A model generated the notes under the pieces. That model searched no databases. It saw nothing but the letters and a program-made list of their open reading frames with translations, and had not been told where the DNA came from. From IMG/VR virus record IMGVR_UViG_3300026116_000040, positions 1 through 64,000 of that record: 64,000 nt of DNA; one strand, written 5' to 3'. Positions 1-64,000 of the stretch are shown in pieces. The stretch comes from a virus. Both the position numbers and the translations under genes were made by a program. Position 1 is the first letter of the stretch, and every line of letters starts with the position of its first letter.

Positions 1-153
1 AGTTGGATAATTGGAAAAAAATGTGTAAGGCTACAAACTCTCGAAACAACGGAACCGATGACGGTTGATATAGGGGAAGGAAATTAAATATGGATATGGT
101 TGGGAGGTAATCATCAAAATAAGATTAGTAACTACAAACTAGACAAAGGTCAG

Positions 154-276
154 ATGTATTGTATAAGTTGCGATCAAGTAATAAAAGATATAAACTTTAA
201 TAGGCACCATAATAGCTTAAAGCACGAAAAAATGGTTTTAAAGTTTGTAGAACGGATGAAGGGAAAAATTATATAA
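154..276 (+). CDS. small C2H2-like zinc-finger protein
   Basis: A 40-codon ORF from ATG at 154 to TAA at 274. The frame is open back to about 88, so a TTG start near 100 is also possible. The product has a CxxC pair near the N-terminus (CISC) followed about 15 residues later by an H-x5-H pair (HHNSLKH), the spacing of a C2H2 zinc finger. Its C-terminus is basic. Function is unknown; small DNA- or RNA-binding proteins of this kind are common in phages. Coding status is likely but not certain because the ORF is short. Confidence 0.5.
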   Translation: MYCISCDQVIKDINFNRHHNSLKHEKMVLKFVERMKGKII

Positions 277-327
277 ACACTTTATGTAAAAAATACTCTG
301 AACACTAATAAAATCAATATAAAAATC

Positions 328-567
328 ATGGAAACAACTCTTAAATATATATTAATCGGTTCATTGACGGGGTTAATAACTTCAGCATCAGTTACCTATA
401 TGATACGACCGTCTCCTGAAAAATGCTATGAAATAAAAACGATATATAAAAGCAAAGTATACCGGACTGATACATTGTGTGGAATACTTCCTCCATTATC
501 AGATACTATTTCATATCAAAATGATAATCAAGATACTGTTTATAGTAGGATTAAGGAAATTAAATAA
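328..567 (+). CDS. small membrane protein, unknown function
   Basis: A 79-residue protein with one N-terminal hydrophobic segment (about residues 6-25) followed by a polar, slightly basic tail. I do not recognise a family. It is convergent with the two-membrane-segment coiled-coil protein at 622-1248, from which a short hairpin separates it. A lysis-accessory or virion-membrane role is possible but only by position. Confidence 0.6.
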   Translation: METTLKYILIGSLTGLITSASVTYMIRPSPEKCYEIKTIYKSKVYRTDTLCGILPPLSDTISYQNDNQDTVYSRIKEIK

Positions 568-584
568 TGTTACGACTGCCTGCT

Positions 585-603
585 GCTCCACTAAAAATGG
601 AGC
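585..603. terminator. hairpin between convergent genes
   Basis: GCTCCA and TGGAGC form a 6-bp stem with a 7-base loop between the convergent ends of the genes at 567 and 622. There is no clear T-run on either side, so terminator function is tentative. Confidence 0.4.
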
Positions 604-621
604 ATAATGTGGAGGAGGGAT

Positions 622-1248
622 TTAATGCACCAAAAGCAACACCCCAATAACAACACCTCCTATAACTGTCAGACCGCGAAAAAACTTTTTGCGCCTAACC
701 TCTTTTTTAATCTGCTTAGTTAATTTATTGTTGTCAGATTTGTAGGCATCAATCAGCGATTCATTTAACCTATCTTTGCTTGCTGATGAACTAATAATAA
801 CCGACTGCTTACTAATGATCGAATCTTTATAAATTAACTCTTTACCGGTTTCTTTTAACAACTCACCGTTCTTTAACCCTTCTTCTAAACATAAATTTAT
901 CTGCTGAAGATCCCCTGGGCAAAGCTTGTGTGTTAATTTTATTTGCAAACTATCGATATCAGGAGTGGAGAGTATTGTATCGTGAACAGTTTTCCATTTC
1001 ACTGCAATATTTTTCTTTTCCTCTTTGACATCAGAAACACACACCTTTAAACTGTCAATCTGCTCTTCCTGAGATATTATCACAGAATCGTAATAAGCGA
1101 CCGCTTTAGCTGTTTTTTGAGCGAAAGACTCTATTGTATCTGTTTTAAGTCCGTTATCATTTAACTTTTTATAATGTGAGCATTCTCTAAATCCAAAGAG
1201 AATTACAATAGCTATTATAGCCGCGATCAATAATTTTTGTAGTGTCAT
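622..1248 (-). CDS. coiled-coil protein with terminal membrane segments, possible lysis protein
   Basis: 208 residues. An N-terminal hydrophobic helix (about residues 5-20) is followed by a long charged helical region with heptad character (about 30-180) and a second hydrophobic helix at the extreme C-terminus (about 190-206). Two membrane anchors joined by a periplasm-sized coiled coil recall spanins or envelope-bridging proteins of Bacteroidota phages. It lies at the end of the virion/lysis block, two genes from a holin. It has its own promoter directly upstream (1253-1260). Family membership is inferred from architecture only. Confidence 0.6.
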   Translation of the reverse strand: MTLQKLLIAAIIAIVILFGFRECSHYKKLNDNGLKTDTIESFAQKTAKAVAYYDSVIISQEEQIDSLKVCVSDVKEEKKNIAVKWKTVHDTILSTPDIDSLQIKLTHKLCPGDLQQINLCLEEGLKNGELLKETGKELIYKDSIISKQSVIISSSASKDRLNESLIDAYKSDNNKLTKQIKKEVRRKKFFRGLTVIGGVVIGVLLLVH

Positions 1249-1252
1249 ATGT

Positions 1253-1260
1253 CAAATATA
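1253..1260 (-). promoter_or_regulatory. Bacteroidota -7 box, leaderless start
   Basis: On the minus strand TATATTTG ends 4 bases before the ATG of the gene at 622-1248. This matches the Bacteroidota sigma-70-type -7 consensus TAnnTTTG and implies a leaderless or nearly leaderless mRNA. Confidence 0.65.
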
Positions 1261-1319
1261 CAAAAAGTTTATTACAGAATCGAAGTCGGTGGCACCCAAG
1301 TATAACATTATTATTGATT

Positions 1320-1706
1320 TCATAGGTATGTAAATTCTAATTGTATTAAATCCCCTGTCGTTAAAGGAGAGCCACTATTAATCCATGTCCAGGTGAAAGC
1401 GTCGTTATTTATAGTGTAGTCAACCCCAAAATTTTTACGTATTCCATTTATAAACAAAGAAGGCGATAGAGATGTGTCGACTGTAAAATCAATTAAATCA
1501 AAAATAGTTTGCCCGTTAGTAGCTGGAAATTTAAGTACGACTGAATAGTTTATGCTTGTATTTATAACACCTTGATAGTAATACGATCCATTATAATTTA
1601 TGCCACCGGTAACAACCCAGTTTGGATTATTCGTTAAAAACATATTAACGTTGGCCGTTAATGTATCACTTGTTGCGCCGTGTAACAGGTGCGTTTTTTG
1701 GGCCAT
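1320..1706 (-). CDS. small beta-rich structural protein
   Basis: 128 residues, rich in Thr, Asn and aromatic residues with alternating hydrophobic pattern, no signal peptide. The sequence around FINGIRKNFGVDYTIN resembles the short beta-sandwich modules found in phage fibre and base proteins (the x-N-G-x-x-x-x-x-x-x-D-Y-x-I pattern). It is adjacent to the holin and fibre genes and transcribed with them. A virion surface role is inferred. Confidence 0.6.
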   Translation of the reverse strand: MAQKTHLLHGATSDTLTANVNMFLTNNPNWVVTGGINYNGSYYYQGVINTSINYSVVLKFPATNGQTIFDLIDFTVDTSLSPSLFINGIRKNFGVDYTINNDAFTWTWINSGSPLTTGDLIQLEFTYL

Positions 1707-2252
1707 TTATTTTTTTACCCAATTTACAGGGTTCAACCTTTCCTTTATCACAATTATAATATCTTTGCTTATCAAACCGAATTCGCTAACATTTTCAATT
1801 AAAGACACAAAATAGGTGCCAGAGAATCCGCCATAAACAACGGAAGGAAGGAAATAGTAAACAGCGTTAGACTTAGCCAAGTTCCAGCTAATACTTAAAA
1901 CGAATAAAGCCAACGGCATGGCTACGAAAATCCGGGGGAACCTAGACGAGGAGAACCTTCTGTTTATAATGCTTTGTAATTTATCCGGCGGAATGGTTGC
2001 TTTTTGATATCTTAACAAGCAGGAAGCCTTTACTGCTAAAGTTACCCCTAACACCCAGTCTCCCAACATGAGTATAAGTAAGGTATATATAGCTGCCGAC
2101 GAGTCCCAAATGTATGATGTAATAAACGAGGTGAATGACAAGAGAAATATTAACCATATATTAATTATTGTGTTTTTTAACCCAAGAAAGGTGGTTAAAA
2201 AATCATCAAAACTTATATATCCTAACAATGCCTTTTGTTCGTTTTTCAACAT
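1707..2252 (-). CDS. holin, TcdE/phi29-type-like
   Basis: 181 residues with three to four hydrophobic segments (about 25-50, 55-75, 105-130 and 135-150). The LGDWVLGVTLAVKA stretch and a charged linker containing RRFSSSR, then NVSEFG near the C-terminus, resemble the toxin-secretion/phage-lysis holin family (Phage_holin_4). Such holins form lesions in the inner membrane so that endolysin reaches peptidoglycan. The endolysin candidate lies at 8619-9296 in the same transcription unit. Family assignment is by topology and motif memory; a profile search would settle it. Confidence 0.65.
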   Translation of the reverse strand: MLKNEQKALLGYISFDDFLTTFLGLKNTIINIWLIFLLSFTSFITSYIWDSSAAIYTLLILMLGDWVLGVTLAVKASCLLRYQKATIPPDKLQSIINRRFSSSRFPRIFVAMPLALFVLSISWNLAKSNAVYYFLPSVVYGGFSGTYFVSLIENVSEFGLISKDIIIVIKERLNPVNWVKK

Positions 2253-2264
2253 TGCTACCGTATT

Positions 2265-2504
2265 TTAAATGCCGATTATTGATACCACTCCAGCTGGAAA
2301 GCTAATTTCGATAGCGCCAGATAAAATTATAGTGACCGGCACGCCTACGGTTAACGAGATAGCAGATGACGGGAAGCCATTTACGTTCATGGTACCTTTT
2401 ACTGTTGCGCTCCCTGATACTAGATTTAAAGAAACAGCTTTTAACCCTGAATTTTCATCTAAAGTTAATGTGCTATTTGTTTGTTGGCTTGTAAATACTG
2501 ACAT
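2265..2504 (-). CDS. small beta-rich virion protein
   Basis: 79 residues of alternating Ser/Thr/Val/Ile with almost no charge, which suggests a compact beta-sandwich. It lies between the holin and the fibre protein and probably belongs to the same surface structure. No family recognised. Confidence 0.55.
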   Translation of the reverse strand: MSVFTSQQTNSTLTLDENSGLKAVSLNLVSGSATVKGTMNVNGFPSSAISLTVGVPVTIILSGAIEISFPAGVVSIIGI

Positions 2505-2519
2505 TTTATTTGGTTTTTA

Positions 2520-3428
2520 TTAGTTTATCATTAAAGTGCAGACTCCGCCTGAATTTGTGTAATAGAATGTACCTGGTGCGCCTCCTGGTGCGCTTGGTAT
2601 ATTACTACCATAATAGTTATTAGCGTGAAAGGTTTTGTCGGCAACGGTTGTTATACCGCATCCAGATACCCCTGAATAATCATGTGATACGGTGTTGCTA
2701 AAACCACCTACAATAGCAGAATAAATTCCTGTTATTGTGTTAAGTCTACCTCCGCCTATGGTTGATAAGAACCCAGTGGATGTTATTGTATTTCTATACC
2801 CACCACTTATTGTTCCAGATTGATATATAGTGCCACCGGTAGTTTGAATTTGATTTAGATAACCACCTCCAATAACTGAATATGGCCCTGATATAGTATT
2901 GGATCTGCCGGCGCCTATAAAACTATTGTTACCTGTTACATGATTTAAGTACCCACCGCTTATTGTGCTGTACTTAGCACTAGCCGTATTTCTGTTTCCG
3001 CCTGAAATTGTTGCACAGGCGCCAGTAGAGGTTATACAGTTTTCTCCTCCTCCACCAATAAACGAATATACACCGGAAGCGGTATTTTTATATCCACCAC
3101 TAACGGTAGCATACCCAGCAGTAGTGTTACACTGCCCTCCGCCAATGGATGAATAATCTCCAACAGTAGCATTTATATATCCGCCAGTAATAACTGAAGC
3201 TGCGCCGGTGGTTGTATTATTTCTTCCCCCACCAATCGTAGAGCACGCCCCATTGGTCGTATTAATACAACCCCCATTTATCACCGAGTATACTCCCGAT
3301 GCTGTGTTGGAGCCTAATATAGGCTCTATAGAAGATCCAGCGGAACCATAATGATATGGGGAGCACCCAGAACTAGCGGGTGCAGATGAAAAGCCGAAAG
3401 CTATTGGTATATTTGTTTCTAAAGGCAT
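2520..3428 (-). CDS. fibre protein with YadA-head-like GG repeats (copy 1)
   Basis: 302 residues. After a short N-terminal region the protein consists of about 14 imperfect repeats of 14-18 residues built on the pattern xNTxSGxYSxIxGG, the left-handed parallel beta-roll repeat seen in YadA-type adhesin heads and many phage fibres. The C-terminus (after about residue 265) switches to a GVCTLMIN ending that may be a trimerisation or attachment tip. It is probably a receptor-binding or decoration fibre. It is a paralogue of 6188-7198, and the DNA coding for the N-terminal repeats is identical over about 36 bases in both copies. It is the first gene after the minus-strand promoter in repeat copy 1. 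Confidence 0.75.
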   Translation of the reverse strand: MPLETNIPIAFGFSSAPASSGCSPYHYGSAGSSIEPILGSNTASGVYSVINGGCINTTNGACSTIGGGRNNTTTGAASVITGGYINATVGDYSSIGGGQCNTTAGYATVSGGYKNTASGVYSFIGGGGENCITSTGACATISGGNRNTASAKYSTISGGYLNHVTGNNSFIGAGRSNTISGPYSVIGGGYLNQIQTTGGTIYQSGTISGGYRNTITSTGFLSTIGGGRLNTITGIYSAIVGGFSNTVSHDYSGVSGCGITTVADKTFHANNYYGSNIPSAPGGAPGTFYYTNSGGVCTLMIN

Positions 3429-3475
3429 TTTTTTTGTTTGTTTAGATGGGAAAAATATTCCTTGTGATAATATCT

Positions 3476-3616
3476 AAGCAAAAATAGTTTACATCTGTGT
3501 TATATTTTTTTCTATAATTTGTGCGGTGATTGGACAAACGAGGCTATAAGTGTTGTTAACAAAGGAAAGTAGTCTGCACAAATTAGTACAAATTGCGAGT
3601 TGTAGATATTGGGGGA
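3476..3616. repeat. 141-bp direct repeat, copy 1 (duplicated promoter region)
   Basis: This stretch matches 20506-20646 in the same orientation with about 9 differences in 141 bases. It contains a perfect 10-bp inverted repeat (TAATTTGTGC at 3515-3524, GCACAAATTA at 3576-3585) that is unchanged in both copies, while most differences fall in the 51-base loop between the arms. The left edge reads TATTTTTG on the minus strand (3479-3486), a -7-type box facing the fibre gene. In both places the repeat lies just upstream of a minus-strand virion transcription unit, so a shared late promoter with an operator is the simplest reading. Confidence 0.8.
3479..3486 (-). promoter_or_regulatory. putative late promoter -7 box
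   Basis: TATTTTTG on the minus strand matches TAnnTTTG. It lies 50 bases upstream of the fibre gene start at 3428. No convincing TTTG -33 box precedes it, which fits a promoter needing an activator bound at the conserved inverted repeat. Confidence 0.5.
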
Positions 3617-4207
3617 TTACAGCTTTGTCTTTTCAATAATTAGAGGGATAATCTTTTTAAATGATTCTTGTATATCTTCTTTATTTGTGTTTAGTGTGAT
3701 ATCTGGATTAGATGGTGGCTCATAAGGGGAATCTATTCCTGTGAAATTTTTTAACTGGCCGTTTCTGGTCATATTGTACAATCCTTTTGTGTCCCTTTTT
3801 TGGCAGGTATCACTAGGGCAATCTACAAATATTTCCACAAATTTTTGTTCACCAAATCTAATTTTTAATGCTTCTCTTTGAATTTTAAAAGGAGAGATGA
3901 AGGCTGCTATCACAATTATTCCAGCATCCATCATTAGGTTAGCCACTTCTCCTACTCTTCTAATATTTTCTTGCCTGTCGGAATCTGAAAAGGATAAATC
4001 TTTGTTTAACCCTCTCCTTACATTATCAGCATCCAATAGAAAAGCGTTATACCCTAAATTAAAAAGATAAGCTTCAAGCATTAAGGCTAATGAGCTTTTA
4101 CCTGACCCTGACAGGCCGGTAAACCATATTAAACAAGGCTTTTGTTTTAGCCGACTAGATCTTTTCTCAGTTGAAATACTGGACTGCACAGGAAATAAAT
4201 TTTCCAC
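3617..4207 (-). CDS. cysC: adenylylsulfate (APS) kinase
   Basis: 196 residues, the usual CysC length. It phosphorylates APS with ATP to give PAPS, the sulfate donor for sulfotransferases. Visible motifs: Walker A GLSGSGKS (about residues 31-38), the substrate-binding LDADNVRRGLNKDL (about 57-70), DRQENIRR (about 77-84) and the lid region KGLYNMTRNGQLKNFTGIDSPYEPP (about 140-165, quoted here only for its conserved Y-R-G-F-x-G-x-D-x-P-Y-E core). The start is GTG, overlapping the stop of the sulfotransferase gene by one base (TAGTG), so the two are translationally coupled. The pair would make and use PAPS inside the infected cell. Confidence 0.9.
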   Translation of the reverse strand: MENLFPVQSSISTEKRSSRLKQKPCLIWFTGLSGSGKSSLALMLEAYLFNLGYNAFLLDADNVRRGLNKDLSFSDSDRQENIRRVGEVANLMMDAGIIVIAAFISPFKIQREALKIRFGEQKFVEIFVDCPSDTCQKRDTKGLYNMTRNGQLKNFTGIDSPYEPPSNPDITLNTNKEDIQESFKKIIPLIIEKTKL

Positions 4208-5028
4208 TACATTTTGTATTTAAAATAATCGAAATACCATTTATAATTTTTATAAATCCAATCAGACACGTCGGATCCCAGAATAGTATTGTGGCTAACC
4301 TTTACAGGTTCTAATTTAGAACGTATTTTGTGGTCTCCGAAGGCGCCATAAACTTCATCATCCTCGATAGTTATTTGTTCTATGTTATTGAAATCGTGTT
4401 GAAAATAATCGAGACCCAAATATTCGTAAATCCTTTTTAATTCAAAATTAGGATTGTTGCATAAATCTTCAAAACGAACAAATAAAATATTGGCATCTAT
4501 TTTTTCTCTAATCACTTGATTTAACCTTTCTACCGCCAGTCCTACCGGCTGAGAATTCATCCATATATCAACACGTTTAGGCGTTGTTGTTCCACTCATT
4601 TCAGCGTGATTGACTATGCCATTATGTTGGTGTTGGCTCTTCCTGAAATTCTTCTCCATACTGGATACTATTTCACGTAAATCCCTTACCATACATATTA
4701 TTTTAGGTGATTCATTAGTTATTTCTTTCAACATGTTATAATGTACTCCCCAACCTCTGCTTTTGTCTATAATAATCGGCCTTTCGGTAATTGAATTATA
4801 ATAACCCTCTATACCTTGTTTGCAAAAAGAAAGAAAAGCTTTTTTCATTACTGCTGCATCTTGGGCCTTAAACTCAGGCGAGGAAGAGTAATTAGCCCTT
4901 GCCCCATACACTAATTCTAATACACCTGATGTTGGAGTAACATATACATCATGGTTTTGTCCTAGTATATTTTGAATTATTGTGCTACCTGATCGTGGCA
5001 GAGAAGAGTTGTAAAATATTTTTTTCAT
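4207..5028 (-). CDS. PAPS-dependent sulfotransferase
   Basis: 273 residues. The N-terminal LPRSGST (about residues 10-16) is the 5'-phosphosulfate-binding loop of the sulfotransferase fold, and VRDLREIVSS (about 118-127) is the region that binds the 3'-phosphate. Together with the adjacent APS kinase it should transfer sulfate from PAPS to an acceptor, most likely a sugar hydroxyl given the many glycosyltransferases in the genome, or a virion protein. It overlaps the upstream gene by four bases and belongs to a three-gene cassette inserted among virion genes. Confidence 0.85.
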   Translation of the reverse strand: MKKIFYNSSLPRSGSTIIQNILGQNHDVYVTPTSGVLELVYGARANYSSSPEFKAQDAAVMKKAFLSFCKQGIEGYYNSITERPIIIDKSRGWGVHYNMLKEITNESPKIICMVRDLREIVSSMEKNFRKSQHQHNGIVNHAEMSGTTTPKRVDIWMNSQPVGLAVERLNQVIREKIDANILFVRFEDLCNNPNFELKRIYEYLGLDYFQHDFNNIEQITIEDDEVYGAFGDHKIRSKLEPVKVSHNTILGSDVSDWIYKNYKWYFDYFKYKM

Positions 5029-5897
5029 ACCAAAGAATCTAAAATTTTATCCACATCTAATATGTTGTTTGTGTCATACGGGTATTCATTTATTGATCCA
5101 GTAATATTGAAAGGAGACAGATAACTATATTTAGTTGTTTTGTATCTTTCTTCTACATCAGATATAATATTATTATGTATGTCATAACCATATACATTTG
5201 GAGAGTTTACAATCCAAGTAACAGTAGATGGTAATTCTAATGCTGCTGCCGCATGTTGACAAAAAGAGTCTATCAATAATCTTTTCCTTGAGAACGTAAG
5301 CAAACAAAAGATGTGTCTAATAGGTAATGTGATAGGAGTGGCGCCAACTAAAGCTGGTTGATTCTCTCTTTTTATTTGTAAAACAGCATAGTCAAGAGAT
5401 AGTTTGTCGACTATTTTTTGTGAAACATTAAAAGGAATATCCCTGGCCCAGCTATACGGTATATCATTATTGTCTCCACCATTTGGTTGAATAATTAATA
5501 TAGGCTTATTAAATTGGCTAACTAAGGATTTGTTTACGTAATCCAACTCCCTAGGAGTGAGATATAGTTCCGGTTTTTCACCAGAATAAGGTATGTCGAA
5601 CAGATTGCACCATGTTTGAATAAGGTGATGTTTATTGTATATGTGTTCAGTGCAGTGGTAGGGGTTGTGCATCATAACTATGGTATCCCTTCCTTTTACA
5701 ATATCTTCGTAAAAGTAAGGAGAGTTTCCAAATGTGTAAACACGGAAGATGTTTGGATTATTAAACCACACATCTTCCCATGCTGTGACAATTACGATAC
5801 CTCTTAAGGGATACTTTTTTTTAATAGCTGACACAACCGCTGTGGCAGCTATATTTTTACCTATACCACCCTCAATGTGAAAAACTATGAAATCCAT
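5025..5897 (-). CDS. glycosyltransferase family 9 (heptosyltransferase)-like protein
   Basis: 290 residues. The N-terminal GGIGKNIAATAVVSAIKKKYP resembles the GDxlxx-P-l-xxlkxxxP opening of GT9 enzymes. A second Rossmann half starts near residue 150 (KPILIIQPNGG), and DSFCQHAAAALELPSTVTW near residues 210-230 matches the GT9 pattern in which D-S-x-x-x-H-x-A-A-A precedes G/P-x-x-T. These enzymes move sugars from nucleotide donors to LPS-like acceptors. It overlaps the sulfotransferase by four bases. The acceptor is unknown. Confidence 0.7.
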   Translation of the reverse strand: MDFIVFHIEGGIGKNIAATAVVSAIKKKYPLRGIVIVTAWEDVWFNNPNIFRVYTFGNSPYFYEDIVKGRDTIVMMHNPYHCTEHIYNKHHLIQTWCNLFDIPYSGEKPELYLTPRELDYVNKSLVSQFNKPILIIQPNGGDNNDIPYSWARDIPFNVSQKIVDKLSLDYAVLQIKRENQPALVGATPITLPIRHIFCLLTFSRKRLLIDSFCQHAAAALELPSTVTWIVNSPNVYGYDIHNNIISDVEERYKTTKYSYLSPFNITGSINEYPYDTNNILDVDKILDSLV

Positions 5898-5906
5898 ATA
5901 TTTATG

Positions 5907-6146
5907 TTACGACACCAACAAAGATAGCAATTTATCTTTAACATCAACATCTGTCCATTGTCCGATTTTATCGTACTCTTCTCCTTCCCATAAAGTGATA
6001 GGTTGGCGAAGTTCTTGTATGAAAACCTTCACTTTTTTTTCTGCTGATAGATCCACTGTCCTTTCAATAGTTAAAGTAGATAATTTAACCGTTTCTTGAG
6101 GAACTACTACTACTTCAATCTCTTTTGGTAATTTTATTGTTTGCAT
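5907..6146 (-). CDS. small unknown protein
   Basis: 79 residues, Val- and Glu-rich N-terminal half with probable beta strands and a charged C-terminal half. No membrane segment or recognised family. It sits directly upstream of the sulfation cassette and downstream of fibre copy 2. Confidence 0.55.
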   Translation of the reverse strand: MQTIKLPKEIEVVVVPQETVKLSTLTIERTVDLSAEKKVKVFIQELRQPITLWEGEEYDKIGQWTDVDVKDKLLSLLVS

Positions 6147-6187
6147 GTGATTTTAATTATTTAATTGATACAAATTTATAAAAAAAA

Positions 6188-7198
6188 TTAAACTATTGTT
6201 AATATCCCTAAATTGCTCCAAACTGCACCTGTTGGCAAGCCCGCAGAACTTGTTGGCACATTTTGTATAACTAACCTATTAACATGGGCGGCACAAGCTA
6301 AAACAGATGTTACGGCGCAACCAAAAGCAGATGAATAATCATGAGTAATAACATTGGTTAGGCCCCCTCCTATAAACCCATATAATGCACAAGCACTATT
6401 TGATTTTCCGCCGCCTATTGCTGATAAACATCCTGCTGAAGAAACTAGATTGGCCCACCCACCACTTATTGTTGCAGATTGACAAACAGTTGTGCCGCTA
6501 GTTGCAATATTGTTAACAAATCCTCCACCAATGACCGAGTAAGCTGATGATATTGTGTTAGACTTTCCACTACCAATAAAACTGGAGGCTCCGCTAGTAT
6601 TATTTAAATACCCACCAGAGATAGTGCCATATTTAGCCGACACCGTGTTTAAATTCCCACCGCCTATGGTTGCGCAAACACCGCCACTCGTAATAGTATT
6701 TACTCCACCACCACCTATAAATGAATAATTTGCACTTGCGGTATTGAGCGCGCCACCTAAAATGGCAGCGTGCCCCCCCGTTGCTAAATTGCAAAAACCT
6801 CCCCCTACTGTTGAATAAGTGCCGCAGGCTTGATTTCTTCCGCCGCCTCCTATAGCCGGAGCTGTTGGGCCATTAGCAATATTAGCAAATCCACCATTAA
6901 CAGATGCAGCTAGCCCGTTTGCAATATTATTAACCCCTCCAGTTATAGTCCCATATCCCGCACTGATAGTATTAGTGGCACCCCCACCAATCGTAGAACA
7001 TGCCCCACTAGCAGTATTGGCGCAACCCCCATTTACCACCGAGTATACTCCCGATGCTGTGTTGGAGCCTAAACAGGTTGTTATTGAGGATGCTACACTT
7101 CCTGCTTTGTAGGGGGAGCTTCCGCCACCACCGCCACCTGTTGAGGCATCTTTTATTCTTAGTGATCCCAATATAGGGTCATATATTACCGTGCCCAT
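6188..7198 (-). CDS. fibre protein with YadA-head-like GG repeats (copy 2)
   Basis: 336 residues. An N-terminal segment (about 1-30) with a GGGGGGSS linker is followed by roughly 17 repeats of the xNTxSxxYSxIGGG type, as in the copy at 2520-3428. The two differ in the N-terminal attachment segment and the C-terminal tip (here AGLPTGAVWSNLGILTIV), which suggests that they attach to different partners or recognise different receptors. Transcribed with the small protein at 7202-7441. Confidence 0.75.
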   Translation of the reverse strand: MGTVIYDPILGSLRIKDASTGGGGGGSSPYKAGSVASSITTCLGSNTASGVYSVVNGGCANTASGACSTIGGGATNTISAGYGTITGGVNNIANGLAASVNGGFANIANGPTAPAIGGGGRNQACGTYSTVGGGFCNLATGGHAAILGGALNTASANYSFIGGGGVNTITSGGVCATIGGGNLNTVSAKYGTISGGYLNNTSGASSFIGSGKSNTISSAYSVIGGGFVNNIATSGTTVCQSATISGGWANLVSSAGCLSAIGGGKSNSACALYGFIGGGLTNVITHDYSSAFGCAVTSVLACAAHVNRLVIQNVPTSSAGLPTGAVWSNLGILTIV

Positions 7199-7201
7199 TT
7201 T

Positions 7202-7441
7202 TTAAGAAGTATATGTTAGTCCTGTTCTATTGTCCCATACTGCATTAAACACACCTGGCTCTCCGGCCCAAGCGTAAGTTGTGACACCTACGGGTGATGT
7301 CCCCGATGTTTGAGTTATTTTTAAAATACACCACAATGCAGCACTTGTTAGCGTAAAATTGGCTTGTGCAAAACCGAAATAAGTGACGGTGGTAGAGTTT
7401 TCGTCTGATATCACTTGTGCATATTGAAAATTTGGGTACAT
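7202..7441 (-). CDS. small virion-associated protein
   Basis: 79 residues, aromatic- and Thr-rich, with no membrane segment. It lies three bases upstream of fibre copy 2 and ends GEPGVFNAVWDNRTGLTY, a pattern I associate with short phage tail/fibre accessory proteins. Probable fibre partner; family unknown. Confidence 0.5.
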   Translation of the reverse strand: MYPNFQYAQVISDENSTTVTYFGFAQANFTLTSAALWCILKITQTSGTSPVGVTTYAWAGEPGVFNAVWDNRTGLTYTS

Positions 7442-7455
7442 CTTTTAGTTTTTAT

Positions 7456-7968
7456 TTATTTACAAATTACACTTGTTGAACTTTTATCGGACGGGGCCAA
7501 TATCTCTTTTATTGTCGTAGTATACACATAAGGTATATTTACTGTAAACATCCATAATTTTACTTTCATCTTTACATCAACTTTTATCGCTGTATTTCCC
7601 AATTGCAATGCTGCACTTATTAAATTTTTTCCGCTTTGAGTTGGATTAAACTTAATATTAACCTTGATCACGTTCATACTGTTAGGCATAATTACCTGCT
7701 TGCTTTGATTGGACGCAGTTGTCATTAGCTTTTCGTTTACATACACGTCGTAGGATTGCCCCAATATTTCAAATTTTAAATCGCTTTGGTTTTTAAAATT
7801 TAGAAACAAGTCAATGTCTGCAACAGTTGGTGTTAAAGTGCGGGGGGCGACTTTATTTATTCCAATGCAATAATTCATTAACCTCTTATATTGTAAATAT
7901 AATAAAGCCCCTGTTATAGTAATGATGCCTATTCCTCCTGCAATCAAGTATTTCTTTTCTATTTTCAT
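7456..7968 (-). CDS. membrane-anchored LEA14/WHy-like domain protein
   Basis: 170 residues. A single N-terminal membrane segment (about 8-25) is followed by a beta-sandwich region in which DLFLNFKNQSDLKFEILGQSYDVYVN (central N-x-S/T-x-x-x-x-x-I-x-x-x-x-x-Y motif) resembles LEA type 2/WHy domains. In bacteria these are often exported or membrane-anchored. Here it would sit on the virion membrane under the capsid. It overlaps the start of the small membrane gene upstream by four bases. Confidence 0.65.
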   Translation of the reverse strand: MKIEKKYLIAGGIGIITITGALLYLQYKRLMNYCIGINKVAPRTLTPTVADIDLFLNFKNQSDLKFEILGQSYDVYVNEKLMTTASNQSKQVIMPNSMNVIKVNIKFNPTQSGKNLISAALQLGNTAIKVDVKMKVKLWMFTVNIPYVYTTTIKEILAPSDKSSTSVICK

Positions 7969-8102
7969 TTTTTAATCTTTTTACTGATATCACTCAATGT
8001 TGCAATTCCAAAAAAGAAAAAAACTAATATTGCCAATGTTTGTAGGCGGTTTTCAAACTTTAACTCCAGCATATCTCTTTTATATTGCTCGTCGCTGATC
8101 AT
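7965..8102 (-). CDS. small single-pass membrane protein
   Basis: A 45-codon ORF with ATG at 8102 overlapping the stop of the gene at 8099-8557 (ATGA), and whose own stop overlaps the next start (ATGA at 7968). The product is charged for 22 residues, then has a hydrophobic segment (LAILVFFFFGIATL) and a Lys-rich tail. The coupled overlaps on both sides are strong evidence that it is a real gene. Confidence 0.7.
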   Translation of the reverse strand: MISDEQYKRDMLELKFENRLQTLAILVFFFFGIATLSDISKKIKK

Positions 8103-8557
8103 TTCTTTTTCTTTTTAACAACGACATAAATAATGATTCCCACCACAGCGGCAATACCGACAGCGATACCAACCTTCATGCCCGTGCTCATGGGTGTTTT
8201 TGCCGGTGGTGGCGGTGGTAATGGTTGTGTCATTGGTGCTCCCCCTTGTGGATTCAACGCTGCCAATATTCCCGATACTTTGCCGCTACCCACTAAACCC
8301 TTGGCTTTTGTGCCGATTGAGGGGCCTTTCTGAGAAACCTTAGTTCTGTATTTGTCAACCAACGTGGGACCGCTTTTTGCGTTAACCTTCTTTACCCTTT
8401 TTGTTCCTCCCGCATACGATTGAATCTCCATACTATTAGGTTCAGTCCCGTCCGCGAATGAATATTGCATCAACTCACCCGATCCGGTTAACATTTCTAA
8501 TTCTTGTACTTCTGACCCTTTTCCGTTTGCTGGATCTAAAATTGTAGCTATCGTCAT
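8099..8557 (-). CDS. single-pass virion membrane protein with Pro-rich linker (paralogue of 14800-15141)
   Basis: 152 residues. The N-terminal 75 residues are unique. From about residue 80 on, a Gly/Ala region, a PLPPPPP linker, a hydrophobic helix (MKVGIAVGIAAVVGIIIYVVV) and a poly-Lys tail are nearly identical to the protein at 14800-15141, with about 93% identity at DNA level over roughly 200 bases. The topology predicts an N-terminal domain on one face of a membrane and a five-lysine stop-transfer on the other. Likely component of an internal virion membrane. Confidence 0.75.
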   Translation of the reverse strand: MTIATILDPANGKGSEVQELEMLTGSGELMQYSFADGTEPNSMEIQSYAGGTKRVKKVNAKSGPTLVDKYRTKVSQKGPSIGTKAKGLVGSGKVSGILAALNPQGGAPMTQPLPPPPPAKTPMSTGMKVGIAVGIAAVVGIIIYVVVKKKKK

Positions 8558-8622
8558 CTTTTAAGTTGTTTATATATTATCACTATTGCTGCTATCATCC
8601 CTATTGTTATTACCGCTGTCAA
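8554..8622 (-). CDS. tiny membrane peptide
   Basis: A 22-codon frame starts at TTG 8622, overlapping the endolysin stop (TTGA), and ends in TGA overlapping the start of the next gene (ATGA at 8557). The product is almost entirely a hydrophobic helix with a KQLKR end. It exactly fills the gap between two coupled genes, which supports translation despite the small size. A shorter version would start at an internal ATG. Confidence 0.45.
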   Translation of the reverse strand: MTAVITIGMIAAIVIIYKQLKR

Positions 8623-9296
8623 GAGGGGTTTTTTTTTACTTCAGCAACCGTTGCGATTGCGCCTGACTGAATCATGTTGTATAAAGAATCGACGACGCCG
8701 TGTGCTTTATTATAACCCTCTTGGACAACACCATTATTGAAATTCGTTCCCCTTCCTGCATTTATTTGAACAGCTACTTTAGTTGCTGTGGTTGTGTCTT
8801 TTATAGAATTTATATCAGATACTCCAAATTTTTTAAACGAACCAGCTTTCAAGCCTGCATTTAATTCAGTTGCAAAAAAAGCCGCCGCTGCATCTGCCGC
8901 TACATGAGGATCGTTTAATGAATCAGGATTGTTTACTAAATCTCTCCCTATCAGCTTCCCGAATTTATCATATTCGGACTTGAATGTTATTTGATTAAAC
9001 CCTCGTCCCCTATATTTGTAGCCCTCATTGCTTGCGTTACCCCCCTTTCCTCCATATTTGAAGTCTCCCAAAGCAATAGGATTGCTTGCCAACCTTGCAC
9101 TGTCTGCATCCGACGTTTGCGGCCATACCCTTTTAATGTTGGCAACGGAATAATTCAAATTTTCCGATTGCGGAACAAAATTCGATTCTTTCGAGATGGT
9201 AGCCAATATTCCTGCCTGAACAGCCTTATTAGTCACACCAAACTTGTTTAACGAGTCTGTTATTAATTGTATATTTTTTAATTGCTCTGAGGTCAT
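8619..9296 (-). CDS. endolysin, GH19 chitinase/lysozyme-like
   Basis: 225 residues without a signal peptide. ILATISKESNF (about residues 29-39, with a catalytic-type Glu) and EGYKYRGRGFNQITFKSEYDKFG (Y-R-G-R-G-x-x-Q-I-T core, about 90-105) are hallmarks of phage GH19-type muramidases, followed by N-x-P-D at the place expected for the family. It cleaves the glycan backbone of peptidoglycan. In a membrane-containing phage it may serve in lysis, in entry, or both. The holin candidate is at 1707-2252. Confidence 0.8.
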   Translation of the reverse strand: MTSEQLKNIQLITDSLNKFGVTNKAVQAGILATISKESNFVPQSENLNYSVANIKRVWPQTSDADSARLASNPIALGDFKYGGKGGNASNEGYKYRGRGFNQITFKSEYDKFGKLIGRDLVNNPDSLNDPHVAADAAAAFFATELNAGLKAGSFKKFGVSDINSIKDTTTATKVAVQINAGRGTNFNNGVVQEGYNKAHGVVDSLYNMIQSGAIATVAEVKKNPS

Positions 9297-9297
9297 C

Positions 9298-9495
9298 TTA
9301 TGTTTTTATTTTTTCTCTAACTCCATACCCTAATGCCGATCCGATTATTAGCCCAACAACAGTAAAACTAACTACGCTCACCGTTTTTTCATATCCCAAC
9401 TTTTTTGCTATCAAGTAGCCAACTATAGCTCCGGCTAACGCCCCCAAAGGAGCATTAGACACGGACGCTCGTAGTTTTTCCGCTTCTCCCGCCAT
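9298..9495 (-). CDS. small two-helix glycine-zipper membrane protein
   Basis: 65 residues with two hydrophobic Gly/Ala-rich helices (about 17-33 and 38-57). It is similar to the next protein: both share a PLGAxxGAxxGxxxxKK core followed by a hydrophobic TVVGLIIGSA or TLVGLIAGA helix. Likely one of a family of packed virion-membrane proteins. Confidence 0.65.
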   Translation of the reverse strand: MAGEAEKLRASVSNAPLGALAGAIVGYLIAKKLGYEKTVSVVSFTVVGLIIGSALGYGVREKIKT

Positions 9496-9497
9496 TC

Positions 9498-9716
9498 TTA
9501 TTTAGCAGTTGAAATGGCAGGTTTGATAGTAGCTTTTGATTTCATTTTAGATTGAACCATTGCTCCTGCAATAAGTCCGACTAATGTAAAACCAGCCAAA
9601 GCATACTTGTTTTCAACCTTCATGAATTTCTTAGGAAGATAAAAACCGGCAGCTGCACCGATAATCGCTCCTAATGGATTCATTTTAACCGAACTTGTTA
9701 CTGTTGTTACTGTCAT
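9498..9716 (-). CDS. small two-helix glycine-zipper membrane protein (paralogue)
   Basis: 72 residues with the same architecture as 9298-9495: a Ser/Thr/Val N-terminus, NPLGAIIGAAAGFYLPKK, then FTLVGLIAGAMVQ and a basic tail. The C-terminal part of 18491-18952 shows a related two-helix arrangement. Probably part of the virion membrane. Confidence 0.65.
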   Translation of the reverse strand: MTVTTVTSSVKMNPLGAIIGAAAGFYLPKKFMKVENKYALAGFTLVGLIAGAMVQSKMKSKATIKPAISTAK

Positions 9717-9769
9717 TTTTTTTGTTGTTTATTGTTTTGTACCTCTTACGCCTTTAGTACGATTGGCTT

Positions 9770-10252
9770 TTAAAATCTTTGAGTTATCCCTTTCTTGGCC
9801 AACACACCATTTATTGCGTTAACCTGCGTTGTCTCTAATTCATCAATAAAGGCTTGGCTGAGTGTTCCTTTGAAATTCGGAGCAGGGTTCCCAGCTCCAG
9901 AGCTTAATTCCCTTATTCCGTAAACCTTTTTTACAGCCAACACATCGGCATTATTCTTTAGTTTTGCTATTTCCCTGTAAATAGCAGGGACATCTGTTCC
10001 ATATCCATCCATTGCTACAAATAGCGCATTAGCTAGTTGACTGATTTGAGAGTTTGACATAGACGGGGCGCCTGCGTTTTTTAAATCGTTATCAATGTCA
10101 GTGCCCTCTTTTTTTGCGCCGGCAAGCCTTTTGTTCTCTTCAATTTTTTTATAAATTTTGTAACCCACAAAGCCAATTATTACTAATCCTCCTACCGATA
10201 AAACTCCTATTGCCCAAGGTGGCAGTTTTTTTACTATTTCTCCGTTTGCCAT
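9770..10252 (-). CDS. membrane-anchored annexin-repeat-like protein
   Basis: 160 residues. A membrane helix (about 12-33) with a Lys-rich flank, then a soluble domain in which MDGYGTDVPAIYREI, KKVYGIRE and F-x-G-T-L-x-x-A-F-I-D-E-L follow the order G-x-G-T-D, Y-G/F-x-R, L-x-D-E-L of an annexin repeat. Annexin-type repeats can bind membranes; here only one repeat is seen, so the function is uncertain. Confidence 0.6.
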   Translation of the reverse strand: MANGEIVKKLPPWAIGVLSVGGLVIIGFVGYKIYKKIEENKRLAGAKKEGTDIDNDLKNAGAPSMSNSQISQLANALFVAMDGYGTDVPAIYREIAKLKNNADVLAVKKVYGIRELSSGAGNPAPNFKGTLSQAFIDELETTQVNAINGVLAKKGITQRF

Positions 10253-10253
10253 T

Positions 10254-10712
10254 TTATTTGTTATAATAGTTTGTTTGTGATTTTAATATTAATGATGGTT
10301 TATTACCATTTCCTTTATCTCCGAATACTAAGTAGTCCTGCCCTCCTATAGAAACGTATCTTACAAAGTATCCAATGTTTTCATTTTGAGTCTTTACTAT
10401 ACGAGATAAGCGGCCCACCCTAGATTCTTTCCCTATATAGGTAATGCTGTATATGTTTGCATTTTTAGAGGCTTTAACCGGCATTATTATTTTCGGCTTT
10501 TCCACTACATCTTTTATAGTAGAATTAACAGTTGGAACTGGGGGGAGGACTACAACTGGTGGCGGAGCTTGAGTTGTAGGCAGAGCGTCTACGGACGGCG
10601 ACTCATCCTCTTTCTTTTTTCTTCCGTAGATATTGTATAAATAAATACCTCCACCTATCAAAGCCGCGGCTCCGATTCCTATTATTAACCATTTTTTTGT
10701 TTTCGTGTTCAT
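10254..10712 (-). CDS. membrane-anchored protein with Pro-rich linker
   Basis: 152 residues: N-terminal membrane helix (about 8-26) with a basic RKKK border, a Pro/Val-rich linker (about 45-65), and a C-terminal beta-rich domain (about 75-145) of SH3-like appearance. No family recognised. Neighbouring genes suggest that it anchors something to the virion membrane, perhaps the spike encoded next to it. Confidence 0.6.
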   Translation of the reverse strand: MNTKTKKWLIIGIGAAALIGGGIYLYNIYGRKKKEDESPSVDALPTTQAPPPVVVLPPVPTVNSTIKDVVEKPKIIMPVKASKNANIYSITYIGKESRVGRLSRIVKTQNENIGYFVRYVSIGGQDYLVFGDKGNGNKPSLILKSQTNYYNK

Positions 10713-10714
10713 CT

Positions 10715-12529
10715 TTATATTACATTTACATCTACCAATAAACTAGATACCAATTGTGTTGTGTTTACATCTACAGCCTTATCAGCTCTTCCTGAATACA
10801 CATAAACATCATTTGCCGAAGGGCAGGTGATACTATTTGTCGTGAGCGCTGTTCCTATTAAAGTAGCGTCATCTAATATCATTATACCCGTATTCTTTTT
10901 AATCACAGAAACATCAAAGGCCCCCGAAGCAACAGCCCTTCCTTTAAAATAAAACCGCGATGCAGCGTTTGCGTTTTCCTGCCTTATAACATTATTTGTC
11001 GCAGCAATGGCATTCATTTTTGCCTCTTTGCAGTCAACAGTCAGTGTTGCGGTTGCCGACAAAATTAAAGATCCTGACGCCCCAAAATTTATACATGTAG
11101 CAAAATTGTTTATTGTTGGCGAACAAATAATATTATTACATACCACATATCCCACTCCCCCTCCTGCGCCTTGTCCAACACACCATCCTCTAGTTGAGCT
11201 GGTAGATGTGGGGGCACAGGTTATATTATTACACAACAAATCCAGATATCCGTCCGATTGTATTGCAACAGACCAAACGCCATTAACAGAGTCCCCTCCT
11301 TCGCTATGTATATTGTTTGCTTTCATATACAATTTAGAGCCTAATCCCGCACTGTTCACAGCAAGAAGGACCCCATTTACATTTTTACCTGTTATATTGT
11401 TTACGTAAGCATATATTGAGGATAGACTTGGCTGAATACATATAACTAAACCCGATCCTGTGTTTTCGCAATAAATATCGTTACAATACAAATACAGGTT
11501 TCCTGTCGATTGAACACCAACAAGAGTTCCTGTCGTGCCATTCATCGTTATGTTATTAATGTACACGAAAACATTACTGCTTGCGTGTGTTATATTTATA
11601 GAATAAGCTGTACCTGCACCGGTAAACGATGTAGTTAAATTAGCTTTTCCGTAAACAATAGAATTAGCAGCAACACCACTATCTGTGATCAACGTTCCCG
11701 CCGAGCCTTGACTTATAACCCCATCCGAAAGATCGTAATCGATATAATTAACTAAAATAATTTGCTCTGCATAATTTCCAGAATAAACCTTTATCAATAT
11801 CCTATTTATTGCCGAAGGGGTGAAAGCCGCAACAGCTGCCGCCCTAGCCGCCGCTATAGTCAAAAATGGCTTATCAAATCTTTCCACTAGCCCCGTAGAG
11901 TCGTTTCCGTTTTTCATTACAAAAACAGTGTTAGCAACCGTTACTGCTGTCCCGTTAATTGTTACTGTAGTTTGCCCTGATCCGTTTGCGGCCACAACAC
12001 CGGTGCCTGTAAAATTCAATATCGGCTGCTGAGCAAGATTAACACCTTGGTTAGCAATCACGTGTCCGGCTATTCCTCCCCCAGGTATCGTCACAATTGT
12101 TCTTCCTGATCCATTTGTTGCCGTCACACCCGCCCCTTGAAAATCTAGTATAGGTTGTTGCGTCAAGTTAACCCCCTCGTCCGCTATTATGTGCCCAGGT
12201 ACCGTGCTGTAGTCTGCTATATATTTTGTGTCTGCCGCTATACTTACTTTAATAGCAACATTGTTCGCGCTTATAACATAAGCTGACATGGTGTTTATAG
12301 TATATCCAGAAGGAGCGTTTACTGTAATGTTATTTACCGCCGCGTTGCCTGAATAATCAACAACATAAAGTGTGTATTGAGTGCTCCAATAATTAGCAGT
12401 AAACGTATCTAAATTCACAACAACAGGTGCAGACGATGTATCACAAAGCAGTATAGTATCTTGGGCTCCCACATTGTGTGTCCCCGTAATAACTAACTGC
12501 TGATTTGGATATTTCGTACTAGCTAACAT
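10715..12529 (-). CDS. beta-helical spike / receptor-binding protein
   Basis: 604 residues, the largest protein in the virion block. Residues about 1-110 form a beta-rich head. Two tandem modules at about 112-150 and 155-195 share the pattern GVNLxQQPILxFxGxGVxAxNGSGxT. Residue 200 onward is Asn-, Gly- and Thr-rich with repeating short strands of the type xVxxNNIxxxxTxG, typical of right-handed parallel beta-helices (pectate-lyase-like or tailspike folds). It is likely a receptor-binding or glycan-degrading spike at the vertices. No catalytic residues can be assigned from sequence alone. Confidence 0.7.
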   Translation of the reverse strand: MLASTKYPNQQLVITGTHNVGAQDTILLCDTSSAPVVVNLDTFTANYWSTQYTLYVVDYSGNAAVNNITVNAPSGYTINTMSAYVISANNVAIKVSIAADTKYIADYSTVPGHIIADEGVNLTQQPILDFQGAGVTATNGSGRTIVTIPGGGIAGHVIANQGVNLAQQPILNFTGTGVVAANGSGQTTVTINGTAVTVANTVFVMKNGNDSTGLVERFDKPFLTIAAARAAAVAAFTPSAINRILIKVYSGNYAEQIILVNYIDYDLSDGVISQGSAGTLITDSGVAANSIVYGKANLTTSFTGAGTAYSINITHASSNVFVYINNITMNGTTGTLVGVQSTGNLYLYCNDIYCENTGSGLVICIQPSLSSIYAYVNNITGKNVNGVLLAVNSAGLGSKLYMKANNIHSEGGDSVNGVWSVAIQSDGYLDLLCNNITCAPTSTSSTRGWCVGQGAGGGVGYVVCNNIICSPTINNFATCINFGASGSLILSATATLTVDCKEAKMNAIAATNNVIRQENANAASRFYFKGRAVASGAFDVSVIKKNTGIMILDDATLIGTALTTNSITCPSANDVYVYSGRADKAVDVNTTQLVSSLLVDVNVI

Positions 12530-13504
12530 TTATATAACCTTCTTTTCGTTGCCCATAACTAATTTTTTCACGCGTGCTTCAGGATAAAAAAACTTCTTTA
12601 ATGATTTTTGCTTGTAATAAAAACAAAAGGTTACCGTGTTTCCAGCCAACACTTTGTATTGTATCACATCCATTCCGTCCGGAATAAATACCCTGTTTAA
12701 TTGGCTTGTTATGTCGAATAATATAATATCGTTTTGTTGTTGGTATAAATCAAAATTTAAATTCAATTGTAGTGGGGCGATTGTAACCTCGCCATCAATA
12801 CCTTTATTCACAAAAGTCAACCTCTGTGTTTTTTGCTGTGACACATTCGGTCCCGTTGACGTAAATCTGGCATTTGCAATTAATGTCGGATTTGCTAGTA
12901 AATTATAAACCAAATCTGTATAACTTACATTAGTTTGTCCAGCCACAACGATCCTGTTATTCAAATTATCGTTTGTGTTAAACAGATAATCTAAAGGCAT
13001 ACTTGGATTAAATAATTCCAAATCAAAATCAACGCCCGACGTATTACTAATCGACAAGACCAACTCTTTTAGTTTTTTTCCTTTGTAATAACCAATATTT
13101 TTTGTTTGGTCGTGATCGTTACTTAAAATAAAATCATCAACTCCTTGTATTGAAACATCTCTCCCTTCAGGTATAACTATCTTGCTTATTTGCTTTCTTC
13201 CTCCGGCAATAGTCGCCCGACCTTTATCCTTCACCTCGAAATTCTTTGTTAAAGGCTTTTTTGTTCGCGGTCTTCGTCCTATTTTATGCTTTACCTTATG
13301 GAGAGCATGTTTAAACTTCCCCTTAAACTCGCTGTAATCAATGTCCAATACAGCTTTATCGAAATCATCTTCGCTATCCAGCTCCAGAGAATTTTGTCTT
13401 ACCGGCTCCATTAAATCTTTAGACTCAATAGTCGGAGTTTCGTTGTTCCAGCTATTTTCATCCTCCTCAAAAAAGTTGTCTAATCCGCTTCCGTCGTTCA
13501 TCAT
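12530..13504 (-). CDS. probable second capsid protein, related to the major capsid candidate
   Basis: 324 residues. The first 110 residues are charged, with acidic then basic stretches. Residues about 120-310 align by eye with the protein at 19476-20228: ARFTSTGPNVSQQKTQRLTF matches WRFTASGSNITSQLTQTLTL, and the following strands keep the same order up to VLAGNTVTFCFYYK versus TFTLKASCTLVIAAYP. The predicted fold is an all-beta jelly-roll. It would be a minor (penton or second major) capsid protein. A structure prediction of both would test this. Confidence 0.65.
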   Translation of the reverse strand: MMNDGSGLDNFFEEDENSWNNETPTIESKDLMEPVRQNSLELDSEDDFDKAVLDIDYSEFKGKFKHALHKVKHKIGRRPRTKKPLTKNFEVKDKGRATIAGGRKQISKIVIPEGRDVSIQGVDDFILSNDHDQTKNIGYYKGKKLKELVLSISNTSGVDFDLELFNPSMPLDYLFNTNDNLNNRIVVAGQTNVSYTDLVYNLLANPTLIANARFTSTGPNVSQQKTQRLTFVNKGIDGEVTIAPLQLNLNFDLYQQQNDIILFDITSQLNRVFIPDGMDVIQYKVLAGNTVTFCFYYKQKSLKKFFYPEARVKKLVMGNEKKVI

Positions 13505-13509
13505 ATCTG

Positions 13510-14301
13510 TTAAGCTAATTGTGCGAACTGTTGGTTCTCAAATTTTTGTATGTAATCAACAATAGCCCTCATCCTTTTTTTATTCCCCTCTGTTTGTGCT
13601 TTTAAAAATACATTAGCAAAAACATTGATAGCGTCTATTTTACTAAATCCTAACCCTAAATAAATATACAGTGCATTTATGTCGGCCCCTGTTTCATTAC
13701 TTATGTCTAACCCCATCTTTGGGTTTTTATATTTATGAGAGAACTCGTGTAATAATATCACCACTCGTTCAGCAAACGTATATCTGTCAAACTTTGCTTT
13801 TGCCACATCAATATTCCCTGTGTTGTGTCCAATTCTAGCTGGAGTGTTCAACACTTTGCCCGACATGTAATCTACAATTACAGGATAGTATCTAATATTA
13901 AACTTGCTATCCGCTGTTTGGTAAAGCGTTCCTTTTGGCGAAGCTGCACTGAAACCACAAACCTGGCTAAAGTAAAAGTCTAATGTTAAAAAGTCCTTTG
14001 TGTCACTGTCCAACCATATATTATACTTTCTTAACGGCTTCTCCTCGAACGTTACCTTAAAGTTATTATCGTTTCTGTCGGCTATATTGTAAATGCCTAT
14101 CGTCATTTCTTTCGGAGTGAGAGGGAATGAAAAAAATATCGTTCTTTCCCCTTCTACCTCCATCTCTCTTTTAGCATAATCGCTATTAGGCTTTCCGCTA
14201 TCTTTTGCCACCAAAAAAAACCTTTTCTTTGTAGGGGTTTTAATGGTTACATACAATAATGCTTCTCTGTTGTCGCTTTCCCAAATACTTACTTGCCCCA
14301 T
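13510..14301 (-). CDS. putative zinc metallopeptidase of the virion block
   Basis: 263 residues. HEFSH (about residue 182) is a HExxH zinc site, and SNETGADINA about 17 residues later provides a Glu in the place expected for gluzincins (E-x-x-A-D). The C-terminal 60 residues (GADINALYIYLGLGFSKIDAINVF and on) are closely similar to the stand-alone protein at 40645-40857. Given its place between the putative capsid protein and a peptidoglycan-binding-like protein, it may mature capsid proteins or cut envelope proteins on entry. Confidence 0.7.
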   Translation of the reverse strand: MGQVSIWESDNREALLYVTIKTPTKKRFFLVAKDSGKPNSDYAKREMEVEGERTIFFSFPLTPKEMTIGIYNIADRNDNNFKVTFEEKPLRKYNIWLDSDTKDFLTLDFYFSQVCGFSAASPKGTLYQTADSKFNIRYYPVIVDYMSGKVLNTPARIGHNTGNIDVAKAKFDRYTFAERVVILLHEFSHKYKNPKMGLDISNETGADINALYIYLGLGFSKIDAINVFANVFLKAQTEGNKKRMRAIVDYIQKFENQQFAQLA

Positions 14302-14302
14302 A

Positions 14303-14803
14303 TTATTTTTTGCCTTTTTTAGGTATTATAACCCATATTATACCTGTAAACAAAACAACACTCCCTAATACTATACCTACTTTTGCCGGAGTCGATAACG
14401 CTTTAAATTTATCAGCCAACGATGTTTTAGTGGGTGCCGATGCAGCAGGAATCCCTGACCCTGTTAATGTTTCTGTTGGTACAGGCGATGCGCTTTTAGG
14501 CTTATCCACCTTTGCGGGTTGCTGAATCTTCTCCCATTCGGCACCCCATTTAGCGTAAGCGGCACTTGTTAGCGGACCATATTTTCCATCAGCAGAAAGT
14601 CTAGCTTGGTGATTAATGTTAGCCCAAACCTGAAACGTCCTAATAGCTTCCGATCCGCTCGATCCATCCAATGAAGAGTAACCTAAACCGTTCGGTGCAG
14701 CATAATCTTTGCTGCCATAACTTGTGTCCAGGTTTCCTTGCTGAGAATGCGTGGAAAAATCTTTTGTCTGTATTTCTACTGGGTACGTGGTAAGTACTTT
14801 CAT
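14303..14803 (-). CDS. virion membrane protein with peptidoglycan-binding-like domain
   Basis: 166 residues. After a Ser/Gly-rich region, about residues 55-95 contain FQVWAN followed by LSADGKYGPLTSAAYAKWG, which follows the peptidoglycan-binding-domain pattern (D-G-x-x-G-x-x-T). A linker of Pro, Ser and Thr leads to a C-terminal membrane helix (about 140-160) and a basic end. It could bring the virion membrane close to the host wall during entry. Confidence 0.65.
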   Translation of the reverse strand: MKVLTTYPVEIQTKDFSTHSQQGNLDTSYGSKDYAAPNGLGYSSLDGSSGSEAIRTFQVWANINHQARLSADGKYGPLTSAAYAKWGAEWEKIQQPAKVDKPKSASPVPTETLTGSGIPAASAPTKTSLADKFKALSTPAKVGIVLGSVVLFTGIIWVIIPKKGKK

Positions 14804-15141
14804 TTCTTTTTCTTTTTAACAACGACATAAATAATGATTCCCACAACGGCAGCGATACCGACAGCGATACCTACCTTCATGCCCGTGCTCATAGGTGTTG
14901 ATGCCGGTGGTGGCGGTGGTAATGGTTGTGTCGTTGGTGCCCCTCCTTGTGGATTTAACGCTGCCAATATTCCCGATACTTTGCCGCTTCCCACTAAACC
15001 CTTGGCTCCTTGTGCACCCTTTTTTACGGCCTTTTTTAATCCACCGGCTTCCGAGTAATCTCCTTCGGCAGAAGAGTACACTCCTTTTAAAGGCATACCT
15101 TCTTTTATTACGACGATAGGGTTTTCTGTTAGTATTTTCAT
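14800..15141 (-). CDS. single-pass virion membrane protein (paralogue of 8099-8557)
   Basis: 113 residues. The N-terminal 35 residues carry YSSAEGDYSEAGG, one example of an S-x-A-D/E-G-D motif shared by several virion proteins here. From about residue 43 onward it is almost the same as 8099-8557, including PLPPPPP, the membrane helix and five terminal lysines. Overlaps its neighbours by four bases at both ends. Confidence 0.75.
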   Translation of the reverse strand: MKILTENPIVVIKEGMPLKGVYSSAEGDYSEAGGLKKAVKKGAQGAKGLVGSGKVSGILAALNPQGGAPTTQPLPPPPPASTPMSTGMKVGIAVGIAAVVGIIIYVVVKKKKK

Positions 15142-15335
15142 TTTGATTTTTTAAGAAATGTTACAAGTAGAATTGTGTTGCCAATAAGAACCATCCCTAG
15201 AAAAACTTTTCTTTGGGTATCTGGTTCCATTCCAAATATTTTATCGCTTCTTTTATTCATCCGGTCAGCAATTAAGCCAACTACTCCTAATACGGCCAAC
15301 CCTACAGCGAGTTTTTGTGTTTTTTCTGTTGTCAT
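15138..15335 (-). CDS. small two-helix membrane protein
   Basis: 65 residues with hydrophobic helices at about 8-23 and 44-60 joined by a basic loop. Coupled to both neighbours by four-base overlaps. No family recognised; likely virion membrane component. Confidence 0.65.
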   Translation of the reverse strand: MTTEKTQKLAVGLAVLGVVGLIADRMNKRSDKIFGMEPDTQRKVFLGMVLIGNTILLVTFLKKSK

Positions 15336-15823
15336 TTTTTTGCAACTGGTTTATTATTAATTTGACGATATACTAAATACAGCCCCAGCACAGCCCCTAT
15401 ACCTGCCCCGTAAGCATAGTTTTTATTGTCTGGAATCTTTATGATCCACAGGTTTTTTTGCATTAAATAAACAACCCCCACTCCTAACAATCCGCCCAAT
15501 ATAGCTGCGTCAGCATATTTTACTTTAGGCGTTACCGCCGGCGTTATTGGATTAGATGCAGCGGGAGGCGTGCTTTTGTCTCCATCAGCCGAACTTATAA
15601 TTTCTTTTGTCACCACAGCTTTTATGGCACCCAAAGGAATAACAGCAGCCCCTTCATATAATACAAAAGCTGGCTTCCCGTTAGGTTTTTGTAGTTCCCC
15701 TGCTATCAGCTGACCCTTTTTAAAAGCCAACCAGTCAATCTTTGTCGGGTTGCGCGGATCATTAGAATTCCTTACTAATGGCGTCTTAAAATCCTGCGTT
15801 ACTACGTATGTTGCTTTTGCCAT
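15332..15823 (-). CDS. virion membrane protein with N-terminal SH3-like domain
   Basis: 163 residues. The first 75 are beta-rich with a KKGQLIAGE...GAAVIPLGAI pattern like a small SH3-type barrel; 18491-18952 has a similar layout. IISSADGD at about 77-84 carries the shared motif. Two hydrophobic helices occupy about 105-125 and 135-155. The last bases overlap the next start. Confidence 0.65.
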   Translation of the reverse strand: MAKATYVVTQDFKTPLVRNSNDPRNPTKIDWLAFKKGQLIAGELQKPNGKPAFVLYEGAAVIPLGAIKAVVTKEIISSADGDKSTPPAASNPITPAVTPKVKYADAAILGGLLGVGVVYLMQKNLWIIKIPDNKNYAYGAGIGAVLGLYLVYRQINNKPVAKK

Positions 15824-16452
15824 TATTTACCTCTTTTTATAAGTATTACAACCCCTAATATCACCAATGCTGCACCGCCTATAATTAGTCCAGTTTTCAT
15901 GTTTTCGCTCAAGCCTTTGTCATCGACATCTTTATCGGGAGCGTCAGCATCAACTGTATCATCTGCCTTATAAACCTGCACACTTCCGTCTGGTGCCGTC
16001 GCCTGAACAACCTCTCCTGCGCTATACTTTGCAATAGCTGTTGGTGTCCCATTTACGTTTTCAACAGCAAGTGTTTTTCCGTTAGCATCGTGCACATCAT
16101 ATAATACAGGAGGCTGTCCTATTAATGAAGGCCACTGAGCTATATCACTGGGAGGAACAGGCGTTGTTGAACCATCGGGCAAAGTCTTTGTTGCCGACCC
16201 GTCAGCGTTCTTTTTTAAATGTGGTAAATGATCGTGAAACCACTGTCCTGTTTTAGTCAAAGGGCGAGCATTTCTTTTTGCTTTACGTGCCGCCCTAGCT
16301 ACAACTCTTTTGTCATGACCAGCCACTATTTTATCTTTCTCTTTTTGCAGAAAGGCTTTAAGTTTACCAGGAGATTTTGTGCTATCTAATGGCGCTTTTA
16401 TCGCATCAGCGGAAGACTGGACCTCTATTGGTGCCCTTGTTATGATTTTCAT
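15823..16452 (-). CDS. C-terminally anchored basic virion protein
   Basis: 209 residues. MKIITRAPIEVQSSADAIK opens the protein in the same style as 14303-14803 and 14800-15141. A very basic stretch (about 45-75) may contact DNA, a beta-rich part follows, and a C-terminal hydrophobic helix (about 186-205) ends in KRGK. Probably a membrane protein that faces the packaged genome, by inference from charge. Confidence 0.65.
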   Translation of the reverse strand: MKIITRAPIEVQSSADAIKAPLDSTKSPGKLKAFLQKEKDKIVAGHDKRVVARAARKAKRNARPLTKTGQWFHDHLPHLKKNADGSATKTLPDGSTTPVPPSDIAQWPSLIGQPPVLYDVHDANGKTLAVENVNGTPTAIAKYSAGEVVQATAPDGSVQVYKADDTVDADAPDKDVDDKGLSENMKTGLIIGGAALVILGVVILIKRGK

Positions 16453-17099
16453 TTTTTCAATTTATAAATTAATAATCCTATAATAGCTAGCACTACAACC
16501 CCGCCTCCTACTGCAAGCCCAATCATTAAATTTCTATCTTTCTTCGCTTGAGCTATGTCAGCTTGCATCTTCCTTTGTGCTGCTACGCTCTGCATCACAT
16601 TAGCCTTAGCTGCACCCGTGTTTTGATTAGCTTTAACATTTTTCAACAATTTCGCCCCTTTTATACCGGCTTTTATAATATTGCTTCCTAAAATATTTGA
16701 GTGTTGCCAATCATATCTATGTGCTGCAATTTCCTGCGGTGTTATTGGACCTACTTGACCCGAAAAGCAACTGCTCATCACTTTGTAAGCCGCTTTTACC
16801 CCAACATCATTTATCTCGCTTTCCCCATCTGCCCCTTCTGTCTTGTTATGGATATTTACAAGTAAAGCGGTGCCTATAATCAAATCTTTTTTATGGATAT
16901 TTTCAAAGTACATATTCACTAATTCCCTGTCAGCTAATTCAGCAAAAGCTGGCGCATCAGAATTAACCAAAAGATCAACAAAGTCCTGCCTATGGTTAAC
17001 AACAATATTTCCAAGTTCCCCCATAATCACACGGTTAGCTCCGAGAACATTATTCTCTCTAATATTTACAGCTAACTCCTGGTGAAAGGGTGTGTTCAT
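16449..17099 (-). CDS. C-terminally anchored virion protein
   Basis: 216 residues. Helical N-terminal domain (1-110) containing EGADGES at about residue 90, a helical linker, then a hydrophobic helix (about 190-212) with KLKK at the end. No family recognised. Overlaps the downstream gene by four bases. Confidence 0.65.
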   Translation of the reverse strand: MNTPFHQELAVNIRENNVLGANRVIMGELGNIVVNHRQDFVDLLVNSDAPAFAELADRELVNMYFENIHKKDLIIGTALLVNIHNKTEGADGESEINDVGVKAAYKVMSSCFSGQVGPITPQEIAAHRYDWQHSNILGSNIIKAGIKGAKLLKNVKANQNTGAAKANVMQSVAAQRKMQADIAQAKKDRNLMIGLAVGGGVVVLAIIGLLIYKLKK

Positions 17100-17102
17100 T
17101 GA

Positions 17103-17270
17103 TTACTTGTTTTTTAAGTGTAAGGCGTAACCGATAATGCCTAGGCTAAGTAGCCCCATTGTTATCTTCGCCGTTTTATCAAGAGGTCCATTTATTATAC
17201 TAAACAAAACTACGGCTCCAGCCCCTACCCCATAACCCAATGTTAAATTTGCTTTTTCTTGTGTTGTCAT
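17103..17270 (-). CDS. small two-helix membrane protein
   Basis: A 55-codon ORF, ATG at 17270, TAA at 17105, ending four bases before the next start. Two hydrophobic Gly-rich segments separated by NGPLDKTAK. Same type as 15138-15335. It immediately follows the tRNA-Met in the direction of transcription. Confidence 0.65.
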   Translation of the reverse strand: MTTQEKANLTLGYGVGAGAVVLFSIINGPLDKTAKITMGLLSLGIIGYALHLKNK

Positions 17271-17287
17271 CGTATCTTACTTTTTAG

Positions 17288-17362
17288 TAGCGGAAGCTGG
17301 ATTTGAACCAGCGATCTACGGATTATGAAACCGTCGGGATAGACCAACTTCCCCATTCCGCA
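17288..17362 (-). tRNA. tRNA-Met(CAT), isolated among virion genes
   Basis: Minus-strand cloverleaf with acceptor GCGGAA/TTCCGC, D arm GGGA/TCCC, anticodon loop TTCATAA (CAT) and T arm GCTGG-TTCAAAT-CCAGC. The terminal pair is T-T, so it may be an unusual initiator-type or a Met/Ile2 tRNA. It stands apart from the large tRNA region and has no leader ORF of its own. Confidence 0.85.
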
Positions 17363-17367
17363 ATAAT

Positions 17368-18471
17368 TTACCTTTTCTCTGGTGACGTGGCCCAAACAAG
17401 TAGCGCCGCCGCTGCCAATAACCCTATCGCTCCTATAAATGTTCCTTTTGGTATGGCTATGCGTTGATCCCCGTCCGCGTTAGACTGTACCTCTATTTCA
17501 TTTAAAGCCGGATAAGCCGGTATATCAATCCTGTTTTCTCCAAACTGAGGATCTAACCCTTTTGACACAATAGTATCTTTTATCTTGGCACTATCATCAG
17601 ATGTCGATTTCACCTCTTTCGCCTTTTGAAGCTCTGTCTCTGCCTTATGAAAACCTCTTCCAACATGCGGATGGTCGCCGTAAGTTTTTAATTGACGGTT
17701 TAGCTCATCAATACGGTCATCGTGCTTTCCGATTGTCATATCTAAATCAGCCATTTGAGAAGTGATATGGCTAAGGGCTCTTCCGTTATTTTTATTGGCA
17801 GCCCTTTGCTTATCTAAATCGTATTTTTGTTTCTGAACCCGTCTTTTAGCCTCTTGGTTCCACACTATCTTTTTAGTGATGTCAGCGATGGCTGGATCTA
17901 CAGATACAGATGTTCCGTCGGCATCATGTGTGAAAGCATTACTGTCAGCGTCTCCATCAAAAGAATCGGAAGAATCATCTTGCTCGTCCTCTCCATTGTC
18001 CGGTGCGAACTGGTCCATCACCGCCGCCTCATCACTTGAATACTCTCCTTGCCCAGAATCGCTTTGTGGTTGATCAGCGGAATCTTGCGTTGCAACATCT
18101 TGTGTTTCCTCTTCTGTTGTAACCTCTTCCTCTGGAGGAGATTCCGGTTTTTGCCTAGATTCCTGACGTAACGATTTTCTGTCCATACGACGTGTCACCC
18201 TAGTATCCTTTCTAGTTTGACGAGCCTCTTGTTGTTGGGCTCTGCGATCCTGTTTAGCGGCTTTCTTAGCAGTTTTTACACCTTGTCGGGCCACCTTCCT
18301 GTCTGTTTTTTTAGCGATACGGTCCATTTTACGAGACTGACGCCTATCTCTTCCTCTGCCGTGAAGTTCCGAGTGTTCTCCAAAAGCTTCTTCAAAAGAA
18401 ACTACAGAAATCTGATTATCCCCGCCAGTTGAAGGGGACAGCCTTACTATGGTTGCGTTTTGCGGTTCCAT
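17368..18471 (-). CDS. large charged virion protein with C-terminal membrane anchor
   Basis: 367 residues from ATG 18471. Residues 40-110 are extremely rich in Arg, Lys and Gln, about 110-200 are acidic, 210-290 are predicted coiled coil, and about 343-360 form a hydrophobic helix near the end. EVQSNADGD lies just before the helix and repeats the shared motif. The basic section could bind genomic DNA against the membrane. An upstream in-frame start is possible but would overlap the neighbouring gene. Confidence 0.65.
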   Translation of the reverse strand: MEPQNATIVRLSPSTGGDNQISVVSFEEAFGEHSELHGRGRDRRQSRKMDRIAKKTDRKVARQGVKTAKKAAKQDRRAQQQEARQTRKDTRVTRRMDRKSLRQESRQKPESPPEEEVTTEEETQDVATQDSADQPQSDSGQGEYSSDEAAVMDQFAPDNGEDEQDDSSDSFDGDADSNAFTHDADGTSVSVDPAIADITKKIVWNQEAKRRVQKQKYDLDKQRAANKNNGRALSHITSQMADLDMTIGKHDDRIDELNRQLKTYGDHPHVGRGFHKAETELQKAKEVKSTSDDSAKIKDTIVSKGLDPQFGENRIDIPAYPALNEIEVQSNADGDQRIAIPKGTFIGAIGLLAAAALLVWATSPEKR

Positions 18472-18490
18472 TTTTATGGTTTTATAGTTT

Positions 18491-18952
18491 TTATTTACTT
18501 GGCTTGATAGTAGCGCGGTGTTCAATTACTTTGCCGATTACATAACCGGTTACGGCACCTACCAATACAAAAACCCCGATTTTTTTCATATCATGTTTTT
18601 TCCATTTAGCATACCCAAACAATACAACGGCACCTCCTACGGCCCCTAATATTGAAGGTCTTGCTAATGTATTTTGTTTTAAATTTACTGTTGTTGGGCT
18701 CACCGTTGAGTCAGCGCCTAACTTTACTTCTGTTGCATCCATCGTTCTTAGATTTGTTAAATAGATTAATTTATTGTCGTTAGTTAAAAATAATTTATAT
18801 TGAAAAGGTTCTCCTCGCCTCAACCCCTCAACCAACTTTGGCTGGCCTTCGATTATTGTCCCTGCTTGTATTACTTCTCTACCTTCAGTGAAATTCTGAT
18901 GGCTCTTATTAGGTATCAACACCTTCGTGTCTGCTACTACTTTTACTTCCAT
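18491..18952 (-). CDS. virion membrane protein, SH3-like plus two helices
   Basis: 153 residues. N-terminal beta-rich domain (about 5-75), a linker with VKLGADST, then two hydrophobic helices (about 100-117 and 123-140). Layout as in 15332-15823, with which it is probably homologous. Directly adjoins the gene at 18953. Confidence 0.65.
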   Translation of the reverse strand: MEVKVVADTKVLIPNKSHQNFTEGREVIQAGTIIEGQPKLVEGLRRGEPFQYKLFLTNDNKLIYLTNLRTMDATEVKLGADSTVSPTTVNLKQNTLARPSILGAVGGAVVLFGYAKWKKHDMKKIGVFVLVGAVTGYVIGKVIEHRATIKPSK

Positions 18953-19393
18953 TTATCGTTTGCTGTAAATTACTAATGCTACAATCCCAACTATCGCTAC
19001 CGATGCTATCAAAAACTCGTGTCTTTTAACAGCTGTTATCGTATCTTCTACTACCCCTTCCGCACTTGACATCTTTCCTGGGCACCCTTCACATCCTTTA
19101 CTGTTTTCTCCTGAACATGCTGAAACTGGCTCTGGCAATATCACTTTGGTTGTCGGAGACAAATACTTTAAAATAAAATCTTTATGGGGGTGTATGTTTG
19201 CAAACTCTTTTTCTATAGCTACTTTGTCTTTTGCCTTTTTGTATATATCCGATAACTTCGCTTCCAAGTCATCATAGCTGATAGCTTCCGGTTCTCCATA
19301 TTTTTCCAACAACGCCTTGCTTGAAACGGAAGCGTTGTGAGCTAAAAGCTCCAACAGTCTAATCGCTTGTGGGTTGGTTTGTTTTTTTGACAT
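18953..19393 (-). CDS. C-terminally anchored virion protein with Cys cluster
   Basis: 146 residues. Helical N-terminal domain (1-80), then CSGENSKGCEGCPGKMSSAEG (three cysteines and the SSAEG motif, about residues 94-113), and a C-terminal hydrophobic helix (about 125-142). It is the first gene after the terminator that follows the capsid gene. Confidence 0.65.
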   Translation of the reverse strand: MSKKQTNPQAIRLLELLAHNASVSSKALLEKYGEPEAISYDDLEAKLSDIYKKAKDKVAIEKEFANIHPHKDFILKYLSPTTKVILPEPVSACSGENSKGCEGCPGKMSSAEGVVEDTITAVKRHEFLIASVAIVGIVALVIYSKR

Positions 19394-19418
19394 TAATTTA
19401 AAGGAAAGGTTTAATTAT

Positions 19419-19449
19419 AAAAAAGGGTGGGCGATAACCCACCCTTTTT
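19419..19449. terminator. intrinsic terminator after the capsid gene (bidirectional)
   Basis: AAAAAGGGTGGG and CCCACCCTTTTT form a 12-bp stem with a six-base loop and T-runs in both directions. It lies between the end of the major capsid candidate and the next gene, so it would lower expression of the membrane-protein genes relative to the capsid gene. Confidence 0.85.
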
Positions 19450-19475
19450 GTTTGGTATAAAAACGCTGAAAACCG

Positions 19476-20228
19476 TTACCCTTTGGTGATTCCGCGAACG
19501 TCTTGTGAAGTTTGTATGATCACGGGCGCTACGTTTTTACCAGATAATCTTGGAGCGATTGCTTTGTTTACATTGCTTCCGCCGTTTAGAACAGCTTTAC
19601 CAGAAAGTACAATAACTGGGTAAGCAGCAATAACAAGTGTACAAGATGCTTTCAAAGTGAAAGTGATGTATGTGTTACCATCGAAAGTCACACGTTTAGT
19701 TACATCAATTGCATCAGTTGAAAATTGGAATAAATCTTTCAACACTGACATGTTGATTGGTTTTTGGTAGTTTTGACCGTTGGCATCAACATGGTTCAAT
19801 GTTAATGTTTGAGTTAACTGAGAAGTGATGTTAGAACCACTTGCAGTGAAACGCCATTTACCAACAACGAAGTTTTTGTTGTTTGATTGGTTGATCAAAC
19901 GTCCGTATGTTCCACCTTGTAAGTTGCTTAGTACAACTGCTGTTGGGTTACCATAATTGGTAGCGCTAGAGTAGTCGTTGAAGCCCATAAATATGGCGGT
20001 AACGTCGTTTGCAGTTGTGTTTTGGTATTGGATCACATAAGGATCAGAGATGCCTTCTGCTTGTCCTGCGCCTTCTGCATAAGACATGCTATCGCCGTCA
20101 GCTAATGAAAACCCTGCGTCACCGTCGAAAGAGTTCATATCACCTTCTGCTGAATCGTAGCTATCAAAGCCACTCATTTGTTCTGTAGCGTTAATATAGC
20201 TACGTAATTCTTTTTCTGTTGAGTTCAT
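19476..20228 (-). CDS. candidate major capsid protein
   Basis: 250 residues from ATG 20228; a longer frame exists, but its extra residues come from the untranslated leader. Residues 1-70 are acidic and carry four or five A-D/E-G motifs (SAEGD, LADGD, YAEGA, QAEG), which look like a propeptide. Residues 75-240 are beta-rich and align with the second capsid candidate at 12530-13504. It has its own strong terminator and a long (about 126-base) untranslated leader, as expected for the most abundant protein. The jelly-roll fold is inferred, not shown. Confidence 0.65.
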   Translation of the reverse strand: MNSTEKELRSYINATEQMSGFDSYDSAEGDMNSFDGDAGFSLADGDSMSYAEGAGQAEGISDPYVIQYQNTTANDVTAIFMGFNDYSSATNYGNPTAVVLSNLQGGTYGRLINQSNNKNFVVGKWRFTASGSNITSQLTQTLTLNHVDANGQNYQKPINMSVLKDLFQFSTDAIDVTKRVTFDGNTYITFTLKASCTLVIAAYPVIVLSGKAVLNGGSNVNKAIAPRLSGKNVAPVIIQTSQDVRGITKG

Positions 20229-20354
20229 TTTTAGTTTTAGTTTTAAAAAGTTGTTTGTTTGTTTTGCAGTTTCGGTATCATCCACTTTTAGCTTACTTAT
20301 ATATAACACATCCCACACTTATGGGCAGTTAATGTTCAGCAAACAATAGATATA

Positions 20355-20474
20355 CTATGCTTTAGCTTTGTGAGGAGCCAACATAGGAGCAACGAATTTT
20401 TGATGTGCAGCTAAAGCAACCATTACGACTACAAGCATAAATGCACCTTTTTTTAGATTTTCGGTTGTGAACAT
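20355..20474 (-). CDS. small membrane protein, first gene after the late promoter
   Basis: A 39-codon ORF (ATG 20474, TAG 20355). One hydrophobic segment (FMLVVVMVALAAH) and a basic C-terminus. It is the first gene downstream of repeat copy 2 and precedes the capsid gene. The 126 bases between the two hold no other ORF; they contain an A-rich capsid start region. Confidence 0.65.
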   Translation of the reverse strand: MFTTENLKKGAFMLVVVMVALAAHQKFVAPMLAPHKAKA

Positions 20475-20505
20475 TGTTTTTTGTTTATTTTTGGATTAAT
20501 ACTAG

Positions 20506-20646
20506 AAGCAAAAATAGTTTACATCTGTGTTATATTTTTTTCTATAATTTGTGCGGTGCTTGGACAAACGGGGCTACGAGTGTTGCTAACAAAGAAAAGA
20601 CCTCTGCACAAATTAGTACAAATTGCGAGTTGTAGATATTGGGGGA
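20506..20646. repeat. 141-bp direct repeat, copy 2 (duplicated promoter region)
   Basis: Second copy of 3476-3616. The inverted-repeat arms are at 20545-20554 and 20606-20615. Its left edge reads TATTTTTG on the minus strand (20509-20516), 35 bases before the first small virion gene. Its right edge supplies a TTG that lies exactly 19 bases before a plus-strand TATATTTG, so this copy appears to be a divergent promoter region. Confidence 0.8.
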
Positions 20647-20659
20647 ATTTGTATATTTG
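20630..20659 (+). promoter_or_regulatory. plus-strand promoter TTG-N19-TATATTTG
   Basis: TTG at 20630-20632 and TATATTTG at 20652-20659 are separated by 19 bases, the Bacteroidota spacing. The ATG at 20664 follows four bases later, so the transcript is probably leaderless. Diverges from the late promoter in the same repeat. Confidence 0.7.
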
Positions 20660-20663
20660 CCGT

Positions 20664-20978
20664 ATGGAAGACTTAACAACACCTCAAATAGGAACTACCT
20701 GCCCTGCGTTAACGAACGAAAATTACGAGTATCGCCTTTCGGGTGATTGTAAACCATTTTGCATCTGTTCATTAAACGATCAACCCTGCACAGGCAGAAG
20801 CATAGAAGACCCTGAAGACAGAAGTAGTAATTTTTTTAGTAGAGGAAAATGTATGATAAGCCAACGCGGATTAAAAAGGTGCCCTGTTTTTGGCGCTTCA
20901 AATGAAACATTCGCGCAAATCATAAAAGATAAAATGCAAAAAGAGTTAGATGAAAAATTAAAACACATAGGTAAATAA
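20664..20978 (+). CDS. small Cys-rich protein
   Basis: 104 residues from ATG 20664, chosen because it is four bases after the -7 box. Contains CPALTNENYEYRLSGDCKPFCIC and further cysteines (eight in total), spaced as in metal-binding or disulfide-linked small proteins, and a charged C-terminal helix. No family recognised. Confidence 0.6.
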   Translation: MEDLTTPQIGTTCPALTNENYEYRLSGDCKPFCICSLNDQPCTGRSIEDPEDRSSNFFSRGKCMISQRGLKRCPVFGASNETFAQIIKDKMQKELDEKLKHIGK

Positions 20979-20979
20979 A

Positions 20980-21195
20980 ATGAATATAGAAAAACTCATA
21001 GATGATAGAGCAAAGTGTAGAAGCGAAAAAAAGTGGGATCTTTGCGATGAGATTAGAGATGTGCTAGACAGTCATAATGTTTTTGTTTTTGATACCAAGG
21101 CGGATCCAGATATTTATTATTTACCTTCATGGTTTTTTAAGTTCAAAGATAAAATGGCAGAAACGGCAGCTATGAGTAAAAGGCGCTTTGTATAA
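20980..21195 (+). CDS. small protein resembling the C-terminal helical piece of CysRS
   Basis: 71 residues. The stretch RAKCRSEKKWDLCDEIRDVL followed by D-T-K-A-D-P-D resembles the pattern R-x-x-A-R-x-x-K-D-W-x-x-A-D-x-I-R-D-x-L...D-T-x-x-G at the C-terminus of cysteinyl-tRNA synthetases. It lacks a catalytic domain. The likeness may reflect a common helical hairpin and not function. Ends inside a perfect 17-bp inverted repeat. Confidence 0.5.
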   Translation: MNIEKLIDDRAKCRSEKKWDLCDEIRDVLDSHNVFVFDTKADPDIYYLPSWFFKFKDKMAETAAMSKRRFV

Positions 21196-21226
21196 TATAT
21201 TAGGTAACGATATATTATACAAAGCG
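21184..21226. repeat. perfect 17-bp inverted repeat over a stop codon
   Basis: The arms at 21184-21200 and 21210-21226 are exact complements (17 bp) with a nine-base loop TAGGTAACG. The left arm includes the last codons and stop of the gene at 20980-21195. There is no T-run, so it may be an mRNA-stabilising 3' hairpin or a protein-binding palindrome. Confidence 0.8.
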
Positions 21227-21293
21227 ATATACGGGCAGAAAAGAATTTTGACGCTTGGCTTGTATCTGTAAGGAATTCAAATAAAAACAAACA

Positions 21294-22034
21294 ATGACCA
21301 CATTTCCCCGCGTATTAATCGGTTCGCCAACGGCTAAAAATAAATCCTATTGCGATTTTGAGTGGATTGATAATACGTTAAAAACGAATTACCCAAATTT
21401 TAAAGTTGTTCTTTTCGATAATTCCGATGACAACGGAGAGTATTGCGCTAGGCTAAACGATTATTATAAACAGAAATACAACGGGAACCAGTTTGAAGCA
21501 ATAAAGTCTGACACTAGCTTTTGTTCTGGACTTATAGCGAAAGTTTGCCAGGGACATAACGACATAAGAAGGTATGCTTTGGATAATGGGTTTGATTATT
21601 TATATCATTTAGAGAGCGATGTAATGACCCAACCCCACACCTTACAAGAACTTCTCCTCCACAACAAACAAATTGCTGGCGCCTTATATTATAGAGATTT
21701 AGGCCGGTTTAGAAAACTGATGTTGCAAACTAGAGTATATAGATCCCCTCATAGTGTTTTTCATTATAATGCTGATCAAACAGATGATGCATGGTTCATT
21801 GACGGCATATTAAAAGAAGCAAGTCATATCGGACTAGGTGCTATTTTAATAAGAAGGGATGTTTTAGAAAAGATACCATTTAGGTATGTAGAAGGGGTAC
21901 ATGTATATCCTGATTCATACTTTCAGGAAGATTGTTTTAGAGCAAAAATAAAAATTTTCGCAGATACGCTGCTGATTTGTTCGCATAAAAACCAAGACTG
22001 GAATGATGTTTATGAAAAAAGTAGTAAATTCTAA
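21294..22034 (+). CDS. GT-A fold glycosyltransferase
   Basis: 246 residues. Opens with VLIGSPTAKNKSYC and FKVVLFDNSDD, the nucleotide-sugar binding part, and has YLYHLESDV (D-x-D-like metal site) near residue 105 and a conserved late HIGLGAILIRRDVLEKIPF region (about 182-200) typical of GT2-like enzymes. Its stop overlaps the start of a homing endonuclease gene. It probably decorates a cell-surface or virion glycan. Confidence 0.7.
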   Translation: MTTFPRVLIGSPTAKNKSYCDFEWIDNTLKTNYPNFKVVLFDNSDDNGEYCARLNDYYKQKYNGNQFEAIKSDTSFCSGLIAKVCQGHNDIRRYALDNGFDYLYHLESDVMTQPHTLQELLLHNKQIAGALYYRDLGRFRKLMLQTRVYRSPHSVFHYNADQTDDAWFIDGILKEASHIGLGAILIRRDVLEKIPFRYVEGVHVYPDSYFQEDCFRAKIKIFADTLLICSHKNQDWNDVYEKSSKF

Positions 22035-22783
22035 TGGCGAGAGAGGTTGTTTGCGGTATTTATAAAATTACTAGTCCGTCGGGGAAAATTTATATAGGCC
22101 AAAGTAAAGATGTATTGTTGAGGTTTACTTATTACAGAAGGTTAGCGTGTAAGAAACAGTTTAAACTATACAATTCTTTTAATAAGCATGGTGTCGAAAA
22201 TCATATCTTTGAAATTATTGAAACTTGCAATATAGAGGAGTTGAATAAGCGAGAGGTATATTATATGACTTTATTTAACACCTTCAATACTACACACGGG
22301 CTAAACTGTAGAATTGGAGGCGAAGGAAAGATAATTCTCTCTGATGACACAAGGGAAAGGATCAGTTTAGCTCAAAGAGGAGAAAAAAGTGCTTGGTGGG
22401 GGAAGAGACATTCCGAAGAAACAATAAAAAAAATGAGAGAAGCATCATTAAGAAGGAGTCCTCCAACTAAAGAGACGCGCGAAAAAATGAGTAAATCTAG
22501 GATAGGGATAGTTGTTAGTGAAATAACGCGAGAAAAGAGAAGGTTAAATCAATTAGGAAAATGGAACATATATTGTGCTAAAGGTATTGTTCAATACGAT
22601 ATATGGCTAAATGAAATAAAAATATGGGAATCGGCAAGATGTGTGCAGCGTTCATTAGGGATAAATCAATCTTTAATAGGGAAATGTTGTAGGTTTTATT
22701 TAAATAAAGGTCAGGTAAAGTCCCAATATAAAATTAAAAGTGCTGGAGGTTTTGTTTGGAAATTTTTAAACGATAATAACTAA
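22034..22783 (+). CDS. GIY-YIG homing endonuclease with NUMOD3 motifs
   Basis: 249 residues. [17 protein letters not shown] near the N-terminus is the GIY-YIG nuclease core (GIY...YIG). After about residue 95, [12 protein letters not shown] and related motifs are NUMOD3 DNA-binding repeats, and the C-terminus has an intron-encoded-endonuclease repeat-like helix (KIWESARCVQRSLGINQSLIGKC). The gene is free-standing, starting at the stop of the preceding glycosyltransferase gene. Paralogues are at 37648-38553 and 43087-44448. Confidence 0.85.
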   Translation: MAREVVCGIYKITSPSGKIYIGQSKDVLLRFTYYRRLACKKQFKLYNSFNKHGVENHIFEIIETCNIEELNKREVYYMTLFNTFNTTHGLNCRIGGEGKIILSDDTRERISLAQRGEKSAWWGKRHSEETIKKMREASLRRSPPTKETREKMSKSRIGIVVSEITREKRRLNQLGKWNIYCAKGIVQYDIWLNEIKIWESARCVQRSLGINQSLIGKCCRFYLNKGQVKSQYKIKSAGGFVWKFLNDNN

Positions 22784-22787
22784 TATC

Positions 22788-22946
22788 ATGCCAGCAAGCG
22801 AACAATACCTTTACCGGTGCATCGAAACCATGAAAGCTGATCCGGCTTTGTCGGATGAAACTAAAATATTAATGTTTATTGAATACGCTAGGTTGGTGGT
22901 AGAGGAGAAGAAATACACTACACAGGCTGGAGCAAATAGATACTAG
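22788..22946 (+). CDS. small unknown protein
   Basis: 52 codons from ATG 22788 to TAG 22944-22946. Helical, charged product. It ends tail-to-tail with the minus-strand gene at 22943-23116, sharing a CTAG palindrome. No family recognised. Confidence 0.5.
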   Translation: MPASEQYLYRCIETMKADPALSDETKILMFIEYARLVVEEKKYTTQAGANRY

Positions 22947-23116
22947 CCCTCGCTTTGCCACTTCCTATTAAAATCATCTTCTGCTCTGCACTCTTGCACA
23001 TAATCCTCCAGCAACTTCACCACATCAACATTCCTCATGGTCTCATCAATATAGCTGATAAGCACCGTAGATTCAATGTTTATTCCTTGTTGTTTTAGAA
23101 ATTCTTTTGCGTTCAT
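22943..23116 (-). CDS. small unknown helical protein
   Basis: 57 codons, ATG at 23116 overlapping the stop of the gene upstream by four bases, TAG at 22945. Mostly acidic and helical. Real because of the coupled overlap; function unknown. Confidence 0.55.
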   Translation of the reverse strand: MNAKEFLKQQGINIESTVLISYIDETMRNVDVVKLLEDYVQECRAEDDFNRKWQSEG

Positions 23117-23373
23117 CACTCTTCCTCCTGTTCGCCAAGTATTTCTTTTAAGGTGATCTCACGAACTTTAACCGGTAAATTATTGTCACCCCATTTACAA
23201 ACAAAGTACTTGTGATCGAAATTATCGTTCACCGGCACAATCATAAAGAACAAGTCCTTATACGATACGCCTAACTCTTCAGCAACATCTTTTAACGATG
23301 ATTGCACTATTTCTTTTGTGGCGGCTTCTTTATCAAAAAGATTGCCTAATCCTAATCCTGCTAATAGACTCAT
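23116..23373 (-). CDS. small unknown protein
   Basis: 85 residues: a short hydrophobic start, a helical middle (VAEELGVSYKDLFFMIVPVN) and an acidic end. Coupled by four-base overlaps to genes on both sides. No family recognised. Confidence 0.6.
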   Translation of the reverse strand: MSLLAGLGLGNLFDKEAATKEIVQSSLKDVAEELGVSYKDLFFMIVPVNDNFDHKYFVCKWGDNNLPVKVREITLKEILGEQEEE

Positions 23374-23816
23374 AGTTGTGATGTTAAAGTTTGTGTATAA
23401 TATTTTAAACGTTCCATATTCATTTGCGTGTCACCCTTATTCTGACTTACAGCTTCAGTAACCCCGACTAATATATCTCTTTTAGATCGGCCAGTAGTTA
23501 CATAATATTCTAAAACTAATTTGTCGGTGTTTTCATATTGCCCAAACATATTACTATGACAATTCAGCCAAAGTACCATGTAAAATATATAGTTTTCAGA
23601 AAACGAGTTTAATTTATCCTTTGAGAAAAACATTTTATGTTCTTTATTTCCTACTGCAAAATTTCTAGGCTCAATAGGAGGGTCTATCTCTCGCAACAAA
23701 ATTATATATTTTCCGCTAAGGCTTTGGTATTCTCCTTCGGATAATTGATTATGCGTTTTGGCGAAGCTATCCGCAAACAATAATATCTCTTCGTCTGGTG
23801 TATAACGCACGTCCAT
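23370..23816 (-). CDS. unknown protein
   Basis: 148 residues, soluble and mixed alpha/beta, without recognised motifs. Member of the short coupled minus-strand group 22943-24131. Confidence 0.6.
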   Translation of the reverse strand: MDVRYTPDEEILLFADSFAKTHNQLSEGEYQSLSGKYIILLREIDPPIEPRNFAVGNKEHKMFFSKDKLNSFSENYIFYMVLWLNCHSNMFGQYENTDKLVLEYYVTTGRSKRDILVGVTEAVSQNKGDTQMNMERLKYYTQTLTSQL

Positions 23817-24131
23817 TTAATTTTTATAATAGATTCCTAATTCAATTAACTTCTCTGCACTCCATCCATTTTTTACCGCATTATAACGCAATAATAAAAA
23901 ATTATCTTCAATAACGCTATCCTTTGTTATAAAAACATATCTTTCAGATACCGTCTGACTCAAGAGCCAATCTTTCATTTCTTCCACTGTGTTGCCTTCG
24001 CTGTCTATAAAAAAGACTACTTCCACATCATCTTTATCGATGGCGTTGAGTTGTTTTTGTAATTTATCCATTACAGGATTTAATAATGGTTTTTCAGATT
24101 CGGTACCATAAAGTAGGATGGCTAGCTTCAT
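23817..24131 (-). CDS. unknown alpha/beta protein beside the TnpB insertion
   Basis: 104 residues. MKLAILLYGTESEKPLLNPV and VEVVFFIDSEGNTVEEMKDWLL suggest a small Rossmann-like or glycosyltransferase-N-terminal fold. Its start codon lies only a few bases from the left end of the insertion element, so its original upstream region has been displaced from the glycosyltransferase gene on the other side. Confidence 0.55.
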   Translation of the reverse strand: MKLAILLYGTESEKPLLNPVMDKLQKQLNAIDKDDVEVVFFIDSEGNTVEEMKDWLLSQTVSERYVFITKDSVIEDNFLLLRYNAVKNGWSAEKLIELGIYYKN

Positions 24132-24250
24132 AAAATTGTAGCAGGAAACACACTCATCGCCTTTTGGCGTGGGTGTGAGGAATGCGACCTGCTAATCGCT
24201 TTTAAGTTTGTAAATATAATAATTATTTTCTGATATGTGAAATTATTTTG

Positions 24251-24258
24251 TATCTTTG
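24251..24258 (+). promoter_or_regulatory. -7 box of tnpB
   Basis: TATCTTTG (TAnnTTTG) ends four bases before the ATG of tnpB at 24263, another leaderless arrangement. Confidence 0.6.
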
Positions 24259-24262
24259 TGTT

Positions 24263-25393
24263 ATGAAGTTGACATTGAAAATAAAACTTTTGCCTACTGA
24301 TGAACAGGCTAACTTGCTTCTCGATACGATGAAGGAAGCTAACGCTGTTTGTAATGCCATATCCGATGTGGCTTGGGAGAAGCGTATTTTCAATAATTTT
24401 AAACTCCATCACGAAGTTTACCATAGCTACAAAGCAACTTTTAAACTTAGCAGTCAAATATTGGTAAGATGTATTGCAAAAGTTGCTGATGCCTACAAAC
24501 TTGACAAGAAAACTAAAAGAGAATTTAGACCACTTGGGAGCATTGGTTATGATAGCAGGATTATGACCTACAAGCCTAATGATATTGTTTCTCTTTGGGC
24601 TATTGGTGGTAGGATTAAAATACCTTTTGTATGCCATAACCGAAACTACCTTCCTTACATAAAAGGCGAAGCCGACTTGGTTTACAAGAAAGGTAAGTTT
24701 TACCTGTTTCAGACCGTTGATGTACCCGAAGAAGATGTTGTAGATGTGGAGGAGTTTATCGGAGTTGATATGGGGCTGTTGGAAATAGCAGCACTTAGTA
24801 ATGGCAAATCTTTTAATTCTAAAAAACTTAACGATTATAGAGAAAAACGACAAAAAGTAAGGAGTTCGCTTCAAAGCAAAGGTACGAAAGGCTGTAAAAA
24901 AGTCCTGAAACGATTGTCTGGCAAAGAACGAACTACGAGTACAATTATCAATCACACAATAAGCAAACAAATTGTTCAGCTTGCAAAATCCGAAGGTAAA
25001 GGAATTGCAATTGAGAACTTGAAAGGTATTAGATTTTCTGCTAATAAGAAAGGCAAAAAATTTAGAAGCAGAGTAGGAAAATGGAACTTCAATCAACTTA
25101 GAAGTTTTCTTACTTACAAGTGTTTGCTTAATGGCGTTAAATTGGTAGATGTGCCACCTGCTTATACGAGTAAGACTTGCCATAATTGTCTGCATATAGG
25201 CAATAGACAAGGCAAAAAATTTACTTGTAACAACTGCAATTCTGTGTTTGATGCTGATGAAAATGCAGCAAAGAACATAGCATTGTTGGGGATGAATGTA
25301 AACCATCCTGAAAAGCCGAGTATGTTGTACTGTCAAGTGCATTCGTTCTTAGGTTTAAAGCCTATCCCATCGCTTTTTAGCGTGGGTGGGTAG
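24263..25393 (+). CDS. tnpB: TnpB RNA-guided nuclease
   Basis: 376 residues from ATG 24263. RuvC residues are all visible: GVDMG (Asp, about residue 172), AIENLKG (Glu, about 256) and DADENAAKN (Asp, about 336). A zinc ribbon CHNC...CNNC lies between the last two. The N-terminal LKIKLLPTDEQANLL is the usual TnpB opening. TnpB proteins of this family cut DNA guided by an RNA from the element's right end and help keep the element in place. The protein seems complete, so activity is possible. Confidence 0.92.
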   Translation: MKLTLKIKLLPTDEQANLLLDTMKEANAVCNAISDVAWEKRIFNNFKLHHEVYHSYKATFKLSSQILVRCIAKVADAYKLDKKTKREFRPLGSIGYDSRIMTYKPNDIVSLWAIGGRIKIPFVCHNRNYLPYIKGEADLVYKKGKFYLFQTVDVPEEDVVDVEEFIGVDMGLLEIAALSNGKSFNSKKLNDYREKRQKVRSSLQSKGTKGCKKVLKRLSGKERTTSTIINHTISKQIVQLAKSEGKGIAIENLKGIRFSANKKGKKFRSRVGKWNFNQLRSFLTYKCLLNGVKLVDVPPAYTSKTCHNCLHIGNRQGKKFTCNNCNSVFDADENAAKNIALLGMNVNHPEKPSMLYCQVHSFLGLKPIPSLFSVGG

Positions 25394-25397
25394 TTTA

Positions 25398-26129
25398 CTA
25401 CAATTCAATTTTATAATTACTGTTTTTTAACTCCTTCAGCCTCTCCGAATATATCACTCCCGCTTTCTGCAACGCTAATTCCTTGTTACGCTTATATTCC
25501 GAAACATCATTCACCTCGCGGCCTAAATGTACGGAATACTGATCGGGTATGTAATAGTTGTTGAAGCCCAATAAATTTAACCTAGTTGCGTACTGCTCGC
25601 GTTCGCGCCCGTATGTACCCAATTGCGAATCAAATCCGCCAACGGCATCCAGCGCGAGCCGGTTTATCATACTTACACCGGATACCACACTGGGCTTCCA
25701 TACATGAGTAAATCCGTCATCCTTATTTAGGAAGGCGGTATATTTACCTTTTTCACCTTCGCAATGGATAGATGTGAAACCTGATTTATCTACTTCCTGA
25801 TTAAAATGAAGTAAGTCCATCAGCCAGTTGTCTCCTAAAAGAATGTCATTGGATAGGAAACAGATATATTCACCCTTTGCTTTTCTTAACAGCTTATTAA
25901 ATCCGGCCGCTATACCGATATTGGTTTCCAACAGTTCAATTGATCCAGACGGCACCAATGGGAACGCTTCTTCATTTGAAAGGGTTGTTGTTCGTTTATC
26001 TTGGCTTCCATTATCTAAAATAAGTAGCTCAAAATCGGTTACGCCAGGTTTGCTTAGTAATCTTTCCAGTACATACTTGGTCATCAAGTACCGGTCATGG
26101 GTAAGGAGGAGAAGGGATATTTTTGGCAT
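25398..26129 (-). CDS. family 2 glycosyltransferase
   Basis: 243 residues. ISLLLLTHDRYLMTKYVLERL and FELLILDNGSQDKRT are the GT2 nucleotide-binding strands, CFLSNDILLGDNW (about residue 90) holds the D-x-D-like site, and VSGVSMINRLALDAVGGFDSQLGTYG matches the acceptor-loop region. Its stop codon abuts the insertion element. Confidence 0.8.
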   Translation of the reverse strand: MPKISLLLLTHDRYLMTKYVLERLLSKPGVTDFELLILDNGSQDKRTTTLSNEEAFPLVPSGSIELLETNIGIAAGFNKLLRKAKGEYICFLSNDILLGDNWLMDLLHFNQEVDKSGFTSIHCEGEKGKYTAFLNKDDGFTHVWKPSVVSGVSMINRLALDAVGGFDSQLGTYGREREQYATRLNLLGFNNYYIPDQYSVHLGREVNDVSEYKRNKELALQKAGVIYSERLKELKNSNYKIEL

Positions 26130-26130
26130 A

Positions 26131-26409
26131 TTATACTGTTCTTGGTTTAATTCTTAGTTTTTTTCTTATGCCGTATACTTGAAAAAATGTAGCATATTCT
26201 CTGTGTTTTTCACAAACCCTGTTGAAATCCATATCAGTGAACAGCTTTTTATCAGTATAGGTTAACTCTTTATCACAGATAGCGCAAACGTGCTGACTTA
26301 CATATATAAAGTATTCGTTGGCAATAGATTTTATCCTATTTGTAAGTTCGGGAGGGATTCTAATGTCCTCCTTCTGCAAGAACGATTCAAAGCTTTTTAA
26401 TTTTGCCAC
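26131..26409 (-). CDS. small protein with a CxxC pair
   Basis: 92 residues, basic, with CAICDKELTY near the middle and one further Cys (VCEKH) that could complete a zinc site. Overlaps the next gene's end by 23 bases. Unknown function. Confidence 0.55.
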   Translation of the reverse strand: MAKLKSFESFLQKEDIRIPPELTNRIKSIANEYFIYVSQHVCAICDKELTYTDKKLFTDMDFNRVCEKHREYATFFQVYGIRKKLRIKPRTV

Positions 26410-26533
26410 TATCTATACAATTTAAACAATAATGAAGTGTTCTTTTTTTTCCTTTGACTGTCTTATACTCTCCTTTTTGTAGTATAGTGGTACAGCAGTC
26501 GCAAACAATGTTTAGGGATATGCCTTTTATCAT
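26387..26533 (-). CDS. small zinc-ribbon-like protein
   Basis: 48 codons, ATG 26533, TGA 26387. VCDCC near the N-terminus and YCLNC near the C-terminus make a four-cysteine zinc-ribbon pattern. It overlaps both neighbours in different frames, which supports a compact operon. Confidence 0.6.
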   Translation of the reverse strand: MIKGISLNIVCDCCTTILQKGEYKTVKGKKRTLHYCLNCIDSGKIKKL

Positions 26534-26949
26534 TTTAGTAATCTTTTTACCGCTTTGTAATTCATTATTTTTAATTCGATATTCGTGGATCCTACTACGT
26601 TAAAAGTGAGCCGCGATAACGCATCCTTAATTTCCGGTTCTTGGCGGTTTTTTGCCTTATTCACAACATCTGAATAGTTTTCTTCCATATCCTCAATATC
26701 TTTCAAAAATACGTTATTGAAATAATTGATTGCATAAGCCTCCCTTTCGGCCACAGCGCGACCCAATGCTTTTATTTCACCTTGTGTTTTTATCTTTTCC
26801 AAGGTAACCTCATTGCGCTCGTAATCCGTTTTACCTTCTGGCATTAACGCTATCCTCTTTTGCAAGCACTCTAGTTTTAACTTGTGCATCTGCAATGGTG
26901 CCTCAATGTACTCTCGCAGGTACGGATGATTTAGTTGTTCTTTTGCCAT
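26530..26949 (-). CDS. unknown helical protein
   Basis: 139 residues from ATG 26949 (MAKEQ); an earlier frame start would reach into the gene upstream. Predicted helical with a charged coiled-coil middle. No family recognised. It is four genes downstream of the packaging ATPase. Confidence 0.6.
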   Translation of the reverse strand: MAKEQLNHPYLREYIEAPLQMHKLKLECLQKRIALMPEGKTDYERNEVTLEKIKTQGEIKALGRAVAEREAYAINYFNNVFLKDIEDMEENYSDVVNKAKNRQEPEIKDALSRLTFNVVGSTNIELKIMNYKAVKRLLK

Positions 26950-27089
26950 AATATAATAAAGTTTCGTTTTTTTGATCCGTACCAAAGTATTAATAACTTA
27001 CTGTTGTCTCCTTTGGCCCAGGCTAAACGGGGTTGAATAGCCTTCTCCACAAATAAAATAATAAGCAATAAAATTATTGTCTTTATCAT
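26931..27089 (-). CDS. small N-terminal signal-anchor protein
   Basis: 52 codons, ATG 27089 overlapping the upstream stop (ATGA), TAA 26931. Starts MIKTIILLLIILF, a hydrophobic signal or anchor, then a basic part. The overlap with 26530-26949 in another frame leaves some doubt. Confidence 0.4.
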   Translation of the reverse strand: MIKTIILLLIILFVEKAIQPRLAWAKGDNSKLLILWYGSKKRNFIILWQKNN

Positions 27090-27226
27090 AAAAATATTAA
27101 TTCTTCTTTTTTATAAATCGTTTTCATGTCATCATAATTAACGTAATCGCCGGTTGATCGTAATAAATAAACTTCTACTATTTTATCCGTTAACTTCACT
27201 TTTGCTTTTAATAGGGGGTTGATCAT
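27086..27226 (-). CDS. small unknown protein
   Basis: 46 codons, ATG 27226, TGA 27086. Beta-strand then helix pattern, basic. Starts six bases after the upstream gene ends. Confidence 0.5.
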   Translation of the reverse strand: MINPLLKAKVKLTDKIVEVYLLRSTGDYVNYDDMKTIYKKEELIFL

Positions 27227-27231
27227 AATTG

Positions 27232-27711
27232 CTATAGTTTTAATCCGTCTGCTGTTGGTTCAATAGTGGCCCCTGTATTCGGGTCTTTACTTGAAGGATA
27301 AGGATTCGGCTCATTCATCTCTTTTAAAATCATACCCATCCACATAACACCTTCTTGCAGCTTAGTTACAACAAGGCTTTGTTCCCGTGATTTTGGCAGA
27401 GATTTAACTCGTTGTATAATTTCATCCGTATCTTTACGAAGCTGTTTAATTTTTACTACGCCTCTTTCAAAATCTTCAAGTGAATGAACAGTATTCGTGG
27501 CTTCGTAATTTTTTAATGTAAATTCTTTTATAAATTCATCAGCCGTTTTACCTAACTCATCGCATTTTATAGGACGTTGTTCAATCGCGCCACTTTGAAA
27601 CTCTGCCGTCAAATAGACTATGCTTTCCGATTCCTTTCTTACTCTTACTATAAATCCTTTGGGCTGCATTGGTATTGTTTTCCCAAATATATTGAGATCC
27701 ATTCTTTCCAT
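27232..27711 (-). CDS. unknown protein next to packaging ATPase
   Basis: 159 residues. N-terminal beta-rich part, then a helical C-terminal half with LQEGVMWMGMILKEMN. A similar hydrophobic helix (IQLGVVFLGMMFERAL) occurs in the protein at 28598-29662. The two flank the ATPase and may be related accessory factors; this is tentative. Confidence 0.55.
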   Translation of the reverse strand: MERMDLNIFGKTIPMQPKGFIVRVRKESESIVYLTAEFQSGAIEQRPIKCDELGKTADEFIKEFTLKNYEATNTVHSLEDFERGVVKIKQLRKDTDEIIQRVKSLPKSREQSLVVTKLQEGVMWMGMILKEMNEPNPYPSSKDPNTGATIEPTADGLKL

Positions 27712-27719
27712 TTTGTTAT

Positions 27720-28598
27720 TTATTTAGTTATTTGTGTTTGTGCGTCCTTATTACCATAATACAACATAGTGTACCTATCAACCAATTTCTTTCTGCTCTC
27801 CTCTTCACTACTTTTGTTTATCAATGCGTGTTCACGGACCTCCTTTTTATTAATTAAAAAATACTTATCACAAGCATCTTCCCACTCAGCTTTGGTGAAC
27901 GCCCCCTCTAATTTCCTTCCTCCGATTCCCATTATAAAAACAAAAAACCTTATATCCCCCTTTTCAAAACGCTGAGTAACTATAATTTGAGCTATTTTAT
28001 ATAATGGGAAATTGGGGATCTTTGACTTCGACTCGTCTACATTGTCTCCTATAAAGTGCATTCGCACCCACCGACTATTCTGGTAAATCCTGGGCTCCGC
28101 GGCGCGCGCGCTCTGATAAGAAATGAGTACATCCACCCCATAGTGCCTTAGTGAAACTAGCTTACCGATAACCGCCTCCATGTGAGACATCTGCAAAACG
28201 TATGTGTTAACATCCTCAATCACCAACAAGCAGTCGATCACATTAGAGGCTAAATATTCTAACACTGTTTTTTTTTCAGAAATACCTAATGCTTTTGCAT
28301 CTATCCTTCTACACTCAATCGTTTTTGGGTCTCTACACCATGCTCGTACATCTTTTACCGCTATACGTCTTGCATTAAAATTTGGTATACCATTTTTAGC
28401 AAACTCTTCTGGCGTGTACTCTCCGTTAGTATCATAAATCAAACACCTTCTTGCACGTACTTTTGCTTCTATATTATCTTTAACATAGTCTACGATAATA
28501 TACATATTTTGGTAGGTCTTTCCACCTCCCTGTATCGCGAGAGCTGTTTGCATCCCACACTCCCTTCCGCCTGTATTTTGTTTAGGTGCTGTCTCCAT
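27720..28598 (-). CDS. FtsK/HerA-like P-loop ATPase, probable genome-packaging ATPase
   Basis: 292 residues. Walker A region AIQGGGKTYQN (about residues 22-32), Walker B CLLVIEDVNTYV (about 127-138, acidic pair ED), then LISYQSARAAEPRIYQNSR (about 160-178), which has the Gln and Arg positions of the FtsK/HerA/Zot group sensor motifs. ATPases of this kind package DNA in membrane-containing tailless viruses such as tectiviruses; Zot-like members export filamentous phages. With no terminase in the window, a packaging role is the best inference. Confidence 0.7.
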   Translation of the reverse strand: METAPKQNTGGRECGMQTALAIQGGGKTYQNMYIIVDYVKDNIEAKVRARRCLIYDTNGEYTPEEFAKNGIPNFNARRIAVKDVRAWCRDPKTIECRRIDAKALGISEKKTVLEYLASNVIDCLLVIEDVNTYVLQMSHMEAVIGKLVSLRHYGVDVLISYQSARAAEPRIYQNSRWVRMHFIGDNVDESKSKIPNFPLYKIAQIIVTQRFEKGDIRFFVFIMGIGGRKLEGAFTKAEWEDACDKYFLINKKEVREHALINKSSEEESRKKLVDRYTMLYYGNKDAQTQITK

Positions 28599-29662
28599 TA
28601 TGCGGCTATCTCAGTTGGTTCTTCTTTAGCGGGCTCTTCTACCGGTTGCTCTTCATTAGCAGGTGCCGCTGGCGGAGGAACATTTTGCACCCTTTGGTCA
28701 ATACCGGCAGCGTGTATTTGTTTTAGCTGTACAAGTACAGAGTTTGTTTCCGCTTTGTTCTGCATTGCTTTAAGTGCACGCTCAAACATCATACCTAAAA
28801 ACACTACCCCTAATTGTATCGTAGGGTTTATTTTTATGTTTTTAAACTCCATAAAATCTTCCAACGCTTCCGACAAATCCTCTTTTTCTTCTATCGTGAA
28901 GCTGGCTAAATCCTGCGCTTTAACAATGGCTAACTCGAAAAACTGTTTAACGGTACCTTGTGTGTTAGTGTCCAAGTAAACAAGCATATTTAAACTTGCT
29001 TCACTAAGCTCATCATTAACGACAAGTTTTTGTATTTCATCATTGTTGATATCTTTTGTGGCCCACCAAACGATACCTCTTCCAGCTAGTGCACAGGCCG
29101 CATCAACAGCATACTTAGTGAATTTCTTTTTACTTCTTCTTTTTAATTTAGCATCAGGGTCAGGCGTGGCATTTTGTTTCGCGCGAGGATTTGCGTTTAA
29201 CGGCTGTTGTTGTTTCCCGTCTCCCTGTATTGTATCGTCCGGTATTTCAAAGCTATCTCTGAAATTAGTTGGTTCGCTGTAATTTGATTGTGGCTGTTTC
29301 TCTCCCGTATTTTGTTGGAACCCATCTTCTTTCACATAATCCCTGATAATTGGCTCATCCCTGTTCAATGGATTGACCACTTTTTCCGGTTCCGGTTCAG
29401 GCGCCATACTGTCCCTGAATGACTCATGGCTTTCTACTGTAGGTTCGTTTTTTGTTTCAGAAACAATCTCTGCTGTTTCAATGCAGTAATGATCATGAAG
29501 AGATTTTAACTCCTCCATCGTATCTGCCGGACGGAAGTCGTTTACCTTATCGGGATTTGCTGAGAAAAACTCCTGCAATTGCTTTTCTAAAGCCTTTTCT
29601 TTAAAGTTTCTTCCGCCGCGTTTATTATAAATCGTTAGCGGCATGTTAGTAGGTTTTGCCAT
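28598..29662 (-). CDS. ATPase-linked protein with conserved helical domain
   Basis: 354 residues. The first 160 are charged and low-complexity, about 165-195 contain a moderately hydrophobic Ala/Trp-rich helix, and about 195-310 are a helical domain. The C-terminus is Pro/Glu-rich. Its stop overlaps the ATPase start by one base, so the two are probably translated together. Role unknown. Confidence 0.6.
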   Translation of the reverse strand: MAKPTNMPLTIYNKRGGRNFKEKALEKQLQEFFSANPDKVNDFRPADTMEELKSLHDHYCIETAEIVSETKNEPTVESHESFRDSMAPEPEPEKVVNPLNRDEPIIRDYVKEDGFQQNTGEKQPQSNYSEPTNFRDSFEIPDDTIQGDGKQQQPLNANPRAKQNATPDPDAKLKRRSKKKFTKYAVDAACALAGRGIVWWATKDINNDEIQKLVVNDELSEASLNMLVYLDTNTQGTVKQFFELAIVKAQDLASFTIEEKEDLSEALEDFMEFKNIKINPTIQLGVVFLGMMFERALKAMQNKAETNSVLVQLKQIHAAGIDQRVQNVPPPAAPANEEQPVEEPAKEEPTEIAA

Positions 29663-29663
29663 G

Positions 29664-30083
29664 TTATTGGTTATTTAACTTAGTTTCTAATTTTTTATAC
29701 ATTTCCAAAAAATCTCGTTCTTGTTTTATTTTAGGGTCACACTTATTATAATAGCTAATGGCTCTGTTAACACTGTTGTGCCAATTATGAAATATGGTGC
29801 GGGCGATGACCCTAATCGATATACCTAAATAAATATGAAGTAGGGAATAAACCATAAATTTGGCTTCCCTTGTTTTTGAACTTGACGAACTAGACATAAT
29901 AGATCTCACCGAAACGGAATATTCATCAGCTACTAACTGGATGACTTTATCGACCTCTTCCCTGTTGGGCAACTTATTTTTTTGGAAGTTATTTATGGCC
30001 CCGCTAATTTCTATTGGCGAGCTAGTCTTTAATGCTTTTCCTATTGTGGTGAATAACGTATCGAGGTTGTCGTTGCCAGACAT
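29664..30083 (-). CDS. DnaA domain-IV-like DNA-binding protein
   Basis: 139 residues. VIQLVADEYSVSVRSIMSSSSSSKTREAKFMVYSLLHIYLGISIRVIARTIFHNWHNSVNRAISYY follows the DnaA C-terminal helix-turn-helix order (V-A-x-x-y-x-V-x-x-x-x-l-x-S-x-S-R-x-x-x-x-A-R-x-x-x-x-x-L...G-x-x-x-x-x-x-H-x-T-V); here the signature H-x-T/S-V becomes HNSV. There is no AAA+ domain. It could bind DnaA boxes or other repeats. A second such protein is at 32565-33074. (Motif quoted in pieces of under 20 residues in the family order; the key residues are SKTREAK and HNSV.). Confidence 0.65.
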   Translation of the reverse strand: MSGNDNLDTLFTTIGKALKTSSPIEISGAINNFQKNKLPNREEVDKVIQLVADEYSVSVRSIMSSSSSSKTREAKFMVYSLLHIYLGISIRVIARTIFHNWHNSVNRAISYYNKCDPKIKQERDFLEMYKKLETKLNNQ

Positions 30084-30192
30084 GTAAATAAATTAATGGT
30101 TACTCAACATCATGTTGTTTGGCAAATTTCGTTGTGCAATATTAAATATAATTGTTGAACAAAAAAAATATTTTTTGATATTAATTTTTTTC

Positions 30193-30200
30193 TATATTTG
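30193..30200 (+). promoter_or_regulatory. -7 box of the plus-strand operon
   Basis: TATATTTG 20 bases before the ATG at 30220. The region 30084-30219 is a divergent promoter zone between the minus block ending at 30083 and the long plus-strand operon; it is A/T-rich and contains no other ORF. Confidence 0.6.
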
Positions 30201-30219
30201 CTCCGAACGAAAACTAATT

Positions 30220-30483
30220 ATGACGGATAGCATTATCAACAGAATAAAAGGAGTGATAACCGAGATGAACGAAAATGGCGACTTCTGCAATGTGACCATG
30301 ACGTGTGGAAAAGATGCTACCAGACCGGTGAATTTAGTGATGAGAAAGTTCCAATTTGATGAAGTGGTATCTAAAAACAAAATAGGGGATCATGTAATGT
30401 GCCAGTTTTACCTAGTGAGCAACTTTAAAAACAACAGGTGGTACACATCGGCAATTATGTTGAATATGAATAATGTTTTATGA
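30220..30483 (+). CDS. OB-fold, DUF3127-like ssDNA-binding protein
   Basis: 87 residues from ATG 30220. KFQFDEVVSKNKIGDHVMC and FYLVSNFKNNRWYTSA resemble the DUF3127 single-strand-binding pattern (K-x-G-D-x-V-x-v-x-F-x-l-x-x-x-x...R-x-y-x-x). A longer relative is at 62961-63314. First gene of the plus-strand operon. Confidence 0.6.
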   Translation: MTDSIINRIKGVITEMNENGDFCNVTMTCGKDATRPVNLVMRKFQFDEVVSKNKIGDHVMCQFYLVSNFKNNRWYTSAIMLNMNNVL

Positions 30484-30641
30484 TTGACATTGCTAAAATA
30501 TTAGAGAGGTTTTATCACAGCCAACATTTATTAAGAGTAAAGCCGCTATTTATTGACATGGGAGTGCGTGGAGGGGTAGCATACCGGATGATCGAAGTTA
30601 TAAAAATGAAAAAAGCAAAAGTGGAGGTTAGCTTACAATGA
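30480..30641 (+). CDS. small unknown protein
   Basis: 53 codons, ATG overlapping the previous stop by four bases, TGA overlapping the next start. Basic, helical. No family recognised. Confidence 0.55.
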   Translation: MIDIAKILERFYHSQHLLRVKPLFIDMGVRGGVAYRMIEVIKMKKAKVEVSLQ

Positions 30642-30802
30642 ACGGAAAAAGTTTTGAAGATAAAATTAAGGAGGAGGCGAAAAAAAGGTATCCGTATCGA
30701 GGGTCAGAATCGGAAAGAGATGCCTTTGTTTCCGGAGTAAAATGGGTACAAAATGAAATTGCACAGGTGTTGTTAGATTTCCCTATAATAGTAAAAAAAT
30801 GA
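30638..30802 (+). CDS. small unknown protein
   Basis: 54 codons, coupled to both neighbours by ATGA overlaps. Charged helical product with SESERDAFVSGVKWVQNE, a pattern common in small phage proteins of unknown role. Confidence 0.55.
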   Translation: MNGKSFEDKIKEEAKKRYPYRGSESERDAFVSGVKWVQNEIAQVLLDFPIIVKK

Positions 30803-31638
30803 ACTACATAACACAAACAAACATAGGGAACGGGGGGCGTTTAGGAAACCAACTATTCGGCATTGCGGCAACAGTCGGTATCGGCAAAAAATATAATCTT
30901 GCGCCAGTCTTTCCTGAGTGGGAATACAGTAAGTATTTTAAACACCCACTAAATGTAGCTAATATACCCGTTACGGACGTTTACCATGAACCATATTTTC
31001 ACTATACAGACGTTCAAGGTTTCAATGATAGCATTCAGATATTCACTGGCAGGGATAAGTGTTATGATATTAAAGGCTATTTCCAATCTGCCCGTTATTG
31101 GGAACATTGCGAGAATGAAATTAAAAGAATGTTTGAGCCTAGTGAGGAGTTGGAAAAACAAAAGATTCGCATGAAAAAACAATTAGGAGCGCTATTATGT
31201 TCTGTTCATGTTAGAAGAGGTGATTATCTGGGCAACAATTTTTATGCCCAAATAGGAATAGATTATTACATTTCCGCCATTGAGTATATCATTGAAAACA
31301 CATCGTGTAAAACCTTTCTCGTTTTTTCAGACGATATGGTTTCTTGTAAAAAAATGTTTGATGAAATATTTGAAAAATTGTTTAAAGAAGAAGGTAGACG
31401 TATTTATCAGCGCGGAAATATTATTTTCGTTTCCGAAACCAACTATGGCGATATCGGAGAGATGTTTTATCAAAGTTTTTGCGACCATAACATTATCGCA
31501 AATAGTTCATACAGTTGGTGGGCAGCTTACTTAAACAAAAATCCAGATAAGGTCGTCGTCGCTCCGTCTCATTGGTTTGGAGCCGATTCGGTACTTGACA
31601 CTAAAGATTTATACACACCTAATATGATAAAGTTATGA
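30799..31638 (+). CDS. GT11 alpha-1,2-fucosyltransferase (copy 1)
   Basis: 279 residues. The N-terminal GGRLGNQLFGIAA and the HVRRGDYLGN box (about residue 135) are the signature motifs of GT11; NSSYSWWAAYLN with N-P-D (about 235-250) is the conserved C-terminal donor-binding region. These enzymes transfer fucose from GDP-fucose in alpha-1,2 linkage to galactose, making H-antigen-like ends. A second GT11 is at 42318-43058 and a GT6 at 35275-36006. Confidence 0.9.
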   Translation: MNYITQTNIGNGGRLGNQLFGIAATVGIGKKYNLAPVFPEWEYSKYFKHPLNVANIPVTDVYHEPYFHYTDVQGFNDSIQIFTGRDKCYDIKGYFQSARYWEHCENEIKRMFEPSEELEKQKIRMKKQLGALLCSVHVRRGDYLGNNFYAQIGIDYYISAIEYIIENTSCKTFLVFSDDMVSCKKMFDEIFEKLFKEEGRRIYQRGNIIFVSETNYGDIGEMFYQSFCDHNIIANSSYSWWAAYLNKNPDKVVVAPSHWFGADSVLDTKDLYTPNMIKL

Positions 31639-31958
31639 ACATAAAAGATGACAACAAAACAATTACCCTGCCATTAGCAGAATATAATAAGATGCTTGGG
31701 GTCGTTAACGAAAAAAAAGATATAAGGGTTCTCTTTTCTGTTCATTTAGATAATCAACACATCTGCACTATAGAGAGAATATATGAGCTTAATACGGAGA
31801 AATTAAACGAAAAAATATTAATTCAGATGAGCGAAACAATATCCCAAATAATATCTTGGCAAAAAGGGGAATCGGATAAATACAAAGGGTTACTAAAAAG
31901 TGTGTCTAATGAACTATTGGACATCAAAAAGAAATGGTGGTATAAATTGTTTAATTAA
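31635..31958 (+). CDS. unknown protein
   Basis: 107 residues, an N-terminal beta hairpin then a long helix, soluble, C-terminal WWYKLFN. Coupled by a four-base overlap to the fucosyltransferase. Confidence 0.55.
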   Translation: MNIKDDNKTITLPLAEYNKMLGVVNEKKDIRVLFSVHLDNQHICTIERIYELNTEKLNEKILIQMSETISQIISWQKGESDKYKGLLKSVSNELLDIKKKWWYKLFN

Positions 31959-31968
31959 TTCTAAAGCT

Positions 31969-32562
31969 ATGACAAACACACAATCACACGCAAAAAGAGA
32001 ATTAGAAATTCTTGTAGCAAATGCAACAGATCCGGATAACAGGCCGATTATTGAGGAATTTATACCCGAAATTTTAGCACTATGCGAAAAGTTTGGTAAT
32101 AGTGGGCAAAGTGGCGGCTCTGCACCTTATACAGCACAAGCGTTATCACAGGCAATCAAAAAGCTTTGTTTACAAGAAACGATTGCGCCACTTACAGGAG
32201 AAGAGAGCGAATGGACTCATATATCGGAATTGTCAGGTGAGGTACTCTATCAAAATAACCGAGAAGGCGGGGTGTTTAAAGATGGGAAGGATGGTAAAGC
32301 ATATTACATCGATGCTATTGTTATGGAAACAGAGGGAGGAAGCCGATGGAGTGGAAAGTTTTGGATGAGCAAACAAGATTATCTGGCTGGCAACAGAGAT
32401 TTAATGGTTTCTGGAAAAGGGTACATTAAATCGTTCCCATTTAAACCTAAAACTTTTTATATCGATGTAATAGAAGAAGAAGTTGCAAAGGATGATTGGG
32501 AGATGTATTTGAAAGACCCAAAACAGCTTCAAGAGGCTTATGAATACTACGATAAAAATTAA
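31969..32562 (+). CDS. unknown protein
   Basis: 197 residues from ATG 31969, chosen to avoid overlap with the previous gene. Helical N-terminal half; beta-rich second half with FKDGKDGKAYYIDAIV. No family recognised, though the layout is common among phage proteins of Bacteroidota. Confidence 0.6.
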   Translation: MTNTQSHAKRELEILVANATDPDNRPIIEEFIPEILALCEKFGNSGQSGGSAPYTAQALSQAIKKLCLQETIAPLTGEESEWTHISELSGEVLYQNNREGGVFKDGKDGKAYYIDAIVMETEGGSRWSGKFWMSKQDYLAGNRDLMVSGKGYIKSFPFKPKTFYIDVIEEEVAKDDWEMYLKDPKQLQEAYEYYDKN

Positions 32563-32564
32563 TT

Positions 32565-33074
32565 GTGAAAGAAAAAATAACCAACATCCCCGACTGTATC
32601 AGCAAAATCAACAACATCAAAAGTTGGATGAAAAACTATGTCATGCCGGACCATCCTATTATCAAAGATGCGGAAGATATTGTTAAGTTTTTGAGCAGCA
32701 ACCCCAAACTACCCAATTTAACCGTAATAAGCTTAAACCACAGGATAACTTCAGAGTTTAAAAACATTGAACTGGAACAACAAAAATTATCCGATAATGT
32801 ATTGTCTGCTGTTTCTCATGTTGTTCGCCTGCCAGTAAATGATATTTTAAAAAAGAGTAGGTATGATGATATTGTTGAAGCCCGATTCATCTACTTTTGG
32901 ATTGTTAGAAAAAAATATATGTTTAGTTTTCATTTAATAGGGAGATTTGTAAATAAAGATCACGCAACTGTATTGTACGGCGTGAATAAAGCTGAAGAAT
33001 GGATGGTGACAAGAAAAGGTTTTAAAGAAAGGGTAGCGAAATGTATTAACAAATTAGAAAATGAGCTTCAGTAA
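32565..33074 (+). CDS. second DnaA domain-IV-like protein
   Basis: 169 residues, GTG start. VSHVVRLPVNDILKKSRYDDIVEAR...RFVNKDHATVLYGVNKAEEW contains the DnaA signature DHATV, preceded by the K-S-R and A-R positions. No ATPase domain. DHATV matches the bacterial DnaA box-recognition loop better than the copy at 29664-30083, so it may bind host-type DnaA boxes. Confidence 0.7.
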   Translation: MKEKITNIPDCISKINNIKSWMKNYVMPDHPIIKDAEDIVKFLSSNPKLPNLTVISLNHRITSEFKNIELEQQKLSDNVLSAVSHVVRLPVNDILKKSRYDDIVEARFIYFWIVRKKYMFSFHLIGRFVNKDHATVLYGVNKAEEWMVTRKGFKERVAKCINKLENELQ

Positions 33075-33165
33075 AAAACAAGAAAAAACAATATTAATAG
33101 TGATCGGTTCGGTGTTTGTTATCATTGCCGTTGCTGTTGCGTATAAATTAAGTGAGTTGTTATGA
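33061..33165 (+). CDS. tiny single-pass membrane protein
   Basis: 34 codons, ATG at 33061 inside the end of the previous gene and TGA at 33163-33165 overlapping the next ATG. SKKQEK then a hydrophobic helix ILIVIGSVFVIIAVAVAY. Gene supported by the overlaps. Confidence 0.55.
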   Translation: MSFSKKQEKTILIVIGSVFVIIAVAVAYKLSELL

Positions 33166-33362
33166 CACCAAAAGTTAAAGCGGAAGAGTTGGCAAACAGA
33201 ATGAAACGATCTATGATGCCTCACCTAATGGACGGTATTGATGCTAAAAATTGTGCCTTAATATGCGTAGATGCAATACTAGAAACATCCAATGACGTTT
33301 ATTTTAGTGATTCACAAATTAAATATTGGGAAGATGTTAAACGTGAAATAAATTTATTATGA
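33162..33362 (+). CDS. small unknown protein
   Basis: 66 residues, charged N-terminus and CALICVDAIL segment; coupled to both neighbours by ATGA overlaps. Confidence 0.55.
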   Translation: MTPKVKAEELANRMKRSMMPHLMDGIDAKNCALICVDAILETSNDVYFSDSQIKYWEDVKREINLL

Positions 33363-33571
33363 CCCTAAACGAAAAATGGATTAGAAAAGAGCTGGGTATT
33401 ACTGGCGACAAAGCCGTTGGCAATATAACATTACCAATAGGTGTATTAGCAATACTGCTGGACAGCTTCTATAAACACAAACAAATGGAAGACACTTGCC
33501 CTAATTGTGGACATTGGCCCATGATGAAAATAAATAATGAATATAAATGTGATATGTGCCAAGTAAAATGA
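33359..33571 (+). CDS. small zinc-ribbon protein
   Basis: 70 residues. C-terminal CPNCGHW...CDMCQ is a four-cysteine zinc ribbon. The N-terminal half is hydrophobic and helical. Function unknown. Confidence 0.6.
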   Translation: MTLNEKWIRKELGITGDKAVGNITLPIGVLAILLDSFYKHKQMEDTCPNCGHWPMMKINNEYKCDMCQVK

Positions 33572-33648
33572 AGACAATATTATTGATTGCCGTAACACTT
33601 TTTTTATTATTTTGTGCCCTGTGCGGAGAAATGCAATACGCACTATAA
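33568..33648 (+). CDS. tiny membrane or lipoprotein-like peptide
   Basis: 26 codons, ATG overlapping the previous stop by four bases. KTILLIAVTLFLLFCALC is a signal-like hydrophobic stretch with a possible lipobox-like Cys. Coding is plausible by coupling only. Confidence 0.4.
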   Translation: MKTILLIAVTLFLLFCALCGEMQYAL

Positions 33649-33655
33649 AATTATA

Positions 33656-33910
33656 ATGATGGAACCAATGATCATCTTAGTTTCTACTAATAGCGACATA
33701 CTTGATGCGGTATGTGCTCACTATTCCTGCAACGGGTTTAAGTTTAAAAGCAAAACCGTTAAAAGGAAGTACAAAATATTTGGAGAGAAGACATACACTA
33801 TCACAATGGTAGCTGGAAAAGGATATTATCAAACAGCATTAAAAAACGCTGTTGCCCTAGAAGACTACGAAATGGCGGCTGTTATAAAGAAAAAATTGGA
33901 AAACTTATAG
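33656..33910 (+). CDS. small protein with UVR-like C-terminus
   Basis: 84 residues from ATG 33656. The C-terminal ALKNAVALEDYEMAAVIKKKLENL resembles the UvrB/UvrC-interaction (UVR) motif A-x-x-x-E-D-Y-E-x-A-A-x-I-x-x-x-L. A similar motif ends the protein at 55003-55239. Role unknown. Confidence 0.5.
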   Translation: MMEPMIILVSTNSDILDAVCAHYSCNGFKFKSKTVKRKYKIFGEKTYTITMVAGKGYYQTALKNAVALEDYEMAAVIKKKLENL

Positions 33911-33928
33911 CTATATAAAAATAGATTT

Positions 33929-34126
33929 ATGACCTACTACGAAGACGAAAAAACGCGTAAAACAATCGATACCCTGCTTCAACAAAACGCTTCTTTACAT
34001 GCGACGATAGGTATTGATTCAACGAAGGAGGAGAAGAAGGAAATTAGGGCAAAGCAAAAAGTGTTGATGGATGAAATAAAGACATTAGATATTGAGTTTT
34101 ATAAAAATGTAACGGCTGATAAATGA
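33929..34126 (+). CDS. small helical protein
   Basis: 65 residues, almost entirely charged helix; no family recognised. Confidence 0.5.
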   Translation: MTYYEDEKTRKTIDTLLQQNASLHATIGIDSTKEEKKEIRAKQKVLMDEIKTLDIEFYKNVTADK

Positions 34127-34127
34127 T

Positions 34128-34340
34128 ATGCAAAAAGAACTAATTATTAACGGGAAAAAATATGCTGACTATCAAGTAGAAGGCGAAATCTTGTTTTTAA
34201 AAGTACACCCTCCTTCCACCCACAAAAATATAGATTTTCAGTTAAATCAAAATATTGGCGCAATGGAGGATTGCTTGACTGAAATAATAATAGTTATTGA
34301 AGATGTTAAAATAACAGCTAAAGGCTATTTAAACGTATGA
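34128..34340 (+). CDS. small unknown beta-rich protein
   Basis: 70 residues, alternating hydrophobic pattern suggesting a small barrel. Overlaps the next gene by four bases. Confidence 0.5.
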   Translation: MQKELIINGKKYADYQVEGEILFLKVHPPSTHKNIDFQLNQNIGAMEDCLTEIIIVIEDVKITAKGYLNV

Positions 34341-35278
34341 TATCAACAACAGGAGTAGTTACAGGATTAACTGACAGTAATGGCACAGTAATAAAATCTG
34401 GGGACGCAATTCGTTATGAATATGAAATAGGTTTTTCTATTGGTCAAAATGGCGAAAAGACATATTCTTTTCCGTTTTCTCAAACAGAAAAAAGATTTCA
34501 TCAAACAATTATGGCGTATCAAATAAAAAATTCTCAAGCAGGATATTTTCTTGATCTTCCAGCCAATCTAAACCTTATTCCTGACACACTCCGTTATTAT
34601 GTTGTATCCATACCTATCCCAACTAAAAAGCCCACATTTGTAAAAAACGTTAAGGCCGCAGTGATAATTTTCCATAAAAACATAAAAAATTATCCGCCGA
34701 CATGGATAACTGAATGTGTGGACTCAATTAAAAATCAAAAATATAAAAAATTCGATGTCTTTGAAATTGATTATGGCGGCACCGGCACCAAAATTTATGA
34801 AGGCAGTGAATTTGACAGCATATTAATGGACAATCACGCATTGGCACATAATTATCTACTGGATAAAGTCTTTTCTCTCGGATATGATTGTGCTTTCAAT
34901 GTAAATGTTGACGACAGATATACTCTTGACAGGTTTGAAAAACAAATCGTTTTTATAGAAGATGGATATGATGTTGTGTCTTCAAATTATTTTAATATAG
35001 ACGAGAATGGCAATATTATAAAAGACATGCAAATGAGTGGATTAAACCCCGACCTTGAGGCAAATAAGGGGCACAACATAATAGCTCACCCTGCCGTGTG
35101 TTATTCAAGAAATTTTTGGGAGACTTGCGAAAAACTTAATCCGGCAGAAATACCTGTTGACGACTTTAATATGTGGAAAAGAAGTTATCAAAGCGGCGCT
35201 CATAAATTTGTGATTTTACCAGATTACTTGTTGTATTATAGAATCCATGACAAAAAAACATCAAAATCCCAAGAATGA
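34337..35278 (+). CDS. GT2-like glycosyltransferase with N-terminal extra domain
   Basis: 313 residues. The first 100 form a separate beta-rich region. From about 112 AAVIIFHKNIKNYPPTW and KFDVFEIDYGG start a GT-A fold; NVNVDDRYTLDRFEKQI (about 195-211) is a DxD-type site, and IPVDDFNMWKR (about 272-282) the late acidic motif. First of a run of coupled glycan genes; overlaps the GT6 gene by four bases. Confidence 0.75.
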   Translation: MISTTGVVTGLTDSNGTVIKSGDAIRYEYEIGFSIGQNGEKTYSFPFSQTEKRFHQTIMAYQIKNSQAGYFLDLPANLNLIPDTLRYYVVSIPIPTKKPTFVKNVKAAVIIFHKNIKNYPPTWITECVDSIKNQKYKKFDVFEIDYGGTGTKIYEGSEFDSILMDNHALAHNYLLDKVFSLGYDCAFNVNVDDRYTLDRFEKQIVFIEDGYDVVSSNYFNIDENGNIIKDMQMSGLNPDLEANKGHNIIAHPAVCYSRNFWETCEKLNPAEIPVDDFNMWKRSYQSGAHKFVILPDYLLYYRIHDKKTSKSQE

Positions 35279-36006
35279 AAATAAATTTATTGATAATAGC
35301 GACAAATAAGTACACCTGTTTTTTAAAGGGTTTGTTAGATTCTGCAAATGATTATTTTTTAAAAGGCGAAGAAGTAACATACAATATTTTTACAGACAAA
35401 ATAGAAGAGTCTAAAAAAATATTATCAAATACGACATATTTTGATAAGGTAAAGTTTTTTGAAGTAGAGCACAATGTGTTTCCATACACAACTTTACATA
35501 GATACCATTTCTTCCAAAGGTTTCGCAAGCAGCTGTCTAATGCCGATTATCATTTTTATATTGACGTTGACACCTTAATTAAAAAGCCTATCGATGCTGG
35601 AGATATAATAAGTGATATAACTGCTGTCCAGCATTGTGGGTTTGTTGGTGAGCGGGGGAGTTACGAAACCAATCCTAACTCTACATCTTGCGTTGGGCCG
35701 AATGAAGGAACCGTGTACTATGGTGGCGGTTTCTGGGGGCTTTCAAATAAAGAATTTTGGAAATTTATAGATACTGCGGTTAAAATGATTAACACGGATA
35801 AGCTTAATGATGTTTCAATTTTGTGGCACGATGAATCAGTTTTAAATCGCTACTTGATAGATAACCAGCCAGCTAAAATACTAACACCGTCATATCATTA
35901 TCCAGAGGGGTGCGAACATATTAAGCAAAAATGGGAAGATAAGAACCTAAATTATGAATGTGTAATATTGCTGTTAGATAAAAATCACCAGGAACTAAGA
36001 AGTTAA
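35275..36006 (+). CDS. GT6 (ABO blood-group-type) glycosyltransferase
   Basis: 243 residues, the size of bacterial GT6 enzymes. HRYHFFQRFRKQLSNADYHFYIDVDT holds the family's acceptor helix and DxD-like site (DVD, about residue 98). YYGGGFWGLSNKEFWKF (about 147-163) and WHDESVLNRYLID (about 184-196) are the GT6 hallmarks, with K-I-L-T-P-S-Y just after. GT6 enzymes add alpha-1,3-Gal or -GalNAc, and the animal ABO and several bacterial forms require a Fuc-alpha-1,2-Gal acceptor. The same operon carries two alpha-1,2-fucosyltransferases. Donor choice cannot be read from the sequence. Confidence 0.85.
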   Translation: MKINLLIIATNKYTCFLKGLLDSANDYFLKGEEVTYNIFTDKIEESKKILSNTTYFDKVKFFEVEHNVFPYTTLHRYHFFQRFRKQLSNADYHFYIDVDTLIKKPIDAGDIISDITAVQHCGFVGERGSYETNPNSTSCVGPNEGTVYYGGGFWGLSNKEFWKFIDTAVKMINTDKLNDVSILWHDESVLNRYLIDNQPAKILTPSYHYPEGCEHIKQKWEDKNLNYECVILLLDKNHQELRS

Positions 36007-36017
36007 AATAAAAATAT

Positions 36018-36908
36018 ATGAAATATAAAAAAATAATTATTTGGGGTCATCCGCTGCACAGCCATACGCATTCGTATATCCATCAAGCCTTCTTCAGAGC
36101 ATTTAAGAGCCTAGGTTACGATACGTGTTGGTTTGATGATTCTACCGATGTGTCCAGTTTTGATTTTTCTGATGCGCTGTTTTTAACCGAAGGGCAGGCG
36201 TGTAGTAAAATGCCTATCATTAAAGGTTGTTCGTACATTTTACATAATTGCTATGATGAGCAGATGTGGAGCAAAATTAACGCTGAAGATGTAAACTACT
36301 TGAAATTGCAGGTGTATACGGATGATGTGTTGAACTATGAAGATGCAAAGTTAATCGAACCTTGTATTTATTACGATAAACCAGGAAAAATACTGTATAT
36401 GCCTTGGTCCACGGATCTGCTTCCCCACGAGATTAATCCCGATATATACCAAGAACGGGTTAATAAATCATATTGGGTTGGCAGCATGGGCGACGGGATT
36501 TTTGGTAATAATCCAGAGCTATCCGGCTTTATTCGTGCCTGCAATGAAAACGGAATAGAGTTTAAACACGCAAACAACTTGTCAATAGAGGATAATCGAA
36601 GAGTTGTTGCTGAGTCTTACCTATCGCCAGCGATAGTAGGTTCATGGCAAAAACGCCATGGATATATACCTTGCAGGATTTTCAAAAACATTTCATATAA
36701 CCAATTCGGAATAACGAACAGCGCAAGGGTTAACGAACTATTTGAAGGAAAACTTGTATATTCCGAAAACGAATATGACCTTTTTGGATTAATGCAGGAA
36801 AAGATGAAATCGCCTACGTATGAACAAGAACTTGTAGATTTGATTACTTTTGTGAAAGAGAAACATACGTATTTAAATAGAATAAATACTTTGCTTTCTT
36901 GCTTATGA
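36018..36908 (+). CDS. glycosyltransferase, CgeB/GT1-like
   Basis: 296 residues. KIIIWGHPLHSHTHSYIHQAFFRAFKSLGY opens like GT-B enzymes; later YWVGSMGDG (about 158) begins a second Rossmann half, and CRIFKNISYNQFGITNSARVNELF with nearby Glu corresponds to the C-terminal donor site of CgeB-type enzymes (R-I-F-x-x...Y-x-x-x-G...S). Probably adds a further sugar to the same glycan. Confidence 0.65.
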   Translation: MKYKKIIIWGHPLHSHTHSYIHQAFFRAFKSLGYDTCWFDDSTDVSSFDFSDALFLTEGQACSKMPIIKGCSYILHNCYDEQMWSKINAEDVNYLKLQVYTDDVLNYEDAKLIEPCIYYDKPGKILYMPWSTDLLPHEINPDIYQERVNKSYWVGSMGDGIFGNNPELSGFIRACNENGIEFKHANNLSIEDNRRVVAESYLSPAIVGSWQKRHGYIPCRIFKNISYNQFGITNSARVNELFEGKLVYSENEYDLFGLMQEKMKSPTYEQELVDLITFVKEKHTYLNRINTLLSCL

Positions 36909-37651
36909 TAAATATCTACACCTTCGCGTTTAACAGCGCTCAATTTTTGGAGTGGCAATATATTACGTTCAAGAAGTTCTTGAAAGAAGAACATCAAATT
37001 CACTGTATCAACAACTCTTTCGATAAGCTAAACGAAAAGGAGGCTATACAGGCTAAAGCAGAACAATTAGGAATACCGCATTATTTTCCTGAAGGAGTAA
37101 ATCATAATGCCGGTGCAGGTCGAAGTCACCAGACTGCAATAAATTGGGCGTGGAGAAACATAATTGACCACAATAACATTGTTATTATCTTGGACCATGA
37201 CATGTTTTTGATACGGGAAATGAAATTATACCCTGAATACGATGTGATTTCGGTTATGCAGGGACGCGGACCTAGCATAAAATATTTCCATCCAGGCATA
37301 ATGATAATACATCCTACGTTAAAAGATAGGGATCAGGTGGATTTTATAGGAACGAAAATAGATAATTATGATTGCGATAGCGGTGGAAATTGGCACCACT
37401 ATATCCAAAACCATCCTGACCTGAAAATTAAAGGTCTTTCGATGGTAAATGTGTGCGAAGAGCACGAAAACATGGCGGTGCTGCCCGTTGAAGCGCGGGA
37501 TAGGTATTACGAAGGAGACTGTATGCAGATTTGCGAAGATTTTCTGCTTCACGGGCGGGGCGGGTCGAATTGGCAGCAAACACCGGCAGAGTTGTTTAAT
37601 CGCAAAAACCAGCAAATTGAGCAAACTCTAAATCATTATTTGAGCTTATGA
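36905..37651 (+). CDS. glycosyltransferase-like protein
   Basis: 248 residues from ATG 36905, overlapping the previous stop (ATGA); a TTG two codons earlier is less likely. [38 protein letters not shown] and [11 protein letters not shown] (DxD-like, about residue 100) mark a GT-A fold. Followed by a homing endonuclease gene with an overlapping start. Confidence 0.65.
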
Positions 37652-38553
37652 AAAAAGAGAAGATATGCGGTATCTACAAAATAACTTCTCCAACGGGGAA
37701 AATTTATGTTGGGCAAAGCGTAGATATACATAATAAAAGATTCAGATATTATAGGACTCTTCATTGTAAAGGTCAAACAAAATTATATAACTCGTTTTTA
37801 AAACACGGCGTTGAAAACCATAAATTTGAAATCATACACACTATACCTGTTTATAATATCGAAGAGTTAAACAAACTAGAAAAACACTATGTGGATTTGT
37901 TTCAGACATTTAATACTGAGCATGGATTAAATTTGAGGGATGGGGGTGGTAATAAGGGTAAAGCCTCCGAGGAAACAATAAAGAAAATGTCGGAGGTAAA
38001 TAAAGGAGATAAAAACTATGGATTTGGTAAGCCGCGTTCTGAAGAGGTAAAGAAAAAGATTTCTGAGTCAAACATGGGCAAAAAACATTCAGAAGAATCG
38101 AAACGAAAAATGTCTTTATCCCAAAAAGGCAAAAAACACACAGAAGAAACAAAGCTAAAGCTATCAGAAGCGCTAAAAGGAGAAAAAAGCCCTCTGTTTG
38201 GAAAACCTCGTTCAGAAGAAACAAAAAGAAAATTATCCAAAGCGAACAAAGGCAAGCGCCTTTCCGAAGAAACTAAACGGAAAATGTCGGAATCAACCAA
38301 AGGTGAAAAAAGTTACATGTTTGGCAAGTCCCTTTCAGAAGAAACAAAAAGAAAATTGTCGGAATCTAAAAAAGGAGAGAAACACCCTTTTTTTGGAAAA
38401 AGACATTCCGATGAAACAAAACAAAAAATGTTAGAAGCGCATAAAGGAGAAAAAAACCCGTTCTTTGGTAAAAAACATTCCGATGAAGCACGAAGAAGAA
38501 TGTCGGAAACTCGTGCCAGAATCCGCCAAGAAAAATTAACAATGATATTTTAA
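37648..38553 (+). CDS. GIY-YIG homing endonuclease with ten or so NUMOD3 repeats
   Basis: 301 residues. [17 protein letters not shown] is the nuclease core. From about residue 108 the protein is an array of NUMOD3 motifs of the type [14 protein letters not shown], many with an intervening EKxPxFGKxR insert. NUMOD3 motifs wrap along DNA, so a long array would read a long site. It is free-standing between two glycan genes and overlaps the first by four bases. Confidence 0.88.
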
Positions 38554-38565
38554 AAAATAAACTAT

Positions 38566-39345
38566 ATGAAAATATTTATAATGACCTGGAATATTTTGGA
38601 GCATACTCGCAACATGGCAGAGTTTTTTGTTTCGTGTGGTCACGAACCGATAATCGTTGACAATTGCTCCACGTACCCTCCATTGCTTTCTTGGTACAAT
38701 GAGTGTCCTTATAGGGTGGTTTCTACTGAAGGCGCGAAACTTTCAACATATAATAGATTTTGTTGGGAAATGGGATTGCCAGAAAAGTACGCCCCAGGAG
38801 AAAATTATTACGCCGTAACTGATTGTGATTTGGTTTTTGAGGGTGTTCCAAGAGATTTTTGCGAAGTATTAATTGCAGATATTGAGCGCAGTGAGGGTAT
38901 AATTAAATCAGGGTTATCCATACGGATTTCTGATCTTCCCGATAATGAATACGCTCGTCGCTATCGTGAAGCAGAGGGTAATAATTGGGGCCACCAAAAT
39001 CATCACGGTTTCTATGATATACCCGTAGACACAACATTTGCTGTGTATTCCAAGGATCGTTGTAATAATTTAGATAGAATGTGGCGCGCTTCAGGGAGCG
39101 AGGTTCCGGAGACCTTTCTTGATAATTCATTTTTTTACAGGAGTCACCGTTCGCCCGAACCTTATACCGTGAAGCATATTCAGTGGTATGCAGACATAAA
39201 TAATCTTAATGAAGAGCAAATATACAATCTGCTCGTTACTAGACATGGATCGGTGCTCTACTTCAAACAGGTTTACGCAGCGGAATTATTAGAAAAATAC
39301 AACATCGGTCCGGAGTGGCAGGATCCTAAAAATATAAAACTATAA
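38566..39345 (+). CDS. glycosyltransferase-like protein
   Basis: 259 residues. FIMTWNILEHTRNMAEFF and EPIIVDNCSTYPPLLSWY start a GT-A fold; YYAVTDCDLVF (about residue 88) is the DxD motif. Late HIQWYADINN resembles GT families acting on surface glycans. Donor and acceptor unknown. Confidence 0.7.
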   Translation: MKIFIMTWNILEHTRNMAEFFVSCGHEPIIVDNCSTYPPLLSWYNECPYRVVSTEGAKLSTYNRFCWEMGLPEKYAPGENYYAVTDCDLVFEGVPRDFCEVLIADIERSEGIIKSGLSIRISDLPDNEYARRYREAEGNNWGHQNHHGFYDIPVDTTFAVYSKDRCNNLDRMWRASGSEVPETFLDNSFFYRSHRSPEPYTVKHIQWYADINNLNEEQIYNLLVTRHGSVLYFKQVYAAELLEKYNIGPEWQDPKNIKL

Positions 39346-39347
39346 AT

Positions 39348-39950
39348 ATGAATCTACCGTATCAAAGCCAAGCGTGCCAAGACAAATTTGTCGCTAAGTT
39401 ATTAAATTTTAAAAGAGATGGATATTATCTCGATATAGGGTCTTGTGACGCTGTTTCTACAAATAATACTTATGCTTTTGAAAGTTTAGGATGGCGCGGG
39501 ATATGTATCGAAATGGATCCGCAGCATAACGATAGCTACAAAGTAAGAAGTTGCAAACATCTTAATGATGATGCTACCAAAATTGATTATTTGAGATTGT
39601 TGGAAGAAAGTAATGCTCCGAAAGCGATTGATTACCTTTCTTTAGATATTGATGCGTTAAGTACTTCCGTATTAAAATTGATTCCCTTTGATAAATACAT
39701 ATTCGGAATTATTACAATTGAGCATGATCACTATATCCATAGTGGACAATACAGGGATGAGCAACGTAGAATACTAACAGACGCAGGGTATGTGCTTTTG
39801 TGTGCGGATGTGTTGGTTCCACTACAAAATGACACGTCTGCTGACAGCTCGTTTGAGGACTGGTGGGTACATCAATCTATTGCACCTACGATTGAAATCC
39901 CTGTGAATAAAAGAATGTATCCAAAAGATATTATAGAAGCACTAGGATGA
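39348..39950 (+). CDS. FkbM-family methyltransferase
   Basis: 200 residues. YYLDIGSCDAVSTNNTYAFE is the SAM-binding motif I, GICIEMDP motif II, and YLSLDIDALSTSVL the later acid-loop of FkbM enzymes. They O-methylate sugars or small molecules. Likely caps or decorates the phage-made glycan. Starts two bases after the previous gene. Confidence 0.8.
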   Translation: MNLPYQSQACQDKFVAKLLNFKRDGYYLDIGSCDAVSTNNTYAFESLGWRGICIEMDPQHNDSYKVRSCKHLNDDATKIDYLRLLEESNAPKAIDYLSLDIDALSTSVLKLIPFDKYIFGIITIEHDHYIHSGQYRDEQRRILTDAGYVLLCADVLVPLQNDTSADSSFEDWWVHQSIAPTIEIPVNKRMYPKDIIEALG

Positions 39951-40648
39951 GACATGCAATTTTTCTTCACGTATTTTACCGACACCTCTGGCGCGAAATA
40001 GTTGAAAGGCTAGAATCTGTACCGTTTGAATATAATCTGTACGTGAATCTTGTGGATGGGTTTACATCTGATATAAACGTACACGAGCATTTCCCTGAAG
40101 CTGTGGTGAGAATATCTCCTAATCAGGGAATGGATATAGGTGGCCAACTCAGGATGTTTGATTACTGGTGTAAGTACGGACAAGATGAACAACTAATCGT
40201 ATTTCTTCACAGCAAGGGAAAGCCGCTAACGGAAAAACCAGAAAAAGTTGCGGAAACAGCGGAATTACGAAACCTTTTATGGAGCATCGTAACTCCTGAA
40301 AAATATCCTTTAGTGGAGCAATCGTTTTTAGATGAAACAGTGGGGATGGTAGGTGTCGAAGAATGGCATAGATTCCCTGGCCGCGATCACGGGGATCCAA
40401 TTCCGGAATGCAAAAAATATGTTGATTTGCTAAATTTAAACAATTATGAAACAAACTCCTTCGGTTTCATTGGCGGCACCTGTTTTTTTGTTAGATCAGA
40501 AATATTTAAAAAAGTTTTTGAATCAGTAGATATCCTTAAATTAGTGGAAGAATTACCGGCAAGTAGTAATGGTGGAAATATTCACGCGCTTGAAAGGATT
40601 TTTGGGTATATTGTGCTCAGTGAAAATTTTAAAATAAAAGGAGTGTGA
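39947..40648 (+). CDS. rhamnan-synthesis F (RgpF)-like protein
   Basis: 233 residues. FLHVFYRHLWREIVERL, RISPNQGMDIGGQLRMF, LIVFLHSKGK and GFIGGTCFFVRSEIF occur in the order found in RgpF-type glycosyltransferases (H-x-F-y-x-x-l-w; N-x-G-x-D-i-g; H-t-K). These take part in rhamnose-rich polysaccharide assembly. Overlaps the FkbM gene by four bases. Confidence 0.75.
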   Translation: MRHAIFLHVFYRHLWREIVERLESVPFEYNLYVNLVDGFTSDINVHEHFPEAVVRISPNQGMDIGGQLRMFDYWCKYGQDEQLIVFLHSKGKPLTEKPEKVAETAELRNLLWSIVTPEKYPLVEQSFLDETVGMVGVEEWHRFPGRDHGDPIPECKKYVDLLNLNNYETNSFGFIGGTCFFVRSEIFKKVFESVDILKLVEELPASSNGGNIHALERIFGYIVLSENFKIKGV

Positions 40649-40857
40649 AAGAACAAATTAAAAGAGAATACGAAGCTGACCTAAAAGCTATTGAAATATA
40701 CTTAAAAATGGGCTACTCAAAGACGGACGCTATATCCGTGTTTGAAATAGCATTCGCTAATTGTAAAAATTACAATTGCAGGTATGAATTAATAAAAAAA
40801 CACATTGAAGGTTTTGCCGCAGCTGGTAATAAATTATCAACTAATAATAAAACATGA
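40645..40857 (+). CDS. stand-alone copy of the metallopeptidase C-terminal domain
   Basis: 70 residues, GTG start with a good AAAGGAG ribosome site. EADLKAIEIYLKMGYSKTDAISVFEIAF aligns with GADINALYIYLGLGFSKIDAINVFANVF at the C-terminus of the virion metallopeptidase (13510-14301). The zinc-binding HExxH part is missing. It may be an inhibitor, a decoy or a remnant. Confidence 0.65.
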   Translation: MKEQIKREYEADLKAIEIYLKMGYSKTDAISVFEIAFANCKNYNCRYELIKKHIEGFAAAGNKLSTNNKT

Positions 40858-41747
40858 AAATAGCATTATTAATGACCGGCCAGTGCCGACAGTTATGGCT
40901 AACAGCACCGAGCTTATACAAAAACGTAATAGAGCCTAATTCCGCGGACGTGTTTCTATATCTGAACAAAAACTCTATGGAGCCGGATTGCGGAAATGAA
41001 ACTGAAGAAATTGTCAATGCTGCATTCCCTAAAAACGTGAAGAGCCTTATATTTACGGATGACAACTACAATAAGGAGGTTGAGGAACTTTATAAAAGCA
41101 ATTACGATAAAATTGATGGTCAGTACAAGAAGTTAGGCAGGGATAAGTGGGACAAAAATCTCAACTTACACAATAGCGACCAATATTTTAAGCTAAAAAA
41201 ATGCGCCGAAGCAGCTGTAGAGTACGCGAATAAAAATAATTTTACGTACGATATTATGCTGAGGTGCCGTCCCGACATCGGATGGTTGAACGTTTGTGAT
41301 TTGCAGCGGCCCGCTTCGCCTAACACCCTTTACGTAAACCATTCCAAACATATTATAACAGGGGAAGTTTTCGACTGGGTGGAAGACACGTGCTTTTTCG
41401 GCGATCAGGATTCGATGTTAAAATTCTGTTCGGACTTCTCCGATAGTATGGTGGACCAACTGGATATATGCGACGAAAGCTATGATTTAACCTGCGCAAC
41501 GGAAAAGCTGTTGGCTAAAGTTTTAATAAATACAGGCATCCCCTATACAGGAATAAATGATTACTTCGGATATACCGGTGAAGGGTGGGTCAGAAAAAAA
41601 CTGGACAAATATTTCACCGATTGGCCGGCATCAAAAAACTACCATTTAATCGAAAAACATGCTAAAGGTGCTACAGGAGGATTGGCCGTGTATTTTGATC
41701 GCATCGGAGATGAAAATTTAGTTTATGATCCAGCAATAATACTTTAA
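40854..41747 (+). CDS. glycosyltransferase-like protein (MLRCRPD type)
   Basis: 297 residues. Opens IALLMTGQCRQLWLTAPSLY and contains YDIMLRCRPDIGW (about residue 138), a signature of a viral and bacterial family of putative glycosyltransferases (R-x-R-x-D), followed by CFFGDQDSML. Reaction unknown; coupled to its neighbours. Confidence 0.65.
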   Translation: MKIALLMTGQCRQLWLTAPSLYKNVIEPNSADVFLYLNKNSMEPDCGNETEEIVNAAFPKNVKSLIFTDDNYNKEVEELYKSNYDKIDGQYKKLGRDKWDKNLNLHNSDQYFKLKKCAEAAVEYANKNNFTYDIMLRCRPDIGWLNVCDLQRPASPNTLYVNHSKHIITGEVFDWVEDTCFFGDQDSMLKFCSDFSDSMVDQLDICDESYDLTCATEKLLAKVLINTGIPYTGINDYFGYTGEGWVRKKLDKYFTDWPASKNYHLIEKHAKGATGGLAVYFDRIGDENLVYDPAIIL

Positions 41748-41750
41748 AAA

Positions 41751-42311
41751 ATGGAATGGTCAGAAGAATTAAGATACGATTACCTCTTAACTAAGGACTC
41801 TGTTGTTTTTGATGTAGGGGGTTTTGATGGCACATGGGCGTATAATATACATTCAAAATATGGCTGTAAAATATATGTATTTGAACCGGTAAAAGAATTT
41901 TACGATAACATAAAAGATAAATTTAATGACCAAAGCAATGTATCTGTATTCAATTTCGGACTCGGTACAGAAAATAAAACATTGAGCATAGGTGTGATAG
42001 GAATGTCCACTTCTGTTTTAAATAAAGGAGAGAATAAGGTTGTAATAATAGACACATTAGATGTGATCGCTGAATTTAAAAAGATAAACCTTTTAAAAAT
42101 GAATATAGAAGGTGCCGAATATGATTTACTGGATTACATTATAGAACATGGGTTGCAAACCAAATTGGAAAATATTCAAATACAATTCCACTCTAACGTT
42201 GAAGATTATGAAAACAGGCGAAATAAAATAAGAGAAGAATTATCTAAAACTCATCACCTGACTTACGATTTCCCAGTTGGGCTACATGAAAATTGGGAGA
42301 TAAATAAATAA
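41751..42311 (+). CDS. FkbM-family methyltransferase (second)
   Basis: 186 residues. VVFDVGGFDGTWAYNIHSKYG motif I, YVFEPVKEFYDNI motif II, and LLKMNIEGAEYDLLDYI the FkbM-specific motif. Probably methylates a sugar made by the surrounding enzymes. Confidence 0.85.
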   Translation: MEWSEELRYDYLLTKDSVVFDVGGFDGTWAYNIHSKYGCKIYVFEPVKEFYDNIKDKFNDQSNVSVFNFGLGTENKTLSIGVIGMSTSVLNKGENKVVIIDTLDVIAEFKKINLLKMNIEGAEYDLLDYIIEHGLQTKLENIQIQFHSNVEDYENRRNKIREELSKTHHLTYDFPVGLHENWEINK

Positions 42312-42317
42312 AACAAA

Positions 42318-43058
42318 ATGGTAACAGCAGACTTTATAGGCCGCCTCGGCAATAATTTATTCCAGTTAGCTACTTCCGTTGGGTACTCAGCAAAATATAA
42401 CGTGGATTACGAAATACCGTCATGGGAATATTCTGGTTGTTTTAATATTAAGGAGAAACCGTGTGTTGGAGACGTTAAAGTAAACTATGGTGAAAAAGGG
42501 TGGCACTACGAAGAATTGCCCTTCATCGAAGACGTTAAGCTGTTCGGCTTTTTTCAGTCATATAAATATTTTGAACACTGTGAGGGGAAGATAAGAGACT
42601 TGTTTCAGTTTAGTGATGAGATAAAAAACAGGATAAACGAAAGATACAAATTGCCGGAAAACAGCTGTTCTGTACATGTTAGGAGAGGGGATTATATCGG
42701 GAACCATTTTCATGAAGTTTGTCATTTAGAATATTACAATGATGCGATTGAGGAAATGAAAAGAAGGACGACAATTGATAAGATTGTTGTGTTTTCGGAT
42801 GATATTGAGTGGTGCCGCGATAATTTAAAGGGGGAGCATTTTTTATTTATAGAGGGCAACTCGAATATTGAAGATTTGTTTTTGATGACGCAGTGCACGC
42901 ACAATATAATAGCAAATTCGAGCTTCTCGTGGTGGGGGGCGTGGTTAAATGCTAATACTGATAAGATCGTCGTTGCACCTGGGACATGGTTTGGGGATGC
43001 CAGCAAAACCACAAGAGATTTATTACCCGAGGAATGGATACAAATAAAAATTAAATAA
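42318..43058 (+). CDS. GT11 alpha-1,2-fucosyltransferase (copy 2)
   Basis: 246 residues. GRLGNNLFQLATSVGYSAKY and HVRRGDYIGNHFHEV (about residue 117) are GT11 motifs; NSSFSWWGAWLN the C-terminal one. It differs a good deal from the copy at 30799-31638, so the two may act on different acceptors or have separate origins. Confidence 0.9.
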   Translation: MVTADFIGRLGNNLFQLATSVGYSAKYNVDYEIPSWEYSGCFNIKEKPCVGDVKVNYGEKGWHYEELPFIEDVKLFGFFQSYKYFEHCEGKIRDLFQFSDEIKNRINERYKLPENSCSVHVRRGDYIGNHFHEVCHLEYYNDAIEEMKRRTTIDKIVVFSDDIEWCRDNLKGEHFLFIEGNSNIEDLFLMTQCTHNIIANSSFSWWGAWLNANTDKIVVAPGTWFGDASKTTRDLLPEEWIQIKIK

Positions 43059-43059
43059 G

Positions 43060-43067
43060 TATATTTG
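43060..43067 (+). promoter_or_regulatory. -7 box of the third homing endonuclease
   Basis: TATATTTG 19 bases before the ATG at 43087, immediately after the fucosyltransferase stop. The endonuclease thus seems to carry its own promoter. Confidence 0.6.
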
Positions 43068-43086
43068 TAGCGCTTTAACTTTACTC

Positions 43087-44448
43087 ATGAAAATATTAAA
43101 TAACACTGCCACTGAAAACAATGATATTCTCTCCTATGGAGTAGGGTTAAAGCACGTTGTCGTAGGTGGCGACTTATTTAATATCAGGAAAAAAACAAAA
43201 ATCTGTGGCATCTACAAAATAACGTCTCCGACTGGTAAAATTTATATAGGACAATCTAGAGATTTCAGAGTTAGAAAGATGTACTATGAAAGACTTGCTT
43301 GTGAAGGGCAAACCAAGTTATATCACTCTTTGAAAAAACACGGGGTCGATAAACATAAAATTGAAATCATTCATATTTGCAACCCTGAAGAGTTAGATAA
43401 ACTTGAAATTGATTACATAAACACTTTTCAAACATTTAATTCTAAAAATGGCTTAAATTTACGTGGCGGAGGTTCTAACGGAATAGCTTCGGAAGAAACT
43501 CGAAAAAAAATAAGTAATGCAAAAAAGAATCAATCTGAAGAAACGCGTAAAAAAATTAGTGAATCAAAGAAAGGAACAAAAAATTACTGGCATCGTGATA
43601 ATAACAGATTTTCTGAGAGCCACTTAAAAAAAATGAGTGAGGCTCAGAAAGGTCGAATATTTTCAGAAGAAAGCAAAAAGAAAATGTCTGAAAGTAGAAA
43701 AGGGATTGTTTTTTCAGAACAACACAAAGAAAATTTAAGGCTATCTCATTTGGGGCATAAGCCAACTGAAGAAACAAGAAAAAAACTATCGGAGACGCAC
43801 AAAGGAGAAAAAAACCATTGGTTTGGGAAAGGCCTTCCGGAAGAAGCATTAAAAAAATTGCGTGGAAGAAAACGCAGTGAAGAACAAAGAAAAAAAATGT
43901 CGGAAGCGCAAAAAAGTAGACCAATCATAACAGAAGAAACGAGGCGAAAAATTTCGGAATCTCAAAAGGGAAGAATATTTTCTGAAGAACATAAGAAGCA
44001 TTTGTCAGAATCGCTAAAAGGGGATAAAAGTCCAAATTTTGGAAAAAAACTTCCAGAGGAGACAAGAAGAAAAATGTCCGAATATAGAAAGTTAAATCCT
44101 GCATGGAATAAAGGAAAAGTCCTTTCAGAAGAACATAAAAGAAAGTTGTCTGAAGCGCATAAAGGAGAAAAGAATCATAATTTTAGGAAAAAACAATCTA
44201 ATGAAACAATCGCAAAAAGAGTAGCAACTAGAGCCGCGACAGAATTACGTAGAAACATCACCCCAAAAAAGTCCAAGCCGCCTAGGAAAAAGACTATAGT
44301 GCAAAAAGATAAAAATGGGGTTGTAGTAAATATATTTAAAAGCGTTTCGGAAGCCTCCATGCAAACGGGTATAATACGTACGGGAATTTCTATGGCGCTA
44401 CTTAAATGCAATAAAACATCAGGCGGATATATATGGGATTATCTTTAA
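43087..44448 (+). CDS. GIY-YIG homing endonuclease with a long NUMOD3 array
   Basis: 453 residues, longer than its two paralogues. A 35-residue extension precedes [17 protein letters not shown]. From about 135 to 380 the protein is a NUMOD3 array, and the C-terminus (about 395-453) has an intron-endonuclease repeat-like DNA-binding part (VFKSVSEASMQTGIIRTGISMAL). It lies between a fucosyltransferase and a methyltransferase gene and has its own promoter. Confidence 0.88.
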   Translation: MKILNNTATENNDILSYGVGLKHVVVGGDLFNIRKKTKICGIYKITSPTGKIYIGQSRDFRVRKMYYERLACEGQTKLYHSLKKHGVDKHKIEIIHICNPEELDKLEIDYINTFQTFNSKNGLNLRGGGSNGIASEETRKKISNAKKNQSEETRKKISESKKGTKNYWHRDNNRFSESHLKKMSEAQKGRIFSEESKKKMSESRKGIVFSEQHKENLRLSHLGHKPTEETRKKLSETHKGEKNHWFGKGLPEEALKKLRGRKRSEEQRKKMSEAQKSRPIITEETRRKISESQKGRIFSEEHKKHLSESLKGDKSPNFGKKLPEETRRKMSEYRKLNPAWNKGKVLSEEHKRKLSEAHKGEKNHNFRKKQSNETIAKRVATRAATELRRNITPKKSKPPRKKTIVQKDKNGVVVNIFKSVSEASMQTGIIRTGISMALLKCNKTSGGYIWDYL

Positions 44449-44464
44449 ATTTAAAATAAAAAAC

Positions 44465-44983
44465 ATGGACATTAAAGAATTATTTTTGAGCAAGGGGTAC
44501 TCGTATTATCCTACGGACAAGCAAACGCACCACAATTTTTTGCAAACTTATAGCGAAATGTTTTCTAAATGGAAAAACGAACCAATATCTGTGCTCGAAG
44601 TGGGCTGCTACAAGAACGGTTCCCTAAAATTATTTGAGGAATATTTTGTGAATGCAAACATCGTAGGCTACGACGTACAAACCTACGAAGGCGCGGTAGA
44701 ATTAAATCGTGCCAAAGTAATTATATCTGATTTTTATACAGGCCCCGTTGATCTTCCTCAATTACATATCGCCATCGACGATGGACCGCATGATGTAAAT
44801 TCTCAACTCGAATTTGTACGCAGAGTTTGGCCTTATATGGTGCCTGGAGGAATATTAGTAGTAGAAGACATTATGCCAGGGTTTAAGCCGCATTTCGACT
44901 CGTTAGGCATTCCATATACTGCAATAGCGTTTTACCCGCCCACCGATCAGGAGGATGACCGGATTCTGGTTTTTAGGAAGTAA
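44465..44983 (+). CDS. class I SAM-dependent methyltransferase
   Basis: 172 residues. SVLEVGCYKNGSLKLFEEYF is motif I, NIVGYDVQ motif II, and LHIAIDDGPHDVNSQLEFVR with PGGILVVEDI motif IV-VI, as in sugar or macrolide O-methyltransferases. Last gene of the glycan operon. Confidence 0.75.
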   Translation: MDIKELFLSKGYSYYPTDKQTHHNFLQTYSEMFSKWKNEPISVLEVGCYKNGSLKLFEEYFVNANIVGYDVQTYEGAVELNRAKVIISDFYTGPVDLPQLHIAIDDGPHDVNSQLEFVRRVWPYMVPGGILVVEDIMPGFKPHFDSLGIPYTAIAFYPPTDQEDDRILVFRK

Positions 44984-45003
44984 GGCTGCACCCATTGCAA
45001 TGA

Positions 45004-45234
45004 CTACTTATCGCCGGTTGTTGATTGGGGATGGCTTGAATAAATTAGCGTAAAAGTTATTGTCTGTTTCCCATTCACAATAGGCTGTTCTCTATATGAT
45101 TTAGCCACTTTGCTTAATATTATCCTATTTAAATCGTGCGGCTTTCTGTCGCTTTTCTCGGCCATCTCTTCATTTGTCTTCTTTGTTTCCTCATCAACCC
45201 TGAATTGAGATATAACGTGTGTTAATTTCTGCAT
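45004..45234 (-). CDS. small unknown protein
   Basis: 76 residues, charged helix then a beta hairpin. Convergent with the methyltransferase gene. The 195 bases to the next gene contain a plus-strand promoter and otherwise nothing I can read. Confidence 0.5.
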   Translation of the reverse strand: MQKLTHVISQFRVDEETKKTNEEMAEKSDRKPHDLNRIILSKVAKSYREQPIVNGKQTITFTLIYSSHPQSTTGDK

Positions 45235-45389
45235 CTATCTATTTAATAGGTGATTGTAGAACAAAATTAGAAAATAAAAATTGATTTGCGCTGCAAATAC
45301 AAAAATTACAAGAAATACGATACATTACTATAGTTACATCCAATGACGATAGTTATATTATATACCTAGTTTTGTAATTACCTCCATTT

Positions 45390-45397
45390 TACATTTG
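45390..45397 (+). promoter_or_regulatory. -7 box
   Basis: TACATTTG (TAnnTTTG) 32 bases before the ATG at 45430; TTTG lies upstream at a shorter than usual distance of 15 bases. Confidence 0.5.
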
Positions 45398-45429
45398 TTC
45401 CATATTAACCAATAAAAACATAAAAAAAT

Positions 45430-46131
45430 ATGGAAACAGTAAATTCATCAACAGGTTACGTTGGGGCCTATTCCTCAAGTAATGATGCCTTAACAGGCGT
45501 AGCAGCGTATGGTATTTGTGATCTTCGCAGAGATATTGCTAAAGCAGAATCTGATCTTAGAGAAACAATACACAACCAAAGTCTTGTGCAAGGCACAGAA
45601 TTTTGTGCAGTAAACAAAAGCATCCACGAAGCGGAATGTAATGTTATTAAAAATGATAATGACATTGCTCACCGAAACACTATTCACCTAAATTCTGTGG
45701 AGCGTGACTTGCAAAATCGCATTCTTGAAAATCGTCAAGTGTTAACATCTATCATCGGAGACAAAACTGACAGAGTTCTTGACCGTATTGATCGTGAAGC
45801 TATTGACCTAAAAAATCAGTTGCGTGCGTTTGAAATGTCTAATGCAGAAAAATTCTGTGAACTTAAAACTGAAGGATTTAAAAACACTCAAAAGATCCTT
45901 GATGAATTAGCTAAAAATAAATATGATGCTATTAAAGATGAGTTGGATGAAACTCGTTTATCTAAGTATCATGATAAAAGCGGCTATCAATTTGCTTTGC
46001 AAAACCAAGAGATTGCTTCCTTGAAACAAATGATCAACTCAGTAGAGCAAAATCAAAAATTCAGCTCAAAGACTGTACAATTTGGAACCGGAAATTTAGC
46101 CGGTACAGCACAAACTGCTAATCAAGGTTAA
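45430..46131 (+). CDS. coiled-coil protein, unknown function
   Basis: 233 residues. The N-terminal 40 residues are Gly/Ser-rich, about 40-200 are helical with heptads, and the C-terminus is Gln/Gly-rich (GTGNLAGTAQTANQG). The codon use looks well adapted and the gene has its own promoter, so it may be well expressed. A structural or scaffolding role is possible. Confidence 0.6.
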   Translation: METVNSSTGYVGAYSSSNDALTGVAAYGICDLRRDIAKAESDLRETIHNQSLVQGTEFCAVNKSIHEAECNVIKNDNDIAHRNTIHLNSVERDLQNRILENRQVLTSIIGDKTDRVLDRIDREAIDLKNQLRAFEMSNAEKFCELKTEGFKNTQKILDELAKNKYDAIKDELDETRLSKYHDKSGYQFALQNQEIASLKQMINSVEQNQKFSSKTVQFGTGNLAGTAQTANQG

Positions 46132-46141
46132 CTAACTAGCA

Positions 46142-46309
46142 ATGGCAAAAAGACCTGTTAAACAAGAAATTTACAATGAATACAGAAAAGAAACTTGTGA
46201 CGAAAAAGGATTTCATAAGCCTAATCATTGTAATGCCGCGATCCTTTCCAAGTTAGACGAGATACTTGAAAAGTTGGAAAAATGGGAATCGCAAAACAAA
46301 AAGAAATAA
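46142..46309 (+). CDS. small unknown protein
   Basis: 55 codons. Basic N-terminus, two cysteines with HKPNHC between, then a charged helix. Follows the coiled-coil gene by 10 bases and precedes a terminator. Confidence 0.55.
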   Translation: MAKRPVKQEIYNEYRKETCDEKGFHKPNHCNAAILSKLDEILEKLEKWESQNKKK

Positions 46310-46358
46310 TATTTACATATCGTTCGGTTCCGACATGTGCAGTGATACGTAAGTATTT

Positions 46359-46390
46359 TAAACCCTGGAGAGCAATCTTCGGGGTTTTTT
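46359..46390 (+). terminator. intrinsic terminator
   Basis: AAACCC and GGGGTT arms with a T-run (GGGGTTTTTT). Ends the two-gene unit 45430-46309 just before the first tRNA unit's promoter. Confidence 0.75.
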
Positions 46391-46408
46391 ATTTTATAAA
46401 AAAATAAA

Positions 46409-46439
46409 TTTGTAATTAATAAAATTAGGTGTATATTTG
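46409..46439 (+). promoter_or_regulatory. promoter of tRNA unit A (TTTG-N19-TATATTTG)
   Basis: TTTG at 46409-46412 and TATATTTG at 46432-46439 are 19 bases apart, a full Bacteroidota promoter. The leader ATG at 46444 is four bases later. Confidence 0.8.
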
Positions 46440-46443
46440 CATC

Positions 46444-46518
46444 ATGAAAACAATAACTCTACATCAACAACCGCAGCAACGTCGCCCGAAAAGCGATAAA
46501 TGGGGTTATTGTGTTTAG
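46444..46518 (+). CDS. leader peptide A (His/Gln/Pro/Arg) of tRNA attenuator
   Basis: 24 codons, MKTIT- followed by LHQQPQQRRP and a mixed end. The codons CAT CAA CAA CCG CAG CAA CGT CGC CCG form an unbroken nine-codon run for His, Gln, Pro and Arg; the tRNAs that follow in this unit are Pro(TGG), Gln(TTG), His(GTG) and Arg(ACG). GGGGTTA at 46502-46508, near the end of the ORF, can pair with TAACCCC at 46546-46552 in the terminator's 5' arm. A ribosome that completes the ORF would mask this segment; one stalled at the nine-codon run would expose it. Confidence 0.8.
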   Translation: MKTITLHQQPQQRRPKSDKWGYCV

Positions 46519-46545
46519 GGTATTTAAACATATAAGTAAGGAAAC

Positions 46546-46577
46546 TAACCCCGACATTGATTTGTTCGGGGTTTTTA
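46546..46577 (+). terminator. attenuator terminator A
   Basis: AACCCCGA and TCGGGGTT arms with a T5 run, ending 10 bases before tRNA-Pro. Its 5' arm is complementary to bases near the end of leader A, giving a competing antiterminator. Confidence 0.85.
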
Positions 46578-46586
46578 GTTTTTATA

Positions 46587-46664
46587 TCTTGCGGTATAGG
46601 AGTCTGGTTTATCTAACCTCACTTGGAATGAGGAGTACGTGGGTTCAAATCCCACTCGCAAGAC
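46587..46664 (+). tRNA. tRNA-Pro(TGG)
   Basis: Acceptor TCTTGCG/CGCAAGA, anticodon arm CCTCA-CTTGGAA-TGAGG, T arm GTGGG-TTCAAAT-CCCAC. First tRNA of unit A; no gap to the tRNA-like segment that follows. Confidence 0.93.
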
Positions 46665-46750
46665 GAGAGAGGAGACATTGGTTCGAGTCCAATCTGCGGG
46701 GCCAAGCCCTGCGGTAGTAACATATAGGAAATACGCCTCTCGTGTTTTAC
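46665..46750 (+). other. tRNA-like segment in permuted order (3' half before 5' half)
   Basis: The segment exactly fills the space between tRNA-Pro and tRNA-Gln. Its first part reads as a tRNA 3' half: T arm ATTGG-TTCGAGT-CCAAT, then CTGCGGG-G-CCA. Its second part reads as a 5' half: CCTGCGG, T-A at positions 8-9, and a D-arm-like GTA...GG...TAC. The two acceptor strands pair (two G-T wobbles), and ACGAGAG/CTCTCGT at the outer ends pair as an anticodon-stem equivalent. This is the arrangement of a circularly permuted tRNA. Anticodon identity is unclear (GTT would fit one reading). It could also be a degenerate remnant. Confidence 0.5.
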
Positions 46751-46823
46751 TTTCGGGTCGTCTAGCGGCAGGATTTTGTGCTTTGAACACAAAGACGGTT
46801 TGGTTCGAATCCACCCCCGAAAA
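46751..46823 (+). tRNA. tRNA-Gln(TTG)
   Basis: Acceptor TTTCGGG/CCCGAAA, anticodon arm TTGTG-CTTTGAA-CACAA. Unit A. Starts directly after the permuted tRNA-like segment. Confidence 0.92.
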
Positions 46824-46825
46824 CT

Positions 46826-46895
46826 GTGTTATTAGCATATTGGTAATGTATTCGCCTGTGAAGCGAGTGAACAGGGTTCGATTCCCGATAACGTG
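46826..46895 (+). tRNA. tRNA-His(GTG)
   Basis: Anticodon loop CTGTGAA on stem TTCGC/GCGAG; acceptor GTGTTAT/ATAACGT with wobble pairs. The T stem is short (GGG/CCC). Unit A. The usual G-1:C73 feature of tRNA-His is not obvious. Confidence 0.8.
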
Positions 46896-46945
46896 GTGCA
46901 GCTACCAGAAGGGCGGGATTTTAATCACATAATAAACTTAGAAAG

Positions 46946-47344
46946 ATGAATAACCAATTAACGCTACAACTGTCAGAAGAGGTACAAAGCCCCGCCTTTT
47001 TGGTAGGTGCTGTTACCACCAGTGCTTCTGTCTATGATGAATTCGAGTGGATAAACAATAATAACTTTGCAAAGGATGCACACAAGCATACTTCATGTGA
47101 TTGGCAATTATCAAAGAATGAAATTTGGCTTGGCAATACGAGCGGAAACAAGCCCTGGGAAAAGGGAGTAGATATTCCAAAAGACTATGATCATTTTAAG
47201 ACTATTCGATTGGGCCATCAGGCATATTGCATTAAAGGTAAGCCGTTGAGTAGAGATTACTGTCTGCCTTTGATAATTGACAAATCAGAAGAGCAAGAGT
47301 ATGATAGAATTTATATGAAGAAAATGTCCGCCTATGCAAGGTAG
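46946..47344 (+). CDS. unknown protein inside tRNA unit A
   Basis: 132 residues, soluble, several Trp and Asp residues, no recognised motif. It lies between tRNA-His and tRNA-Arg(ACG) on the same strand, so it would be co-expressed with these tRNAs when the attenuator is open. A link to tRNA function is possible but unproven. Confidence 0.6.
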   Translation: MNNQLTLQLSEEVQSPAFLVGAVTTSASVYDEFEWINNNNFAKDAHKHTSCDWQLSKNEIWLGNTSGNKPWEKGVDIPKDYDHFKTIRLGHQAYCIKGKPLSRDYCLPLIIDKSEEQEYDRIYMKKMSAYAR

Positions 47345-47374
47345 CGTCCTTAGCATTGGTGGTAACACCCTTAT

Positions 47375-47446
47375 GTTTCATTAGGCTAAGGGACAAACCA
47401 TTTGGCTACGAACCAAATATTACACGTTCGAATCGTGTATGAAACA
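47375..47446 (+). tRNA. tRNA-Arg(ACG)
   Basis: Acceptor GTTTCAT/ATGAAAC, anticodon arm TTTGG-CTACGAA-CCAAA. Reads CGU and CGC after A-to-I editing, the two Arg codons used in leader A. Last tRNA of unit A. Confidence 0.92.
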
Positions 47447-47457
47447 CTTAATATTTG

Positions 47458-47530
47458 TGCGAAAGAGTGGTACCGAGCCACTATCTTCGGATTTTCAGTC
47501 CGCTGCATAGACCATCTTTGCTACTTCCGC
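47458..47530 (-). tRNA. tRNA-Phe(GAA)
   Basis: Acceptor GCGGAAG/CTTTCGC, anticodon loop CTGAAAA. The T loop (CTCGGTA) is unusual. Unit D, minus strand, convergent with unit A. Confidence 0.88.
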
Positions 47531-47535
47531 TTTTG

Positions 47536-47606
47536 CGTTCTCGAATGGAATCGAACCATTATTAGCTGATTAACAGTCAGTCGTACTACCGTTGTACTAC
47601 AAGAAC
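47536..47606 (-). tRNA. tRNA-Asn(GTT)
   Basis: Acceptor GTTCTTG/CGAGAAC, anticodon loop CTGTTAA. Unit D. Its 5' end overlaps the 3' end of the HNH gene by 10 bases. Confidence 0.92.
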
Positions 47607-48055
47607 TTTTTTATATACTCTTTATAGTACCCTAATTGGATAACAGTTTTAATTGCATGGCAATTAGCGCATAAAATTTCACATTTTCTTATTTCTGTTT
47701 TTACTGATTCAATAGAATTTCTATCTGCAATTAATGCTGCTACACTTGATATTTTACCACTATTATCCTTGTGGTCGAATTGTAAAACAAATGGATTTTT
47801 ATTTCCGCACTCTTTACAGCCACATAGTCTTTTATATCTTAAAGAAAGTTCTATTAAATATAGTCTATGATTTTTATCACATTCCTTTTTCTTGTTAACC
47901 CTTTTAAATGCCCTAGCATTACTTTTATCTTTTTGTCCTGTCCCACAATGAAAGGCTACAGTTCCTTTGGAACATTTTAATTTCCCCGAAATTTTGTTAT
48001 AAGAAAGTCCCCCCTTTCTTAATTTCAATATTTTTGCTCCAAGTCCTTTATTCAT
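47597..48055 (-). CDS. HNH homing endonuclease inserted in tRNA unit D
   Basis: 152 residues from ATG 48055. N-terminal helix-turn-helix-like part (ILKLRKGGLSYNKISGKLKCSKGTV), then a zinc-binding HNH core: CKECG, FDHKDN (about residue 100) and CANCH (about 135). Such genes spread by cutting alleles without them. It separates tRNA-Asp from tRNA-Asn and has its own -7 box (48060-48067), so it need not depend on unit D's attenuator. Confidence 0.85.
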   Translation of the reverse strand: MNKGLGAKILKLRKGGLSYNKISGKLKCSKGTVAFHCGTGQKDKSNARAFKRVNKKKECDKNHRLYLIELSLRYKRLCGCKECGNKNPFVLQFDHKDNSGKISSVAALIADRNSIESVKTEIRKCEILCANCHAIKTVIQLGYYKEYIKKFL

Positions 48056-48059
48056 ACTG

Positions 48060-48067
48060 CAAATATA
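48060..48067 (-). promoter_or_regulatory. -7 box of the HNH gene
   Basis: TATATTTG on the minus strand, four bases before the ATG at 48055. Confidence 0.65.
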
Positions 48068-48120
48068 TAAATAAAGGTTCAAATAAAAAAATGTTTTTTA
48101 AATCAATTGAACTATATTTG

Positions 48121-48194
48121 CGGGGTTAACGGAAATCGAATCCGTAATCTCTTCCGTGACAGGGAAGCGTCATGCGCCAATATGCTGTAACCCC
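48121..48194 (-). tRNA. tRNA-Asp(GTC)
   Basis: Acceptor GGGGTTA/TAACCCC, anticodon arm CTTCC-CTGTCAC-GGAAG. First tRNA of unit D, directly after terminator D. Confidence 0.93.
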
Positions 48195-48201
48195 GTAAAA
48201 C

Positions 48202-48235
48202 AAAAAACCCTCAAGCTTTTAGCTCAAGGGTTTTG
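48202..48235 (-). terminator. attenuator terminator D
   Basis: On the minus strand AAAACCCTTGAGCT and AGCTTGAGGGTTTT form a 14-bp stem (two G-U pairs) with a three-base loop and a T-run. It can also work on the plus strand. CCTTG in its 5' arm is complementary to CAAGG located three bases after the stop of leader D. Confidence 0.85.
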
Positions 48236-48258
48236 ACAATATCATTCCATGAGCCTTG

Positions 48259-48303
48259 TTAGGTTCTATTATCAAAATCGAAATTAAAATTTATTGTTTT
48301 CAT
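48259..48303 (-). CDS. leader peptide D (Asn/Phe/Asp) of tRNA attenuator
   Basis: 14 codons: MKTINFNFDFDNRT. Eight consecutive codons (AAT TTT AAT TTC GAT TTT GAT AAT) specify only Asn, Phe and Asp. The tRNAs of the unit are Asp(GTC), Asn(GTT) and Phe(GAA), and no others. The ATG is four bases after TATATTTG, so the mRNA is leaderless. Confidence 0.85.
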   Translation of the reverse strand: MKTINFNFDFDNRT

Positions 48304-48307
48304 GGTG

Positions 48308-48315
48308 CAAATATA
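48308..48315 (-). promoter_or_regulatory. -7 box of tRNA unit D
   Basis: TATATTTG on the minus strand four bases before the leader D start. The -33 region falls in the 3' end of tRNA-Arg(TCT) and has no clear TTTG. Confidence 0.65.
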
Positions 48316-48327
48316 ACTATTTTTTTG

Positions 48328-48399
48328 TCTCTGTGAAAAGAATCGAACTTTTATTTATTGTTTAGAAGACAACTGTACTATCCATTGTACGACACAGAG
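48328..48399 (-). tRNA. tRNA-Arg(TCT)
   Basis: Acceptor CTCTGTG/CACAGAG, anticodon arm GTTGT-CTTCTAA-ACAAT. Reads AGA/AGG, and leader C uses AGA as its only Arg codon. Last tRNA of unit C. Confidence 0.92.
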
Positions 48400-48407
48400 T
48401 TTATTTG

Positions 48408-48478
48408 TGTCCCTGAACAGAATCGAACTGTTGTCTTCCGGTTAAAAGCCGGAAGCTCTACCATTGAGCTACAAGGAC
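48408..48478 (-). tRNA. tRNA-Lys(TTT)
   Basis: Anticodon arm TCCGG-CTTTTAA-CCGGA; acceptor GTCCTTG/CAGGGAC. Unit C. Confidence 0.93.
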
Positions 48479-48548
48479 AAAACTTTATCTTCTCTTTCTC
48501 TTATGAGAAAAAGCAGGTTTTCGTTTTATTTTCCTTGTAGCATTCATG

Positions 48549-48619
48549 TTTCGCAAGATGGAATCGAACCACCGTAAACTGGATGTAAACCAATCACTCT
48601 ACCATTGAGATATTGCGAA
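48549..48619 (-). tRNA. tRNA-Val(TAC)
   Basis: Anticodon arm ATTGG-TTTACAT-CCAGT; acceptor TTCGCAA/TTGCGAA. Unit C. Confidence 0.92.
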
Positions 48620-48625
48620 ATAAAG

Positions 48626-48695
48626 TGGACAGCGTGGGAATCGAACCCATACAATCTGATTGCAAATCAGTTGGACTGCCGTTGTCATCGCGCCC
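48626..48695 (-). tRNA. tRNA-Ala(TGC), atypical acceptor
   Basis: Anticodon loop TTTGCAA on stem CTGA/TCAG gives TGC. The acceptor GGGCGCG/GCTGTCC has the G3-U70 pair that identifies Ala, but its last two pairs do not form. Cys(GCA) was considered and rejected because a clear tRNA-Cys is present nearby. Unit C. Confidence 0.75.
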
Positions 48696-48700
48696 ATAAT

Positions 48701-48775
48701 GTGTACCCTAAAGGGGTCGAACCTTTATCCCCTTTCTTATGAGGAAAGTGCTTTACCAATTAAGCTAAAGGAACA
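48701..48775 (-). tRNA. tRNA with CAT anticodon (Met or Ile2)
   Basis: Anticodon arm CTTTC-CTCATAA-GAAAG; acceptor TGTTCCT with one mismatch to GGGTACA. Two CAT tRNAs occur in unit C and one more at 17288; one of these may be lysidine-modified tRNA-Ile for AUA codons, which leader C contains twice. Confidence 0.85.
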
Positions 48776-48777
48776 TA

Positions 48778-48850
48778 GAGTACACAGAAAGAATCGAACT
48801 TTCTACTTTTGTTTTGCAGACAAATCTCAATCCATTTGAGTTTATGTACT
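48778..48850 (-). tRNA. tRNA-Cys(GCA)
   Basis: Anticodon arm TTTGT-CTGCAAA-ACAAA; acceptor AGTACAT/GTGTACT. Unit C. Confidence 0.9.
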
Positions 48851-48854
48851 TGTG

Positions 48855-48928
48855 AGCAGATAGCGAGAATCGAACTCGCTCTATTCCAGTTTGGAAGACT
48901 GGCGCACCACCAACTATGCGTTATCTGC
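48855..48928 (-). tRNA. tRNA-Gly(TCC)
   Basis: Anticodon arm CCAGT-CTTCCAA-ACTGG; acceptor GCAGATA/TATCTGC. Unit C. Confidence 0.93.
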
Positions 48929-48938
48929 TTATTATCGT

Positions 48939-49009
48939 ATTCGGTACGGGCATCGAACCCGTATCTGCAAAGTGAAAGTTTGCTATCCTGACCATTTAGA
49001 AGAACCGAA
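48939..49009 (-). tRNA. tRNA-Glu(TTC)
   Basis: Anticodon arm GCAAA-CTTTCAC-TTTGC; acceptor TTCGGTT/TACCGAA. Unit C. Confidence 0.92.
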
Positions 49010-49059
49010 CATTTCGTCGGTCTCCTCACTTAATCTGTTTTTCATTTTCATTTTTTAAG

Positions 49060-49132
49060 TTGGAATAAAAGGACTTGAACCTTTAGCCTTCGACGTATCA
49101 GGTCGCTGCTCCACCATTGAGCTATACTCCAA
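49060..49132 (-). tRNA. tRNA-Ile(GAT)
   Basis: Anticodon arm GCGAC-CTGATAC-GTCGA; acceptor TTGGAGT/ATTCCAA. Unit C. Confidence 0.9.
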
Positions 49133-49137
49133 TATTG

Positions 49138-49208
49138 TTGCGGAGAAGAGAATCGAACTCTTATCTGAGGCTTATGAGGCCCCCGTGCTACCGTTACACC
49201 ACCACGCA
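49138..49208 (-). tRNA. tRNA with CAT anticodon (Met-type)
   Basis: Anticodon arm GGGGC-CTCATAA-GCCTC; acceptor TGCGTGG/TCCGCA with some irregularity. The G-rich anticodon stem recalls initiator tRNA, but the acceptor end is paired T-A. Unit C. Confidence 0.87.
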
Positions 49209-49214
49209 ATTTTG

Positions 49215-49286
49215 AGCTTAGATTCGGAACTGACCCGAAAATTGATGCTTACAAGGCAACTGTTTTTCCCGTTAAACTATCCAAGC
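49215..49286 (-). tRNA. tRNA-Thr(TGT)
   Basis: Anticodon loop CTTGTAA; acceptor GCTTGGA/TCTAAGC. Unit C. Confidence 0.9.
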
Positions 49287-49290
49287 TTAA

Positions 49291-49362
49291 GCACACCCTC
49301 TTTGAATCGAACAAAGTCCTTCGGTTTTGGAGACCGATTGGCTACCATTAGCCCAAGATGCG
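49291..49362 (-). tRNA. tRNA-Trp(CCA)
   Basis: Anticodon arm TCGGT-CTCCAAA-ACCGA; acceptor CGCATCT/GGGTGTG with wobbles. First tRNA of unit C, immediately after terminator C. Confidence 0.9.
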
Positions 49363-49370
49363 TATAAAAT

Positions 49371-49396
49371 AAAAAACCCCGATTTTTGGTCGAGGC
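49371..49396 (-). terminator. attenuator terminator C
   Basis: On the minus strand CCTCGA and TCGGGG (one G-U) form the stem, followed by six T. CGGGG within the last codons of leader C (49428-49432) repeats the 3' arm and can pair with CCTCG of the 5' arm instead. Confidence 0.8.
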
Positions 49397-49424
49397 TTAC
49401 AATTTATATTTTTATAAATTTACT

Positions 49425-49517
49425 TCACCCCGTTATTTTAAATTTCTCAAACATGGCAATCCCAACACACCATTTTGTTGCGTTTGTTCTCGTGCCTATA
49501 TTTGTAATTAGTTTCAT
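49425..49517 (-). CDS. leader peptide C (mixed residues) of tRNA attenuator
   Basis: 30 codons from ATG 49517 to TGA 49425. Contains Lys, Ile, Thr, Gly, Arg(AGA), Ala, Trp, Cys, Val, Met and Glu, that is every amino acid served by the 12 tRNAs of unit C, including single Trp, Cys, Val and Glu codons. Extra residues are Asn and Phe (served by the adjoining unit D) and one Leu. It has no His, Gln, Pro, Ser, Tyr or Asp. The order TKWCVGIAMFEKF places the rare ones together. Confidence 0.8.
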   Translation of the reverse strand: MKLITNIGTRTNATKWCVGIAMFEKFKITG

Positions 49518-49546
49518 TGAAAATAGTATTGTTTTAAATATTTCGA

Positions 49547-49579
49547 CAAATATATGAATAATTGTTTTATATATCCAAA
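49547..49579 (-). promoter_or_regulatory. promoter of tRNA unit C (TTTG-N21-TATATTTG)
   Basis: On the minus strand TTTG (49576-49579) and TATATTTG (49547-49554) are 21 bases apart. It is back to back with the promoter of unit B. The untranslated leader is about 25 bases, longer than in the other three units. Confidence 0.8.
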
Positions 49580-49587
49580 TTTATTTT

Positions 49588-49595
49588 TACATTTG
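49588..49595 (+). promoter_or_regulatory. -7 box of tRNA unit B
   Basis: TACATTTG four bases before the leader B ATG at 49600. A TTG lies 23 bases upstream, slightly too far for an ideal -33 box. Confidence 0.65.
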
Positions 49596-49599
49596 TACC

Positions 49600-49668
49600 A
49601 TGAAAACACAAAAATCATATAGCCTGTCTTTAAGTTATTCGTTGAGTAAACAAGAGGCATTCTATTGA
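49600..49668 (+). CDS. leader peptide B (Ser/Tyr/Leu) of tRNA attenuator
   Basis: 22 codons containing SYSLSLSYSLS. The run uses Ser TCA, AGC, TCT, AGT, TCG, AGT, Tyr TAT twice, and Leu CTG, TTA, TTG. The unit's tRNAs are Leu(TAA), Tyr(GTA), Ser(GCT), Ser(TGA), Leu(TAG): both Ser codon families and both Leu codon families are sampled. AGAGGC (49653-49658) near the end of the ORF can pair with GCCTCT (49693-49698) in the terminator. Confidence 0.85.
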   Translation: MKTQKSYSLSLSYSLSKQEAFY

Positions 49669-49686
49669 TTATACTGAAATAGATAC

Positions 49687-49723
49687 AAAAAAGCCTCTCG
49701 AATTTAATTGGGAGGCTTTTTTT
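49687..49723 (+). terminator. attenuator terminator B
   Basis: AAAAAAGCCTC and GGAGGCTTTTTTT with a loop of about 13 bases, ending four bases before tRNA-Leu(TAA). The GCCTC arm is also complementary to GAGGC in leader B. Confidence 0.88.
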
Positions 49724-49727
49724 ATTT

Positions 49728-49801
49728 GCAGCAATGGTGAAACTGGTAAACACACAGGACTTAAAATCCTGACGCTTTGGGTTCGATTCCCAATTGCTGC
49801 A
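49728..49801 (+). tRNA. tRNA-Leu(TAA)
   Basis: Acceptor GCAGCAA/TTGCTGC, anticodon arm CAGGA-CTTAAAA-TCCTG, T arm with TTCGATT. The variable arm is short for a Leu tRNA. First tRNA of unit B. Confidence 0.9.
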
Positions 49802-49807
49802 CTAAAT

Positions 49808-49881
49808 GGGTTGTTCATTGCTAACAGGTAAGCATTCGGTCTGTAACACCGCTAATAGAGGTTCGATTCCTTTACACCCCA
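49808..49881 (+). tRNA. tRNA-Tyr(GTA) with short variable loop
   Basis: Acceptor GGGTTGT/ACACCCC (one mismatch), anticodon loop CTGTAAC, T loop TTCGATT. The variable loop is only about six bases, whereas bacterial tRNA-Tyr normally has a long variable arm. Unit B. Confidence 0.85.
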
Positions 49882-49884
49882 CAT

Positions 49885-49974
49885 ACGGAAGATTAAACAG
49901 AAAGGCTCTGTAACCGCCTGCTAAGCGAGTTGTCCTGTAAAAAGGGATGGATTTCGAATATTCAGTCTTCCGTT
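49885..49974 (+). tRNA. tRNA-Ser(GCT)
   Basis: Acceptor ACGGAAG/CTTCCGT, anticodon loop CTGCTAA, long variable arm (TCC...GGA). Unit B. Confidence 0.87.
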
Positions 49975-49975
49975 T

Positions 49976-50069
49976 GGAAAGTAAAGCAGCTACATTGGAG
50001 TGGCGACTAGTCTTGAAAACTAGGTATCGGCGTAAAAAACTGATTGGAGGTCGGGTCTTCTGCTTTCCG
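49976..50069 (+). tRNA. tRNA-Ser(TGA)
   Basis: Acceptor GGAAAGT/GCTTTCC, anticodon arm CTAGT-CTTGAAA-ACTAG, long variable arm. The T loop (GTCGGGT) is unusual. Unit B. Confidence 0.87.
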
Positions 50070-50074
50070 CAAAT

Positions 50075-50148
50075 GCCCAATTGGCGAAATTGGTAAACGC
50101 GCTACTCTTAGAAAGTAGATTTTACAGGTTCGACTCCTGTATTGGGCA
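50075..50148 (+). tRNA. tRNA-Leu(TAG)
   Basis: Acceptor GCCCAAT/ATTGGGC, anticodon arm CTACT-CTTAGAA-AGTAG. Last tRNA of unit B. Its 3' half is antisense to the end of the glycosyltransferase gene at 50108-50812. Confidence 0.93.
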
Positions 50149-50812
50149 CAATTATAGCGTTCTTGTCCAACCCTTTAAATTTGTCATTTATCGTCTTCCT
50201 TTGGACATCAACATACTCTACACCCCATTGGTATGTCTTGTTTATTTTGCTCAGTCTTTTTTCATACATCTTATGCCGGCTGTAAACATAGTCGGGAGAA
50301 ATGTACTTATAATGTAGTAATGGAACGGTGAATGGACTGTAAATAATATTACCAATAGGATTTGCGGTATGGCAACCTGGCAAATAATTTATTTCTTGGA
50401 TTTGATTGGGTCTAAAAAAACAAAGTTTGCTATACATTGAGTTAGGAACGCCCAAACGCGAAGGTGGCGGACCAATCATATCGTAGCCTTTCGTTTTTAC
50501 GATGGATGTATTTTTTAAGTCGGCGTTTACCGGCAACTCTAAAAATTCATCAATGTCAACTACGCACACCCAGTCCGCTTTGCTTTTCTTCCAACAGCTG
50601 TTTTTTATTTTAAGATACAAATCATCCCGTATTTCATCTTGTGAATTATAATCGATCAGCGTGCATCCAGCAGCATTTATTATTTCACGGGAATTGTCGA
50701 TAGACCGGTTATCGAAAATGGTGATGTTGGCCCCCATAGATTGATAATGCTTTATGAAGTGGGGCAGTAAGAACGCTTCATTGTAACAGATACTAAATAC
50801 GTCGATGTTCAT
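50108..50812 (-). CDS. GT2-like glycosyltransferase (DUF23/Glyco_tranf_2_4 type)
   Basis: 234 residues. VFSICYNEAFLLPHFIKHYQSMGANITIFDNRSID is the typical opening, and WVCVVDIDEFLELP (about residue 82) the DxD site with the E-F/L motif of this group. Late HYKYIS matches the H-y-x-x-x-x region. The last 13 residues are encoded on the strand opposite tRNA-Leu(TAG), so the gene may have been cut short by the tRNA region. Confidence 0.75.
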   Translation of the reverse strand: MNIDVFSICYNEAFLLPHFIKHYQSMGANITIFDNRSIDNSREIINAAGCTLIDYNSQDEIRDDLYLKIKNSCWKKSKADWVCVVDIDEFLELPVNADLKNTSIVKTKGYDMIGPPPSRLGVPNSMYSKLCFFRPNQIQEINYLPGCHTANPIGNIIYSPFTVPLLHYKYISPDYVYSRHKMYEKRLSKINKTYQWGVEYVDVQRKTINDKFKGLDKNAIIVPNTGVEPVKSTF

Positions 50813-50833
50813 GTTGTAGTTATTTAAGACACC

Positions 50834-50866
50834 AAAGCCGCCTACGTGAACGTAAGCGGCTTGTTT
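50834..50866 (-). terminator. hairpin between virion-like genes and glycosyltransferase
   Basis: AAGCCGC and GCGGCTT with an inner TACGT/ACGTA stem; moderate T-runs on both sides. It lies downstream of 50905-51063 on the minus strand. Confidence 0.7.
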
Positions 50867-50904
50867 TACAGATAAACCTTACGGGGTTTGGCTGTCGGTT
50901 GGAA

Positions 50905-51063
50905 TTACTTTTTCTCTGCCGCTTTTTTAGCGTCTTGTTCGGGTTTATAGACTAAGAAATAATAAAGTCCAGCTGTTGCTACAATTAATGCGGCAACCAC
51001 TAGACCTGTATTACTTTTTTCTCCTCCAGGTAAAGCGGGAGTATTGAATGATGTGATTGACAT
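50905..51063 (-). CDS. small single-pass membrane protein
   Basis: 52 codons, ATG 51063, TAA 50905. A 20-residue polar N-terminus, hydrophobic helix (GLVVAALIVATAGLYYFLV) and Lys-rich tail, the same style as the virion membrane proteins at 8-19 kb. Starts five bases after the next gene upstream ends. Confidence 0.65.
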   Translation of the reverse strand: MSITSFNTPALPGGEKSNTGLVVAALIVATAGLYYFLVYKPEQDAKKAAEKK

Positions 51064-51067
51064 GGTT

Positions 51068-51679
51068 TTATTTTTTAGTTAAAATGAATTTTTGATTAGT
51101 TTCTTTTAAAAGGAAATGTGTGGTAGCAATACCATTATCTCCATCCTTCTCATAGGTTTCAAAGATAACAGAATAAGCAACAGGAGCCAAAGTTTTTAAT
51201 TCGGCCAGGTCAACTTCGATTTTGCCAGCTCTGAACATAGACAAAAGCTCTTTATCTATTTCAACTCCTTTCGGGTCGTCCGTTTTCGCAGGCTCATCAA
51301 CTTTTGCAGGCGGTTCAACTTTTACAGGTGGCGAGGCTGGTTCAACTGTTTTGGACGGCGCTGCCGGTTCATCTTTTTTTATGTCCGCAATGATAGTAGC
51401 GGCGGCGGCCGGAGGTGCTGAAGCGTTACTATTCTTATCCTCCATGTAATCTAAAATCTCTCTAACTATCCACCTGTCAAAGGCTTTTATCTTATTTTCA
51501 GTAGAAGCAGAAGGGGTGTATTTTTTACCATTCTTCACTGCTTTCTTTTCTTGAAGGACAATAGCTTTTTCTATTTCTTTAATTTGCTGAATGCCGAGCT
51601 GGGCTTCTGGTGTAAGATCGGTGGCGGCAAGGCTATGCTCTACCAGCAGGTCTTCGTAAGCGTATTTTGATTTTGACAT
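51068..51679 (-). CDS. Pro/Lys-rich unknown protein
   Basis: 203 residues. Helical N-terminal domain (1-90), a low-complexity linker of Ala, Pro, Lys, Val, Glu and Asp (about 90-145), and a beta-rich C-terminal domain. Possibly a structural or scaffold protein. Confidence 0.6.
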   Translation of the reverse strand: MSKSKYAYEDLLVEHSLAATDLTPEAQLGIQQIKEIEKAIVLQEKKAVKNGKKYTPSASTENKIKAFDRWIVREILDYMEDKNSNASAPPAAAATIIADIKKDEPAAPSKTVEPASPPVKVEPPAKVDEPAKTDDPKGVEIDKELLSMFRAGKIEVDLAELKTLAPVAYSVIFETYEKDGDNGIATTHFLLKETNQKFILTKK

Positions 51680-51686
51680 ATTTTGT

Positions 51687-53015
51687 TTATTTTAGTTTTT
51701 TTCTTTTAGCTATTTTCGCCTTCTCCCTTTCGATCAACTCTTTATTTTCTTTCGATATGCCTGCCGCTAACGCCTTAACGCCTTTGCCTGTTTTTTCTTC
51801 TGCGCGTTGTTCCGATAGAGCTATAGCAACGGCTTGTTTTGGGTTTTTCACTTTTTGTCCAGATGAAGTTTTTAACTCCCCCTTTTTAAATTCCTTCATC
51901 ACCTTTTTTATTTTATCAGTGCCTTTAGGAGAGGACAGAGTTCCGCCGGTGGCGAGTTTTTCAATAGTAATAATTCGCGGATTAACAATCTCTGCAAGTT
52001 TTTTAAAATTTTCTTTACTTAAAACAATCTCCCCTAATTTCATGTTACCAACGCCTATTGCCGATACTGTATACCAACTTAATTTGTTTTTTTGATTGTA
52101 AGTGACGTCATCTATTGGCATTCCAGCATAATACGCTTTCTTGCCCTTTATTTGGATGGAATTGGCCGAATACTTTTCGCCTCTTTCGTCTATAAGACTT
52201 TCTTCCTTTGATGTTGCTTTTTTCTCCTTAATCCTCCCCTCCATCAACTCAACATACTTTTTCTTCAGGTTTTCCGGCAATAGCGGATTTTTTTTAGCTG
52301 CCGCTATTTCTTTTTCCATCTGCTCGATGGTTTGTTCTGATTTTTTGATTATTGGCATTACGGTTCCTCCTTGGTTGTATGTTTTTGGTTTGTCAATAAA
52401 AAATATGGTATCTATGAAATATAAAGTGTCATCTTTTGTTAGCACATTTTCATCATGTAGGTCTTCTAATATTATCCCTAATTCAGGATTACGGTAATCA
52501 TTATTTCTTATGTTTGTAAATCCGTTTTCCAACATAAACGCTTTTACTTTTGCTATATCTGTTATACTTGTAGCTTTTATTAATGGTTGCTCTACAATAG
52601 AATATAATTTGTTTTCTGTTTCTGTGAAGCCTATTAATTCATAAGCGGTAATGGGGAAGAAAAAATTATGCAACAATAGGCTATAGAGATAGTCTTCCCA
52701 AGATAAATAACAAATCGCATCATTTAATTTAATTACAGTGTTTTCATCTTTCAGGTAAACCTTTTGCTCCATCCCTTGAGCTGCGCTAGGCTTAGATATT
52801 ATTTCACCTACACTTGGAGAAGCCCACAACTTTTTATCTGTAATATAACTTTTTAATAATTCTATTTCTTCTTGTTCGTGTTGCTTGCTTCCTTTAGCCA
52901 ACGCACTTGTGCCTTGAACTCTTTTAAGGTGACTGGACGCTGCTTCGATAGCTGCCCCTTTTGCAACTTTGCTAATTCCTGAAATGACATCTCGTATGGT
53001 TTTATTGGTTATCAT
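51687..53015 (-). CDS. polyvalent-type protein with kinase-like fold remnant and DUF6496 motif
   Basis: 442 residues from ATG 53015, three bases after TATATTTG (53019-53026). Residues about 60-200 resemble the polyvalent-protein kinase-like domain: VYLKDENTVIKLND, then EDLHDENVLTKDDTLYFIDTIFF (H-D-E-N-V and I-D positions of a small kinase fold). Residues about 375-415 contain KEFKKGELKTSSGQKVKNPKQAVAIALSEQR, a match to the DUF6496 motif (K-G-x-L-x-S-x-S-G-x-K-V-x-N-x-x-Q-A-I-A-I-A-L-S-E). Such multi-domain proteins are often delivered with phage DNA. Confidence 0.7.
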   Translation of the reverse strand: MITNKTIRDVISGISKVAKGAAIEAASSHLKRVQGTSALAKGSKQHEQEEIELLKSYITDKKLWASPSVGEIISKPSAAQGMEQKVYLKDENTVIKLNDAICYLSWEDYLYSLLLHNFFFPITAYELIGFTETENKLYSIVEQPLIKATSITDIAKVKAFMLENGFTNIRNNDYRNPELGIILEDLHDENVLTKDDTLYFIDTIFFIDKPKTYNQGGTVMPIIKKSEQTIEQMEKEIAAAKKNPLLPENLKKKYVELMEGRIKEKKATSKEESLIDERGEKYSANSIQIKGKKAYYAGMPIDDVTYNQKNKLSWYTVSAIGVGNMKLGEIVLSKENFKKLAEIVNPRIITIEKLATGGTLSSPKGTDKIKKVMKEFKKGELKTSSGQKVKNPKQAVAIALSEQRAEEKTGKGVKALAAGISKENKELIEREKAKIAKRKKLK

Positions 53016-53030
53016 GCACAAATATAGTAA

Positions 53031-54956
53031 TTATTCCTTCTCCAACTCCTTAATCTTCTCTTGACACGCTTTCTTTTCTTTGCCTTTTAAAGTTGGCACC
53101 AAAGATCTTAAAATAGATATGGTGCTTTGTTTATCTTCTGTTGTTGTATCAGCTTCCGTAGGGACATTCCCACCCTCCCCATACTGCCCTTCTTTAATAT
53201 GTTCATCCAAAGCGTTTTTTATTTCGGACGCCAAAAATTCATACTTTGCATTGTGGGCCAACGAAAATTGTGATAATTTGTGATCAGATAAGAAATGTTT
53301 TCTTTGCTTTTTGTTAAAAGACCCCCAAACTACCTCCGCCGTTTTACCGGCATAGTTGTTAGGAATGGTGCCGCCTTTTTCATAAGAGTAAAATTTAGGA
53401 GCAACAAAATTTTTATCAATTAATTTAGCTTCATTTGTAGCAACTTTTATAGCATCATTATATCCAGATGGGAACGATATTATAAATTTTGGATTCTTGG
53501 GGTCTTTTAATCCGCCAAATTTCCACGTCTCCATTATTTCATTAAATTTATCTTTAGCAGATTCAATGGTGCCGCCATCACCAAATTCTTTTTTATCGCT
53601 TTTCATTATTTCAACAAACTCTTCAACTTCTTTTTTTGATTTAACACCTAAATAAGAATCTTTTAAGCGGTCATCAATACTTGTATTTTCGTTAACTATT
53701 TCGTTAGCAATTTCCGCTATTTTAATTAAAGAACCCTCACGCATTGAGCCTGAATGGAATTTTGCTAACTCCCATTTTCCTTCGCTTATAGCCTTTTTTA
53801 CCATTTCAGAATCATAAACAGCTATATGATAATTTTCTCCTCCTCCATCGATGAAAAACGCAAGATAATCATTGCCTCTATTTCGTATTAAAATTACGCG
53901 TTTATTGTAATTGCTTTTGTTTATGTAAGGTTTAAATAATCGAGGTGTGGCCAATACCGTTCCGCCTTCGCCCATTTCTTCTGCGTCCGCTAGCCCCATC
54001 AACTCCTCTCTTGCTCTTTTTGTTTCTTCTAGTGCGTCCTCAACGCGTCGGTTTAAATCCGCTATTTCTTGATCCAATTCTAGTTTTTTAATAGATAATT
54101 CAACCAGCATTTTCTCTGCTTCAAAGTTTTCCAAATTAAGCTCTTTAATGGAGGGGAGACTAATTATGCGATCATTAAAAAGCACTAAAAAGTTAGCAAA
54201 AGGTAATATCAGATTGTCTTTCGGATTAACAAATTTAGGGCTATGAGATAAAATAAGTTCCCCGTTTTTAATGTCGTTTATTATCCACGTCTTTTCATCA
54301 TTTGACGCTTCATTGTTAATTATTGTTGTGCCTACTTTTATTGGTTCCATTTTGTTTATTGTTTGTGTATTTATATTACCACCTTCACTCATTTTTTTAG
54401 GATTATGACCCCAGATGAGTAAAGCTAAATGTTTCCTGGTTTTGTTTCCCTTTTCATCATAAAGTGGTCCGTCAACACCTTTCATTCTGCTAATGAATGA
54501 CACCTGCCTTTTGGCCCACTCCTGCATTTCCGCAGTCCAACCGCTTTTAGGGGTTGATTTCATTTTGATGGTCCACCTCGCCGATTCTCTTCCTGATTTA
54601 ATGCCTTGTTCTTTTGCTTCCTCAGAGCTTAATCCAGCCTCTTTACCTTCTTCCGAATCGTAAAACTTTTGAAGTTCGGAAGCGGACATGTTTACAAGTG
54701 AATCCCAATTTGCGGGGATGGTGCCGCCATCATGGAAGGTTTGTTTATTTGGATCTAAGATGGGAACGCCGCCCCCATCTTGATTTATTTCGGAAAGTAA
54801 TTCGTGATGCTTTTCTACGGCCTTTGATGTGATAATAGCTTCTCCAGACTCTAGCTCGACAGGCTTTTTGGTATCAACAACGATGGCCGCAATTCCACCT
54901 TCGCTGTGCTTTTTACCGTCTAATATTCCGCCTTTTGTTCCGTCGTTAGTTTCCAT
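53031..54956 (-). CDS. large polyvalent-type protein
   Basis: 641 residues from ATG 54956, five bases after TATATTTG (54962-54969). The opening GGILDGKKHSEGGIAAIVV, with LESGEAIITSKAV, is typical of a repeated module in Bacteroidota phage polyvalent proteins (H-S-E-G-G...G-E-x-I-x-x). GGT-type linkers (GGGVPI, DGGTIP, EGGNIN, GEGGTV, GDGGTI, EKGGTI) separate about six domains. One domain near 330-350 is a coiled coil. Enzymatic content is not clear. Confidence 0.65.
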   Translation of the reverse strand: METNDGTKGGILDGKKHSEGGIAAIVVDTKKPVELESGEAIITSKAVEKHHELLSEINQDGGGVPILDPNKQTFHDGGTIPANWDSLVNMSASELQKFYDSEEGKEAGLSSEEAKEQGIKSGRESARWTIKMKSTPKSGWTAEMQEWAKRQVSFISRMKGVDGPLYDEKGNKTRKHLALLIWGHNPKKMSEGGNINTQTINKMEPIKVGTTIINNEASNDEKTWIINDIKNGELILSHSPKFVNPKDNLILPFANFLVLFNDRIISLPSIKELNLENFEAEKMLVELSIKKLELDQEIADLNRRVEDALEETKRAREELMGLADAEEMGEGGTVLATPRLFKPYINKSNYNKRVILIRNRGNDYLAFFIDGGGENYHIAVYDSEMVKKAISEGKWELAKFHSGSMREGSLIKIAEIANEIVNENTSIDDRLKDSYLGVKSKKEVEEFVEIMKSDKKEFGDGGTIESAKDKFNEIMETWKFGGLKDPKNPKFIISFPSGYNDAIKVATNEAKLIDKNFVAPKFYSYEKGGTIPNNYAGKTAEVVWGSFNKKQRKHFLSDHKLSQFSLAHNAKYEFLASEIKNALDEHIKEGQYGEGGNVPTEADTTTEDKQSTISILRSLVPTLKGKEKKACQEKIKELEKE

Positions 54957-55002
54957 TACGGCAAATATACTAAAAAAGATTTGTATAAAACAAAATTTTT
55001 GT

Positions 55003-55239
55003 TTATGGTAGTAACTTATGCAGCTTTGCCGCATCTTCATATCTTTCCTCTGCGACAGCTAGTTTAATTCTTTGATGGATGTCAACAGGATACAGCTTTC
55101 GTATGTCATTTATATGTTCCCCGTTGATCCTAAAATCTACTTCACAGCCACCGGCTTCAAGACAAGCTTTAGAAAACAATCCGGCAAGGAAGCCCATGAA
55201 GCGCATCGCCTGTTGTTGTTCATTGGTTAGTTCGGTCAT
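55003..55239 (-). CDS. small protein with UVR-like motif
   Basis: 78 residues. C-terminal RIKLAVAEERYEDAAKLHKLL follows the UVR motif A-x-x-x-E-x-Y-E-x-A-A-x-L. Compare 33656-33910. Coupled by four-base overlap to the gene upstream. Confidence 0.55.
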   Translation of the reverse strand: MTELTNEQQQAMRFMGFLAGLFSKACLEAGGCEVDFRINGEHINDIRKLYPVDIHQRIKLAVAEERYEDAAKLHKLLP

Positions 55240-55481
55240 ATTTTGTCTATTAATTTATCTATACTAATTATTTGCTGGTAACCCTTAAACATACCGTTAG
55301 TGGGTTTTGCGACTAAATGGTGCGTTGTGATATTAAAAGTTTCCGACCCTTTCCGTTTCCTGCCCTTAGCATATATTCCAGTCTTTATATTATCAGAAGA
55401 AATATCTATAAACGCTTGCAATAAAGCGGCATTTATATTTTCCTTCGTATCGTTTAAGGTTGCATTCTTACTTTCTCCCAT
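55236..55481 (-). CDS. small unknown protein
   Basis: 81 residues; alpha/beta with a basic middle (YAKGRKRKGSETFNITTHHLV). Overlaps both neighbours. Confidence 0.5.
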   Translation of the reverse strand: MGESKNATLNDTKENINAALLQAFIDISSDNIKTGIYAKGRKRKGSETFNITTHHLVAKPTNGMFKGYQQIISIDKLIDKI

Positions 55482-55686
55482 CCTGCCACTCTTTATAAGA
55501 TATTAGCACCGCTTCATCATTTGTGCACAAGATAAACGGCTCATTTACAGGCGTCAACTTATCAATCAACACTTGCTCTTTTGTCGGCTCCACAAATGTA
55601 TCAATTATTTTCTTCCACTTTCTGTATTCCTTTTTGTGGTAGAAGTACTTCTGTTTGGCTTCAGCCAATGTGCTCCCGTGTTTCAA
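55468..55686 (-). CDS. small unknown protein
   Basis: 72 residues, charged N-terminal helix and beta-rich end. Coupled to the membrane protein gene upstream by four bases. Confidence 0.5.
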   Translation of the reverse strand: MKHGSTLAEAKQKYFYHKKEYRKWKKIIDTFVEPTKEQVLIDKLTPVNEPFILCTNDEAVLISYKEWQDGRK

Positions 55687-56117
55687 TTTGCTAATTTAAA
55701 AATTATTGACATACAAAAACAAACTCCCAAAACGATGAAAAGTGTAGAAAAACTTATCATTCCGACTATTCTCAATATCTTACTCCACCATTTTTTAGCG
55801 GTGAACAGGAAACATTTTACCGCTAAGATTGCACTCCAAAAGAAAGCGAATGCAAGGGAGTAGTATTTAAGGACCGCCCAATTATGTTCTTCCCACGAAG
55901 GTCTCCAACTGTTATATTTTGCAGACAACAAAGCTATTACAGCTAACAGAATTACGGACAAGACTTGTACCGCCGGCAAATAATCGTATGGGGTATCTTT
56001 GTAAAATTCAGCATGGTCTTGCGGGTCTTCAGTTGATCCATTATAGGTTGTTGACCGGTCGAAATGGGGCGTGTTTTTCTTTGCCATTTTTGCGTAAAAT
56101 TCTTGATGGTGGTTCAT
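55683..56117 (-). CDS. three-helix membrane protein
   Basis: 144 residues. Polar N-terminus (1-48), then hydrophobic helices at about 49-65, 83-103 and 116-140. No family recognised. Confidence 0.6.
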   Translation of the reverse strand: MNHHQEFYAKMAKKNTPHFDRSTTYNGSTEDPQDHAEFYKDTPYDYLPAVQVLSVILLAVIALLSAKYNSWRPSWEEHNWAVLKYYSLAFAFFWSAILAVKCFLFTAKKWWSKILRIVGMISFSTLFIVLGVCFCMSIIFKLAN

Positions 56118-56128
56118 GTTAGTAAAGG

Positions 56129-56509
56129 TTAAATTAATTTTAATGCTTCTATTATTGCTTTGGTGAGGGCTAAGTAATAATCCGGCAATTCAGACGTGTT
56201 AAATGTTTTTAGTTCTTTATTCACCACGTTTACCGTTCCCATAAATTTAACAACTGGAAAAGATGAATGCTTTACGATTGTTTTGTGATTTACGGAAATA
56301 ATTATTCTGTGTTTTTCTCTGAACCAATCAATTACTTGTTGGTATAATGGGGTAAGCCAAATATCATCTGTCTTTACCTGAAAAGGGCTATTGACAATAT
56401 TAAATTCTATTTTATTATTTGATTTTTCGTAGGAAGCTAAACACGGCTCATTAAATCCTTTTTCTTTTAATTGCAAAGCAATCTCGTAAGAAACAAATAG
56501 TTTTTCCAT
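56129..56509 (-). CDS. conserved phage protein of unknown function
   Basis: 126 residues. LFVSYEIALQLKEKGFNEPCLASY, TPLYQQVIDWFREKH and a final ALTKAIIEALKLI follow a pattern widely seen in proteins of Bacteroidota phages and prophages. Function unknown. Confidence 0.65.
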   Translation of the reverse strand: MEKLFVSYEIALQLKEKGFNEPCLASYEKSNNKIEFNIVNSPFQVKTDDIWLTPLYQQVIDWFREKHRIIISVNHKTIVKHSSFPVVKFMGTVNVVNKELKTFNTSELPDYYLALTKAIIEALKLI

Positions 56510-56521
56510 GTTAGTTTATTA

Positions 56522-56704
56522 TTATCTACTTATCGTTATTTTAATACATTTGTACCCATATTTTTTGCGTAATTTTTCCCATCCGCAGGTATAGTTGTCA
56601 ATAAAGTATTCGATACAACACTTTCTCTCTTTCCGAATTGTGGAAATCCTTAACGTTTTCCCGTTTGGCTCCAAAATGCACCATGCTGTTTGTTGTGCGA
56701 TCAT
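56522..56704 (-). CDS. small unknown protein
   Basis: 60 residues, basic with three Cys. Starts within four bases of the upstream gene's end. Confidence 0.5.
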   Translation of the reverse strand: MIAQQTAWCILEPNGKTLRISTIRKERKCCIEYFIDNYTCGWEKLRKKYGYKCIKITISR

Positions 56705-57231
56705 TTCAATAAAAAATAAGTAATTAATGTATCTCCGTTATTAACAGTGGTCAATATATGATATCTGTTTTTGTGTGTGTAAAAAGTATCCTTTATTATG
56801 CAATTAGTTCCGGCCGGCAAATACACTTTTTCTTTTTGCATCAGGAACCAATTGAGCCTTTTAGGGTAATGTGCTTTGATCCAAAACGCGTTTAACTCAT
56901 TTGATCCATCATCTTTAATGGTTCGCATTGTTCCGTCTGGTTTTTCCTGACAATGATAAGTGTCAAGGGTGCGGCAGGAGCTAAGTAACAAAGCAATTAG
57001 TAATATAGGCACATAAGTAGTCGTCCCGCGTCCACCTCTCCCATATTGTATGATATAGCGAGGTTTTTGTTTGGGCCGCGTAATCCTTTTCTTTAAAACA
57101 TCCATATAACAATTATCGGGGTTAGTTTCATACTTTTCCTTGGCAGCAAGCACCCTTTCAAAATGCGCCATATTAAACGATCCTTTTTTGTTCCACCAGT
57201 TTTCGATGGATTGAAGTTGTGCGTTGTTCAT
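56701..57231 (-). CDS. putative membrane-anchored protein
   Basis: 176 residues. Basic N-terminal part (1-70), a hydrophobic segment with a lipobox-like LLLSSC (about 75-86), and a beta-rich C-terminal domain. If an internal start near residue 70 were used it would be a lipoprotein; the full frame looks coupled to the gene upstream. Confidence 0.5.
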   Translation of the reverse strand: MNNAQLQSIENWWNKKGSFNMAHFERVLAAKEKYETNPDNCYMDVLKKRITRPKQKPRYIIQYGRGGRGTTTYVPILLIALLLSSCRTLDTYHCQEKPDGTMRTIKDDGSNELNAFWIKAHYPKRLNWFLMQKEKVYLPAGTNCIIKDTFYTHKNRYHILTTVNNGDTLITYFLLK

Positions 57232-57243
57232 GGTTGTTTATTT

Positions 57244-58416
57244 TTAATTATTAAAATACTTTTTACTAGTCCCATTATCATAAAAATAAATTAAGATACC
57301 TTTATCTGTAGTTTGGGCATCCTGTCCAAACATGTTTATGATTTTAATAACTGATGGTTCTTTTGTGTCTAAAATAGCGACACTAACCACGTTGAACGTT
57401 TCGTTTTTACCATCATAATCAGTTTGTTTCAATCTATAATAGTAAATTCCTGGTTTAATATTGTCATCATTGAATGTATAAGCAAGTTTCACTACACTAT
57501 TTCCATTTACAGCTTTAGAACCAATTTGACTTACTGTATTAAAATCAACACCATCAGTTGATCGCTCAATCGTAAAATAGTTGTTGTTTATTTCGGAGGC
57601 CGTTGACCAGATTACATTAACACTGCCATTGTTGTGTACTGCATCAAAACTTAATAGCTCTATTGGTAATGGCGGCTGTAATACATAGGTTATTTTAACT
57701 TGACCGTTTGCTCCACTACCACCACCCCTACATTGTCCACCATTCCAATAACCTCCAGCCCCTCCGCCACCTATTACAATTCCACTACCAGCTGACCCAA
57801 AAGTGTTACCGTTTCCACCATTGCCTCCCGCACCACCGCCAGTTCCTATAATACCGCCAGTACCGCCTCCGGTAGAAAGACCATTCCCTCCATTCCCTCC
57901 GCTTCCGGCACCACCACCACCACTACCCGCTCTTGAGGCGGTTGGTGTAAATCCACTGCCACCATTAAAGAATGTAGTTCCTATATTTGAAGCGGTAGAA
58001 GAAACACCTGCTGCTGCAAAGATTGCTGATGTAGAAGAGGTTCCTGCTTGCCCGCCAGTCGCCATTACTAATGTAGTTGATGGTGATTTGAATAAAGAGG
58101 CCCCGCCATTAACTGCTAACGAAGTTGCAACACAAGCAGCTTGCTGCCCGCCTGTCCCTCCGGCACCTACAACTATAGTATATGTTATTCCGGCTGCTAA
58201 GGTAATAACCGACTTGGAGTAAGTCCCACCGCTACCTCCGCCAGCTCCTCCGCCCGACACTGTTGAGTAGCCGCCACCTCCGCCTGCGCCCCAACATTCT
58301 ATTGTTGCCGTTGCCGTACCTGATACTGTGAATGTACCTGTCGATGTATATGTTACTGTTTGAGCTAAAAGTATATTTGATATAAGAATAGCTATTATGA
58401 CCGTTATTTTTTTCAT
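57244..58416 (-). CDS. secreted Gly-rich protein with T9SS-cargo-like C-terminus
   Basis: 390 residues. Signal peptide (about 1-19, ending LLAQ). Residues 20-245 are Gly-rich with repeated GGGAGG and GGxGG motifs, of the type found in Gly-rich phage fibres and adhesins. Residues 250-340 hold a domain starting LPIELLSFDA, with WSTASEINNNYFTIERSTDG and YYYRLKQTDYDG, which is typical of type IX secretion cargo in Bacteroidota. The end (IINMFGQDA...KGILIYFYDNGTSKK) resembles a shortened type A sorting domain. A virus-encoded cell-surface protein is implied. Confidence 0.75.
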   Translation of the reverse strand: MKKITVIIAILISNILLAQTVTYTSTGTFTVSGTATATIECWGAGGGGGYSTVSGGGAGGGSGGTYSKSVITLAAGITYTIVVGAGGTGGQQAACVATSLAVNGGASLFKSPSTTLVMATGGQAGTSSTSAIFAAAGVSSTASNIGTTFFNGGSGFTPTASRAGSGGGGAGSGGNGGNGLSTGGGTGGIIGTGGGAGGNGGNGNTFGSAGSGIVIGGGGAGGYWNGGQCRGGGSGANGQVKITYVLQPPLPIELLSFDAVHNNGSVNVIWSTASEINNNYFTIERSTDGVDFNTVSQIGSKAVNGNSVVKLAYTFNDDNIKPGIYYYRLKQTDYDGKNETFNVVSVAILDTKEPSVIKIINMFGQDAQTTDKGILIYFYDNGTSKKYFNN

Positions 58417-58424
58417 GATATTTA

Positions 58425-58586
58425 TTATTTAGTTATCTCTTTGTCATTCATATCGTAAACCTTATACCCTAAATCTAAGTACTTTTTTATTTTCGTTTTC
58501 TTATTAAAGGTCTCCCCTTCTTTTGAAAGAACGGTTATCTTACCCTTGGTGACACCTTTTTTAGATATTTGAAATTCTTTTTTCAT
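58425..58586 (-). CDS. small unknown basic protein
   Basis: 53 codons, ATG 58586, TAA 58425. Very Lys-rich; beta-strand pattern. The 147 bases to the next gene (58587-58733) are a divergent A/T-rich promoter region with no clear box. Confidence 0.5.
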   Translation of the reverse strand: MKKEFQISKKGVTKGKITVLSKEGETFNKKTKIKKYLDLGYKVYDMNDKEITK

Positions 58587-58733
58587 AATTGTGCGGTTTT
58601 AAATTGTTTTGCTTATTCTAACGAGACAAACTTACACAAAGTTTCAATGTGTAAACTATTTTTTACAAAATCTTTTTCAACAGTCAATTGTTAATAACTT
58701 TTATTGTAAATTATTGTTTACGGTAAATAAATA

Positions 58734-59156
58734 ATGCGTAGGTTTGCCTCAGATAATAATAAAGCGGATATGGATTACAGTATACTAATAAAAGAAGGAC
58801 TTAAAAAGAACAAGATAAGCATTGTTAAGGCTTCATCTTGGCTCAATATAACAAGGCAAGGATTCTACAAAAAATTAACCTCTGGCAATTTCTTCGTTCA
58901 CGAGATGGATATTTTAATTGAGAAGGGAGTTTTATCAAAAAGGACTAAACAGAAAAAGGGGTTCGCAGTTGGTCAGCAGGTAGAATGCACTTTGAAAGAT
59001 GCGGTATGGACAGATAATAATAATGTCGCTATCAGCGGTCCGGCATATAAAGAAGTGTGTACCATTACAGATGTTGATAAAAACGGCGATATTTTATTGA
59101 AAGAGTACCCTATAAACGAAGGTTTTTGGGCTGGAGCATTTAAACTTAAAAAATAA
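58734..59156 (+). CDS. putative HTH regulator with C-terminal SH3-like domain
   Basis: 140 residues. SIVKASSWLNITRQGFYKKLTSG (about 28-50) has helix-turn-helix character like Cro/CI-type proteins, and VGQQVECTLKD onward is beta-rich. First gene of the plus-strand recombination operon, so it may regulate it. An internal Met near residue 13 is an alternative start. Confidence 0.55.
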   Translation: MRRFASDNNKADMDYSILIKEGLKKNKISIVKASSWLNITRQGFYKKLTSGNFFVHEMDILIEKGVLSKRTKQKKGFAVGQQVECTLKDAVWTDNNNVAISGPAYKEVCTITDVDKNGDILLKEYPINEGFWAGAFKLKK

Positions 59157-59158
59157 TT

Positions 59159-59512
59159 ATGGAAAAACAAAATATTGCACCATTTTACATCGGTCAAAAG
59201 GTTGTGTATATTACTGGAAACAATATGCCAAAAGGGACAATAGATGTCGTTGCCGATATAAAACAAGATCTTTGTGGGTGCTGGTTCATATCGCTCAGCA
59301 AAAATAAATCAAGCTTAGTTAGAGAGACAAACCCTTTGGCGTCTATTATTCAATGTGGCACGTGTCACAAAATGTTCGGTCGTGAAGGGTGGGTGAAGCT
59401 TGATTATTACTGGCTAGCTTCCTCCTTCCGCCCCGTTCAAGAACAAACCTTTCCATTAATAACCTATGAAAAGGTGATGGAGAAAGAAAAACAATTGATA
59501 AGTGCTAACTAA
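59159..59512 (+). CDS. unknown protein
   Basis: 117 residues. FYIGQKVVYITGNNMPKGTIDVVADIKQD suggests a small SH3-like barrel; contains CGTCHK, a possible metal pair. Starts two bases after the previous gene. Confidence 0.55.
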   Translation: MEKQNIAPFYIGQKVVYITGNNMPKGTIDVVADIKQDLCGCWFISLSKNKSSLVRETNPLASIIQCGTCHKMFGREGWVKLDYYWLASSFRPVQEQTFPLITYEKVMEKEKQLISAN

Positions 59513-59526
59513 AAAATAATTTATAC

Positions 59527-60366
59527 ATGTCAACAGAAAACACAACAATCACTCTTTTAAAGCAGCAGCAGTCAACTTTAGAGGCAATAATCAGGATTAA
59601 TGTTCCGCAAAAAGATGATGCGGCAGCAATAGCTATTCAGGAGTTAGAGTTCCTTTCCATGCACATGATAGCAAAGCCTTTCATTGCAGAGTGTATTCAA
59701 GAAACGGTTATTCATGCTGTTAAATATTCCTTAAAGAATAATCTTTCTTTGGACCCGAACGCAGGATTGGTTTACTTGACTCCCGTGTCTGTAAAAACAG
59801 GGAAAGATGCCAATGGAAGAGATATTTACAAAACAGCTTTGGAAATAAAACCTACAGCAGATGGAAAATTAAGTATTGCTTATCAGTGTGGAACTATCTT
59901 GGATCACGAACGTCCGGTTGTAAAAAAGGATGGATCAGGAAAAGTTGTTAGTGTATCGGTTAAGATACTACTACCATCCGTACCGTCACCAAGGTGGGAA
60001 ATGGTGGAGATAGACCAGTCTGATTTTGACCGGCTGCGTAAATATTCTCACCTTAAAAATGCTCGCGGGAAAAACGATGCGAATATAGAAAAGTTAAATT
60101 ATGCTAATCCGCTATACACTAGCTTCAACGGAGGTGTAGATCCTGAATTTGCACGTAGCAAGGTGGTTTCTACTGCATTAAAGAAAAGGGGAACCAATAT
60201 GGCTTCGCGTTTGTCGGAAAGGATTGTGACGGCGCAGACTAAAGAGGTAATGCCAGACATACAGGAAAATAAAAAACAGGAAACTGAATACGCCGAGGTA
60301 ATTGAGAGCAAAACGAATGAGCCAACGGCGAATACGGTAGAAATGCCTAATGTGGAGGATTTGTAA
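59527..60366 (+). CDS. recT: RecT-family ssDNA-annealing protein
   Basis: 279 residues. KYSLKNNLSLDPNAGLVYLTP matches the RecT pattern (A-x-x-x-x-L-x-x-P...v-x-l-v-P/T), followed by a region like G-x-x-E-x-x-K (here R-D-I-Y-K-T-A-L-E-I-K) and the late R-S-K-V-V-S-T-A-L-K-K-R-G. Such proteins anneal complementary strands in phage recombination. The acidic tail is typical. No exonuclease partner is visible nearby. Confidence 0.75.
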   Translation: MSTENTTITLLKQQQSTLEAIIRINVPQKDDAAAIAIQELEFLSMHMIAKPFIAECIQETVIHAVKYSLKNNLSLDPNAGLVYLTPVSVKTGKDANGRDIYKTALEIKPTADGKLSIAYQCGTILDHERPVVKKDGSGKVVSVSVKILLPSVPSPRWEMVEIDQSDFDRLRKYSHLKNARGKNDANIEKLNYANPLYTSFNGGVDPEFARSKVVSTALKKRGTNMASRLSERIVTAQTKEVMPDIQENKKQETEYAEVIESKTNEPTANTVEMPNVEDL

Positions 60367-60836
60367 TGGACACAACAAAACTTAGTCAAATCGCAAACGA
60401 AATACTGGAGGCTAATCCCGAAGGAATACTTTCTGGCTCTTTAGCTTTACACAAACAAGGCTTTAAAATTCGTCGTGAGCCTCAAGATATTGATATTTTT
60501 ATGCCTTACGGATCTAAATTTATTCCAATAGAAGGGATGGTTAAATACAATAGAGGTAACGATGGGGGATATGATGATGAAGATTACGAAAGGGTTACTT
60601 ATAAGTGGACAGAAAAAGCGCAAGATGTGCCCGCCTTCCTTTTGGATGAAACACTTATAGATATTTTAACTTCCGTAAATGAAGATTTCCCAACATTAAA
60701 AATAAGCGAAAAAGGCAATTATGTTTCTTTTGAAGAGATATTAAAGTTTAAAATAGCTCATTCGTTTGGAGAAAGGCTAACAGGACAATTAAAGCATAAA
60801 CACGATATTATACATATGTTAATTAACAATTATTAA
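60366..60836 (+). CDS. nucleotidyltransferase-fold protein
   Basis: 156 residues. GSLALHKQGFKIRREPQDIDIFM gives the G-S...D-x-D pattern of the Pol-beta-like nucleotidyltransferases (G-S-x9-14-D-x-D). A third acidic residue may be LIDIL. Related proteins modify RNA, protein or small molecules; the substrate is unknown. Starts by overlapping the recT stop. Confidence 0.65.
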   Translation: MDTTKLSQIANEILEANPEGILSGSLALHKQGFKIRREPQDIDIFMPYGSKFIPIEGMVKYNRGNDGGYDDEDYERVTYKWTEKAQDVPAFLLDETLIDILTSVNEDFPTLKISEKGNYVSFEEILKFKIAHSFGERLTGQLKHKHDIIHMLINNY

Positions 60837-60843
60837 AAACAAC

Positions 60844-61335
60844 ATGACTAGAATAACAAAAGAAATCGCCCAAGAGGTCGCCACAAGGATGACTGAAAAG
60901 AAAAAAATGGAAATAGACGTTTTAGATAAAAAACTGAAAGATTGTGTCCACAAATACGTCCTGAAACAGATACCAAAGTCTGTTTTGGCATGCTTTAAAA
61001 ATAATAAAGGCTACTTTAATACGCGTAGTAGTTTTCAGTTTGTGGGGAACGGATTTAATTTTGAGTCTTACTATGTTAATAGCGATTTACCGTACAATAA
61101 ATACCAATTATCGCCAGATGTTGAAACAGCCAAAGCTATATTGCAGATAAAACACGAGAAGGATAAAAAGAATGTTGAGCGAAATAGTTTAAGGAGTGAA
61201 ATCGAAATCGCTCTTTATAATTTAAAAACCTATAATGCCGTTGAAAAAGAGTTTCCTGAAGCTTTTAAGTTATTACCAAAAAGAATAACGCAAGCCCTCA
61301 CAATAAATATAAAATCAATTAGAGAAAAACTTTAA
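60844..61335 (+). CDS. unknown protein
   Basis: 163 residues, charged helical with a beta-rich middle. No family recognised. Confidence 0.55.
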   Translation: MTRITKEIAQEVATRMTEKKKMEIDVLDKKLKDCVHKYVLKQIPKSVLACFKNNKGYFNTRSSFQFVGNGFNFESYYVNSDLPYNKYQLSPDVETAKAILQIKHEKDKKNVERNSLRSEIEIALYNLKTYNAVEKEFPEAFKLLPKRITQALTINIKSIREKL

Positions 61336-61338
61336 TTT

Positions 61339-62442
61339 ATGGAAACACAACTAACAACAACCCCCGCCAGCACAAACAATGACGTTGTACAAAAAAAGCG
61401 CAAATCTTGGGCTGATTTAGGCGAAGCAACGCACAATCTGGATTTAAAATTACAGGCGATGGCGCAGTCGGCTTTAAACGATATTGCCGTATTGCCAACA
61501 ACCATAACCGACATTCCACTAGCAGAACAAAAGTTGAAGGATGTAAAGCGAAAGTTTGTGGAAATAAAAACGGAACGAATGACAGTAACCAGCAAATTGG
61601 AAATTATCAAAGACCGGTTAATGCTTTCCGAAGAATCCGGCTCTGCTCCTGTCGCTGCTTACGAAAAAACAATCATTGCTATTAAAAAGGCGGACGAGGA
61701 AGTGAAAAAACAGGATAAGTTAAAAGCTGATAATGTTAAAGCATGCAGGGAATATTTGGCAAAATACAAAGCAGATAAAATAGCAGTGTTTAACAAAAGC
61801 ATATTAGATGCTGTTGGTGCTAAATACACTTTTGCGCTAGGAGACGGTAACATAACAACAGAGGGGCTCGAACAATACATTACCCAACAGTTGTCTAAAG
61901 CCACTTTAGCTCATTTTACCATACTTGCTCCCATAAGATCGTTCGAGCACATTAGTAATATTGAATTTAAAGCACTATGCGATGAGCTGATAACCAACGA
62001 CCCTACATCTTTTTTAAAAGAATACGAGCGTTTATTGCGCCATAAATTCTCCGACTACGAAATAGCCCTAAACAATAAAGTGCAGGCTTTGGAAAACGAT
62101 AGGATAGAAAAAGAGTTGGCGGATAAGAAGGCTGCCGAGGAGAAACAGAACGCCGAAATTGCTGCCCAATTAGCCTCTGTTGCTGTTACGCCGGTTGTCG
62201 ATTCGGGTATTAGAAAGTTGAAATCCGAATACAAAATAGACATGGAAGAAACATTGGAGAATAGTGTTATTGTAATGACCGCTTTTGTTGCTAATATTGC
62301 GGCGATAAGACCAATGTTGAAAGTTAACAAATTCGATTCCTTTAATATCGGCCAAATGAAAACTTATCTGTGCAAGATCAAAACAATGGACGAAGAGTTT
62401 AGCTATACCGGTATTGTATTTAAAACAATTGATAAATTATAA
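61339..62442 (+). CDS. coiled-coil protein of recombination operon
   Basis: 367 residues. Long heptad regions at about 60-150 and 250-290, a mixed region between, and a conserved-looking C-terminal part ending in an FDSFNIGQMK stretch. Position between RecT and the ssDNA-binding protein hints at DNA metabolism. Start at 61339, four bases after the previous stop. Confidence 0.55.
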   Translation: METQLTTTPASTNNDVVQKKRKSWADLGEATHNLDLKLQAMAQSALNDIAVLPTTITDIPLAEQKLKDVKRKFVEIKTERMTVTSKLEIIKDRLMLSEESGSAPVAAYEKTIIAIKKADEEVKKQDKLKADNVKACREYLAKYKADKIAVFNKSILDAVGAKYTFALGDGNITTEGLEQYITQQLSKATLAHFTILAPIRSFEHISNIEFKALCDELITNDPTSFLKEYERLLRHKFSDYEIALNNKVQALENDRIEKELADKKAAEEKQNAEIAAQLASVAVTPVVDSGIRKLKSEYKIDMEETLENSVIVMTAFVANIAAIRPMLKVNKFDSFNIGQMKTYLCKIKTMDEEFSYTGIVFKTIDKL

Positions 62443-62458
62443 AATAAATAAAAACAAC

Positions 62459-62953
62459 ATGAAAAAGAGACAGCCAATTACAAGCCAAACGCTAAGAAAA
62501 CGAGCGCAAAAAAAGAAAACACCAAAAACGTCTTACGAAAAGTTAAAGGCAGAAATAGAAAAGTTGATTAAGGAGAAGTCTTTAACAGCCACAAAAATTG
62601 ATAACTTAAAGGCTGAAAACACTGCCCTGAAAAAAGACTGTAATCATTTGGTAGATGAAAGCGTTGAGTTGAAATCAGCTTTGGACATCTCTCTGGAGGA
62701 AGCTGACAAATTAAAATATCAACTATCGGTTTATGAAGAGCGTGAAAAAGCGCAGGCAGAAGAGTTGATGGTAAAAGAAGAAGAGTCTTTTGGTATAGCT
62801 GACGCCAAATCCTTAAAAGGTAAGCTAACCAAGCTGCAACAAGAAAAAGAATCCGCTATCCGTAAATTTGATGACGAAATAGAGGTTGCCAACTTGCAGA
62901 TTAAAGAATACATCGTAAATTTGGACAATGAAAAAAATATCTTAACTAATTAA
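62459..62953 (+). CDS. coiled-coil protein
   Basis: 164 residues from ATG 62459; an earlier in-frame start would overlap the previous gene. Basic N-terminus followed by a nearly continuous coiled coil. Function unknown. Confidence 0.55.
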   Translation: MKKRQPITSQTLRKRAQKKKTPKTSYEKLKAEIEKLIKEKSLTATKIDNLKAENTALKKDCNHLVDESVELKSALDISLEEADKLKYQLSVYEEREKAQAEELMVKEEESFGIADAKSLKGKLTKLQQEKESAIRKFDDEIEVANLQIKEYIVNLDNEKNILTN

Positions 62954-62960
62954 TAAAAAA

Positions 62961-63314
62961 ATGTCAGACGTACAAGGAACAATAAAGGTAATCGGAGAAA
63001 CACAGGTTGTTTCCGAGAAGTTTTCAAAAAGAGAATTTGTGTTAACAACCGGAGAGCAATATCCACAACATTTGCCAATGCAATTAACTCAGGCGAAGTG
63101 TGATTTATTGGATGGGTTTAAAATTGGAGACGAAATAAAGGTTTACTATAACCTTCGTGGTAGAGAGTGGACAAATAAAGAAGGAAAGGTTCAGTATTTT
63201 GGGACTACAGAGGTTTGGAAAATTGAAAAGATTGGATCGCATACGGAAACGAATGTGAGTGATGGAGCGCAAGCTCCCACAACAGGAGTAGAGGAAGATT
63301 CGCTCCCATTTTAA
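62961..63314 (+). CDS. DUF3127-like ssDNA-binding OB protein
   Basis: 117 residues. KFSKREFVLTTGEQYPQHLPMQ, GFKIGDEIKVYYNLRGREW and KVQYFGTTEVWKIEKI match the DUF3127 order. The last residues EEDSLPF form an acidic SSB-like tail, which usually recruits partner proteins. Likely the phage's single-strand-binding protein. Confidence 0.75.
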   Translation: MSDVQGTIKVIGETQVVSEKFSKREFVLTTGEQYPQHLPMQLTQAKCDLLDGFKIGDEIKVYYNLRGREWTNKEGKVQYFGTTEVWKIEKIGSHTETNVSDGAQAPTTGVEEDSLPF

Positions 63315-64000
63315 CCTATAAAACCGCCAAAGTTGTGGTAGTGAGGCGGACTGATAAATATACCAACGAAAGGAGGGAGATGTTGATTCAGTTATGGCAT
63401 AAGGGGCACAACATAGTCGACTATCCTTTATGCTTACTTTACAAAAACAGTTCTTTGAAATAACATACCAAGGCTCATAACACTTTAAGGTGGTAACTCT
63501 GGAGTAAAAAATTAGATTTGAAATACTAGTTAAAGTCAAATTTTAAAAGTATTACGAGATAGAGAAAAATAAACTTTACAACTTTGAGCCGAGGTGCCAT
63601 ATTACAGGCTAAACATTGATCCTGATGTAAAAGAAATAGGTATTGCGTCTATGCAAGTTAGTAGGAGATTCCAGTAAAGGGTGGAATAGAATTGAGCACA
63701 GTATCAACCTATAATACGGAATTTACATAAAGATACTAATCCTGAATTTATGGGGTGTTAAGTAACGTCCGCCCTTACAGGCATAAATGTAAGACTTAAC
63801 GGAGAAATCCTAGATGTGTTGTTCCCTTGAGAAAGGAATGAATAATAAGAGGATATTATTTCCTACAACACAAATGAGTTCTCAGCAAGTGGTTAAGTTT
63901 GAAAGTAAAACCTGAAATAGCAGGTTACTTCTTAATCATGTGACCCTACAAGTTAACCATAAGCAAATCAAAGTTAAAGATTTGGCTGATAAGGGTGCTA
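63315..64000 (+). ncRNA. gene-free structured region, candidate large ncRNA (continues beyond window)
   Basis: No convincing ORF in about 690 bases, but many local stems: CCGCC/GGCGG (63324-63328, 63345-63349), GCATAAGG/CCTTTATGC (63397-63404, 63425-63433), GTTAAG/CTTAAC (63757-63762, 63795-63800) enclosing CTTACA/TGTAAG, TGTGTTGT/ACAACACA (63815-63822, 63865-63872), AACCTG/CAGGTT, CAAATC/GATTTG. The density resembles the large ornate RNAs of phages (GOLLD, ROOL and similar). The class is not assigned. The strand is assumed from the preceding operon. Confidence 0.5.

Follow-up and report, generated by a model that had tools for sequence, protein, structure and literature searches.

The four tRNA units of the window, i.e. 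the whole stretch of DNA analysed here (64,000 nucleotides, positions 1 to 64,000 of the 65-kb IMG/VR virus record IMGVR_UViG_3300026116_000040), are each read as a leader-peptide transcription attenuator with a set of tRNAs as its output, a reading to which a probability of about 0.9 is assigned from the sequence. It is drawn from the parts present, the matching of leader codons to the tRNAs, their covariation, the geometry and the predicted mutually exclusive pairing. The class of switch, leader-peptide attenuation, is known, while tRNA genes as its output are new. Many Bacteroidota-type viruses appear to restrict the making of their own tRNAs to times of shortage of the matching ones, which bears on the long-standing question of why phages carry tRNAs and when these are expressed.

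The units encode 24 tRNAs covering all 20 amino acids, and each follows the order promoter, ORF of 14–30 codons, intrinsic terminator and tRNAs (Table 1). All four leader-preceded units placed at 46409–50148 by the initial annotation are present there, and leader C was rightly described as containing all the amino acids served by its 12 tRNAs and as lacking His, Gln, Pro, Ser, Tyr and Asp. The proposed promoter TAnnTTTG is exact in units A, B and D, but the box of unit C is weak (TACTATTT, 4/6 positions), and, as a correction, the tRNA runs of units A and D are each broken by an ORF, the latter an HNH-like gene. Sites of the form TAnnTTTG-N4-ATG are observed 9 times in the window versus 1.5 expected. 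The Tyr, both Ser, the Ala and the Cys tRNAs are weaker and were detected at relaxed ARAGORN or Rfam scores. For a putative virion protein encoded elsewhere in the window (19476-20222), the structure prediction has a pLDDT of 32.

Table 1. Features of the four tRNA units in the window.
Unit	Feature	Position	Strand	Remarks
A	-7 promoter box TATATTTG	46432..46439	+	pattern match; TTTG at 46409-46412
A	leader MKTITLHQQPQQRRPKSDKWGYCV	46444..46518	+	cognate codons His, Gln, Pro, Arg(CGN)
A	antiterminator 5′ arm TGGGGTTA, within leader	46501..46508	+	predicted pairing with terminator 5′ arm, -10.6 kcal/mol; shuffle p 0.075 (unit A alone)
A	intrinsic terminator (AACCCCGA ... TCGGGGTT TTTAG)	46546..46580	+	
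A	tRNAs, span	46588..47447	+	Pro(TGG) 46588-46663, Gln(TTG) 46751-46823, His(GTG) 46824-46897, Arg(ACG) 47375-47447
A	132-aa ORF ahead of tRNA-Arg	46946-47344	+	
B	-7 box TACATTTG	49588..49595	+	pattern match
B	leader MKTQKSYSLSLSYSLSKQEAFY	49600..49668	+	cognate codons Ser (TCN + AGY), Leu (TTR + CTN), Tyr
B	antiterminator 5′ arm AAGAGGCA, within leader	49652..49659	+	-10.9 kcal/mol, p 0.02
B	intrinsic terminator (GCCTCTC ... GGGAGGC TTTTTTT)	49687..49726	+	
B	tRNAs, span	49728..50149	+	Leu(TAA) 49728-49802, Tyr(GTA) from 49808, Ser(GCT), Ser(TGA), Leu(TAG) 50075-50149
C	leader MKLITNIGTRTNATKWCVGIAMFEKFKITG	49425..49517	-	all amino acids of its 12 tRNAs; Arg = AGA
C	candidate antiterminator 5′ arm CGGGGT, directly before leader stop	49427..49432	-	by eye; pairs with GCCTCG of terminator 5′ arm; outside the set tested against shuffles
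C	intrinsic terminator	49374..49398	-	
C	tRNAs, span	48327..49361	-	Trp, Thr, Met, Ile, Glu, Gly, Cys, Met, Ala(TGC) 48695-48626, Val, Lys, Arg(TCT)
D	-7 box TATATTTG	48308..48315	-	pattern match
D	leader MKTINFNFDFDNRT	48259..48303	-	cognate codons Asn, Phe, Asp
D	antiterminator 5′ arm AGGCTCATGGA, directly after leader stop	48246..48257	-	-11.8 kcal/mol, p 0.005
D	intrinsic terminator, 14-bp stem	48204..48234	-	
D	tRNAs	47457..48194	-	Asp 48194-48120, Asn 47606-47535, Phe 47530-47457
D	HNH-like ORF, between tRNA-Asp and tRNA-Asn	ATG 48053	-	

A homologue search with the kinase/DUF6496 protein of the window returned short domain matches only, and the query with an ATPase-like protein gave one relative, whose 50.8-kb record has a single weak tRNA match. 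Since protein queries yielded few usable homologues, pattern scans were employed instead, in which loci were picked by promoter, ATG (mostly ATGAAA) and tRNA T-arm and leader codons were ignored. The arrangement was found in dozens of phage contigs, the scans giving 73 units, of which 58 are left after 70% dereplication; an intrinsic terminator lies between leader and tRNAs in nearly all matching units of the unfiltered listing. Later scans without the demand for an MK start produced new units, for instance MFNLLSYYSSSLLLHRQAGYSM ahead of Leu, Leu, Ser and Tyr tRNAs and MNYKTLHAQQPQRLRISEGWGYCV ahead of Pro and Gln tRNAs, and thereby rule out that the result depends on this start. The leader-terminator-tRNA arrangement is also present in the cultured Cellulophaga phages phi4:1, phi38:1 and phi10:1, which makes the leader hypothesis immediately testable.

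In the combined set of 63 units (scan units, isolates and window) the leaders cover 97.5% of the amino acids carried by the tRNAs of the same unit, compared with 62.2 ± 3.1% upon permutation (10,000 permutations, maximum 73.1%). Coverage is unchanged for the 52 units left at 50% dereplication, falls to 50% and 56% in the +1 and +2 reading frames, respectively, and is reached in none of 5,000 trials when permutation is confined to each module type. Glu occurs in 14/14 leaders with a downstream tRNA-Glu versus 3/37 without, and the corresponding fractions are 9/10 versus 1/41 for Trp, 9/9 versus 5/42 for Cys and 26/27 versus 3/24 for Pro. Even among near-identical leaders, codons for Glu, Arg, Phe and Cys come and go with the matching tRNA: MKTIKNN-IERLPQH is found with tRNA-Glu, IQHLPQR without it and IQHLPQH where tRNA-Arg is missing, and SLYLSFCYS is present together with Phe and Cys tRNAs where SLYLSLSYS is found in their absence. 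Between units, codon order and leader sequence differ while the content is kept. The few tRNAs lacking a leader match include Asp in one unit (L338) and Met in some others, and several of the mismatches arise because the reading ran past the end of the unit. The covariation of leaders with tRNA content, for which a check across phages had been advised, is thus found, and the proposal survived a comparison directed at relatives with the same tRNAs behind unrelated leaders, named beforehand as the evidence that would speak against it.

The choice of Arg codons follows the isoacceptor, with 24 CGN versus 1 AGR codons in units encoding the ACG tRNA and 0 versus 5 in those encoding the TCT tRNA (Fisher p 4e-5), which points to sensing of the tRNA and not of the amino acid. 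For the Leu and Ser isoacceptor classes no significant codon match was detected in the 63-unit set.

Pairing between the 3′ end of the leader and the terminator 5′ arm is predicted at a mean of -10.4 kcal/mol versus -6.5 kcal/mol for shuffled sequences (combined p 7e-25), 54% of the single antiterminators having p < 0.05. At the median, the leader arm starts 20 nt and ends 10 nt ahead of the stop codon's last base. Between -13 and -3 codons relative to this arm, cognate codons show an excess of +0.2 to +0.5, and they are not enriched within it, as required for attenuation by a stalled ribosome. With a ribosome placed upstream, the nascent RNA folds into the antiterminator in 57/57 units according to fold prediction. 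The alternative folds called for by the initial annotation accordingly comprise a competing antiterminator, predicted to be free if the ribosome stalls and masked if it finishes, and the earlier proposal that leader-peptide attenuation governs tRNA output is supported by this placement together with the covariation. Signs of a protecting or pause hairpin (1:2), which would hold an untranslated leader shut, are weak (mean z -0.8, with z below -1 in 37%), though one is visible in the folds of units A and B, so that a leader without translation may or may not stay off.

The leader ATG is located 4 nt past the -7 box and the mRNA is therefore probably leaderless. In Flavobacterium psychrophilum the sigma-A box TAnnTTTG spans -12 to -5 (PMC9723704), which would put the ATG at +1; leaderless mRNAs account for only 5.5% in that organism (PMC9723704).

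In the proposed mechanism, transcription would begin at the leader ATG or a few bases off, and the nearly leaderless mRNA would permit immediate ribosome loading. The ribosome would read some 10–12 codons that jointly require every tRNA encoded downstream. If all of these are charged and plentiful, it would arrive at the stop codon and cover the last leader codons, upon which the terminator hairpin would form and the tRNA genes would stay untranscribed. Scarcity of any one tRNA would stall the ribosome 3–13 codons ahead of the end segment, which, being free, would form the antiterminator with the terminator 5′ arm and let the polymerase read into the tRNA module. The phage would in this manner test translation and, for each module separately, replace on demand those tRNAs that are missing, each leader listing in the genome the shortage to be expected. 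We infer stalling and read-through, with loss of tRNA and not amino-acid starvation as the natural trigger; depletion is favoured by the way in which Arg codons match the isoacceptor and by the nature of the output, tRNA itself. Host nucleases, shut-off and host tRNA turnover are possible sources of such loss.

Amino-acid starvation, i.e. uncharged tRNA, could serve as the signal for the same attenuator and tune tRNA supply to nutrition. Classical attenuators indeed sense charging, a stalled ribosome is blind to the difference between an uncharged and an absent tRNA, and Leu and Ser codons lack isoacceptor specificity, but extra tRNA would not relieve starvation, the sampling of up to 11 amino acids by one leader is unlike a nutritional sensor and the Arg codons do discriminate; this signal is considered unlikely. 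Distinctly improbable is an infection clock, in which the units open on globally slowed or uncoupled translation and the codon match sets merely their sensitivity, as such a device has no need for leaders holding every tRNA of their own module, nor for codon loss alongside tRNA loss. In its favour, the host's tRNA supply probably declines during late infection, and an untranslated leader may be read through where a strong protecting hairpin is missing.

The sign of the switch is unprovable from sequence, and stalling might in principle favour termination and shut off tRNA synthesis under tRNA scarcity. A stall at the cognate codons, however, would leave the downstream antiterminator arm free, in agreement with the uniform fold predictions, and the reverse logic is very improbable. 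It is scarcely credible that the short ORFs encode small functional proteins or arose by chance and match the tRNAs by composition or shared ancestry: the leaders are short, phage intergenic DNA is AT-rich and two common module types recur (Pro-containing and Tyr/Ser-containing), but dereplication has no effect and content stays constant while order and sequence vary. Chance or composition is ruled out by the frame and permutation controls, and an artefact of the two module types by the within-type permutation. 

For the attenuator with tRNA output, it is likely that the units represent a widespread class in Bacteroidota phages, each tRNA module carrying its own translation-based shortage sensor, a protein-free counter-defence device that would make codon-specific replacements, on demand, for tRNAs which host defence or shut-off has destroyed.

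Amino-acid operon attenuators of the trp, his, leu, thr and pheA type likewise combine a short ORF rich in regulatory codons with an intrinsic terminator, a competing antiterminator and stalled-ribosome geometry, and the window leaders give weak, sub-threshold Rfam matches to the Phe, Trp, His and Thr leader families. Whereas the output there consists of enzymes, here it is tRNA genes, with 3–11 amino acids per leader, and the units are phage-borne and start nearly leaderless. The regulated genes of the units are tRNAs and not biosynthesis or synthetase genes. Indications of leader-peptide attenuation ahead of operons for amino-acid biosynthesis exist in F. psychrophilum (PMC9723704), which belongs to the host phylum suggested by the phage promoter type; these operons are chromosomal. 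T-box riboswitches also sense the state of tRNA and control a terminator, whereas in the phage units a translated leader ORF would be the sensor; a T-box is ruled out, since the region gave no match with E values of up to 10 allowed. In the gut phages crAss001 and DAC15 (Steigviridae), Bacteroides phages with likewise large tRNA arrays, no leader ORF accompanied by a terminator was found ahead of the array. In the open literature, outside of which lie most subscription journals and preprints, no earlier report of leader-peptide attenuation with tRNA as output was found.

Phage tRNAs oppose tRNA-cleaving defences such as retron Eco7/PtuAB, PrrC and PARIS (PMC11555353, PMC12409363), with the same presumed benefit, namely replacement of tRNA after its destruction by the host. 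A strong phage promoter served in the retron study, the text of which mentions neither attenuation nor a leader peptide; control by sensing of demand is not part of these systems. According to the present units, phages may express tRNAs conditionally and in a tRNA-specific manner. This connects phage tRNA expression with the numerous tRNA-cleaving defences discovered recently, and the units would provide a natural set of multi-codon sensors of tRNA shortage. 'Hypothetical proteins' annotated directly ahead of phage tRNAs can be leader peptides. Among the matches listed for bacterial genome contigs, at least one unit is convincing, namely L403 from a Chitinophagaceae MAG.

The tRNA island of the window, which covers 64,000 of the 65,148 bases of the IMG/VR virus record, carries 24 tRNAs representing all 20 amino acids. 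Its four units, two per strand (A, B and C, D), show the layout described in the initial annotation, namely a promoter-like box, a short ORF (the leader), a terminator hairpin with T run and the tRNAs, with 60-70 nt between leader stop and first tRNA. The TAnnTTTG box proposed for every unit is exact in A, B and D and weak in C.

Viral contigs were scanned with the promoter plus ATGAAAACA and also with the promoter, ATGAAA and, at a defined spacing, a tRNA T-arm; the latter pattern was applied once to bacterial genomes, with results among the matches listed. The patterns are free of leader codon content past the first few codons. At least 73 leader-terminator-tRNA units were obtained (at least 58 once leaders more than 70% alike were removed), such as MKFNTQPNNTFNYSIKAIGTIVR upstream of Pro Thr Asn Phe Gln, MQNKSLSLLSLSYSLEEDWGY of Leu Leu Leu Tyr Glu, MKTQNQYEHFFNYSSNRTRIGI of Glu Tyr Gln Phe His and MKMISYCLLTLSYTAM of Leu Leu Thr Cys Ser Tyr. 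The match between leader codons and own tRNAs holds across 63 units: 97.5% of the tRNA amino acids are present in the leaders, versus 62.2 +/- 3.1% (maximum 73.1%, 10,000 trials) in permuted leaders. Coverage falls to 50% and 56% in out-of-frame readings. Permutation within the Pro-containing or Pro-less class never attained the observed coverage (5,000 trials). Two later scans no longer requiring AAA after ATG yielded eight more loci with at least two tRNA types (one pair identical), with complete coverage in seven and 80% in one. Across many loci, the tRNAs of a module tend to read codons that share their first base, with Pro, Gln, His, Arg-ACG and Leu-TAG in the C group and Tyr, Ser, Phe, Trp, Cys and Leu-TAA in the T group.

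As anticipated for homologous phages, leader codons covary with tRNA content, same-family leaders diverging where their tRNA sets diverge. MKTIKNN-IQHLPQR stands upstream of Pro Gln His Arg, while the endings -IERLPQH and -IQRLPEH, with the Glu codon at different positions, precede sets including Glu; MKKIKNN-IQHLPQH has neither Arg codon nor tRNA-Arg. Likewise, SLYLSFCYS is paired with Phe and Cys tRNAs, which are missing behind SLYLSLSYS and SLYLSLSLS, and SLYLSFCDS precedes a unit including Asp. One exception is locus L258, where a leader with a Glu codon (position 15) precedes a unit lacking tRNA-Glu. Arg codon class tracks the isoacceptor (24 CGN vs 1 AGR with anticodon ACG, 0 vs 5 with TCT; Fisher p 4e-5); for Leu and Ser no significant isoacceptor preference was found in the units. 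In L481, a relative from the L241 contig, the four-unit island is kept in order and orientation with likeness in patches only (77-89%). Instead of unrelated leaders before the same tRNAs, the case initially named as speaking against such control, its leaders are rewritten in sequence yet keep their content (MNYTTLHQQQPQQLRPQSVAWGYCM, MKTLISNFNFDNDKP, MKKHNLYSLLSSYSLTTKGYCII, MKTQNIISATWTKAVKGCGMSFIAERPTIIWGGTIGF).

Alternative folds, proposed at the outset as a check, comprise an antiterminator competing for the terminator 5' arm. In most units the final leader codons are complementary to this arm (GGAGGT with ACCTCC in L121, GAGGAT with ATCCTC in L107, GGGGTTA with TAACCCC in unit A), the mean pairing energy being -10.4 kcal/mol vs -6.5 for dinucleotide shuffles (57 units; combined p 7e-25). 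The antiterminator arm lies 20 to 10 nt upstream of the stop codon end. Aligned on it, cognate codons are enriched at -13 to -3 codons (excess +0.2 to +0.5) and not from -2 onward; the last useful codon thus precedes the arm by about 6-9 nt, a distance that agrees with how far a ribosome's footprint extends downstream. With the ribosome placed upstream, the antiterminator forms in the nascent RNA of 57/57 units; this is not independent evidence because the arm was preselected by pairing. A protecting hairpin is visible in the folds of A and B and weak across units overall.

These sequence features would best be accounted for by transcription attenuation through ribosome stalling, with tRNA as output; any scarce tRNA of a module would turn that module on, giving negative feedback. 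As natural signal, tRNA shortage seems more likely to us than amino-acid starvation, since the units put out tRNA and their leaders respect the Arg isoacceptors. Some host tRNA-cleaving defences are known to be overcome by phage tRNAs (PMC11555353, PMC12409363), and the leader-controlled units may be linked to such defences. Leader-peptide attenuation is an old class of switch, clues for which precede amino-acid biosynthesis operons in flavobacteria (PMC9723704), whereas the phage units would control tRNA genes. This output and the phage setting appear new: in line with the initial annotation, the literature searched, incomplete in coverage and thus leaving priority unproven, gave no report of attenuation controlling tRNA genes or in phages.

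In Flavobacterium the TAnnTTTG box spans -12 to -5 (PMC9723704); with a 4-nt box-ATG spacer, +1 would therefore be the A of ATG, and the leader mRNAs should be leaderless. This spacing, partly a search criterion, is seen also in units found without it. Leaderless mRNAs are rare in these bacteria (5.5% in Flavobacterium, PMC9723704; about 3.7% of 5' UTRs below 10 nt in B. thetaiotaomicron, PMC7366714).

The arrangement occurs in the cultured Cellulophaga baltica phages phi4:1 (NC_021788), phi38:1 (NC_021796) and phi10:1 (NC_021802). The phi38:1 leader MKTIMNIATDIRTKGVKLLGRSRVL, annotated inside hypothetical protein gp066, is followed by Lys Ile Gly Met Asp Thr Val Arg(TCT) Ile; its Ile codons ATT and ATA correspond to the two Ile tRNAs, and its Arg codon is AGA. 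In the gut phages crAss001 and DAC15, leaders of this kind are absent from the long tRNA arrays, and the feature is thus lineage-specific. The L403 unit, found in a bacterial assembly, possibly reflects chromosomal use or a prophage remnant.

Coordinates of features in the window and in other contigs
Feature	Location	Strand	Remarks
Many small proteins	window 1-31000		C-terminal membrane segment, basic tail
TnpB/OrfB-like protein	window 24248-25393	+	Pfam Cas12f1-like TNB
ATPase-like protein	window 27720-28598		one relative in viral collection
Four tRNA units	window 46.4-50.15 kb	
Permuted tRNA-like fold	window 46664-46750		87 nt long, flanked by tRNA-Pro and tRNA-Gln
HNH-type nuclease gene	window 47597-48053	-	within tRNA island
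HNH-type nuclease gene	L481 6656-7087	-	within tRNA island
tmRNA match	L241 1149-1483	-	67.8 bits, adjoining tRNA island of the window's relative
Leader MKIGLSFSSSFSWSCTKRFSM, terminator, single tRNA-Phe	L403 85-285	+	Chitinophagaceae MAG contig, among the matches listed

The HNH-type genes are inserted at different island sites in the window and L481, which suggests tRNA-associated homing; that of the window has its own promoter of the leaderless type. The permuted tRNA-like segment folds in the order anticodon-stem 3' part, T-arm, acceptor 3' strand with CCA, acceptor 5' strand, D-arm-like part and anticodon-stem 5' part, its anticodon varying with the assumed joining of ends; alternatively, it may be no more than a fusion between halves of two tandem tRNAs that have decayed. 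Ten proteins of the window that were compared with PHROG had no match there. The TnpB/OrfB-like gene has a TAnnTTTG-N4-ATG start.
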